Shown: positions 1-32,980 of the stretch, in pieces
How positions within the stretch are numbered: position 1 is the stretch's first letter
Layout: each line of letters begins with the position of its first letter
Assembly: GCA_016213945.1 (NCBI GenBank)
Contig: JACQZF010000059.1
Span: 1-32,980, forward strand
From: Nitrospirota bacterium
GTDB lineage: Bacteria; Nitrospirota; Thermodesulfovibrionia; UBA6902
DNA length: 32,980 bases
Reading direction: 5' to 3'
Position numbers and translations under genes: made by a program
The notes under the pieces: generated by a model
What the model saw: the letters and a program-made list of their open reading frames with translations, nothing else
Databases searched by the model: none
Told to the model about the DNA's origin: nothing

Positions 1-365
1 GACTCGGAATCCAGGACAATAATCTCCACATCTTCAACTTTTTTCTGTGAACGTATCACCCCGAGGAGCTGCCTTAACTGCTCCCCGCCGTTTTTGACCG
101 GGACAACAACCGATACCTTTGAAGTGATTGTCTGCGGCCTGCTGCTTTTGCCGTTCATCCCTCTTATCTGACATGAGAAACCTACTATCTTTCTGAGGAT
201 GTCGTCTTTCTCAGCCACATGTCTTTTCAAATCCTGCACCGCGCCCTCAGCAGCCAATAATTTTCTCACTTGCCTTGAGCAGGCCTCCTGCTTCTTAACA
301 ATAATGCGGCCGGCGCATTCAAGCGCCCACTCTAATTCTTTTATTCTTTCCGGGGTATCTGTCAT
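1..365 (-). CDS. Glycosyltransferase family 2, N-terminal part (runs off left edge)
   Basis: This open frame starts at ATG 365, with an AAAGGAG ribosome-binding site 7-8 bases before it, and stays open to base 1. About the first 80 residues are helical and charged and resemble a coiled coil. The frame then reads VSVVVPVKNGG followed by VEIIVLDSES, the first beta strand and the nucleotide-sugar-binding start of a GT-A (family 2) glycosyltransferase. The DxD metal site and acceptor region lie outside the window, so the sugar donor cannot be inferred. It follows the B12-type radical SAM gene by 18 bases and is the sixth gene of the run that begins with fliS at 6654. An enzyme adding sugars to a surface polymer or flagellin is plausible. 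The family call is fairly safe; the substrate is unknown. Confidence 0.75.
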   Translation of the reverse strand, partial: MTDTPERIKELEWALECAGRIIVKKQEACSRQVRKLLAAEGAVQDLKRHVAEKDDILRKIVGFSCQIRGMNGKSSRPQTITSKVSVVVPVKNGGEQLRQLLGVIRSQKKVEDVEIIVLDSE

Positions 366-383
366 AGCTTCATCTCCTTTGAC

Positions 384-1718
384 CTATGCAAAAATGGTGT
401 CAGTCACCATCAGCGCCTTGAGAAATTCATAATCAACACCCTTTACCTTTGCATCCATAGCGCCCCTGTTGCTCAACCGTTCATTGCCTTCGTCTCCTAT
501 TATGAGACGGTTGCTTTTGTAAAAATCATACAAGCCGCTCCCCGGCACAGGCGTATAGAACGCCGGGGAGAAATGGACCGGATCAGCACGTAAAACTCCT
601 TCGACAGTCATCAGGTCGTCTTCCTTGTGCCAGCCCGTATCAGTCGGGATGCCGAGGATATAATTCGCCCACACCTTTATATTATGTTTATGCAGGATCT
701 CTGCGGCCCTGCTGTTTTGTTCCGGCGTTACTCCTTTGCCAAACCACTGCAGTATCCTCGGACTGAAGGACTCAAAACCGACGATCAGCAGCAGCAGTCC
801 GGCGTCAGCCATCTTGCCGATCAATTCATCATTCCTGCAAATGATATCGGCCCTGCTTGAGGTGACCCATTTAAATCCTCTTTTCACGAGCCCGCTTTTA
901 TGGAGCTCTTTGATGAATTCAGAGACCCATTGAGGATTCATGATGAACTGGTCATCATGAAACATCGCGGACTTGATGCCGTATTTTTCAATCAGCATCT
1001 CAATTTCCGCAATGACGTTTGAAACACTTCTGCCGCGAATGTACGGCACTCGCTTCCCGCTCTCAGTGACCTTTGTATAAAGCTGGTGCTCGCCGGGCCC
1101 GCAGCAGAACTTGCAGTTATAAGGACAGCCTCGTGCATTAATGATCTCAGCCATCGGCAAAGGAAAGCTGAACTGTGATATTCCAAACGGCTCGCAATTT
1201 ATTCTTGTTTTAAAGTCAGTCCATATCTCCCTGTCCGGGAAAGGGACTTTGTCCAAGTCCGGGGCCTCGCCCCAGAAATATTTCGGGAACTGCGAAGGGT
1301 CTTCCACCAGCAATGGAAAACTTATCTCACCTTCACCCTGCATTGCATAATCAAATGCTCCGGTCTCAAGGCATTCCTCCGGGAACATTGTCGGGTGAAT
1401 GCCTCCGGCAACTGTCACAACCTTGGGCAGAAGTTTCTTTGCCCTTTTAGCGGCCTCAACCGCCGGGGTAAATTCAACAGAGTGCATCGTTACTCCGATG
1501 AATTCCGGGGACATTCTTTTGACCAGCTCTTCATATTCTTCCCATCCAGACAAGGTCCTCAGGTCAGCAAGAGAAACCTCATGCCCCCTCGCCTTCAAAG
1601 CGCCTGCCAGATAAGCCAGCCCCAGCCTTATAAAGATATTGTCCGGGGAAGGCTGCTTAAAACCTGCATTCCATGTGCTGTAAGCCAGTGCCGGATTGAC
1701 CAGTAATACCTTAGCCAT
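384..1718 (-). CDS. B12-binding-domain radical SAM protein
   Basis: The protein has 444 residues. Residues 1-140 look like the Rossmann-type cobalamin-binding domain found before many radical SAM domains (MAKVLLVNPA start, VVTVAGGIHPT loop, GEGE before the linker). No DxHxxG cobalamin-ligand motif is visible, which is common in this group. The radical SAM cluster motif CPYNCKFC is at residues 198-205 (Cys198, Cys202, Cys205), so a 4Fe-4S cluster and SAM cleavage are expected. Family members methylate unreactive carbons or rearrange carbon skeletons, for example in lipids, bacteriochlorophyll and natural products. The gene lies 48 bases after a SPASM radical SAM gene and 18 bases before a glycosyltransferase gene, which suggests tailoring of a glycan or lipid-linked product. 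The exact reaction cannot be read from the sequence. Confidence 0.85.
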   Translation of the reverse strand: MAKVLLVNPALAYSTWNAGFKQPSPDNIFIRLGLAYLAGALKARGHEVSLADLRTLSGWEEYEELVKRMSPEFIGVTMHSVEFTPAVEAAKRAKKLLPKVVTVAGGIHPTMFPEECLETGAFDYAMQGEGEISFPLLVEDPSQFPKYFWGEAPDLDKVPFPDREIWTDFKTRINCEPFGISQFSFPLPMAEIINARGCPYNCKFCCGPGEHQLYTKVTESGKRVPYIRGRSVSNVIAEIEMLIEKYGIKSAMFHDDQFIMNPQWVSEFIKELHKSGLVKRGFKWVTSSRADIICRNDELIGKMADAGLLLLIVGFESFSPRILQWFGKGVTPEQNSRAAEILHKHNIKVWANYILGIPTDTGWHKEDDLMTVEGVLRADPVHFSPAFYTPVPGSGLYDFYKSNRLIIGDEGNERLSNRGAMDAKVKGVDYEFLKALMVTDTIFA

Positions 1719-1766
1719 TTAAAAACCTCCGTTAAATAAATTTCTCACTTATTCACAAATATCAAT

Positions 1767-3221
1767 TCACAGGGAGAACAATTCACTCTTGAAAAATTTC
1801 TTATCAATACATACCTTACATCTTTCACCATACATGCTCTCACTGTATTTGCCCGCGATGAAGGCTTTTCTTAGATTGACATATGCTTCATTGTTCCATA
1901 TCTTTTCAAACTCTCCTTCTAAGACATTGCCTATAAACCTGTTACCGCCCACTACACAACATGGCGATATGTTTCCGTCAAAACAAACATAACTGGACTG
2001 AAAGGGCTCCAGACATGAAACTTGTAATCTCCCGGCATTCCCTGTTGTATTCTGTGTAATTTTTTCTTCAGATGCGTTATCAATAACCTGTCCCCTGTTA
2101 TTCAATAACGATTCAAAGGTATCAACAGCGTTACCTGACAAAGCGATACCTGATGCTTTCGCATATTCCTTAGTCCTGTTGTAGACATCAAGCAATTTGC
2201 CGTGTTCATTAAATCGTACATACTCAAATTTGGCAGGGACAATTCCAACGTTAACAAAAACAATAGAAGATACGCCAAATCTCGAAGCAAATTTTACATA
2301 CTCCGGCATATCTAAAACATTCTGGTTCATAACCACATATTCAAAGCCGACTAAAGGAAACACGGATGCATATTTCTCTTTTAACTCCAGGATCATTTGC
2401 AGGTTATTTACCAGCCTTTCGTAGCTGCCGTTTTTCCTTATCAGCTCGTAATTTTCTTTGTAAGGACTGTCAATGGATATAGTGATGTTAGTCACCCTGT
2501 TTTCGATCAGGTTTTTAATCTTTTCCTCATTTAGAAGAAGGGCATTTGTATTGAAACCGATCATTGCTTTTTCATTATGCCTTCTTATTCTGTTAATCAT
2601 TTCCGGGAATCTGACGTTGGTATAAGGCTCTCCCCATCCGGCCATTTTAAAGTAACTAATATAGGGGAACAGTGTTTCGATTCTATCAAACACATCCCAT
2701 TTCATTGTCCCTATTCCAACGCCTCTCTTTTTAAGCTCAATTATGTATTCCCTGGACCTGCACATAATGCATTCCAAGTTGCACATTTTCGATGGTTCAA
2801 TAAACAAATATGTCGGCATACTATCAAGAGTTGTTTCCCTGTTAGAGTAATTCTCCAGAAGTCTGAGTTGATTTATTTCCACGCGGGTCAATAAAGAATT
2901 GTCGATTGCAACCTCACCGCTAAAGCAGATGTCATCTTTATTATCATTAGATGCCTTTATCTCTAAAAGATGTTTGCCGTCAGGAAAGTCCGTGGTTTTT
3001 AATAAATATCTAAATCTGCTTTGCCTCGATCCTTCAATATCAGGATGAACATTAACTACATCATTCCTTTCAATACCGTAGACTGCCTGCCCCAAACATT
3101 TTCCATCGAGATGAACATCTATCTTGTGTAATTTACTGTCAGAAACAATCCACCCTTCAACAACACTAATACTTTTCATCACACGCATAACCTTCGGTCT
3201 GTCACAATGCCCTTTAATCAT
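1767..3221 (-). CDS. Radical SAM/SPASM protein with N-terminal beta-sandwich-like domain
   Basis: I chose ATG 3221, which lies 8 bases after the stop of the upstream gene and gives 484 residues. A longer frame from 3302 would overlap that gene by 74 bases. The first ~110 residues contain a repeat-like pattern (VVEGWIVSD, HLDGKCLG, YGIERNDV, FPDGKHLLEIKA) seen in beta-sandwich modules attached to glycan-biosynthesis proteins. The radical SAM motif CNLECIMC follows (Cys147, Cys151, Cys154 from this start). The C-terminus has a SPASM-type cysteine set (CLEPF, CFDG, SPCC, CKVC) that would bind auxiliary 4Fe-4S clusters. SPASM proteins include peptide and sugar modifying enzymes such as dehydrogenases and epimerases. 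The context points to a glycan or protein modification. The domain calls are strong; the substrate is not known. Confidence 0.85.
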   Translation of the reverse strand: MIKGHCDRPKVMRVMKSISVVEGWIVSDSKLHKIDVHLDGKCLGQAVYGIERNDVVNVHPDIEGSRQSRFRYLLKTTDFPDGKHLLEIKASNDNKDDICFSGEVAIDNSLLTRVEINQLRLLENYSNRETTLDSMPTYLFIEPSKMCNLECIMCRSREYIIELKKRGVGIGTMKWDVFDRIETLFPYISYFKMAGWGEPYTNVRFPEMINRIRRHNEKAMIGFNTNALLLNEEKIKNLIENRVTNITISIDSPYKENYELIRKNGSYERLVNNLQMILELKEKYASVFPLVGFEYVVMNQNVLDMPEYVKFASRFGVSSIVFVNVGIVPAKFEYVRFNEHGKLLDVYNRTKEYAKASGIALSGNAVDTFESLLNNRGQVIDNASEEKITQNTTGNAGRLQVSCLEPFQSSYVCFDGNISPCCVVGGNRFIGNVLEGEFEKIWNNEAYVNLRKAFIAGKYSESMYGERCKVCIDKKFFKSELFSL

Positions 3222-3228
3222 ATTTATT

Positions 3229-5625
3229 CTATGTTCCTGAATGGACTGATTCTGATAATGATTCAAGATTAATTCTTGCCTCCCTGCAATCGGGGGCAAC
3301 ACTCAATGCCTTCATGAAATAACTCCTCGCATTGCCAGCGTTGCCTTTATAAAGCTCTATGACACCGAGGTTGTTCAGAGCGTCAGCATTACCGGGCTGC
3401 ATCAATACGGCCTTTTCAAAAAAACCCTTTGCGTCGTCATAACTTCCAAACCCGAAACAGACCTCCCCGGCCTCTATTAGCATTTCAGGGGATGGAGACT
3501 CGCTGTATATTCTTTTTAAAAGCTTCTCCAGCGCAGGCGCTGTTCCCTGTACTTTCCCTATAATGCCGGACAGCTTCCGGTTTTCACGTTCGAGCGAAGA
3601 TATATGGGCATCCCTGTTACTCGGCGCTTTTTTGAGGTCGTGCAGAAGGGTCTCAGATACATCCAGGAGACTGGATTTTACTGCAAATTTATTGTCATCT
3701 ATTTTCTCATCGGAGGCTATCGCAATGAACAGCTTTGCTTTTCTTTTTGCGGCATTCAGGAAATGGAATTCGCTGCCTTCCTTTTCCATGAGATAATCCC
3801 TGAAAATTATCGCGTCATCATAAAGAGGGAATATATCTGATGACGCGCAAACTTTCTGGCCATAGAGACTAATATTTTTAAAGTTGGCGGTCAGGAGACT
3901 ATTAAACTCATCGAGACTCAATTCCTTCACATGAAATTCATTCTGATAGTTAGGATTTTCAGCATGTAATTCATATTTGTTTGGGGTGGACACAATAAAC
4001 ATTCCGTCTTTTTTAAGCAGCCTTTTGACCTCTCTTAATAAATCGTCCTGTTCAGTTATATGCTCTAATGCCTCAAAGCTGATAATAATATCAAACAAAT
4101 ATTGACCCTCTATAGGAATGTCTGACATAGAGCCTTGGATAAACTTAAGATTTTCTCTTCGATATTTAATAGAGGCATGTCTTATTGCTTCATCGGCGAT
4201 GTCAATACCTGTAACGGAGTCGGCATCGTCAGAAAGCATCAAACAACCGTAGCCTTCTCCACAGCCAAGATCCAATACCTTTTTCCCTTTTACAAATTCC
4301 TTCACAAACCTATATCTGTGCAGATGTTCGTAATTCATCTCAGGATCATCGGCCCACGGAACATATCTTTCCCCTGTAAATGCAAGCAAGGGTTCTTTGT
4401 TCCGGTAGTGAATGGTCATATATTGCTTGCAAAGCCTTTCAATATAAAAGAAGACCGTTTCCCCTTTTATGACATTTTTCGGCTTTATCTCTATCTTTTC
4501 CCTGTCAATATATGCAATCTGTCCTTCTATTTCCGCAATGAGTCTTCTCGCCGTTAATTCTTCATCAATGTTTCCCTCAGTAAGTTTCACCAGAGATTTC
4601 CCGTCTATATCAAAATCAGAACAGTCGTAGTCAACGATGCTGCATATAGTCGGGAAAATATCAACAAGGCTTACATGAGTTTCTATTGTTTTTTTCTCTA
4701 TATCCCATCCCATGTGAGGCTTGATCAAAAAGGGCACATGTATCTGATCCGGTGTTACAGTCAGCCCGTGAAAGAACCAGACATTGTTTTCACCAAACGC
4801 CTCGCCGTGATCTGATGTCAATATAATCAGAGAGTCGTCATAGATGTCCAGATTTTTAAGCTTATCAATCAATCGCTCAATGACAGAATCCTCATGCCTG
4901 ATTCCCCCATCATATTCCGCCACGTAATACCTTGCATCTTTTTCATATGACAGAAGATTTCCGTCCGGGTCCCTTTCCGGTTTTAAAATTTCGTAATCCG
5001 GGATTCCTCCAGCAGGGTCATGCCCCTCCCTGATCTCAAGAATAGTTTCTTCTCCGTAATACTCATCTTCAAAAAATATTTCACTGAATCCATCCGGATT
5101 TGTATAGGGGCCGTGGACATCGAAATAATGCATGAACAGGAAAAAATCTTTTTCGCAATTTCTATCCAGCCATTCAAACGCCCTCTGGTTCGTCTCCTCT
5201 CCTTTTCTGAAAAGCTCTTCGCTCCTGTTGATCTCACTCGTAGTGCATTCGTCATTATAAAATTTAAACCCGGTACTGAAACCCATTTCTTTCCTTAATG
5301 GCAAAGCAGATACAAATGCCGCTGTCTCATATCCCTCTGACGCTAAAATCTCCTGAAGCATTATCTCGCTGTCGGGTTTGTAAAATAATTTATCGCTGTT
5401 TGCAAAGCCGAAGGTGTGTTTGCCTGGATATTTTCCTGTAAACATGGATGCGTGAGAAGGAACGGTATATGAGCAGGCAGAGAAGGCCTGCTGGAAAACT
5501 ACGCATTCCCGGCTCCACCTGTCAATAAAAGGGCCCGTGTTTCTTTTATATCCATAGCAGCCCAGGTGGTCAGCCCTTAACGTGTCTATCGAAATAAAGA
5601 TTATCTTCTCCGGTTTTTTCATCAC
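3229..5625 (-). CDS. Sulfatase-like / SAM-methyltransferase / TPR fusion protein
   Basis: This 798-residue protein joins three modules. Residues 1-370 are an alkaline-phosphatase-superfamily sulfatase-like domain: metal Asp14 (SIDTLRADHLG), the nucleophile loop around residues 54-58 (TVPSH), His171 (FDVHGPY) and Asp272-His273 (TSDHGEAFGE). The nucleophile position is Thr54, not the Cys or Ser that is converted to formylglycine, and the usual Arg is His58, so a classical formylglycine sulfatase is unlikely. A phosphotransferase-type activity as in Thr-using relatives is possible. Residues ~415-600 are a class I methyltransferase (TGERYVPW, then LDLGCGEGYG near 450-459 and GIDIADEAI). Residues ~675-690 look coiled, and 712-790 hold about two TPRs. 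No signal peptide or membrane segment is seen, so it is probably cytoplasmic. It overlaps the upstream gene by 4 bases (ATGA), which indicates coupled translation. Confidence 0.85.
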   Translation of the reverse strand: MMKKPEKIIFISIDTLRADHLGCYGYKRNTGPFIDRWSRECVVFQQAFSACSYTVPSHASMFTGKYPGKHTFGFANSDKLFYKPDSEIMLQEILASEGYETAAFVSALPLRKEMGFSTGFKFYNDECTTSEINRSEELFRKGEETNQRAFEWLDRNCEKDFFLFMHYFDVHGPYTNPDGFSEIFFEDEYYGEETILEIREGHDPAGGIPDYEILKPERDPDGNLLSYEKDARYYVAEYDGGIRHEDSVIERLIDKLKNLDIYDDSLIILTSDHGEAFGENNVWFFHGLTVTPDQIHVPFLIKPHMGWDIEKKTIETHVSLVDIFPTICSIVDYDCSDFDIDGKSLVKLTEGNIDEELTARRLIAEIEGQIAYIDREKIEIKPKNVIKGETVFFYIERLCKQYMTIHYRNKEPLLAFTGERYVPWADDPEMNYEHLHRYRFVKEFVKGKKVLDLGCGEGYGCLMLSDDADSVTGIDIADEAIRHASIKYRRENLKFIQGSMSDIPIEGQYLFDIIISFEALEHITEQDDLLREVKRLLKKDGMFIVSTPNKYELHAENPNYQNEFHVKELSLDEFNSLLTANFKNISLYGQKVCASSDIFPLYDDAIIFRDYLMEKEGSEFHFLNAAKRKAKLFIAIASDEKIDDNKFAVKSSLLDVSETLLHDLKKAPSNRDAHISSLERENRKLSGIIGKVQGTAPALEKLLKRIYSESPSPEMLIEAGEVCFGFGSYDDAKGFFEKAVLMQPGNADALNNLGVIELYKGNAGNARSYFMKALSVAPDCREARINLESLSESVHSGT

Positions 5626-6272
5626 AAATATCCAAGGCTCCTTAGATTTGCTTTAATCTCTTCCATGTCCTCAGACACAGCTTCGTTTTTGTCCTCCGGT
5701 AATGCTGTGCAGGGAATGCAGTCAAGTGACCGGTAGCCCTTCCGATACAGTGAACAAAGAGGGACATGAAGCTCTTCGATATAATCGCTGACATCCTTTT
5801 CTTCAAAATGCAGCATGGGATGAATGCTTGCACGCTGAGAGTCAGACCATTTCAGTAAATATGCTCCCTCATTACCATCATCTCTCACGCTGGTTATAAG
5901 GACGTCAAGTCCAAGACTTTTAACAGCCGTTTCTAAAGGCTCTGTCTTTAACCGCTGACAACAGATATCCCTGTCCTCTCCTGCAACCAGACACCTTGCC
6001 ACAATCTCATTGCTGAAAGAATATAAATCCAGATGCCACAGCTTCCTCATCTTTTCTGTAAATGCAGTGACCTCCGGGAACTCCACGGTTGTGCCAATCT
6101 TTATGACCCTGAAGGGAACCCTTCCACCGCATACGTCCCTTATCAAATGCAAAAGCATTGTGGAATCCTTGTCTCCCGAAAAGATAACTCCAATCTTTTG
6201 GTGATCAAATTTCCCGGTGACTTCTGAAATCACTTTCTTTGATTTACTGACTTTTTCCAAAAGACCTTCCAA
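5622..6272 (-). CDS. PAPS reductase / ATP-PPase family protein
   Basis: The protein has 216 residues and starts at TTG 6272 with a GGGAG ribosome-binding site about 9 bases upstream. The PP-loop of the adenine-nucleotide alpha-hydrolase fold is at residues 32-37 but reads SGDKDS, not the canonical SGGKDS. The block PFRVIKIGTTVEF and the pair Cys104-Cys105 followed by KTEPLETAV resemble CysD/CysH proteins. The C-terminus has the CysH-like HPMLHFEEKDV, LYRKGYRSL and a CxxC (Cys185, Cys188). Relatives activate or reduce sulfate as APS/PAPS or adenylate other substrates. The gene starts 16 bases after fliS and overlaps the sulfatase-like fusion by ATGA. A role in sulfur-containing surface modification is possible, but housekeeping sulfate assimilation is equally consistent with the family alone. 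Confidence 0.8.
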   Translation of the reverse strand: MEGLLEKVSKSKKVISEVTGKFDHQKIGVIFSGDKDSTMLLHLIRDVCGGRVPFRVIKIGTTVEFPEVTAFTEKMRKLWHLDLYSFSNEIVARCLVAGEDRDICCQRLKTEPLETAVKSLGLDVLITSVRDDGNEGAYLLKWSDSQRASIHPMLHFEEKDVSDYIEELHVPLCSLYRKGYRSLDCIPCTALPEDKNEAVSEDMEEIKANLRSLGYL

Positions 6273-6288
6273 AACTTCATCTCCCTTA

Positions 6289-6654
6289 TCAGGCGTTGCC
6301 TTTCTCTATTTCCTTCCAGGCGTCTCTCAATATCACGATCACCCTCTCAGCTCCTTCAATCGCAGCAATGTCTCTCTGCTGTTCCGCTCTGAGAAGGCTG
6401 TTGAGCACGTAATCATAAAGTCTTTTCAGGTTCAGCGCTATCTCGCCGCCGTCCATGTTCAATGAACTCGCAAGCTCCCTTATGATCGCCGAGGCTTTTT
6501 TGATATGCCGTTCGGCTCCGTATGAATCACCCTGATTTAATTTCACGGTCGCAGCCTGTAAAAATTTCAACGCGCCGTCATAAAGCAGCGAAACCGTTTT
6601 GATTTTTTCATCCTCGCTGATAGTCCCCTGTTTGGCGGAAATTGTTTGCTCCAT
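6289..6654 (-). CDS. fliS: Flagellin export chaperone FliS (paralogue 1)
   Basis: This 121-residue protein matches FliS in size and pattern: LLYDGALKFLQAA, an internal HIKKASAIIRELASSLN helix, GEIALNLKRLYDYVLNSLL and a C-terminal VIVILRDAWKEI. FliS binds the C-terminal helix of unfolded flagellin in the cytoplasm and passes it to FlhA for export. A strong AAAAGGAG ribosome-binding site precedes ATG 6654. A sigma-54-type promoter lies about 70 bases upstream, so this copy is transcribed separately from the fliC-flaG-fliD-fliS group. A second, divergent fliS lies at 6897-7286. The genes that follow closely are not flagellar structural genes, so this copy may head a modification operon. Confidence 0.93.
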   Translation of the reverse strand: MEQTISAKQGTISEDEKIKTVSLLYDGALKFLQAATVKLNQGDSYGAERHIKKASAIIRELASSLNMDGGEIALNLKRLYDYVLNSLLRAEQQRDIAAIEGAERVIVILRDAWKEIEKGNA

Positions 6655-6723
6655 GCGTATCTCCTTTTCTCAAATTATTTTCAATATAAATAACAAACGC
6701 ATATAAACATACAGGCAAGTGAT

Positions 6724-6739
6724 TGCAAGTACTTTGCCA
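6724..6739 (-). promoter_or_regulatory. Sigma-54 (RpoN) promoter upstream of fliS paralogue 1
   Basis: The minus strand reads TGGCAA-AGTAC-TTGCA, matching the consensus TGGCAC-N5-TTGCA at all but one position with the correct GG to GC spacing. It lies 70 bases before the fliS start at 6654 and points toward it. Sigma-54 promoters need an enhancer-binding activator. The perfect palindrome at 6856-6879, about 120-140 bases upstream, is a possible but unproven site for one. Confidence 0.75.
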
Positions 6740-6855
6740 GGATTTTCTTGAGAATGATTTTTAAACGCAGAGAACAAGTTAACTAATTAAAAATACGGGG
6801 ATAAATAAAAACATGATAGCGAATTACGAGGGATTTAACTGGCGAGGAAAATTTG

Positions 6856-6879
6856 TTCTTGACGAGATGTCGTCAAGAA
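6856..6879 (-). terminator. Perfect 10-bp hairpin after fliS paralogue 2
   Basis: TTCTTGACGA and TCGTCAAGAA pair perfectly around a 4-base loop, 17-40 bases after the stop of the fliS gene at 6897. On the minus strand the stem is followed by CAAATTTT, a weak T-run, so it may terminate the fliC-flaG-fliD-fliS transcript. It also sits where an activator of the sigma-54 promoter at 6724-6739 would bind, so it could be an operator or serve both purposes. Confidence 0.5.
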
Positions 6880-6896
6880 AGTGACATGACTATGCG

Positions 6897-7286
6897 CTAA
6901 ACGCCAACCGCAGCCTGCTGCTTCAACTCTTTCATCATTTCCTTCCAACCGTCTTTCAGCGTGCCAATAACTTTCTCAACTTCTTCTATTGCCTTCACGT
7001 CATTATTGAGGTTCGCGTAAAGAAGGCGCTGAAGGGAATAAACATAAAGGTTCCTGAGATTCACGGATATCTCTCCGCCCTTTTCCATATCCAGCACATT
7101 AGATAGTTCAGTAACGATCAACGTTGCCTTGCTTATGTGAGACCCTTTTGACAGTATGTCGCCTCTTTCGATTTTCTGTTTAGCGATCTTTAAATGATTT
7201 AATACGCTTTCGTAAAGCATAAAAATTATCTGCACCCTGTCTGTAGTCGCAAGAACAGTCTTTTTGTAACCGTTTAAGTCCATCAA
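6897..7286 (-). CDS. fliS: Flagellin export chaperone FliS (paralogue 2)
   Basis: This is a second FliS, 129 residues long. It keeps the FliS pattern (IIFMLYESVLNHLKIAKQKI, HISKATLIVTELSNVLD, GEISVNLRNLYVYSLQRLL, VEKVIGTLKDGWKEMM). It differs clearly in sequence from the paralogue at 6289-6654. It begins 8 bases after fliD and is the last gene of fliC-flaG-fliD-fliS, the usual place for the chaperone dedicated to flagellin. Two FliS copies suggest different clients or timing. The family assignment is strong; which copy serves FliC is inferred from position only. Confidence 0.92.
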   Translation of the reverse strand: MMDLNGYKKTVLATTDRVQIIFMLYESVLNHLKIAKQKIERGDILSKGSHISKATLIVTELSNVLDMEKGGEISVNLRNLYVYSLQRLLYANLNNDVKAIEEVEKVIGTLKDGWKEMMKELKQQAAVGV

Positions 7287-7294
7287 TCAGCCTC

Positions 7295-8671
7295 CTAAGC
7301 TTGTGTCGAGAAGTTGGTCAAGTAACTGCCGACAGTATTGTAACTGCTGACGAGCGATTCCAGGGCCGTAAATTTACGGACCAGGTCGCTCTCTGTTTTG
7401 TCCAGCCTGTATTGCATATTGCGGATTGTGTCATCTATGTCTTTAATCACATTCTGCAGTCCCTTTTCTCTCAATGTTATGGAACCGTCAACAGAACTTG
7501 TAATGTTGTTGATATATTCATACATCTTGTTTGCGACGCCGTTTGTCGGATCAGTGAAAAGAGTTGCAACATCCTCTAAATCAGAGGCAAGTTTTGTATC
7601 AAGGGTGCTGCTGTTTACGTCAAGCTTTCCCGTTTTGCTGTTTGTGGTTATTCCCAACTGGGCGAGTATGGTCATATCATCAGGCTGTCCCGATACAGTG
7701 CCTGAAATATAACTTCTTAAACTGTCCCGGATGCTTCTTGCTGTGGCTTCTCCGAAAAAAACGCCGCTTACTTTTGTGGTCGAATTATAGTCGGAATTAG
7801 CAGAGATTACATCAACAGCGTCATTGTAAGCGCTTACAAAACTGCTTATCTGTGCTTTTATGGCAGTCCTGTCCGCTGTCACGGTTATTGTGCTTGATGC
7901 ATTAAGACCTTTTTTTAAATTTATTGTCACGCCCTCTATAACATCGGCAATAGAATTCGAGCTCCTCTTTATCTGGAGCCCGTCTACGGTAAAATCTGCG
8001 TCGGCAGCCGTCTTCGTCTGCGTAAAAGCAGCCGACGTGAAATTCGTGGTGCTGCCAGTGCCGTCCAGGGTGGTCCCTGCGTCAACTGTTATGCTTTTTG
8101 CAGCGCCCTTATCATCTCCTGTAATTATCAGACGGTACGGAGTGGCACCGACACCGTCATTAACTATTGTCGCCGTTACGCCCGGATTGCCGGTATCATC
8201 ATTGATAAGGTTCTTGAGACCGTCAAGAGTGGTGCCGTTCGCAACAGTAATAGAGCGCTGGGTCCCGCCATAAGTGTATTGGAACACCTTGTCGCTTCCG
8301 CTGCTATTGATTACAGTAGACGACAACGCTACTCCACTGTGCACTTCCTTTTCCTCAGAAGCAAGGCTTGCTACTGAGACGGAATATGTTCCTGCTGATG
8401 CGGAACTGGTTACCGTAGCCTCTAACACGGTGGAGTCACTGACTGATACGGCTTTAGAATAAAAATTAGAGGATGTCCTTAGTTTATCAACAGCGCTTTT
8501 CAGGCTTGAAAGCTTCGAAGAAAGGTCGCTGTACTTGGTTATCTTATCACTATAAGTTGATTTCTTGCTTTCCAATAATTTAATGGGCTGGCTCTGGGCG
8601 TCAATGAGTTTGGAAATCAAATCATTATAGTCCACGCCCGTGCTTAGTCCGCCCACGGTAAATGTCGACAT
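7295..8671 (-). CDS. fliD: Flagellar filament cap protein FliD (HAP2)
   Basis: The protein has 458 residues, normal for FliD. It begins MSTFTVGGLSTGVDYNDLISKLIDAQSQPI, the conserved D0 start, and ends with the coiled D0-D1 segment (IDDTIRNMQYRLDKTESDLVRKF, YNTVGSYLTNFS). The Thr/Ser-rich middle is typical of the variable cap domains. FliD forms the oligomeric cap at the growing filament tip, where flagellin subunits are folded into place; it is exported by the flagellar type III system. The gene starts 2 bases after flaG and precedes fliS by 8 bases, so all three are cotranscribed from the fliC promoter. Confidence 0.95.
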   Translation of the reverse strand: MSTFTVGGLSTGVDYNDLISKLIDAQSQPIKLLESKKSTYSDKITKYSDLSSKLSSLKSAVDKLRTSSNFYSKAVSVSDSTVLEATVTSSASAGTYSVSVASLASEEKEVHSGVALSSTVINSSGSDKVFQYTYGGTQRSITVANGTTLDGLKNLINDDTGNPGVTATIVNDGVGATPYRLIITGDDKGAAKSITVDAGTTLDGTGSTTNFTSAAFTQTKTAADADFTVDGLQIKRSSNSIADVIEGVTINLKKGLNASSTITVTADRTAIKAQISSFVSAYNDAVDVISANSDYNSTTKVSGVFFGEATARSIRDSLRSYISGTVSGQPDDMTILAQLGITTNSKTGKLDVNSSTLDTKLASDLEDVATLFTDPTNGVANKMYEYINNITSSVDGSITLREKGLQNVIKDIDDTIRNMQYRLDKTESDLVRKFTALESLVSSYNTVGSYLTNFSTQA

Positions 8672-8673
8672 AA

Positions 8674-9018
8674 CTATCCCTCCTTGTTTATCAGGAGACC
8701 TTTTAAATCTCTTGCATGCTTTGAAAGCGCTATAAGCTCTTCCGAAGGTATCTGGCGAATGACCTCACCGGTCTCGCTGTCTACAACCTTTACCACCATG
8801 GTATTCAGATCTTTTTCCACTTCAAGTTTTATCTTCCGGTTGAAAAACTTTGCAATGCTGACTACATTATCTATCGCTTCTTTTATTTCTCTGTTATAGG
8901 TCTGTTCAGCATCGTGAGTTTCAGTTTTCTTTTTGCTTTTATCTAAATTCCCGCTGTGCTGAATTTCCTTTGATGGGATGCTTTCCAAATTTTCTGTTTT
9001 TACAATTCCATCAATCAT
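8674..9018 (-). CDS. flaG: FlaG family protein
   Basis: I chose ATG 9018 (114 residues, MIDGIVKTENLES), which has a GGGGGAG ribosome-binding site 9-10 bases upstream. A GTG at 9045 would add nine residues but sits inside the hairpin at 9039-9076. The C-terminal half carries the FlaG signature: a helix (IKEAIDNVVSIAKFFNRK), then LKFEV-like strands (IKLEVEKDLNTMVVKVVDSETGEVIRQIPSEELI). The N-terminal half is charged and probably disordered. FlaG proteins affect filament length in several genera, but the mechanism is not settled. The gene lies between fliC and fliD, its usual place. Confidence 0.9.
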   Translation of the reverse strand: MIDGIVKTENLESIPSKEIQHSGNLDKSKKKTETHDAEQTYNREIKEAIDNVVSIAKFFNRKIKLEVEKDLNTMVVKVVDSETGEVIRQIPSEELIALSKHARDLKGLLINKEG

Positions 9019-9038
9019 GCTACACACTCCCCCACCTA

Positions 9039-9076
9039 TTTTCACGGATAGGGTAAGACTACCCTACCCGTGAAAA
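9039..9076 (-). terminator. 17-bp hairpin between fliC and flaG
   Basis: Two 17-base arms (9039-9055 and 9060-9076) pair with one G-T wobble around the loop 9056-9059. The arms begin or end with runs of four T or A, so the transcript has a U-flanked, A-flanked stem 9 bases after the fliC stop. It looks like a terminator or a 3' stabiliser that would leave more fliC than flaG-fliD mRNA. There is no T-run directly after the stem, so termination may be partial. Confidence 0.65.
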
Positions 9077-9084
9077 TTCATCCC

Positions 9085-9930
9085 TTACTGCATTAACTGT
9101 AAAGCGTACTGCGGAATTACGTTTGCCTGTGAAAGGACCGCAACTCCGGCCTGTAATATTATCTGGCTTCTTGTGAGATTGGCAGTCTCGACAGCGAAAT
9201 CCGCGTCAGCAATTCTTGAATTAGCTGCCGACAGGTTTTCAGAAGCAATTGAAAGGTTTGCTATCGTATTGCCGAGTCTGTTCTGAACACCGCCAAGATT
9301 GCCTCTTCTTGTAGAAACAGTTGCTATCGCACTGTCTACGAGAGTCAGCATGGATTGCGCGTTCGCTGCAGTTTCAATGCTCGACTGGGCAGTACTGAGC
9401 CCGAGGGCCGATGAATCGATATCACCGAAGGTGCCCCCGGTGACGGTTATTCTGTCATTTGCGGTATTGTTAATGCCAACCTGTAATGATACTCCGTTTG
9501 CACTTAATGTGCCGTCCAGCAGTTTAAGTCCGTTGAATTCTGTTGTATCTGAAATCCTCGTGATTTCAGCCTTCAGATCCTGAAACTCGTTGTTTAGAGC
9601 AGTCCTGTCAGAAGTTGCCAATGTGCCGGTAGCTGCCTGTTGCGAAAGCTCTCTCATCCTCGTAAGGATGTTGTGAATTTCATTCATTCCGCCTTCTGCG
9701 GTCTGCACAACGGAAATACCGTCCTGGGCATTTCTTACAGCTTGGTTAAGACTGCGGATATGAGCAGTCAATTTCATTGAAATCGCGAGCCCTGCTGCAT
9801 CATCCTTTGCGGAATTTACTCTTAAACCTGATGACAATCTCTCAACTGATGTTCCGAGGCTGCCCTGTGCACGCCCTAAGTTTCTCTGTGCATTTAATGA
9901 AAATAAGTTAGTGTTGACTATTAAACCCAT
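9085..9930 (-). CDS. fliC: Flagellin FliC
   Basis: This 281-residue flagellin consists of little more than the conserved D0-D1 core. The N-terminus (GLIVNTNLFSLNAQRNL, then LSSGLRVNSAKDDAAGLAIS) and the C-terminus (NLSAANSRIADADFAVETANLTRSQIILQAG) are canonical, with a short middle (residues ~140-210) in place of large D2-D3 domains. The last residues read QANVIPQYALQLMQ, close to the usual ending. FliC polymerises into the filament after export with FliS. The Ser/Thr-rich middle could carry O-linked glycans, but no specific site can be read. Transcription is from a sigma-28 promoter with a ~150-base leader holding a CsrA-type hairpin. AAGGAGGA lies 4-5 bases before the ATG. Confidence 0.97.
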   Translation of the reverse strand: MGLIVNTNLFSLNAQRNLGRAQGSLGTSVERLSSGLRVNSAKDDAAGLAISMKLTAHIRSLNQAVRNAQDGISVVQTAEGGMNEIHNILTRMRELSQQAATGTLATSDRTALNNEFQDLKAEITRISDTTEFNGLKLLDGTLSANGVSLQVGINNTANDRITVTGGTFGDIDSSALGLSTAQSSIETAANAQSMLTLVDSAIATVSTRRGNLGGVQNRLGNTIANLSIASENLSAANSRIADADFAVETANLTRSQIILQAGVAVLSQANVIPQYALQLMQ

Positions 9931-9934
9931 CTTT

Positions 9935-9942
9935 TCCTCCTT
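9935..9942 (-). promoter_or_regulatory. fliC ribosome-binding site with GGA motif
   Basis: AAGGAGGA lies just before ATG 9930. It is an optimal Shine-Dalgarno sequence and holds GGA, the core that CsrA binds. Together with the hairpin at 9978-9995 and a second AAGGAGG at 10053-10061 it gives several possible CsrA contacts in one leader. Confidence 0.6.
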
Positions 9943-9977
9943 GATTTTTCAGTCATCAGTCTTTGGGACTTCTGACT

Positions 9978-9995
9978 TTTGGTTTCCTTACCAAA
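9978..9995 (-). promoter_or_regulatory. CsrA-binding-type hairpin in the fliC leader
   Basis: On the transcript strand the sequence is TTTGGT, AAGGAA, ACCAAA: a perfect 6-bp stem with GGA exposed in a six-base loop. This is the known preferred form of a CsrA/RsmA target. It lies about 48-65 bases before the fliC start. csrA and fliW are the next genes upstream on the same strand. Binding is inferred from shape and context. Confidence 0.65.
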
Positions 9996-10000
9996 TTAAT

Positions 10001-10016
10001 ACGGGCAAACGCCCGC
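10001..10016 (-). other. GC-rich hairpin in the fliC leader
   Basis: CGGGC and GCCCG pair around a four-base loop (plus one flanking G-T), directly upstream of the CsrA-type hairpin. It may insulate or position that hairpin. No T-run follows, so it is not an obvious terminator. Confidence 0.4.
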
Positions 10017-10052
10017 TCTTACAACTTTCAAGGGTTAGGTCTTTTTATTTTT

Positions 10053-10061
10053 CACCTCCTT
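10053..10061 (-). promoter_or_regulatory. Upstream AAGGAGGTG motif in the fliC leader
   Basis: A perfect Shine-Dalgarno-like AAGGAGGTG occurs in the leader but no ATG follows at a useful distance. It matches the GGA core of CsrA sites and lies ~115 bases from the real ribosome-binding site. It may be an upstream CsrA site of the kind known for the hag leader in Bacillus; this is inference. Confidence 0.4.
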
Positions 10062-10088
10062 CTTGACCGTCGCCTTTCTTTAGATTTC

Positions 10089-10115
10089 TTATCGGATGTT
10101 TTTTGAAAAACTTTA
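10089..10115 (-). promoter_or_regulatory. Sigma-28 (FliA) promoter of fliC
   Basis: The minus strand has TAAAGTTT, 11 bases, TCCGATAA. This equals the FliA consensus TAAAGTTT-N11-GCCGATAA except for one base. Transcription would start near 10081 and give a leader of about 150 bases. fliA (19553-20284) and its inhibitor flgM (14025-14315) are in the same cluster. Confidence 0.9.
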
Positions 10116-10185
10116 GCCCCGACTGTAAATATTTTTGTCAGTTTTAATAATCTATTACGGAAAGGAATAAAACAACCCTTTTATT

Positions 10186-10308
10186 AGGGTCTGTTTATAA
10201 ACTTGGCAATTTGTCATTCCCGCAAGCTAAGCGCGTCGGGAATCCTTCTTGGAGAAAGATTCTGGACACGCCGGAATGACAGAAATAGACGCTTTATAAA
10301 CAGGCCCT
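10186..10308. mobile_element. MITE-like 123-bp element with terminal inverted repeats
   Basis: The left end AGGGTCTGTTTATAAA and the right end (read inward) AGGGCCTGTTTATAAA differ at one base. ATT flanks both sides and may be a 3-bp target duplication. The inside holds a second imperfect palindrome (TCATTCCCGC and GGAATGAC arms). No coding capacity is seen. It lies between fliW and the fliC promoter, about 70 bases upstream of the -35 box. The ends suggest a non-autonomous element moved by a transposase that is not in this window. Confidence 0.65.
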
Positions 10309-10377
10309 ATTTAATCGAAGATAACTTCCGGAGGGCAATGCGTAAAAGTAGATGGCACTGGTACAGGCTGGGAGAAA

Positions 10378-10788
10378 TCAGCCGCCTTTACGGCTAAACT
10401 TATCAGGGCTATCGAGAATGATTTGTACGCCCCTCATATTACTAACATTAACAATCAACGGCCCCTGGAAGTTGGCTATAACATCCTCTCCGCTGACTCT
10501 CATAATTACAAGCACAACAAGGTCGTCATCATTTTCAAGTTCGATATATTCTCTTACTGTCTTGTCTAAATTTATTTGGAATTCAGCGGCAACAAACTCA
10601 GGTGAGGCAACTATGAAAGCCATGTCGGGATCGTCAAGAGACTGAAGCCATTTAAGCGGGGTGTCCTTGTGATCAATAAGAATAAATTTTTTCAAATCAG
10701 GGAGACCGACAATGCCCTCAGGAAAAGTTATGATCTTTTCTTCTCTTACCTCTAAATCTCCAAACCTTGCTGTGCCGAATTTAATCAT
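10378..10788 (-). CDS. fliW: Flagellar assembly factor FliW
   Basis: This 136-residue protein has the FliW pattern: [27 protein letters not shown] near the N-terminus, then [19 protein letters not shown] and the C-terminal [10 protein letters not shown]. FliW binds flagellin and CsrA in turn: when flagellin is exported, freed FliW binds CsrA and lifts repression of flagellin translation. It overlaps csrA by ATGA (10785-10788) and lies upstream of fliC on the same strand. A CsrA-type hairpin in the fliC leader fits this circuit. Nothing unusual is seen in the protein. Confidence 0.96.
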
Positions 10789-11015
10789 TTTGACCTCAAT
10801 ACTTTATTGATCTTTTGAAATTCATCCATGGAATGGCTTGATGACAGCAGATTTTCCTGCTTGATTTTTTCGTATAGCTCTTTTCGGTATATTCTAAGCT
10901 TGGCTGGAGCATTGATCCCAAGCCTGACGGAATTACCTTTTATTTCGACTATCGTGAGGGTAATATCATCGCCGATGTTTATCGATTCACCTGACTTCCT
11001 TGTCAATACCAGCAT
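10785..11015 (-). CDS. csrA: Carbon storage regulator CsrA
   Basis: This 76-residue protein starts [25 protein letters not shown] and continues [22 protein letters not shown], the CsrA fold with its RNA-contacting first strand and the conserved Arg in the last strand. CsrA dimers bind GGA motifs in mRNA leaders and block or stabilise translation. The C-terminal tail is longer than in E. coli CsrA, as is common in fliW-linked copies, where it helps FliW bind. AAGGAGG precedes the ATG. It sits between flgL (30-base gap) and fliW (4-base overlap) in the sigma-28 operon. Confidence 0.97.
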
Positions 11016-11044
11016 CCTGCCTCCTTGCAGCTGTCAGCTAACAG

Positions 11045-11953
11045 CTAATTTAAAAAATCCAGCAACGACTGTGATATTACTTTTGCGCCTGAAGCCCTGA
11101 GTGATTCAAGGGCGACCTGTATCTTTGTTATCTCAGTTACTGTTTCCGCAATATCGGTATCCTGTGTGTTTGATAGCAGGGTGTTATAGGTTAAATTTCT
11201 ATCATCCAAACTGCTCTGCAGGTCTTCAAGACGCTTCATTTTTGCGCCTACGTCTGCACGCACTTGGGTAATTTGATCAATTGCGTTCTCTAATGCCGAA
11301 AGCGCTTGCCTTATTCCGGGCGGGTCGAGTGGGTTGAGTGGGTCTTGATCCATCTTATCATTTTCAAGTGCATAAGTGAGGTCATCAAGTATTTCCATGA
11401 ATGTGGTCCCGTTGACACTGAACGCCTCATTGCCAAGAACATTCATCGCCATTGTGGAATCCCTGTCAATCAGCACATTCATTGCGTTTGTATCACCCTG
11501 ATAGTTAAAATCAACATCAAACGGCTTTGTATCTGTTTTATAGCCGGAAAATATGTATCTGCCTCCTGAAGTGGTCTGTGACAACCTCATTACTTCATCT
11601 CTAATATTTGCGACTGCTGGTGCAATGGCGGCCCTGTTTTCAGCAGTCAGCGATCCGTTGGCTCCCTGCGTAGCAAGTTCTTTTGCGGAAGATATCTGGA
11701 GATAGACCGAATTCATGATCGTATCCGTCAGGCTCAACTGGCTGTCAGCCTCATCAATGTTTTTCTTATATTGGTCAAACTCGTTTATTGTTACCTTATA
11801 ATCCATTGCCTTCATCATGCCGAAGGCATCGTCAGAAGGTTTATTTATCTTCTTGCCCGAAGATAACCTGTCGGAATAAATTGACATGTCCCTCAGCCTT
11901 TCCTGTAAGGACCTTGTCATCTGATTGAATATTGCAAAAGATGTAATTCTCAT
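11045..11953 (-). CDS. flgL: Flagellar hook-filament junction protein FlgL (HAP3)
   Basis: The protein has 302 residues. The N-terminus MRITSFAIFNQMTRSLQERL and DRLSSGKKINKPSDDAFGMMKAM, and the C-terminal helix (DTDIAETVTEITKIQVALESLRASGAKVI), are the flagellin-like D0-D1 helices of FlgL. The segment SGGRYIFSGYKTDTKPF is a typical FlgL/FlaE landmark. FlgL forms the junction ring between FlgK and the filament. The start overlaps the flgK stop by 4 bases (ATGA), which indicates coupled translation. Confidence 0.95.
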   Translation of the reverse strand: MRITSFAIFNQMTRSLQERLRDMSIYSDRLSSGKKINKPSDDAFGMMKAMDYKVTINEFDQYKKNIDEADSQLSLTDTIMNSVYLQISSAKELATQGANGSLTAENRAAIAPAVANIRDEVMRLSQTTSGGRYIFSGYKTDTKPFDVDFNYQGDTNAMNVLIDRDSTMAMNVLGNEAFSVNGTTFMEILDDLTYALENDKMDQDPLNPLDPPGIRQALSALENAIDQITQVRADVGAKMKRLEDLQSSLDDRNLTYNTLLSNTQDTDIAETVTEITKIQVALESLRASGAKVISQSLLDFLN

Positions 11954-13572
11954 ATGTTAATTATCGTATCCAGCAATTCATCCGTCATTTTCAGTATACG
12001 CGCCCCTGCTTCATACATGTGCTGATACTTCACAAGACTGGCGGCTTCTTCATCCATGGAAACGCCTGAGACTTCTTCCCTTTTCTTTTGCAGCTCAAAG
12101 AGTAAATTATTATCATACGTAAGGCTGTCTGACGCGGCCTGGCTCATGACGCCTACATTTGAAACAATGCCCCTGTAATAGGTTTCAAAGGTAGCTCCGC
12201 TGAGGTCCGAAATGCCGGTTTGAGACAACTGGAACATAGCGAGCGCATTCGTGTTGTCGCCGGGCAGGGTTTGATCGGAAGACGCTGCCGCAATCTTGTT
12301 AGTATCCGAGATTGCCACATTAAAGTTTTCAATTATTCCTGAGAGGGGGCTTATCAAAAAGCTGTCGCCTGCTGAGGGAGCGCCATCGACAACCGCCTGA
12401 ATTCCGTCGAAAGAAATAGGGCTTCCGGCAGTATATGCTCCTGATGTTACAAGCGCCCCTGTTTGATTGTTATACACCTCATAGTTTGACGCATCAATAA
12501 AATTTATATTGTATTCATCAAGGGTGAGGGCTGAGGGATCGGCAACGGTCGCTGAAGATATATACCCCCCTGAGGAATAATCGCGTGTGTATATCTGCAA
12601 GGCGTCAAAAAAGTCATTGCCGGTAGAACTGTCAAGGCCGTAGCCCGCGCGGTGCTGGATGTTTATTTCTTTACTGATTGACGCTACCAGCTTTCTAAGG
12701 TCATACAAGGTATTTGATTTGATATCATCTCTGACGTCAATGTATCCTCCGAGCTGCCCTTTCTTGAATACGGATGTTATATCTTCCCCGTTAAAAGTTA
12801 CGCTCTTGTTCCCGTCAATATCCTCGGATGTAGAAAGTTCATACGCCTTCAAAGGGGTTACAAGACTCTTGCCTCCTACCATGACCGTTACGTATTTATT
12901 ATTGTCTTCATACCATGAATAATCTATCAATTCGCCAAGGTCAGAAAGCAGCTTGTCCCTCTGATCTCTCAGGTAACTTCCCTGCTCGCTGGTCATCCCG
13001 CCTTCTACCTGAGCGATCTTTTCATTCAACTGCGCAATCTTCGACGTAAGGGTATTTACACGATCAACAACATTCCCGATTTCGTCGTTTACGTTTTGCA
13101 ATGTATCCAGGACGTCTCTTTCTATCTGCTTTGCATTCTGTACAAGGGCCTTTCCCTGCTGAAGCAATACCGTCCTTTGCGCCTGTGCCTCAGGGGTTGT
13201 TGTAAGTCCCTGCCAGGCATTAAAATAATTCTGGAGTGCATTAGACAATCCCAAGCCCTTTGCCTCATTAAATATCTGTTCAACATGACTCAATCCCTGA
13301 TCAAGGGAGTACGATCTTCCGTAACTCTGGTTCTGACCGATAAGCTGAAGGTGAATGAACTTATCATAGTGCCTTCTTACCCCCGAGGTGCTCACCCCGG
13401 TGCCGATATAATCGCCTCTGTACTGAACGGCGTTGGACACCTCAAGCACAGCCTCCTGACGGCTGTAACCGGGCGTGTTAACATTGGCTATATTGTTACT
13501 GACTACGTTAAGGGCGGTCTGACTCGCAAAGATTGTGGATTTGCCTATATCAAAAAGTCCTAATAGGGACAT
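11950..13572 (-). CDS. flgK: Flagellar hook-associated protein FlgK (HAP1)
   Basis: This is a 540-residue FlgK. MSLLGLFDIGKSTIFASQTAL and SNNIANVNTPGYSRQEAVLE form the conserved N-terminal rod/hook-type domain. The C-terminus (SGVSMDEEAASLVKYQHMYEAGARILKMTDELLDTIINI) is the matching FlgK C-terminal helix. It makes the first junction ring on the hook. A ribosome-binding site AAAGGAGA precedes the ATG, and the gene follows flgN with no gap. Order flgM-flgN-flgK-flgL is standard. Confidence 0.96.
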   Translation of the reverse strand: MSLLGLFDIGKSTIFASQTALNVVSNNIANVNTPGYSRQEAVLEVSNAVQYRGDYIGTGVSTSGVRRHYDKFIHLQLIGQNQSYGRSYSLDQGLSHVEQIFNEAKGLGLSNALQNYFNAWQGLTTTPEAQAQRTVLLQQGKALVQNAKQIERDVLDTLQNVNDEIGNVVDRVNTLTSKIAQLNEKIAQVEGGMTSEQGSYLRDQRDKLLSDLGELIDYSWYEDNNKYVTVMVGGKSLVTPLKAYELSTSEDIDGNKSVTFNGEDITSVFKKGQLGGYIDVRDDIKSNTLYDLRKLVASISKEINIQHRAGYGLDSSTGNDFFDALQIYTRDYSSGGYISSATVADPSALTLDEYNINFIDASNYEVYNNQTGALVTSGAYTAGSPISFDGIQAVVDGAPSAGDSFLISPLSGIIENFNVAISDTNKIAAASSDQTLPGDNTNALAMFQLSQTGISDLSGATFETYYRGIVSNVGVMSQAASDSLTYDNNLLFELQKKREEVSGVSMDEEAASLVKYQHMYEAGARILKMTDELLDTIINI

Positions 13573-14028
13573 CTATGTCTCCTTTGATAAGAGGACGCCT
13601 GTAGTTTGTGATATATGATTGGCTGTAAATGAATTAAAAAAACTGGCGGTCGTCTTGATGTATTTAAGCGAACGGTTTATCAGGATACTGTTAAACCGGT
13701 TCATCTCTTCTATGCTTTGAAGGAGAGACAGCATCTGTGAGCGCAATACTGAAAATGTGCTCTCCCCTGTATGCCTTGCCATCTCTTCAAGGTTCATGCT
13801 GCCTGTAAGGCCGCTATCCTGGGAATATTTTTTTATCAGCCTTACGCGTTCTTCCTCAAGGAGCCTCAACCTCATTACAACCGTGTCTTTCTCCTTTGAG
13901 ATCTCCTCGATCTTATCAGGATTAATATCTACAAGACACACCCTCTCCTTTTTAAGGAGTTCGAGAAGTGTCTTATAGGTATTAACCTGCTCCCTCAATA
14001 TACTTACAATCGCTTTGTCAGGTGTCAT
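13573..14028 (-). CDS. flgN: Flagellar export chaperone FlgN
   Basis: This 151-residue, almost fully helical protein has the FlgN pattern (VSILREQVNTYKTLLELLKKERVCLVDINPDKIEEISKEKD, LLEEERVRLIKKYSQ, then FNSILINRSLKYIKTT). FlgN holds FlgK and FlgL in the cytoplasm and delivers them to FlhA. It overlaps flgM by ATGA and directly precedes flgK, its main client. Sequence conservation in this family is low, so the call leans on length, helical pattern and position. Confidence 0.88.
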   Translation of the reverse strand: MTPDKAIVSILREQVNTYKTLLELLKKERVCLVDINPDKIEEISKEKDTVVMRLRLLEEERVRLIKKYSQDSGLTGSMNLEEMARHTGESTFSVLRSQMLSLLQSIEEMNRFNSILINRSLKYIKTTASFFNSFTANHISQTTGVLLSKET

Positions 14029-14315
14029 ATCTCTTCCAGCATCTTCTGTGCTATCTTCCGTGCGTCAACGTTGTATGTTCCCGTGTCAAGTGCCTGCTTG
14101 AGAGCATCAACTTTTTTAGTCCTTACGTCAGGCAGTTGATCAATTGCAGCCTTAAGATCACTTATCTCCTTTGACCTTCCCGAAAGACTTATTTTATCTT
14201 TTTCGGCGTCAGATTTTTCAACATCCTGTTTCTTCTCAGCGCTCAGGTTCCCGGCAGACTCCTGGATCTTAAACAAGTCCTTGTTATCAATCGGGTTATT
14301 TCCGTCTATTCTCAT
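14025..14315 (-). CDS. flgM: Anti-sigma-28 factor FlgM
   Basis: This is a 96-residue FlgM. The N-terminal half is charged and likely unfolded, and the C-terminal half (DKISLSGRSKEISDLKAAIDQLPDVRTKKVDALKQALDTGTYNVDARKIAQKML) is the conserved FliA-binding region. FlgM holds FliA inactive until the hook is complete, then leaves the cell through the flagellar export channel. A sigma-28 promoter lies 66-92 bases upstream, so FliA controls its own inhibitor. It is the first gene of flgM-flgN-flgK-flgL-csrA-fliW. Confidence 0.94.
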   Translation of the reverse strand: MRIDGNNPIDNKDLFKIQESAGNLSAEKKQDVEKSDAEKDKISLSGRSKEISDLKAAIDQLPDVRTKKVDALKQALDTGTYNVDARKIAQKMLEEI

Positions 14316-14380
14316 CTTCTACCCCCTTTTTTAATACTTCATCCGATATGTGTAAATATTTTTTACACCATTTGACTCTC

Positions 14381-14407
14381 TTATCGGCACATTCAAGGAA
14401 ATCTTTA
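14381..14407 (-). promoter_or_regulatory. Sigma-28 (FliA) promoter of the flgM operon
   Basis: The minus strand reads TAAAGATT, 11 bases, GCCGATAA. The -10 is a perfect match and the -35 has one mismatch. It lies in the 101-base gap between flgJ and flgM. Transcription would start near 14373 and cover flgM through fliW. Confidence 0.9.
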
Positions 14408-14416
14408 GCTGCATTT

Positions 14417-14737
14417 TCACTTCTTTATTCCCTCCATTGCTTTCGCTGTATCCGGCATTCTCTCAAGCCATTTCATAATTGCATCCTGAATGCCGAATCC
14501 TTTATTAGCTAAGGCCTTTGACACTTCCATATCAAAAAGGCTCATGTATGTATCATTGCCGAGTGAATTATTTTCCTCGGCGGAGATGCCTTTTGTTGTC
14601 TCTCTCATCTCCTTGAGCAGTTGATACACAAAGAGGGATTCCATCTCCTTTGCAACTTTTTTTATATCGGCCTTCTTGTCTTTATGTTCGGTGCTCAGAT
14701 TATTAAGATTAATCTGTTCAAGGCTCAGTCCGTCCAA
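14417..14737 (-). CDS. flgJ: Rod-binding protein FlgJ, rod-binding domain only
   Basis: This 106-residue protein matches the N-terminal half of FlgJ (KKVAKEMESLFVYQLLKEMRETTK, then YMSLFDMEVSKALANKGFGIQDAIMKWLE). The C-terminal peptidoglycan hydrolase domain found in enteric FlgJ is absent. In many lineages this short form acts as the rod-capping or rod-assembly factor, and a separate hydrolase opens the wall. It follows flgI by 30 bases and ends the sigma-54 operon flgF-flgG-flgA-flgH-flgI-flgJ. Confidence 0.92.
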   Translation of the reverse strand: MDGLSLEQINLNNLSTEHKDKKADIKKVAKEMESLFVYQLLKEMRETTKGISAEENNSLGNDTYMSLFDMEVSKALANKGFGIQDAIMKWLERMPDTAKAMEGIKK

Positions 14738-14767
14738 CTCATTCTCCTTAATGACTTATTCACTCAC

Positions 14768-15865
14768 TTATATTATCTCAAGTTCAGCCTTTAATGCCCC
14801 TGAAGCCTTTAAGGCCTGAAGTATGGATATCAGGTCGCGGGGCGTAACTCCGAGCACATTTAATGCCCTTACTATTTCGCCTAAAGTAACACCCGATACT
14901 TCAATAAGCGACCCCTTTTGTTCTTTGACTGCAATATCCGTCCTCGGCACCGCAACAGTCGCTGCCTGCTCAGGAGCAAAAGGCAGAGGCTGGGAAACCT
15001 GCGGTGTTTCTTTAATTTCAATTGTAAGCGATCCGTGCGCGATGGCAACAGGCGATATCTTCACATTATCGCCCATTACAATGGTCCCGGTTCTCTCATT
15101 AATTACAACTTTTGCAGGTATATCGATTTTCACATCCAGTGTTTCAACTTTTGTAATCAATCCTACAACGTTGTTTTTAAAGTCCGTCGGTACAGACAAT
15201 TTTATTGCCGACGAATCCACAGTAAAAGCGTAATTACCGTTCAGGACATTATTTATCTCTTTTGAGACCGTATCCGCAGTAGTAAAATCCGCCTTGTGGA
15301 GAAACAGCCTGATATTATTCCCGTCTCCGAGTTTAAACGGCGGCTCCTTTTCAATGATCACCCCCTCGGGGATTTTCCCCGCTGTAGGGTGGTTCTTCTG
15401 GGCTGTCGCGCCTTCGCCTGACGCAGCAAATCCACCTATGGAAACAGGTCCCTGTGCAAGTGCGTATACCTTGCCGTCAGGTCCCTTCAGAGGGGCCAGA
15501 AGCAGCGTGCCGCCCTGGATACTCTTTGCATCGCCGATGGTTGAAACAAGCGCGTCAACCTTTATCCCGGGTTTTGCAAAAGGCGGAAGCGTCGCGGTAA
15601 TCACAACTGCCGCTATATTTTTTGACTGAAGGTCCCGTGCGTTAATTGAAAGTCCCATACGGTTGAGCATATTCACAATGCCCTGCGCCGCTGTCAGCCC
15701 TTTATCGCCGGACCCGTCAAGGCCGATAATAATACCGTAACCTATCAGTTGGTTGTCCCTGACTCCTTCAAAGCTTGCAATATCTTTGATGCGATCAGCA
15801 CTTACTAAAGTAGGAAGTAGGAAGTAGGAGGTAAGAAGTAATAAACTAATTAGTGCTACTTTCAA
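14768..15865 (-). CDS. flgI: Flagellar P-ring protein FlgI
   Basis: I chose TTG 15865, which has AGAGGAAG just upstream and gives 365 residues with a clean signal peptide (LKVALISLLLLTSYFLLPTLVSA, cut before DRIKD). A GTG at 15931 would add 22 residues made from repeat DNA. The mature part has the FlgI core: IKDIASFEGVRDNQLIGYG, VVITATLPPF, QGGTLLLAPLKGPDGKVYALAQGP and the C-terminal ISILQALKASGALKAELEII. FlgI forms the P ring in the periplasm around the rod, with FlgA as its chaperone. The hydrophobic core of the signal peptide is encoded by a 7-bp tandem repeat (15808-15842). Confidence 0.95.
   Translation of the reverse strand: MKVALISLLLLTSYFLLPTLVSADRIKDIASFEGVRDNQLIGYGIIIGLDGSGDKGLTAAQGIVNMLNRMGLSINARDLQSKNIAAVVITATLPPFAKPGIKVDALVSTIGDAKSIQGGTLLLAPLKGPDGKVYALAQGPVSIGGFAASGEGATAQKNHPTAGKIPEGVIIEKEPPFKLGDGNNIRLFLHKADFTTADTVSKEINNVLNGNYAFTVDSSAIKLSVPTDFKNNVVGLITKVETLDVKIDIPAKVVINERTGTIVMGDNVKISPVAIAHGSLTIEIKETPQVSQPLPFAPEQAATVAVPRTDIAVKEQKGSLIEVSGVTLGEIVRALNVLGVTPRDLISILQALKASGALKAELEII
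15808..15842. repeat. Short tandem repeat, 7-bp period, inside the flgI signal peptide
   Basis: The plus strand repeats AGTAGGA three times and continues as GGTAAGAAGTA. On the coding strand it encodes the TSYFLLPT part of the FlgI signal peptide. Similar repeats with different units occur at other gene edges in the window. Confidence 0.8.
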
Positions 15866-15917
15866 AACTTCCTCTTTCAAATTTCCGACTTTTACCTCAC
15901 ATCTTATATGTTCTGAG

Positions 15918-15948
15918 TTCTCACTTCTCACTTCTCACTTCTCACTTT
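15918..15948. repeat. Short tandem repeat, 7-bp period, between flgH and flgI
   Basis: TCTCACT is repeated about four times between the flgH stop and the likely flgI start. It supplies the alternative GTG start at 15931, which looks accidental. Confidence 0.85.
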
Positions 15949-15950
15949 CT

Positions 15951-16730
15951 TTAGAACGGCCATACACCATCAAGTATTCTTACAAACCATCCGGGGCTTT
16001 GCTTTTCCTGCAAGACGCCGTCGCCTACGTAGTAAATTTGCGCGTCGGCCACTTTGGTGCTTGAGACCGTGTTGGCCGAATCAATATCGTCCGGCCTTAC
16101 CGCGCCGGTAAGGACCAAAATCTGTTTCTCATTATTAATGGTCAGTTCTTTTCTTGCTTCCAACATTAGGTTCCCGTTGGGCATTACTTCAACAACTTTT
16201 GCGGTTATTGTCGCTACAAGTTTCCCCTCTCTGTTTGTGTCCCCTTTACCCTTGAAATCAGATTTAGATGTGCTCTTGACCTCAGGCTGAAAAACATTAC
16301 CATCTTTAAAGAGGTTTTTCAGCAGGAAGGCATTCTGAAGGTTAAAATCATTGTTCATTCCGAATAGGTTCTCAAGCTTGAAATCCATGGTCGAATCACG
16401 GCTTGTTTGCGTATCCGCTGTTCCTGAGCCGGTGAGGGTTTCCACAATGTTTATTGTCACCAGGTCATTTAATCTCCTGGCCTTTGTATCTTCAAAAATA
16501 TTTTCAGAATCGCTCCAGAGGGAATTGGCAGACCTCCTGACCATTTCGTCTTCAGCCGGATGAACATATTTCGGAGGAGGAGGAGGCAGCATCGACATCG
16601 GCGTGGCGCAGCCGAGCAGAACACAGAACACAGAACACAGAGCACAGACAAAGAAAGTCTGTCTTATTGCTTTTGTCTTATTGCTTCTGTCATCTGACTT
16701 CTCAGAGTTCCACTCTAACCGTATTCTCAT
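15951..16730 (-). CDS. flgH: Flagellar L-ring lipoprotein FlgH
   Basis: This 259-residue protein has a long signal sequence with lipobox LLGC (Cys41), so it is lipidated and sent to the outer membrane. The conserved FlgH core follows: ANSLWSDSENIFEDTKARRLNDLVTINIVET, KSDFKGKGDTNREGKLVATITAKVVEVMPNGNLMLEA and GAVRPDDIDSANTVSSTKVADAQIYYVGDGVL. FlgH forms the L ring. The start (ATG 16730, GGAG 11 bases upstream) lies 29 bases inside flgA. The signal core FVCALCSVFCVLLGC is encoded by an 8-bp tandem repeat, and a proline run follows the lipobox. Confidence 0.96.
   Translation of the reverse strand: MRIRLEWNSEKSDDRSNKTKAIRQTFFVCALCSVFCVLLGCATPMSMLPPPPPKYVHPAEDEMVRRSANSLWSDSENIFEDTKARRLNDLVTINIVETLTGSGTADTQTSRDSTMDFKLENLFGMNNDFNLQNAFLLKNLFKDGNVFQPEVKSTSKSDFKGKGDTNREGKLVATITAKVVEVMPNGNLMLEARKELTINNEKQILVLTGAVRPDDIDSANTVSSTKVADAQIYYVGDGVLQEKQSPGWFVRILDGVWPF
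16617..16650. repeat. Short tandem repeat, 8-bp period, encoding the FlgH signal core
   Basis: AGAACAC is repeated with an 8-base period on the plus strand and drifts into AGAGCACAG. On the coding strand it is TGTGTTC repeats that encode CALCSVFCVLL, ending at the lipobox cysteine. Confidence 0.85.
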
Positions 16731-17415
16731 TGATTAACACTCCTCTCACCTCTTTTCTAGAGGACACATTTATTGCTCTGACCTGCATCCCTACATATCC
16801 CTTTTCTTTTGTTTCACCGACTGCAGTAATATTTATGCCTTGTGAATTTATTAAGAGCGCCACACGGCTACCCTTTTTTACTACCTGCTCTTTCTCAATC
16901 ATTCTTTCGGTGATCAATGCGTTTGCAACAGTGGAAACTTTAAGCGGCTTTCCAATGATCGTTTCAGACTCCCTGACAGCTCCTTGGGGCATTTTATTGA
17001 TTTCCACCTCTGATTGATAAATATCATCCTCATTCAGGACATATCCCTTCCTGAAAGGCCTTTTGCTTTTGATGACCTTCTCAAAGGCCCTGACATCAGC
17101 CCTCACAGTAACTTTCTGCCCGTCGTTAAAAATATATGAGAATATGCCATTACCGAGAGGGCCCTTTTCAACAACAATCATATCGGGTGTTCTATCAGGC
17201 ACGCTGCCGGTAACCTGGATATTTCTCACTTCGATCGTCTCCCATGGATAGTTGTCTCTCAGAAATGTTTTTAGAGTATCTTCAGGACTCCAGGAAAAAG
17301 CAAAGACAACAGAAGACAGAACACAGAAGACAGAACACAGAAGACAGGCAAAAACAGTCTGGCTTCTGGCTTCTGGCTTCTGGCTTCTATTTATTCCGTA
17401 TCCCTCTGTCTTCAT
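16702..17415 (-). CDS. flgA: Flagellar P-ring assembly chaperone FlgA
   Basis: This 237-residue protein has an N-terminal signal peptide (hydrophobic stretch at residues ~20-40 ending VVFAF). It has the FlgA/SAF C-terminal region (KSKRPFRKGYVLNEDDIYQSEVEINKMPQGAV, TVANALITERMIEKEQVVKKGSRVALLINS, GYVGMQVRAINVSSRKEVRGVLINENTVRVEL). FlgA is a periplasmic chaperone for FlgI. It follows flgG by one base and overlaps flgH by 29 bases. The first 40 residues come from two tandem repeats, and the hydrophobic part is nearly the same in sequence as that of FlgH although the proteins are unrelated. Confidence 0.93.
   Translation of the reverse strand: MKTEGYGINRSQKPEARSQTVFACLLCSVFCVLSSVVFAFSWSPEDTLKTFLRDNYPWETIEVRNIQVTGSVPDRTPDMIVVEKGPLGNGIFSYIFNDGQKVTVRADVRAFEKVIKSKRPFRKGYVLNEDDIYQSEVEINKMPQGAVRESETIIGKPLKVSTVANALITERMIEKEQVVKKGSRVALLINSQGINITAVGETKEKGYVGMQVRAINVSSRKEVRGVLINENTVRVEL
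17306..17347. repeat. Tandem repeat, 15-bp period, encoding the FlgA signal core
   Basis: AGAAGACAGAACAC repeats almost three times. On the coding strand it encodes the run FACLLCSVFCVLSSVV of the FlgA signal peptide. Confidence 0.85.
17358..17389. repeat. Tandem repeat, 7-bp period, at the start of flgA
   Basis: TCTGGCT is repeated four times. On the coding strand it becomes AGAAGCC units that encode the charged RSQKPEARSQ stretch right after the FlgA start. Confidence 0.85.
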
Positions 17416-17416
17416 A

Positions 17417-18205
17417 TTACCTCTTTATATTGTTCGCGATTGCGAGCATGTCATCCGACGACTGCACTACTTTGGAATTCAGTTCATATGCCCTTTGACT
17501 GACAATCATATTCACCATTTCCTCAACTATGTTCACGTTGCTCATCTCAAGAAAGCCCTGATTAATGGATCCAAGCCCGTCTGCGCCTGGATTCCCTGAT
17601 GTGGCTTCGCCTGAAGAGCCTGTTTCAAGAAAAAGGTTTTTACCTATCGCTTCAAGACCACCCGGATTAATAAACTGCGACAACTCTATCTGTCCTACCT
17701 GCGTAGGCGTGGAGCTTCCGGCCTGCAACGCCGAGACGGTCCCGTCCTGGGTTATCGTAATCTGAAGTGTGTTGGCTGGAATTGTAATAGCCGGCTCCAG
17801 CGGGTATCCGTCTGAGTTTACCATCTTACCTTCGCTGTCGAGCTTAAAGGAACCCGAACGCGAGTATGCAACTTCACCATCAGGCTTTAAAATCTTAAAA
17901 AATCCCTGCCCCTCGATTACAAGGTCAAGATTGTTTCCGGTAGAGACAAAATCTCCCTGCTGAAACATCTTCTGCACCGCGGCAGGCTTGACCCCGAGAC
18001 CTACCTGTATCCCTACCGGAAGCTCTACGCCTTCGGCAGACGACGCGCCGGGGGTTTTCAGTCCCTGGTACAGCAGTTCCTGAAAGTCAGCCCTGCTCTT
18101 TTTAAATCCGGTTGTATTTACGTTTGCGAGGTTGTTGGATATAACGTCTATATTGAGCCTCTGCGCCTCCATCCCTGTCGCCGCTATGAACAATGACCTT
18201 TGCAT
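17417..18205 (-). CDS. flgG: Distal rod protein FlgG
   Basis: The 262-residue length is normal for FlgG. The N-terminus [41 protein letters not shown] and the C-terminus ([44 protein letters not shown]) are the conserved rod/hook helices. The central [41 protein letters not shown] motifs also match. FlgG builds the distal rod through the P and L rings. It follows flgF with a 66-base gap that holds a perfect hairpin. Confidence 0.97.
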
Positions 18206-18237
18206 TTTTTATCCTCCCAACTTCTGGCTCTTTTATA

Positions 18238-18258
18238 AGACGAGTCACAGACTCGTCT
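18238..18258 (-). other. Perfect 9-bp hairpin between flgF and flgG
   Basis: AGACGAGTC and GACTCGTCT pair perfectly around a three-base loop in the flgF-flgG gap. There is no T-run after the stem in the transcript (TATAAAAG follows), so it is more likely an mRNA processing or stability element, or a dispersed repeat, than a terminator. Confidence 0.5.
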
Positions 18259-18271
18259 CTACTCTTTACTC

Positions 18272-18979
18272 TTATCTACCCATCTCATTTGTAACTTTTG
18301 ACGTCGCATCATCAAATGACTGGATCATCTTCTGATAAGCCTCAAACTCCCTGACAGCGGTTATCATCTGCACCATCTCTTTAACCGCGTCGACATTAGA
18401 TGACTCAAGAAAGCCCTGGCTGACTGATGATTTAACTTCTTCGCCGGGAGTGTCCGTTACAAATACCCCGCCGTTTAATTTTTCAAGTGTGGACTTGTCA
18501 GAGAAATCAACGATCTTCAGTTTTCCGACTGATATGTCATCAACAAATACTTCGCCGGATGTGCTGATATTGATCTCCTTTCCCTGCACTGATATCGGGC
18601 CCCCGCTGCCGACAACTTTTGTTCCATCCTGAGTTGCGAGATAACCCTCGCTGTCAATCCTGAAATTACCGTTCCTCGTGTACTTATTATCTTCAAGCGA
18701 AAAAAAGCCTTCACCGTTGACGGCCAAGTCAAGCGGATTGCCGGTACTCATAATTCCTCCGCTTGAAAAGTCATTTTCAACCTTTCCGAGCTCGGCCATT
18801 GTCCTTCCATCGGTGACCAGCGGCGGTTTATTGTCCACCGGGATTAAATAGTCCTTAAATGATATCCGCTCTTTTTTATATCCCGGGGTGCTCGCATTCG
18901 CGACATTCTGGGCAAAGAGGTCCATATGTCTCTGCTTTAAAATTGCTCCTGAGAGCGCTATGTACATTCCTTTATACAT
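18272..18979 (-). CDS. flgF: Proximal rod protein FlgF
   Basis: I chose ATG 18979 (235 residues, MYKGMYIALSGAILKQ), which fits the usual FlgF start. The longer frame from 19051 begins in CACAGAG-type repeat DNA. Landmarks are RHMDLFAQNVANASTPGYKKERISF, GNPLDLAVNGEGFFSLEDNKYTRNGNFRIDSEGYL and the C-terminal SQGFLESSNVDAVKEMVQMITAVREFEAYQKMIQSFDD. FlgF is part of the rod between FlgC and FlgG. It is the first gene after the sigma-54-type promoter at 19108-19123. The start could also be the ATG at 18967. Confidence 0.94.
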   Translation of the reverse strand: MYKGMYIALSGAILKQRHMDLFAQNVANASTPGYKKERISFKDYLIPVDNKPPLVTDGRTMAELGKVENDFSSGGIMSTGNPLDLAVNGEGFFSLEDNKYTRNGNFRIDSEGYLATQDGTKVVGSGGPISVQGKEINISTSGEVFVDDISVGKLKIVDFSDKSTLEKLNGGVFVTDTPGEEVKSSVSQGFLESSNVDAVKEMVQMITAVREFEAYQKMIQSFDDATSKVTNEMGR

Positions 18980-18987
18980 CTTTTTAA

Positions 18988-19050
18988 ACCACAGAGTACA
19001 CAGAGAACAAGAAGTTTCTTTTGTTATTTTTCTCTGTGCGCTCTTTTTCA
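18988..19050. repeat. CACAGAG-type short repeat before flgF
   Basis: ACCACAGAGTACACAGAGAACAAG on one side and TTCTCTGTGCGCTCT on the other give an imperfect inverted pair of CACAGAG units in the flgF leader. Related strings appear at 19091-19101 and at 31023-31112. Confidence 0.6.
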
Positions 19051-19107
19051 TAAAATTTATTTTTCATAGTCTGTCTCTTAATCGCCTCAGTGTTCTCTGT
19101 GATTTAC

Positions 19108-19123
19108 TGCAAGCTTGATGCCA
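19108..19123 (-). promoter_or_regulatory. Sigma-54 (RpoN) promoter of the flgF operon
   Basis: The minus strand reads TGGCAT-CAAGC-TTGCA, with one mismatch to TGGCAC-N5-TTGCA and the correct spacing. It lies about 130 bases before flgF and points toward it, which places flgF-flgG-flgA-flgH-flgI-flgJ in the middle class of the flagellar hierarchy. Confidence 0.75.
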
Positions 19124-19218
19124 GCAATTTTCTCCTTGAGATCAAATCTCACCGTTGAAAAATCAACCACTTATATTTTCCCCCTGAAACCTTACCGTCA
19201 AATTTTTGGTTGCCCGGA

Positions 19219-19250
19219 GGAAATATTTTCCTGATAGAAAATATTTTCCT
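19219..19250. promoter_or_regulatory. Paired GAAAATATTTTC-type sites, candidate enhancer
   Basis: Two copies of AAATATTTTCCT start 18 bases apart (19221 and 19239). Each lies in a near-perfect or perfect palindrome, for example GAAAATATTTTC at 19237-19248. They sit 96-127 bases upstream of the sigma-54 promoter, the normal range for an activator binding site. The protein that would bind is not known. Confidence 0.4.
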
Positions 19251-19292
19251 TCCACCTCGCTGCATGGTTTCTTCACTTTATCGCTCCAGCTC

Positions 19293-19460
19293 TCATATCC
19301 TGATGTCCACCCTTCCCTCTTTTTCCTTCGGGTCTTCCGGCTCCTTTTTCTTTTCTCTTTTCTGGTCCTTGTTCCGGTTTCTGCGTTCAGTCTGTTCGGT
19401 TTCCTGCTCTTTCTTTACAACCGGTATACCGTATATGTTTCCCAATCCGTCCACTGCCAT
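19293..19460 (-). CDS. Candidate small charged protein (55 residues)
   Basis: The frame begins MAVDGLGNIYGIPVVKKEQE at ATG 19460 and ends VDIRI at TGA 19295-19293. After residue 16 it is almost all Lys, Arg, Glu, Asp, Gln, so it is probably disordered or helical. It lies between fliA and the sigma-54 promoter of flgF, on the same strand. An in-frame stop (19470-19472) sits four codons upstream, so no other start is available, and no clear ribosome-binding site is seen. The N-terminal MAVDGLGNIYGIPV looks non-random for a protein. I do not recognise a family and assign no function. It could also be chance. Confidence 0.45.
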   Translation of the reverse strand: MAVDGLGNIYGIPVVKKEQETEQTERRNRNKDQKREKKKEPEDPKEKEGRVDIRI

Positions 19461-19474
19461 TGCATTGTTTCAGA

Positions 19475-19547
19475 AGGCACAAAGGGACATAGGGGCAAAG
19501 AGCAGCTTACCTTCTCTTCTGCTCAGCGCCTCTGTGCCTTTGTGCCT
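19475..19547 (-). repeat. Inverted repeat after fliA
   Basis: AGGCACAAAGG (19475-19485) and CCTTTGTGCCT (19537-19547) are perfect 11-base complementary arms 51 bases apart, in the gap after the fliA stop. The sequence is of the same ACAAAGG/CACAGAG style as the other gene-edge repeats. It could fold in the transcript and limit read-through into the small frame at 19293-19460. Confidence 0.5.
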
Positions 19548-19552
19548 CACTT

Positions 19553-20284
19553 TCACCTCAGCTCCTGGACTTTTGACTTGAGCTTTACGAGCGCCTGCGT
19601 ATGGATCTGACATACGCGGGACTCTGTAATGCTCAGGACCCTGCCGATCTCCTGCATAGTAAGCTCTTCATAGTAGTAAAGAGACAATACAAGTTTTTCT
19701 TTTTCTGGCAGCGTGTCTATCAGTCCCGCAAGCTTGTCCTGCACGTCCTTTTCCTCAAGCGACTCAAGCGGCGTCTTTGCCGTAGGGTCGGCGATACATT
19801 CAGAAAGATTCAGATCACTGTCAGCGTATTTAGTGTTCTTGAAATCTTCCATCCTTATCGGCGAGGCGGAGACCGCGTACTGCAAGATCTTGTAGTATTC
19901 ATCAAGCGGCATCTTCAGCGTCTTTGCCACCTCGGTGTCATCAGGCATCCGTCCGTGCTTCTTTTCAAGCCGTTCACGCGCGTGATTGATCTCGTCAATC
20001 CTTTTTCTCATGGACCTCGGTATCCAGGCCGTGGCCCTGAGCTCATCTATCATCGCGCCTTTTATGCGCAGCTCCGCGTATGTTTTGAGTTTGACCTTAC
20101 CCGGTTCAAATCTCTCAAGCGCGTCCATCAAACCCATAAGGCCTACGCTTATCAGATCATCGATAGTCACGTGGGGCGGAAGCTTCCATGAAAGCCTGTA
20201 CGCGGTATACTTGATATAAGGCAGAAATTCCTTGATTATCTTTTCTTTCTGTTCTTCTTTTATCTCTGTCTTGTATTTTAGCAT
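19553..20284 (-). CDS. fliA: Flagellar sigma factor FliA (sigma-28)
   Basis: This 243-residue FliA has region 2 (LPYIKYTAYRLSWKLPPHVTIDDLISVGLMGLMDALERFEP, KLKTYAELRIKGAMIDELR, then WIPRSMRKRIDEIN), region 3, and region 4 (LVLSLYYYEELTMQEIGRVLSITESRVCQIHTQAL). It directs RNA polymerase to late flagellar promoters. Two matching promoters are visible in this window, before fliC and flgM, and a weaker one before the diguanylate cyclase gene. It overlaps flhG by 7 bases and is the last strongly supported gene of the fliL-to-fliA run. Confidence 0.97.
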   Translation of the reverse strand: MLKYKTEIKEEQKEKIIKEFLPYIKYTAYRLSWKLPPHVTIDDLISVGLMGLMDALERFEPGKVKLKTYAELRIKGAMIDELRATAWIPRSMRKRIDEINHARERLEKKHGRMPDDTEVAKTLKMPLDEYYKILQYAVSASPIRMEDFKNTKYADSDLNLSECIADPTAKTPLESLEEKDVQDKLAGLIDTLPEKEKLVLSLYYYEELTMQEIGRVLSITESRVCQIHTQALVKLKSKVQELR

Positions 20285-21126
20285 TTGGCCCTCAGCAGAC
20301 CTCCGAGAAAAAACTGGAGTGTCCCTTTAACGTTATTGTTGTTTTCACTGGAAATTTTATCTGCAATCTGCATCATGCTCTTTGCAGCCCCGCTGTTGGG
20401 ATATAGTTCAAGAAAAGCCTTTTGCTGCCGCACTGCTTTCTGCAGCAAATTGTCATAAGGCATAAACCCGAGGTAATCAAGAGATATGCTGAGGAACTTT
20501 TCCGCAGCGGTTGCAAGCCTCCAGAACACCGCAGCGGTTGCAAGCCTCCAGAACACATCGGTTGCCTCTTTAGCGTCCTTCACGTTATTGACAAGGACCT
20601 TAAAATTCTTTTCCTGGTATTTGGTAAATAAGACTTTTATAAGTGCGTACGCATCGGTCATCGCGGTCGGCTCTGCTGATGTCACTATGACTATCTCCTG
20701 CGCCGCCATGCAAAAAAACGCAACGTTAGTGGATATACCGGAGGAGGTATCTATCAACAGATAATCCACGTCGCCGTCATACGCCTCGAACTCTTCTATA
20801 AGCCTGAGCCTCTGAAATTCATCAAGCTCCGTAAGCTCCTGGATGCCGGAGCTGGCCGGCAGCACCTTGATGCCCATCGGCCCTTCAACGATAAGGTCTT
20901 TCAATTTCTTTTCCCCGGAAAACAAGTGCTTGATGTTATATTTCGTTGCGAGGTTAAGTATGACGTCTATATTGCTGAGCCCGAGGTCCGCGTCAAATAC
21001 AAGCACCTTTTTATTGAGTCTGCTTAACCCTATTGCAAGGTTTGCGGTGATATTCGTCTTTCCGACTCCGCCCTTGCCGCTTGCCACCGCTATTGTCCTG
21101 ATTGTCTTTCCTTCAGCGATATTCAT
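20278..21126 (-). CDS. flhG: Flagellar number regulator FlhG (MinD-like ATPase)
   Basis: This 282-residue ParA/MinD-type ATPase has the deviant Walker A GKGGVGKT at residues 17-24, switch I (DADLGLSNIDVILNL) and the Walker B-like DYLLIDTSSGI. It lacks a C-terminal amphipathic tail of MinD type. FlhG (FleN/YlxH) restrains flagellar number, acting on FlhF and often on the sigma-54 activator. Odd: residues 191-199 (VFWRLATAA) are repeated exactly at 200-208 because of a perfect 27-bp tandem duplication in the DNA. Typical relatives have only one copy in this helix. The frame stays open, so a protein with a longer helix would be made. Confidence 0.95.
   Translation of the reverse strand: MNIAEGKTIRTIAVASGKGGVGKTNITANLAIGLSRLNKKVLVFDADLGLSNIDVILNLATKYNIKHLFSGEKKLKDLIVEGPMGIKVLPASSGIQELTELDEFQRLRLIEEFEAYDGDVDYLLIDTSSGISTNVAFFCMAAQEIVIVTSAEPTAMTDAYALIKVLFTKYQEKNFKVLVNNVKDAKEATDVFWRLATAAVFWRLATAAEKFLSISLDYLGFMPYDNLLQKAVRQQKAFLELYPNSGAAKSMMQIADKISSENNNNVKGTLQFFLGGLLRAKC
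20502..20556. repeat. Perfect 27-bp tandem duplication inside flhG
   Basis: Bases 20503-20529 and 20530-20556 are identical. The duplication is in frame and adds nine residues. Perfect identity suggests it is recent or kept by copy-number change. Confidence 0.95.
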
Positions 21127-21128
21127 TG

Positions 21129-22226
21129 TTATGCGCTCCCTGTTCTTAATATGAGATTGGTCAATTTTTTATTGTCAACAAATTCTATATTGCCCGGCAC
21201 CCTCTGGCCTGTTGTTATATACGCGACAGGTTTCTTGTAAATGCGGCAGAGGTTGTATATCGGTCCTAATTTCACTGCCTCGTCTGTCTTTGTGAAGGCA
21301 ATGTAATCTATGGGAAGCGCGCCGTAGTGTTTATGAGTTTCCATGAGGAAATCGTTGTCGCTGGACGCGCTCAGCAAGAGCTGAGTTTCAACCGGCAGTC
21401 CCATTTTATAAACTTCCTTCAGGCTCCTGATATATTCATTGTCCCTGGGGTTCTGGCCCGTGGTGTCTATTAAAATTACGTCCCTGTCCGAAAGCTTCCT
21501 TATGCCTTTCTTTAATTCCTCCGTGCCTGAAACAACCTCAAGGGGGATCCCTATCATCTTTGCATAAATCCTTATCTGTTCTATCGCCCCTATCTTGAAA
21601 GTGTCGATCCCGATGATCCCGACCTTTCTTCCCTCTTTAATGGCCTTTGAAGCGAGCTTGGCAATTGTCGTTGTCTTGCCGACACCGGTAGGGCCAATGA
21701 GCATCAGCATCCTTCTGCTGAATTGACATGACATGTCCCAAACCTTTCTGGAAAAAAGCCTCGCCGAGTTCATATCGTCGGTCATGATCGTTTCGAGCTC
21801 CTCAATGGTGTTAGTCCTTTCAATAATACTGAGGGCAAATTCATCCTTGATCGATTTCTCGCGCAGGAAGTAAAATATGTTCCTCCTGTTTTCCGGCAGC
21901 GTCATTTCAAAACCGCTGTTCCTCATTATCTCTATGCTCTCTCTCAGGCTTCTAAGCTCGTTCTTCAGTTCCATGATGTCGCTGTTATGCACTGAAGGAG
22001 ACGAAGTTCCGCCATGTTCAGCCTTGCTGAAAAACGGCGCCGGAGAATTGAGTCCGGGCGCTCCGCCTGCGTCAACGTCATAATCCACCGCCGCTGTGAT
22101 CTCAACAAAAGACCTCGCGCCCTTTCTGTCTTCCGAAGAGAGTATCACGGCGTCTTCGCCAAGCTCTCTCTTTACCTGCGCAAGGGCCTCGCTGAAATTT
22201 TTAGCCTGAAACTTTTTAATTTTCAT
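21129..22226 (-). CDS. flhF: Flagellar placement GTPase FlhF
   Basis: This 365-residue SRP-type GTPase begins MKIKKFQAKNFSEALAQVKRELGEDAVILSS, the FlhF B domain. It has G1 GPTGVGKTTT at residues ~178-187, then DTFKIGAIEQIRIYAKM and DTTGQNPRDNEY, and ends in the NG domain (GPIYNLCRIYKKPVAYITTGQRVP). FlhF marks the pole or insertion site and recruits early components such as FliF. It lies 2 bases before flhG and overlaps flhA by 11 bases. Confidence 0.96.
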   Translation of the reverse strand: MKIKKFQAKNFSEALAQVKRELGEDAVILSSEDRKGARSFVEITAAVDYDVDAGGAPGLNSPAPFFSKAEHGGTSSPSVHNSDIMELKNELRSLRESIEIMRNSGFEMTLPENRRNIFYFLREKSIKDEFALSIIERTNTIEELETIMTDDMNSARLFSRKVWDMSCQFSRRMLMLIGPTGVGKTTTIAKLASKAIKEGRKVGIIGIDTFKIGAIEQIRIYAKMIGIPLEVVSGTEELKKGIRKLSDRDVILIDTTGQNPRDNEYIRSLKEVYKMGLPVETQLLLSASSDNDFLMETHKHYGALPIDYIAFTKTDEAVKLGPIYNLCRIYKKPVAYITTGQRVPGNIEFVDNKKLTNLILRTGSA

Positions 22227-24249
22227 ACTTCACCATTCCTCTTATATCAAGATTTGTAGTAGACACGATTTCCGAGCTTGAAAGCACAATTATCGAGGAA
22301 GAGATCCTTTCAACTATCCTCCTGAGGTATCTCCTGATATTCGGAGAGCAGAGAATGACCGGCTGTATGCCTTTCATTTTTCCTGAGGTAAGGACTTTTT
22401 CAATGCTCCTCACCAGCTTGTTGATCAGGTCGGGTGTTATGCCACCGCTGTCGGTCTGGGACATTATTTTCTCAAAGGTCGGGTCCAGTGTAAAAACCGG
22501 GAGCCTGCCTTCTTCATTGAGGTATTGTTTTGTGATCGTCCTTGCAAGCGCCTGGCGCGCGTATTCAGTAAGGCCCTCAGGGTCTTTTACAGTAGGCGCG
22601 TAATCAAGCAGTGTATCGAGGATGCTTATGATGTCCTTGATCGGCACCCTCTCCTTCAAAAGGTTCTGAAGCACGCGCTGTACTCCGCCGAGCGTGATAT
22701 GCGCTGGAATAAGTTCTTCGACAATCTTCGGGTAGGACTTTGAAATATTGTCCAGTATCTTTTGCGCCTCTCCCCTTGTGAGCAGCTCCCATGCGTGTCC
22801 TCTTATGAGCTCCGTCACATGCGTGCCGATGACAGTGGCCGTATCAACAACCATATATCCCGACAACTGCGCCTTCTCCACGTCGCCTTCTTCGATCCAG
22901 TACGCGGGCAGGCCGAAGGCGGGCTCTTTTGTAGGAATGCCGTCAATCTTCTCGGCCTCTCCGGATGCGACCGCAAGCCAGTTGCCCATCATTACCTCGC
23001 CGCGCGCGATTTCCACTCCGCGGATCAGGAAGCTGTACTCGTGGGGCCTTAACTGGAGATTGTCTTTTATGTGGATCGGCGCTACAACAAAACCGATCTC
23101 TGTTGCGATCTGCCTTCTCATCGCCTTGATCTTTTTAAGCAAGTCCCCATGCGGCTCATCAACAAGCGGTATGAGCCCGTAACCTATCTCCAGACCGAGC
23201 GGGTCAAGCTCCAGATAGGATTCTATCCTGGGCTCATCAGAGGCGGGCTCCGTTGTTATCGTCTTTTCTTCTTCCTCAGCCGGCATCTTAGTCAGCACGT
23301 ACGCCATTCCGCCTGCGCCTGCGGATATCAGAAAGAAAGGTATATGCGGAAGTCCAGGCACAAGTCCGAGTACCAGTAAGACACCTGCAACCGTAACAAG
23401 TGTCTTTGGGTTTACCAATACCTGCTGCGATATGTCTTTTCCAATGTCGCTGTCTTTTCCCGCGCGACTGACAACTATACCGGCGGCGGTTGACGTCAGC
23501 AGCGCTGGTATCTGTGATACAAGACCGTCACCGACGGTGAGTATTGTGTAGGTCTTTGCGGCCTCTACTATGGGCATACCTTTTTGCAGGATGCCGATGA
23601 TCAAACCGCCCACTATATTGATCGCTGTAATAGCCAGCCCTGCCACCGCGTCCCCCCTGACAAATTTGCTCGCGCCGTCCATGGCCCCGTAGAAATCCGC
23701 TTCCTGCGCTATTTCCTCCCTGCGTCTTCTCGCTTCTTTGTCATCAATAAGACCGGAATTTAAATCAGCATCAATGGCCATCTGTTTTCCAGGCATGGCG
23801 TCTAATGTAAACCTTGCCGCAACCTCCGCGATCCTGCCAGAGCCTTTTGTTATGACCATGAAATTTACGATTACCAGAATAAGGAATATAATTATTCCGA
23901 CTGCGTAGTTGCCGCCGACAACAAAATTTCCAAAAGATTTTATGACCTGTCCCGCTGAATCTACTCCTTCATTGCCTCTTAGAAGTATAAGTCTCGTTGC
24001 CGCGACGTTCAGCGCCAGCCTGTAGAGCGTGGCCATGAGCAGGATTGACGGCAGGACTGAAAAATCAAGAGGCTTCCTGATATAGATCGACGTGATCATT
24101 ATAGTAATAGACAGTGAAATGGAAATCGAGAGGAACACGTCCAGGAAAAAAGGCGGTACAGGGAGAATCATGACCCCGATAATAGAAACCATCAGTATTG
24201 CAACGAATATGTCTTCTCTCTGTCTCATTAATGTCAATAACCGTATCAC
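22216..24249 (-). CDS. flhA: Flagellar export gate protein FlhA
   Basis: The protein has 677 residues: eight membrane helices in the first ~320 residues, including the FHIPEP-family signature (FTLDAMPGKQMAIDADLNSGLI) in the cytoplasmic loop. A linker and the large cytoplasmic domain (ELDPLGLEIGYGLIPLVD to the end) follow. FlhA forms the nonameric gate ring that takes chaperone-bound substrates such as FliS-FliC. It lies immediately after flhB and overlaps flhF by 11 bases. Confidence 0.97.
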   Translation of the reverse strand: MIRLLTLMRQREDIFVAILMVSIIGVMILPVPPFFLDVFLSISISLSITIMITSIYIRKPLDFSVLPSILLMATLYRLALNVAATRLILLRGNEGVDSAGQVIKSFGNFVVGGNYAVGIIIFLILVIVNFMVITKGSGRIAEVAARFTLDAMPGKQMAIDADLNSGLIDDKEARRRREEIAQEADFYGAMDGASKFVRGDAVAGLAITAINIVGGLIIGILQKGMPIVEAAKTYTILTVGDGLVSQIPALLTSTAAGIVVSRAGKDSDIGKDISQQVLVNPKTLVTVAGVLLVLGLVPGLPHIPFFLISAGAGGMAYVLTKMPAEEEEKTITTEPASDEPRIESYLELDPLGLEIGYGLIPLVDEPHGDLLKKIKAMRRQIATEIGFVVAPIHIKDNLQLRPHEYSFLIRGVEIARGEVMMGNWLAVASGEAEKIDGIPTKEPAFGLPAYWIEEGDVEKAQLSGYMVVDTATVIGTHVTELIRGHAWELLTRGEAQKILDNISKSYPKIVEELIPAHITLGGVQRVLQNLLKERVPIKDIISILDTLLDYAPTVKDPEGLTEYARQALARTITKQYLNEEGRLPVFTLDPTFEKIMSQTDSGGITPDLINKLVRSIEKVLTSGKMKGIQPVILCSPNIRRYLRRIVERISSSIIVLSSSEIVSTTNLDIRGMVKYEN

Positions 24250-25287
24250 CTATATCCTCCCCTTCAGCTTGTAAATGTACGCGAGTATCTTCGCTATCGC
24301 CACATAGAGTTCTTCAGGCACAAAAGTGTCCAGGTCGAGTTTAAAAAGCGCCCGTGCAAGAGGCTTGTCCTCAACGATCGGAACGCCGTGTTCTGCTGCA
24401 ATCTCTTTTATCTTCCGGGCTACAACGTCCGCGCCTTTTGCAATAATCTTCGGAGCGGCCATCTTTCCCTCTTCATACATAAGCGCAACAGCCAGATGGG
24501 TCGGGTTTGTAATTACAACAGTTGCCTTCGGCACATCCTGCATCATGCGCTTTCTCGCCATGTCCCTCTGAATGCTCCTTATCCTCGCCTTTATCTTCGG
24601 GTCGCCTTCCGACTCCTTCATCTCTTCTCTGACTTCCTCTTTCGTCATTCTCAGGGAACGCTCATGCTGCCATTTGTCGAATATAAATCCGACAAAAGCC
24701 ACTACAGAATAATAAAGGAACGCTATCCCCGCGGCCTGCATAATCATCCTGCCGGATATCTGTACCAGGGGTCCCAGCTCCATTGCCGCAAGGGTCGGAA
24801 GGACCTTCATGTCTTTTCTTAAGATGTAATATACGACCCATGCGCCTACTCCAAACTTCAGAATGCTTTTTAATAACTCGGTGATTCCCTGCATTGAAAA
24901 AAGCCTTCGTATCCCTGAAAGCGGACTGACTTTCTCAAATTCAAGAGTGAACGGTTTAATTATAAAACCGCCCTGCGCAACGCTTGCCAGCGTGCCTAAA
25001 GCCGCGGAGGCCAGCAAAAACGGCATGGCCGCTTTAACGAAAAATACGATTGCGGTCCTGCAAACTTCCATGGGGTCTGTTCCGTACTGCATTCCGAGAA
25101 AACTTCCCGTCATGCCGGACAGGCTTTTGAAGAAATATTCACCGCCGAAATAAAATACCATCAATATTCCGCCTGTTGACGCAACCGAGACGAGGTCGCG
25201 GCTCCTTGCTATCTGGCCCTTTTCCCTCGCCCTCTGTTGTTTTCGGGGCGTTGCCTGTTCCGTCTTCTCCTGAAAATCTTCCGACAT
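24250..25287 (-). CDS. flhB: Flagellar export switch protein FlhB
   Basis: The protein has 345 residues and starts MSEDFQEKTEQATPRKQQRAREKGQIARSRDLVS, the standard FlhB N-terminus. Four membrane segments follow, and the autocleavage motif NPTH is at residues 261-264 in the cytoplasmic domain. FlhB switches export from rod-hook to filament substrates. It ends one base before flhA. A 115-base gap with an inverted repeat separates it from fliR. Confidence 0.97.
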   Translation of the reverse strand: MSEDFQEKTEQATPRKQQRAREKGQIARSRDLVSVASTGGILMVFYFGGEYFFKSLSGMTGSFLGMQYGTDPMEVCRTAIVFFVKAAMPFLLASAALGTLASVAQGGFIIKPFTLEFEKVSPLSGIRRLFSMQGITELLKSILKFGVGAWVVYYILRKDMKVLPTLAAMELGPLVQISGRMIMQAAGIAFLYYSVVAFVGFIFDKWQHERSLRMTKEEVREEMKESEGDPKIKARIRSIQRDMARKRMMQDVPKATVVITNPTHLAVALMYEEGKMAAPKIIAKGADVVARKIKEIAAEHGVPIVEDKPLARALFKLDLDTFVPEELYVAIAKILAYIYKLKGRI

Positions 25288-25306
25288 AATTAACTCTTAA
25301 TTCCTA

Positions 25307-25384
25307 ATCCGCAGATTACACAGATTAACCCAGATTCTTAAAAGAGCTTTTAGCTGATCTGTGAAATCTACGAAATCTGTGGAT
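25307..25384 (-). repeat. Inverted repeat between fliR and flhB
   Basis: ATCCGCAGATT (25307-25317) and AATCTGTGGAT (25374-25384) pair with one wobble. Internal ACAGATT units and a small TAAAAG-CTTTTA hairpin lie between them. It belongs to the same class of short gene-edge repeats as others here and could weaken transcription between fliR and flhB. Confidence 0.6.
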
Positions 25385-25402
25385 ATTTTTATTAACAATT
25401 TT

Positions 25403-26197
25403 TCATCCTCTCGCTAACAGCACAATACGCATCATCTCGCTCTTTAAGTCGCCGAAATTAATATTGAGGACATATTCAAAAACAGGGATGCCTAACATTA
25501 TTAAAAGCAGCCCCAGAAAAATATTTAACGGCAGCGCGATAAAAAATATATTCATCTGAGGCGCTACCTTGGACAAAAAGCCTGTCAGCAGATTTGATAT
25601 GGTCAGGCCCACGACAACAGGCGCCCCGAGTTTCAGGGCAAGTACAAACATCTTGGTCCCCATGGCCAGCACCTGGGGTATTACAGCAGCAAGATTCATC
25701 TGTCCTGCCGGCAGCAGCTCAAAGCTTTTTACAAATACAAATATGATCTCGTGATGCGCGTCCGTGACAAGAAAATACAGCATCGCCATAATTCCGAAGA
25801 TCTCGCCTATGAGCGTGTCCTGTCCGATTTCAGGATTGAAAATGCCTGCAACACTCAGGCCCATTGTCTGGCTGATAATCTGACCGGCAAGATTTATTGC
25901 CATGAAAACAAACCTGACCGTCAATCCGAGGGCAAGCGCGATAAGCACCTCTTTGATAATGATCAGGGGAATGGAATCTTCCCTGATCTCAAACTTCACA
26001 GCAGGCGCCAGTAGTATCGCGATGAAAAATGCCAGCCCGATCCTGAATTGCCCCGGCAATTCCTTGCCGCCGATAATCGGCAGGAAGCTTACAAAAATGC
26101 TGCTCCTGATGAAAATAAAAAGAAAGTTGGTCATATAGCCGGAGAGAAATTGCAGGTTGGCATTATTAAAGCTGTTCATCAATGTAGCAGTTTTCAT
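25403..26197 (-). CDS. fliR: Flagellar export gate protein FliR
   Basis: This 264-residue protein has about six membrane helices (FIFIRSSIFVSFLPI, IGLAFFIAILLAPAV, EVLIALALGLTVRFVFMAI, IFGIMAMLYFLV, NIFFIALPLNIFLGLLLIML) and the FliR-typical QTMGLSVAGIFNPE and LKLGAPVVVGLTISNLLTGFLSKVAPQMN. FliR packs with FliP and FliQ at the core of the export channel. It follows fliQ by 41 bases, which include a 9-bp tandem repeat. Confidence 0.95.
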   Translation of the reverse strand: MKTATLMNSFNNANLQFLSGYMTNFLFIFIRSSIFVSFLPIIGGKELPGQFRIGLAFFIAILLAPAVKFEIREDSIPLIIIKEVLIALALGLTVRFVFMAINLAGQIISQTMGLSVAGIFNPEIGQDTLIGEIFGIMAMLYFLVTDAHHEIIFVFVKSFELLPAGQMNLAAVIPQVLAMGTKMFVLALKLGAPVVVGLTISNLLTGFLSKVAPQMNIFFIALPLNIFLGLLLIMLGIPVFEYVLNINFGDLKSEMMRIVLLARG

Positions 26198-26211
26198 TTT
26201 TTACTTTCTTA

Positions 26212-26236
26212 CTTTTGCTCTTTTGCTCTTTTGCAC
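26212..26236. repeat. Short tandem repeat, 9-bp period, before fliR
   Basis: CTTTTGCTC repeats about 2.7 times in the fliQ-fliR gap, just before the fliR start. Confidence 0.7.
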
Positions 26237-26238
26237 TG

Positions 26239-26508
26239 TCACTTTATATACACCGGTATCTGCTGTATCAAATTAGTAGTAAAAGCTATCATCTTGCCCG
26301 ACATCCACGGCATCAGGAGAAACAGGCATATGAACACCGCTAACATCTTTGGTACGAATGTCAGGGTGAATTCCTGTATCTGAGTTATTGCCTGAAAAAA
26401 TCCGACAAGCACGCCGACAACCAGACCCACGAGCAGCGGGGGACCGGCAACAAGCAGCATAGTTTTAAATGTCTCTTCAGATATTCCTCTTACAAATTCA
26501 GGGCTCAT
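26239..26508 (-). CDS. fliQ: Flagellar export gate protein FliQ
   Basis: I chose ATG 26508, which has AAGGAG at a good distance and overlaps the fliP stop by ATGA. This gives the usual 89 residues (MSPEFVRGISEETFKTMLLV). Two membrane helices are clear (MLLVAGPPLLVGLVVGVLVGF and MLAVFICLFLLMPWM), with the FliQ motif ITQIQEFTLTFVPKM between them. A longer frame from 26547 would add 13 residues inside fliP. FliQ forms part of the FliPQR export channel. Confidence 0.95.
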   Translation of the reverse strand: MSPEFVRGISEETFKTMLLVAGPPLLVGLVVGVLVGFFQAITQIQEFTLTFVPKMLAVFICLFLLMPWMSGKMIAFTTNLIQQIPVYIK

Positions 26509-27269
26509 GAAAAACTCCTTATCATTGAACCTACTATCAGGTTCCAACCGTCAACAAGGACAAACAAAAGCAGCTTGAAGGGAAGCGATATCATTACCGG
26601 CGGCAGCATCATCATGCCCATGCTCAGAAGGATGCTTGCAATGACCATATCGATTATCAGGAACGGCAGGAACAGCAGAAAGCCTATCTCAAAAGAAGTC
26701 TTAAGCTCGCTTATTGCAAAGGCCGGCACGAGAATGCTCATAGACAGCTCTTCGGTCGTCTTTGGCGGCGGGTTTTTTGAAAGGTTCACAAATAACGCTA
26801 TATCTTTTTGTCTTGTCTGTTTAAGCATGAATTCTTTTATTGGCGGTGTGGCCTGTTCAATGGCCTCGCTGAAATCTATCTCTTCATCTATGTAGGGAGT
26901 GAGCGCTTTTTCGGTTACTACGTTGATCGTCGGCGACATGATATAAAATGTTAAGAACAGCGAAAGCCCGATTATGACAGGGTTTGGCGGTATGGTCTGC
27001 CCGCCGAACGCGTGGCGCAAAAAAGACAGCACGACCACTATACGGGTAAACGATGTGAACATGATCAGTATCGCGGGCAGGAACGAGAGAAAACTGATAA
27101 GAAGGAACACCTGGATCAGCGGATTGTCAACGTCCTTGAAGTCAAAGGCATGTGCCGTAGATGCATTAACGAAGGTGTAGAAGATCAGGAAAGCGGCGGT
27201 TGTTACGGCCCTTGCCAAACCTGACTTTTTCACTTCCGACTTTTGACTTTTGACTTCTGCTCTTTTCAT
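26505..27269 (-). CDS. fliP: Flagellar export gate protein FliP
   Basis: This 254-residue FliP has a cleavable signal peptide at residues ~16-42 (ending ASTAHA). Four membrane helices and the FliP signature follow (LIQVFLLISFLSFLPAILIMFTSFTRIVVVLSFLRHAFG, LTFYIMSPTINVV, FEIGFLLFLPFLIIDMVIASILLSMGMMMLPPVMISLPFKLLLFVLVDGW). It is the main channel protein with FliQ and FliR. It overlaps fliO and fliQ by 4 bases each. The first 15 residues (MKRAEVKSQKSEVKK) are encoded by a 7-bp tandem repeat. Confidence 0.97.
   Translation of the reverse strand: MKRAEVKSQKSEVKKSGLARAVTTAAFLIFYTFVNASTAHAFDFKDVDNPLIQVFLLISFLSFLPAILIMFTSFTRIVVVLSFLRHAFGGQTIPPNPVIIGLSLFLTFYIMSPTINVVTEKALTPYIDEEIDFSEAIEQATPPIKEFMLKQTRQKDIALFVNLSKNPPPKTTEELSMSILVPAFAISELKTSFEIGFLLFLPFLIIDMVIASILLSMGMMMLPPVMISLPFKLLLFVLVDGWNLIVGSMIRSFS
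27221..27260. repeat. Short tandem repeat, 7-bp period, encoding the start of FliP
   Basis: CTTTTGA-type units, with CACTTCC and GACTTCT variants, repeat over 40 bases. They encode the basic stretch EVKSQKSEVKK that precedes the FliP signal peptide core. Confidence 0.75.
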
Positions 27270-27580
27270 TTCTCCTCTGTCCTTACTCTCATCTTAAATT
27301 TTTCAAGCTTGCTGTGAAAACCTTCGTTCTGTGTCAGATCAAGTTCGTCTTCCCTGAAAACTTTCAGCAGACTCATCTCGCTTGATGTCACGCCGAGTAT
27401 CAAAACTTCTTTTCCGACCTTCAATGCCGCAACGCCCTTTTTGGGGCCGAACGGCTGGTAGCCGACAACGCTCATAAGGCCGAACTTGTTCTGTTTTTTC
27501 TTCAGCAAAAATCCGGCGCCGGCTATGAGAAGTATTACAAAGAGAAGCGCCGCGACCATCTGAAAATAAGTTCCGGTCAT
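27266..27580 (-). CDS. fliO: Flagellar export protein FliO
   Basis: The protein has 104 residues: one N-terminal membrane helix (FQMVAALLFVILLIAGAGFLL), then a small cytoplasmic domain with the FliO pattern VVGYQPFGPKKGVAALKVGKEVLILGVTSSEMSLL. FliO helps assemble the FliP ring. It overlaps fliN and fliP by ATGA. The family is poorly conserved; position between fliN and fliP makes the call firm. Confidence 0.92.
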   Translation of the reverse strand: MTGTYFQMVAALLFVILLIAGAGFLLKKKQNKFGLMSVVGYQPFGPKKGVAALKVGKEVLILGVTSSEMSLLKVFREDELDLTQNEGFHSKLEKFKMRVRTEEK

Positions 27581-27900
27581 TTCAGCTGGCTCAACCTTTC
27601 CGACGGGCTTATTATGTCAGTAAGCCTGACGCCGAACTTTTCATTTACGACAACAACCTCTCCTTTTGCTATAAGCCTGCTGTTTGCCATTATCTCCATC
27701 GGCTCTCCAGCGAGTTTTTCCAGCTCAACCACTGATCCCTGTCCAAGCTGCAGAAGCTCTTTTATCAGCATTTTTGTTTTTCCCAGTTGTACTGTAAGCT
27801 CAACAGGGATATCAAGCAGGAATTCTATGTCTCTCTCCGACGATTGTCTTTTCTCTTCTTTCAGATCGCTGAATTCATGGTTCTGTACTTCCTGTTCCAT
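27577..27900 (-). CDS. fliN: Flagellar motor switch protein FliN
   Basis: This 107-residue protein has a charged N-terminal ~25 residues and the SpoA domain (IEFLLDIPVELTVQLGKTKMLIKELLQLGQGSVVELEKLAGEPMEIMANSRLIAKGEVVVVNEKFGVRLTDIIS). FliN forms the lower C ring and docks FliH-bound export cargo. It starts 14 bases after fliM and overlaps fliO by 4 bases. Confidence 0.97.
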   Translation of the reverse strand: MEQEVQNHEFSDLKEEKRQSSERDIEFLLDIPVELTVQLGKTKMLIKELLQLGQGSVVELEKLAGEPMEIMANSRLIAKGEVVVVNEKFGVRLTDIISPSERLSQLK

Positions 27901-27914
27901 AAAAAACTCCTTTC

Positions 27915-28889
27915 TTATTTCACAATTCCAGTTAATTTTATAGCCTGATTTCCCCTGCTTGCTCCCGGCACTCCCTTGAATTTAGGCGAACCCTCTACCT
28001 TCACAAGAAGTTCTTCCGTTATTGATTTGCCGACATTCAGCACAGTTCCGACTTCAAAATCCATTACATCTCCGAATGTGGCGTTTATAGTCCCTATCTC
28101 CGCAGTTATATTTACATAAGTCTCCATCAGGGCATCTTTCATTACCTGCGCCCATCTGTGGTCCGTCTCAAACTTATTTCCGTGTATGCCCGAATAAAGT
28201 TTCTCTTTTACAGGCTCCACCAATGAATAAGGAATGCAGAAGAACATCTTCCCCGCGAAGTCTTCTATCTCTATCAATACCTCCACCTCGATAACGATTT
28301 CAGCGGGGGTAACAATGGTGACAAACTGCGGGTTTATCTCGGAGCTGATGTATTCAGGCTGTATAGGCGCTATACCGTTCCACGCGGCGCCTAAATCCTT
28401 CAATGCCAGCTTGACGACCTTTTGTATTACCCTCTGTTCAATCGGGGTAAAGGCCCTTCCTTCTGACTTAATGTGCTTTGCATTGGCGCCTCCGAAGAAA
28501 AATTCGATAAAAGCAAAAACAAGAGGCGCCTCCAGTACAAGCAATGAATACCCTTTCAGAGGCTCCATTTTGAAAATATTTATACTGGAAGGGACCGGTA
28601 TGGTCTTTATAAAGTCGCCGAATTTTATTATCTCAACGTTCTGAATGCTGATGTCTATAAATTTCATGATGAGGGAAGACACCGAACTCCTGAACAATCT
28701 GGCAAATCCCTCATTTGCTATCTCAAGACCCGGCATACGGCCCCTGATGATACGCTCCTGACTTGTAAAGTCATAGGGCCTTATACCTCCTATGATCTTG
28801 TCCCGCGCTTCATCAGTGTCTATTTCGCCTGACGCAACTCCTTTTAACAGCGCATCAACTTCATCCTGTGAAAGTATCTTGTCCGTCAT
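27915..28889 (-). CDS. fliM: Flagellar motor switch protein FliM
   Basis: The protein has 324 residues. It starts MTDKILSQDEVDALLKG, the CheY-P binding motif (LSQDEVDALL) of FliM. The middle domain follows (YDFTSQERIIRGRMPGLEIANEGFARLFRSSVSSLI), then a C-terminal SpoA-like domain. It builds the C ring that reverses rotation on CheY-P binding, so chemotaxis genes are expected elsewhere in the genome. Overlaps fliL by ATGA. Confidence 0.97.
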   Translation of the reverse strand: MTDKILSQDEVDALLKGVASGEIDTDEARDKIIGGIRPYDFTSQERIIRGRMPGLEIANEGFARLFRSSVSSLIMKFIDISIQNVEIIKFGDFIKTIPVPSSINIFKMEPLKGYSLLVLEAPLVFAFIEFFFGGANAKHIKSEGRAFTPIEQRVIQKVVKLALKDLGAAWNGIAPIQPEYISSEINPQFVTIVTPAEIVIEVEVLIEIEDFAGKMFFCIPYSLVEPVKEKLYSGIHGNKFETDHRWAQVMKDALMETYVNITAEIGTINATFGDVMDFEVGTVLNVGKSITEELLVKVEGSPKFKGVPGASRGNQAIKLTGIVK

Positions 28890-29389
28890 TGCATTACAAA
28901 TTCTGTAAAATAAAGGTTCTTGAAAATTTCCTTTTCCATGCCCATTACCTGATTGGCCCTGAAAAGAATCTCGTCCTTAAGTTGAAATTTTCCTTCGGGG
29001 CTTGCTATTGAACTTAAGGATTTGCTGCTTACCAGAGTTATTATCGTGTCTCGTAACTGAGGGGTACGGTCTTTTACTGTTTCCTCGAGGGTCTTATCTG
29101 ACAACTCAAACTGAACAGTCACTTTGAGATACCTACCGTGGTCCGCGAGGTTAAGAACAAAAGGATCAAGCGCAAGTATGGTTGTCTTGGCATGTGACTC
29201 ATCCTTTTTTTCTGCGGTATGCTCGCCGCTGCCCTTGCTGGCAAGCAGCTTATAACCGGCAAAGCCGCCGGCTCCAAGCACGATGGAAGCGGCAACAATA
29301 ATTATAAGCAGTTTCTTGTTGCCGCCCTTTTTTCTTGTCACTTTCTCTTCAGGTGTATCAACCTGAATATCGTCTTTCTCTTCTGCCAT
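28886..29389 (-). CDS. fliL: Flagellar basal body-associated protein FliL
   Basis: The protein has 167 residues: a charged cytoplasmic N-terminus, one membrane helix (LLIIIVAASIVLGAGGFAGYKLL, residues ~27-49), and a periplasmic FliL domain (LDPFVLNLADHGRYLKVTVQFELSD, TPQLRDTIITLVSSKSLSSI, LKDEILFRANQVMG, IFKNLYFTEFVMQ). FliL stabilises the stator around the motor. It is the first gene of the long operon and lies divergent to the diguanylate cyclase gene. GGAGGG lies upstream of the ATG. Confidence 0.95.
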   Translation of the reverse strand: MAEEKDDIQVDTPEEKVTRKKGGNKKLLIIIVAASIVLGAGGFAGYKLLASKGSGEHTAEKKDESHAKTTILALDPFVLNLADHGRYLKVTVQFELSDKTLEETVKDRTPQLRDTIITLVSSKSLSSIASPEGKFQLKDEILFRANQVMGMEKEIFKNLYFTEFVMQ

Positions 29390-29453
29390 CTCTGTATCCC
29401 TCCGTATTAAACTTTATAAATTTCAATCCTGCTTTTCATTTCAGGCAACTATA

Positions 29454-29469
29454 TACAAATATCATGCCT
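29454..29469 (-). promoter_or_regulatory. Weak sigma-54-like promoter before fliL
   Basis: The minus strand reads AGGCAT-GATAT-TTGTA, which has the -24 GG but GT in place of GC at -12. It lies 65 bases before fliL. The promoter of this operon must lie in the divergent gap 29390-29718, so a degenerate site is possible, but this match alone is weak. Confidence 0.3.
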
Positions 29470-29556
29470 GTTGTAATGTCTTGATAAATTTAAATTTGAA
29501 GACCAAAAGCCATGTCAAAATAATGACCTCTGAGATGCTTTATTGGCTGTCGCTGC

Positions 29557-29584
29557 TAAAGAAACCCAAACAATCTTCCGATAC
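29557..29584 (+). promoter_or_regulatory. Sigma-28-like promoter before the diguanylate cyclase gene
   Basis: TAAAGAAA, 12 bases, TCCGATAC. The -10 and the start of the -35 resemble the FliA consensus and the two promoters at 10089 and 14381. The spacer is one base longer than normal. It points toward the gene at 29719 and would give a leader of about 128 bases. Confidence 0.45.
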
Positions 29585-29620
29585 ACATTTGTAATCAAAA
29601 TCTGTATTTTGGGGAGATAG

Positions 29621-29687
29621 AGTTTCTTGCAGCAGTCCCGCAACATTTATAAGGAGCGTTGCGGCTCCGGTGAATTTCTGTTTCCCC
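29621..29687 (+). promoter_or_regulatory. Structured leader of the diguanylate cyclase gene
   Basis: CCGCAAC (29638-29644) pairs with GTTGCGG (29658-29664). Alternatively GGAGC (29653-29657) pairs with GCTCC (29664-29668). These exclude each other. GGGGA (29621-29625) can pair with TCCCC (29683-29687) around them. I see no match to the known c-di-GMP riboswitch cores. The fold is a prediction by eye. Confidence 0.35.
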
Positions 29688-29718
29688 GATCATACAAATT
29701 TATTGGAGGGAAATTTAT

Positions 29719-31029
29719 ATGAATCAGGAAATTGATCTTAAAGATCTGGACCTGGCGGCCTTTGAAGAAAAAGTCTATGTCATCGCAGACGAAGTCCTCG
29801 TCATCCTCAAGGAATTATCACGTGAAAATCAGAAACAGATAAGCAGCAAACTGATAGCTGAGAAGATGTTCAACAAAGACACCGTAAAATGCGTCCTGGT
29901 GAATAACGGCATCGCTTCATCAAATACTGAGATTGACCGTCTGAAGGAAATAGCCAACGTAATTTTAGACAGGTTTACCGAGCTGGTACCCTCTCATATG
30001 ACAGATAAATTTGATACTCTGAAGAACATGTTTAATAACAACGCTGCAGCCATAAACGCAAAGGACTGGCTCGATTCACCAATCGATATTCTCAGGAAAT
30101 ATATCGGGTCCCTCTCTGACAGAAATAATGAGGTAGAAGAATTTTTGAAACAAACGATGCAATATCTCGCCGCTATTGAACAGCCTCTAACGGGTGAACT
30201 GGCTTCACAGCAGCAGAAATTCAGGGATGAGAGGGCCTTTGAAGAAGATTTAACAAGCTATATAAATATGATGCGTCAGGACTGCAATCATCACACTGAC
30301 ATCAATGCCCTCAAGGCGGCTTTTTTGAACAAGATAGAAAACATTAACAAAGGAATCGAGCAAAAAAGGGAACAGGATATACAAAGGCTGAAAGACGCGG
30401 AGAAGACTTTAGGGGAAATGTGGGAGCGGATGAATGAAATCAAACACGAAGCTGAGGAAATAAGAAAAAAATCCCAGGAAATGGAATTTGAATCTTACCA
30501 TGACGCCCTCACAGGCATCTATAACCGCAGGGCTTATGATGAAAAAATTGAGGAAATTCTGGCCCATGTTCAGCGGTACGATATACCGGCAACGCTGATG
30601 ATCTGCGATATAGACTTTTTCAAGAAAATCAACGACAAGTTCGGACATAAAATCGGGGACCTCGCGCTTAAGAAACTGGCCGACCTCCTGAAAGAAAGAT
30701 TAAGGAAAAACGATTTCATTGCAAGATACGGCGGGGAGGAGTTTGCAATCATCCTGCCGCACACTGATCTGAACGGCGCAAAAATAGCGGGAGAAAGCGT
30801 CAGGTCTTATATTGACAAGTCCGTATTCTCCTACAAAGGGCAAAAAATTCCCTTGACGATAAGCGCAGGTGTCAGTTCCTTCAAAAAAGATGATGACATT
30901 ACTACGGTATTTGAAAGGGCTGACAAGGCCCTTTACCTTGCCAAAAAGTCTGGAAGGAACCTTGTAAGGACTGATGAAGATGTGCTTGCTGAAGCGACCG
31001 CACCCAACTTATTAAAACAAAACCACTGA
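29719..31029 (+). CDS. Diguanylate cyclase (GGDEF) with helical N-terminal domain
   Basis: The protein has 436 residues and no signal peptide or membrane helix, so it is likely soluble. Residues 1-245 are helical and of unknown fold. A coiled coil follows (EMWERMNEIKHEAEEIRKKSQEME), then the GGDEF domain (DALTGIYNRRAYDEKI start). The active site is GGEEF at residues 338-342. The inhibitory site RKND (329-332) is present five residues before it. It should therefore make c-di-GMP from two GTP and be subject to product inhibition. It is divergent to fliL. With a sigma-28-like promoter it could be made together with late flagellar genes to set the swim-or-stick choice. The input signal of the N-terminal domain is unknown. 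Confidence 0.92.
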   Translation: MNQEIDLKDLDLAAFEEKVYVIADEVLVILKELSRENQKQISSKLIAEKMFNKDTVKCVLVNNGIASSNTEIDRLKEIANVILDRFTELVPSHMTDKFDTLKNMFNNNAAAINAKDWLDSPIDILRKYIGSLSDRNNEVEEFLKQTMQYLAAIEQPLTGELASQQQKFRDERAFEEDLTSYINMMRQDCNHHTDINALKAAFLNKIENINKGIEQKREQDIQRLKDAEKTLGEMWERMNEIKHEAEEIRKKSQEMEFESYHDALTGIYNRRAYDEKIEEILAHVQRYDIPATLMICDIDFFKKINDKFGHKIGDLALKKLADLLKERLRKNDFIARYGGEEFAIILPHTDLNGAKIAGESVRSYIDKSVFSYKGQKIPLTISAGVSSFKKDDDITTVFERADKALYLAKKSGRNLVRTDEDVLAEATAPNLLKQNH

Positions 31030-31112
31030 GGCACTGAGACACAGAGAAAATGTATAATGAAAACATAGTCCTTATTATTTTTATCTTCCTCCGCGCCTCC
31101 GTGTCTCTGTGG
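31023..31112 (+). repeat. Imperfect inverted repeat of CACAGAG type after the diguanylate cyclase gene
   Basis: Arms 31023-31046 and 31089-31112 match at about 18 of 24 positions when folded. The left arm overlaps the stop codon. It may form a terminator-like structure and belongs to the same repeat style seen before flgF and after fliA. The rest of the gap to the IS holds no convincing gene. Confidence 0.55.
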
Positions 31113-31263
31113 TTATTTGCATGTTATTTAACCTTTTTACGAATGAATCCCGAATTTCACTCTTCTTACTAAAGAGCCTGTTGCACAAACCCCAAGTCCA
31201 TAGAGCCATGCTAAAATAGAGGCCATAAAAAACAGAAAAGGAGAAGAGATGGCCTATAACATC

Positions 31264-31459
31264 AAGACAATCAATCGGCAGCAGATATATCTAATGCCGC
31301 CGAGCCTTCAGGAATGGCTGCCGGAGAAAGACATGGCGTGGTTCATAATCGACGTAGTAGAAAGACAATCAATCGGCAGCAGATATATCTAATGCCGCCG
31401 AGCCTTCAGGAATGGCTGCCGGAGAAAGACATGGCGTGGTTCATAATCGACGTAGTAGA
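31264..31459 (+). repeat. 98-bp tandem duplication at the 5' end of the transposase gene
   Basis: Bases 31264-31361 and 31362-31459 are the same 98-base sequence. Since 98 is not a multiple of 3, the frame from ATG 31249 shifts and meets TAA at 31390-31392. That stop overlaps an ATG at 31392 in the native transposase frame (TAATG). Confidence 0.95.
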
Positions 31460-32723
31460 GCAGATGGATCTGAGTGCATACTATCGAAAGTATCGGGCAG
31501 ATGGACGAGGACAGGAGGCGTATGATCCGTCGATGATGATAGCGCTAATGGTATACGCCTACAGCAATGGGATACAGTCTTCACGTGCCATAGAGCGGTT
31601 ATGTGAGCGAGACATAGGGTTCAAGGTAATCGCAGCAGAGGAGAAACCTGACCATACGACCATAGCAAGATTTCGGCAGGACAATGGGAAGGCCGTAGAG
31701 GAGTTATTCGTAGAAGCGCTGAAACTGTGTGCAAAGGCCGGGCTGGTAAAAGTAGGATTAGTGGCATTGGATGGGACAAAGATAAAGGCGGATGCGGCGC
31801 TTGAATCAAACCGGACCTATGATCATATAGAGAGCGAAGTAAAAAGGATGCTTGCCGAGGCCGAAGCCAAAGACACGGAAGAAGACAAACTTTATGGCAA
31901 GGGCAAGCGTGGAGACGAGTTGCCGGAAGAGTTGCAGGATCGCGGGAAAAGATTGGCCCGTTTGAAAGAGTGCAAAGCACGGTTGGAGCAGGAGAGATCT
32001 GAAAAAGTTGCCAGACAAAAAGAGAAGATACAAGAGCGGCAGAAACATGAATCAGAGAGGGGGCAGAAGCAGCGAGGCCGTAAACCCCAAGAACCGGAAG
32101 CAGTTATCAAGGCTGATGCAAAGGCAAATGTAACTGATCCCGACAGCCGGATAATGAAGACCCGCTCGGGATATGTGCAGGGATACAACGGACAGGCAAT
32201 GGTAACAGAAGATCAGATAATCATTGCGGCGGAACTTACGACAGAAGAAAACGATGTGAAGCAGCTAATCCCTATGATAGAAAAAGCAGAGGAAAATATT
32301 GCCGCATTGGAGTTGCATGACAAACGTATTGGAGTAGTATTAGCTGATGCCGGATATTGCAGCGATACGAACATGGAGAATACAGAGCCGGATGGCCCCG
32401 AGTGCATAATAGCGACCAAGAAAGATTGGAAACAACGGCAGGCGCTGAGAGAATCTGGTCCCCCTCGTGGACGCATCCCCGAAAACTTAACTTTACGGGA
32501 GCGGATGGAACGTAAGCTTCTAACAAAACGAGGGCGGGCATTGTATAAAAAACGAGGGCAGATTGTTGAGCCGATCTTCGGACAGATAAAAACCTGTCGA
32601 GGGATACAGAAATTTATGCGGCGCGGGTTTGAAGCTTGTGCCCATGAGTGGAAACTCATTTGCGCTACGCACAATCTATTGAAGTTATGGCGCAGCGGCA
32701 AAATGATGGTTAATGAAAGCTAA
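31314..32723 (+). CDS. IS1182-family transposase with disrupted 5' end
   Basis: The frame reads through the duplication, so the first ~21 residues from ATG 31314 (MAAGERHGVVHNRRSR) are out-of-frame reading of copy one. The native frame resumes at KTINRQQIYLMPPSLQEWLPEKDMAWF in copy two. An internal ATG at 31392 gives 443 residues (MPPSLQEW) and lacks only 15 native residues. The DDE core is intact: LVALDGTKIKADA, VVLADAGYCSD and RGQIVEPIFGQIK, with the helical N-terminal domain (YDPSMMIALMVYAYSNGIQSSRAIERL). It may still be expressed by termination-reinitiation at TAATG. Activity is uncertain. Confidence 0.85.
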   Translation: MAAGERHGVVHNRRSRKTINRQQIYLMPPSLQEWLPEKDMAWFIIDVVEQMDLSAYYRKYRADGRGQEAYDPSMMIALMVYAYSNGIQSSRAIERLCERDIGFKVIAAEEKPDHTTIARFRQDNGKAVEELFVEALKLCAKAGLVKVGLVALDGTKIKADAALESNRTYDHIESEVKRMLAEAEAKDTEEDKLYGKGKRGDELPEELQDRGKRLARLKECKARLEQERSEKVARQKEKIQERQKHESERGQKQRGRKPQEPEAVIKADAKANVTDPDSRIMKTRSGYVQGYNGQAMVTEDQIIIAAELTTEENDVKQLIPMIEKAEENIAALELHDKRIGVVLADAGYCSDTNMENTEPDGPECIIATKKDWKQRQALRESGPPRGRIPENLTLRERMERKLLTKRGRALYKKRGQIVEPIFGQIKTCRGIQKFMRRGFEACAHEWKLICATHNLLKLWRSGKMMVNES

Positions 32724-32754
32724 GGAGCCCAAGGGGGATCTATTTCCATAATTA

Positions 32755-32980
32755 ATGAGCAGTGAGGGCGACGAGGTGAAATCAAAAAAGTTTTGTCAGG
32801 GGAAAATATTCCCCAAATTTGGGAGAGTTGATCATTTGATAAATGTTCGCGCAACAGACTCTATTATCACTTCTGATCTAAAGAAATATTATCATGATGA
32901 ATTAGAAGAGTATGAAGATATTCTTCCAGGGGAGTCTATTAATGAGGTATTTTCTGAATTTGAAAATCCTTTTCACATAA
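32755..32980 (+). CDS. Open frame crossing the right IS end, runs off right edge
   Basis: A frame from ATG 32755 stays open for 75 codons to the edge. Its first 36 codons lie inside the IS and the rest beyond the right inverted repeat. The part outside (IITSDLKKYYHDELEEYEDILPGESINEVFSEFE) has acidic, protein-like composition and AT-rich codons and holds no Met. It may be a gene that lost its 5' end to the IS and now borrows a start from it, or a chance open frame. I recognise no family. Confidence 0.35.
   Translation, partial: MSSEGDEVKSKKFCQGKIFPKFGRVDHLINVRATDSIITSDLKKYYHDELEEYEDILPGESINEVFSEFENPFHI

What the first reader, a model, noticed from the sequence alone, without database searches (positions are those of the whole stretch)
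1..6739. fliS-headed operon that may modify flagellin or a surface polymer
A sigma-54-type promoter (6724-6739) drives a second fliS, followed within small gaps or overlaps by a PAPS-reductase/ATP-PPase family gene, a sulfatase-like/methyltransferase/TPR fusion, a SPASM radical SAM gene, a B12-type radical SAM gene and a glycosyltransferase. Seen: order, strand, ATGA overlap, gaps of 7-48 bases. Known: these families tailor glycans, lipids and peptides. Inferred: a flagellum-linked modification pathway using sulfur or methyl groups, perhaps with FliS guiding unfolded flagellin to the enzymes.
Basis: partly seen in the sequence, partly recalled or inferred. Interest (0 to 1): 0.65.

Follow-up and report, generated by a model that had tools for sequence, protein, structure and literature searches.

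The report
Flagellin sugar-coating island with second FliS
This stretch is the front end of a fast-changing gene island in a Nitrospirota bacterium that very probably decorates the flagellar filament protein with unusual sugars, and throughout the genus it is headed by a second, separately switched flagellin chaperone whose job could reveal how bacteria tell decorated from undecorated flagellin.

Summary
The genes run fliS2, PAPS-reductase-like, sulfatase-like/methyltransferase/TPR, SPASM radical SAM, B12 radical SAM and a glycosyltransferase cut by the contig end. The sigma-54 site is at 6739-6724. A second contig (C6) very probably continues the cluster: four more glycan-type genes, then response regulator, PilZ, motA and motB. 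The island thus lies between flagellin/fliD/fliS and motAB.

The layout is family-wide: flagellin-flaG-fliD-fliS1-[glycosyltransferase]-fliS2-[variable cassette]. FliS1 and FliS2 form two well-supported clades. All ten genus genomes have two FliS but one flagellin. Sigma-54 sites precede fliS2 in 16 of 17 loci (about 0.1 expected) and flanking glycan genes in most, but not fliS1 or flagellin; flagellin has sigma-28 sites. The B12 radical SAM gene has flagellar genes on the same locus in 7 of 11 relatives outside the family.

'Flagellin modification' is therefore well supported, 'surface polymer' unlikely. 'Sulfur chemistry' is weak: the sulfatase-like domain has Thr where sulfatases need Cys/Ser, and the PAPS-reductase-like protein lacks the catalytic Cys. 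Published work suggests FliS2 receives modified flagellin rather than delivers it to enzymes (inference). New variant of a known kind.

The parts
9085..9930 (-). flagellin, 281 aa; the only flagellin of the genome apart from FlgL
   Evidence: PF00669/PF00700; one flagellin plus FlgL in each of 10 genus genomes
10089..10115 (-). sigma-28-type promoter of flagellin, TAAAGTTT-N11-TCCGATAA (15 of 16 consensus bases)
   Evidence: such a site in 16 of 17 loci
8674..9045 (-). flaG
   Evidence: PF03646
7295..8671 (-). fliD
   Evidence: PF02465/PF07195
6897..7286 (-). fliS1, canonical flagellin chaperone
   Evidence: PF02561 123 bits; TIGR00208 103 bits; S1 clade
6856..6879 (-). 10-bp hairpin after fliS1, possible terminator with only a weak T-run
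   Evidence: fold -18.8 kcal/mol, z -3.5
6724..6739 (-). sigma-54 (-24/-12) promoter TGGCAAAGTACTTGCA of fliS2 and the operon
   Evidence: rpoN gene present in the genome
6289..6654 (-). fliS2, FliS paralogue of a family-wide clade
   Evidence: PF02561 97.8 bits, TIGR00208 71 vs cut-off 53.75; S2 clade 100/97; dN/dS 0.10-0.24
5622..6272 (-). PAPS-reductase/CysD-like ATP pyrophosphatase with CC...CxxC cysteines but without the catalytic ECGxH
   Evidence: PF01507 83.8 bits; alignment
3229..5625 (-). fusion of an alkaline-phosphatase-superfamily (sulfatase-like, Thr nucleophile position) domain, a SAM methyltransferase and TPR
1767..3221 (-). radical SAM/SPASM protein with an extra N-terminal domain of ~150 aa
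   Evidence: PF04055, PF13186; relative next to the B12 radical SAM gene in L125
384..1718 (-). B12-binding radical SAM protein, with relatives of 50-80% identity in other classes and phyla
1..365 (-). family 2 glycosyltransferase, N-terminal part; continues at G000:C6:1-1257
   Evidence: 98-nt overlap of contig ends, 91 identical

Best explanation
This is the 5' half of a hypervariable flagellin O-glycosylation island in a Nitrospirota bacterium. A sigma-54 promoter drives fliS2 together with a cassette of enzymes (PP-loop ATPase, AP-superfamily/methyltransferase fusion, two radical SAM enzymes, several glycosyltransferases). The cassette builds a methylated, possibly phosphate-containing glycan and puts it on the single flagellin in the cytoplasm. 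Flagellin itself is made from a sigma-28 promoter, so, if the usual flagellar order of expression holds, enzymes and FliS2 are present before flagellin is. FliS2 most likely acts as a dedicated export chaperone that takes over flagellin after modification (hand-over), while FliS1, encoded downstream of flagellin and fliD, is the general chaperone. Shown here: gene content, co-linearity, promoter classes, paralogue clades, flagellar linkage, one flagellin per genome. Inferred: that flagellin is the acceptor, the chemistry of the glycan, and the FliS2 hand-over role.
For: Contig C6 continues the operon (glycosyltransferase, GT/DUF3880, a 276-aa conserved protein, GT with a Maf_flag10_N match of 36.7 bits vs cut-off 23.5, GT9) and ends in response regulator, PilZ, motA, motB. 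The order flagellin-flaG-fliD-fliS1-GT-fliS2-cassette recurs across the family. Cassettes differ, and none of the window's five has a >=50% homologue in nine genus-mates. In relatives the slot holds heptose-kinase-like, heptose-1-P guanylyltransferase-like, aminotransferase and FkbM genes. Sigma-54 sites: gene after fliS1 15/18, fliS2 16/17, gene after fliS2 13/17, against about 0.1 expected and 0/19 for fliS1. Sigma-28 sites before flagellin in 16/17. rpoN is present. FliS1 and FliS2 clades 100/99 and 100/97. Two FliS but one flagellin in 10/10 genus genomes. fliS2 is under purifying selection. The B12 radical SAM gene has flagellar genes on the locus in 7 of 11 distant relatives, right downstream of flagellin-flaG-fliD-fliS in four of them (L127, L196, L198, L200; one or two small or radical SAM genes may intervene). 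Precedents: PMC4065374, PMC5466977.
Against: No chemical evidence that this flagellin is glycosylated. In 4 of 11 relatives the B12 radical SAM gene has no flagellar gene within the held flank, and in one of these (G245) the radical SAM/GT set sits among housekeeping genes. The closest PAPS-like genes sit in what look like polysaccharide clusters. The glycosyltransferase gene found between fliS1 and fliS2 in most relatives is missing in the window. FliS2 binding to flagellin was not tested.
Confidence: 0.72

Rival explanations
1. The cassette makes a cell-surface polymer (LPS, capsule) and merely sits in a flagellar region.
For: The PAPS-like and sulfatase-like pair recurs beside likely polysaccharide genes (L131-L133, L137). 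Heptose-type genes and GT9 heptosyltransferase-like proteins are also typical of LPS. 4 of 11 B12 radical SAM relatives show no flagellar neighbour.
Against: Bracketing by flagellin/fliS and motAB. FliS2 is retained inside the island across the genus and other genera of the family. Independent flagellar linkage in 7 of 11 distant relatives, one labelled Elusimicrobia. No flippase, polymerase or export gene was seen in the Pfam-scanned proteins of the window and C6.
Confidence: 0.12
2. FliS2 is an adaptor that delivers unmodified, unfolded flagellin to the modifying enzymes.
For: FliS2 is closely packed with the enzyme genes behind one conserved promoter. The enzymes carry TPR domains that could dock a chaperone.
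Against: In A. caviae glycosylation does not need the chaperone and precedes it (PMC4065374). C. jejuni FliS prefers glycosylated flagellin and binds its non-glycosylated C-terminal end (PMC5466977).
Confidence: 0.15
3. FliS2 has another client or a regulatory role (for example FlgM or FliW binding, or a hook-filament junction protein) and sits here only because of its promoter.
For: FliS2 lost the conserved N-terminal Y-x-K-x-V and C-terminal tail of FliS1 and differs at fixed positions (His31 to Phe, Ser46 to Gly, Val64 to Ser, Asp66 to Asn, Thr109 to Ile). FliS is reported to interact with FlgM (PMC5466977).
Against: The core FliS motifs are kept (NL..LY, W113), and FliS2 is always found with the glycosylation genes in the loci read. 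A second-flagellin client is excluded in the genus.
Confidence: 0.25
4. The pathway adds sulfur or sulfate to the glycan, using PAPS-type chemistry and a sulfatase.
For: PAPS_reduct and Sulfatase Pfam matches. Fe-S-type cysteines CC...CxxC are kept in the PAPS-like protein.
Against: No catalytic ECGxH cysteine. Thr at the formylglycine position and His for Arg, conserved in all six aligned homologues. CysD and CysH cut-offs are not reached. No sulfotransferase was found among the scanned window and C6 proteins.
Confidence: 0.15

Closest known systems
Flagellin glycosylation islands with variable content (e.g. Geobacillus, PMC5109656; Aeromonas Maf system, PMC4065374)
   Same: Glycosyltransferases and sugar-biosynthesis genes next to flagellin/fliD/fliS, with cassettes that vary between close relatives
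   Different: Headed by a FliS paralogue on sigma-54 promoters; contains B12 and SPASM radical SAM enzymes; no pseudaminic/legionaminic set was recognised in the window or C6; Maf is seen only as a weak Maf_flag10_N match
Type A / b-type flagellin glycans of C. difficile and P. aeruginosa (PMC10714395, PMC11833859)
   Same: A small cluster beside flagellin with glycosyltransferase, methyltransferase and phosphate-transfer functions; C. difficile also has fliS1 and fliS2 (PMC7677006)
   Different: The proposed phosphotransferase there is TagF-like (CD0244); here the candidate is an alkaline-phosphatase-superfamily domain. No radical SAM enzymes are described in those clusters in the passages read. 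Homology to CD0241-CD0244 was not tested
Two-FliS bacteria (V. parahaemolyticus polar/lateral, cited in PMC5466977; strain MO-1, PMC7175107)
   Same: Two FliS proteins in one cell
   Different: Those organisms have several flagellins or two flagellar systems; here there is one flagellin, and FliS2 is tied to the glycan island
FliS preference for glycosylated flagellin (A. caviae FlaJ, C. jejuni FliS)
   Same: A chaperone that reads the modification state
   Different: There one FliS does everything; here the work may be split between two

Membership tests
Flagellin glycosylation island | Located among flagellar genes | tested here: met
   flagellin-flaG-fliD-fliS1 on one side, motAB on the other via contig C6
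Flagellin glycosylation island | Contains glycosyltransferases | tested here: met
Flagellin glycosylation island | Content varies between close relatives at a fixed place | tested here: met
Flagellin glycosylation island | Recognisable nonulosonic-acid/Maf pathway | tested here: inconclusive
   Only Maf_flag10_N at 36.7 bits in the C6 GT; no pse/leg set in window or C6
Flagellin glycosylation island | Flagellin carries a glycan | not testable with these tools
   needs mass spectrometry
FliS (TIGR00208 equivalog) | Score over curated cut-off | tested here: met
   71 vs 53.75 bits for fliS2
FliS (TIGR00208 equivalog) | Binds flagellin C-terminus | not testable with these tools
   needs pull-down
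Sigma-54 promoter | GG-N10-GC with -24/-12 consensus, conserved in relatives, rpoN present | tested here: met
Formylglycine sulfatase | Cys/Ser-x-Pro-x-Arg nucleophile motif | tested here: not met
   T-V-P-S-H in the window; Thr in all six aligned proteins
PAPS/APS reductase (CysH) | C-terminal catalytic ECGxH cysteine | tested here: not met
   Present in the CysH-like L140, absent in the window and its close relatives
PAPS/APS reductase (CysH) | Fe-S cysteines CC...CxxC of APS-type enzymes | tested here: met
   (sequence only; cluster binding not tested)
ATP sulfurylase small subunit CysD | Score over curated cut-off | tested here: not met
   83.7 vs 195 bits and 56.6 vs 396.6 bits
Radical SAM/SPASM | CX3CX2C plus SPASM domain | tested here: met
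   CNLECIMC in the sequence; SPASM 37.1 vs 21.5
B12-dependent radical SAM | B12-binding domain plus CX3CX2C | tested here: met
   PF02310 72.5 bits; CPYNCKFC

The most novel reading that the evidence does not exclude
FliS2 is a glycoform-specific flagellin chaperone: a duplicated FliS that evolved, next to a swappable glycosylation cassette and on the cassette's own sigma-54 promoter, to recognise only modified flagellin. Export quality control would then be split between two chaperones for one flagellin.
Probability: 0.35. Interest if true: 0.75.

Novelty: new variant of a known kind. Interest (0 to 1): 0.55.

Why it matters
How FliS senses glycosylation, although it binds a part of flagellin away from the glycans, is open. 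A lineage with one flagellin and two ancient, separately regulated FliS proteins, one locked to the glycosylation island, makes the question directly testable by swapping chaperones and measuring glycoform preference. The island also brings radical SAM enzymes and a non-canonical PAPS-reductase-like/AP-superfamily pair into flagellin modification, so unusual glycans can be expected.

Tried and rejected
Second flagellin as the client of FliS2: rejected within the genus, one flagellin each. FliS2 as a decaying copy: rejected, dN/dS 0.10-0.24 and a kept core. Window's fliS2 promoter as the fused promoter of a deleted glycosyltransferase gene: considered from the motif, but the site aligns about as well with the fliS2 promoter of the closest relative L065 (80% over 36 nt) as with glycosyltransferase promoters, so undecided. 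A missing glycosyltransferase relocated in the genome: only distant GT4 matches in the fetched C8 stretch (23-30% identity) and none in C6 or the window; not searched genome-wide. Second FliS in family f12: weak matches below cut-off, inside ~700-aa frames. Papers on PAPS reductase + sulfatase + radical SAM clusters, on radical SAM in flagellin glycosylation islands, and on Nitrospirota flagellin glycosylation: nothing relevant held. Structure prediction was not used, since the useful homologues came from a tool not on the predictor's stated list of allowed sources.

Full report
What is there. On the minus strand, reading away from the flagellin genes, the window holds flagellin, flaG, fliD, fliS1, then fliS2, a PAPS-reductase-like gene, a sulfatase-like/methyltransferase/TPR gene, a SPASM radical SAM gene, a B12 radical SAM gene and the first 121 codons of a family 2 glycosyltransferase. 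The sigma-54 motif TGGCAAAGTACTTGCA is at 6739-6724. The fusion gene joins the gene before it as GTGA or TGATG rather than ATGA.

The island does not stop at the window edge. The window is the start of contig C37. Its terminal 98 nt match the first 98 nt of contig C6 with 7 differences, six at third codon positions, and C6 opens with the rest of the same glycosyltransferase. This is the pattern of a strain-variant break in a metagenome assembly; the join is inferred, not proven. C6 then carries a DUF3880-type glycosyltransferase, a 276-aa protein without a Pfam match, a double glycosyltransferase with a Maf_flag10_N match, a GT9 protein, a small conserved protein, a response regulator, a PilZ protein, MotA and MotB. 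G266, a genome of another family in the class, ends its island in the same way (GT9, small protein, response regulators, PilZ-like protein, motA, motB).

A conserved slot with a swapped cassette. In the nine genus-mates the same frame recurs: flagellin-flaG-fliD-fliS1-[glycosyltransferase, often with methyltransferase and TPR domains]-fliS2-[cassette]. In G006 it is split over two contigs. It recurs in several other genera of the family too. The cassettes differ: heptose-type sugar nucleotide genes, aminotransferases, transketolase halves, FkbM methyltransferases and radical SAM enzymes. None of the window's five cassette genes has a homologue of 50% or more in the islands of nine genus-mates, while several of those share genes among themselves.

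Two FliS proteins, one flagellin. FliS1 (21 rows) and FliS2 (17 rows) form separate clades with 100/99 and 100/97 support. Mean identity is 71% within FliS1, 54% within FliS2 and 41% between them. FliS2 is under purifying selection (dN/dS 0.10-0.24) but lost the N-terminal Y-x-K-x-V and the C-terminal tail of FliS1 and has fixed differences. All ten genomes of the genus have exactly one flagellin besides FlgL and two FliS. Across the phylum FliS is found in 205 of 396 genomes and is usually single. The second copies found outside the family (G245, G202, G343, G306, G119, G400) are few, and none of those placed in the tree falls in the FliS2 clade.

Separate promoter classes. In a stretch from 300 nt upstream to 60 nt inside the gene, a sigma-54 site is found for the gene after fliS1 in 15 of 18 loci, for fliS2 in 16 of 17 and for the gene after fliS2 in 13 of 17. 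Shuffles give about 0.1 each; fliS1 has 0 of 19, fliD 1 of 19, flagellin 0 of 18. Flagellin has a near-perfect sigma-28 site in 16 of 17 (window 10115-10089). The genome has an RpoN gene. In the window, as in L065 and L066, no site follows fliS2, so fliS2 and the cassette are probably one transcript. A 10-bp hairpin separates fliS1 from the sigma-54 site.

Independent flagellar linkage. The B12 radical SAM protein has relatives of 50-80% identity in eleven genomes outside the family, labelled Nitrospirota and Nitrospiria, Nitrospinia, Deltaproteobacteria, Elusimicrobia and others. In L196, L198 and L200 the gene lies just after flagellin-flaG-fliD-fliS (in L196 with one small ORF between) and is followed by the same glycosyltransferases as in C6. 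In L127 a small gene and a SPASM radical SAM gene sit between fliS and it. In G057 it lies about 14 kb downstream of fliS on the same contig. In G266 motAB follow the island. In L202 (labelled Elusimicrobia) flhA and motB adjoin it. In four (L193, L195/G245, L197, L199) no flagellar gene was found in the held flanks.

Chemistry. The sulfatase-like domain has Thr-Val-Pro-Ser-His at the place of the formylglycine motif Cys/Ser-x-Pro-x-Arg; Thr is kept in all six aligned proteins. A Thr nucleophile is the state known from phosphodiesterases and phosphoethanolamine transferases of the alkaline phosphatase superfamily (own knowledge), so a phosphoryl transfer or hydrolysis role is likelier than desulfation. 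The PAPS-reductase-like protein keeps the CC...CxxC cysteines but lacks the catalytic ECGxH cysteine and misses the CysD/CysH cut-offs. Its closest relatives lie beside such sulfatase-like genes in what look like surface-polysaccharide clusters (L131 as a fusion, L132, L133, L137), so these two form a recurring pair of unknown chemistry. Phosphate-linked, methylated flagellin glycans are known in C. difficile and P. aeruginosa (PMC10714395, PMC11833859).

Role of FliS2. In A. caviae, flagellin is glycosylated before chaperone binding, the chaperone is not needed for glycosylation, and it prefers the glycosylated form (PMC4065374). C. jejuni FliS has the same preference (PMC5466977). The best inference is therefore that FliS2 receives modified flagellin rather than delivering naked flagellin to the enzymes. 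This is not tested here.

Verdict. The finding is real and its main reading (flagellin modification) is well supported by comparative evidence. The details about sulfur and about FliS direction are probably wrong. Flagellin glycosylation islands and second FliS proteins are both known. The family-wide combination of a FliS paralogue clade, one flagellin, sigma-54 control and a swappable cassette was not found described in the papers held, which is a limited library.

Noticed in passing
19108-19123: A second sigma-54 site (TGGCATCAAGCTTGCA) upstream of the ORF at 18272-19051 in the rod/ring gene region.
   Followed up: partly
29719-31029 and 31314-32723: A GGDEF protein and a transposase (DUF772/DDE) on the plus strand at the far end of the flagellar cluster.
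   Followed up: no
L153 8747-9181: A 144-aa protein without any Pfam or NCBIfam match, at the end of the glycan island, with relatives at the same place in L159 and L189 and one in L197.
   Followed up: partly
L131, L132, L133, L137: PAPS-reductase-like and Thr-type sulfatase-like genes are adjacent (fused in L131) in likely polysaccharide clusters; a recurrent pair of unknown chemistry.
   Followed up: partly
1-98 and L153 1-98: Contig ends overlap by 98 nt with 7 mismatches, six at third codon positions, suggesting strain variation inside the glycosyltransferase gene.
   Followed up: yes
L127 12635-13030, L160 76-447, L161 125-505: In other classes and families a small FliT/FlgN-like ORF of 123-131 aa abuts fliS and precedes the glycan genes; it had no Pfam match in L127.
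   Followed up: no
2770-3221: The SPASM radical SAM protein has an extra N-terminal domain of about 150 aa without a Pfam match.
   Followed up: no
L197 10001-14726: The B12 radical SAM and DUF3880 glycosyltransferase genes occur in a contig labelled Nitrososphaerales archaeon; possibly a mis-binned contig.
   Followed up: no
L189: G306 has a TPR/methyltransferase gene (50% identity to the C-terminal part of the window's fusion, without a sulfatase domain) in a flagellar glycan island, and a distant second FliS at the island's far end.
   Followed up: partly
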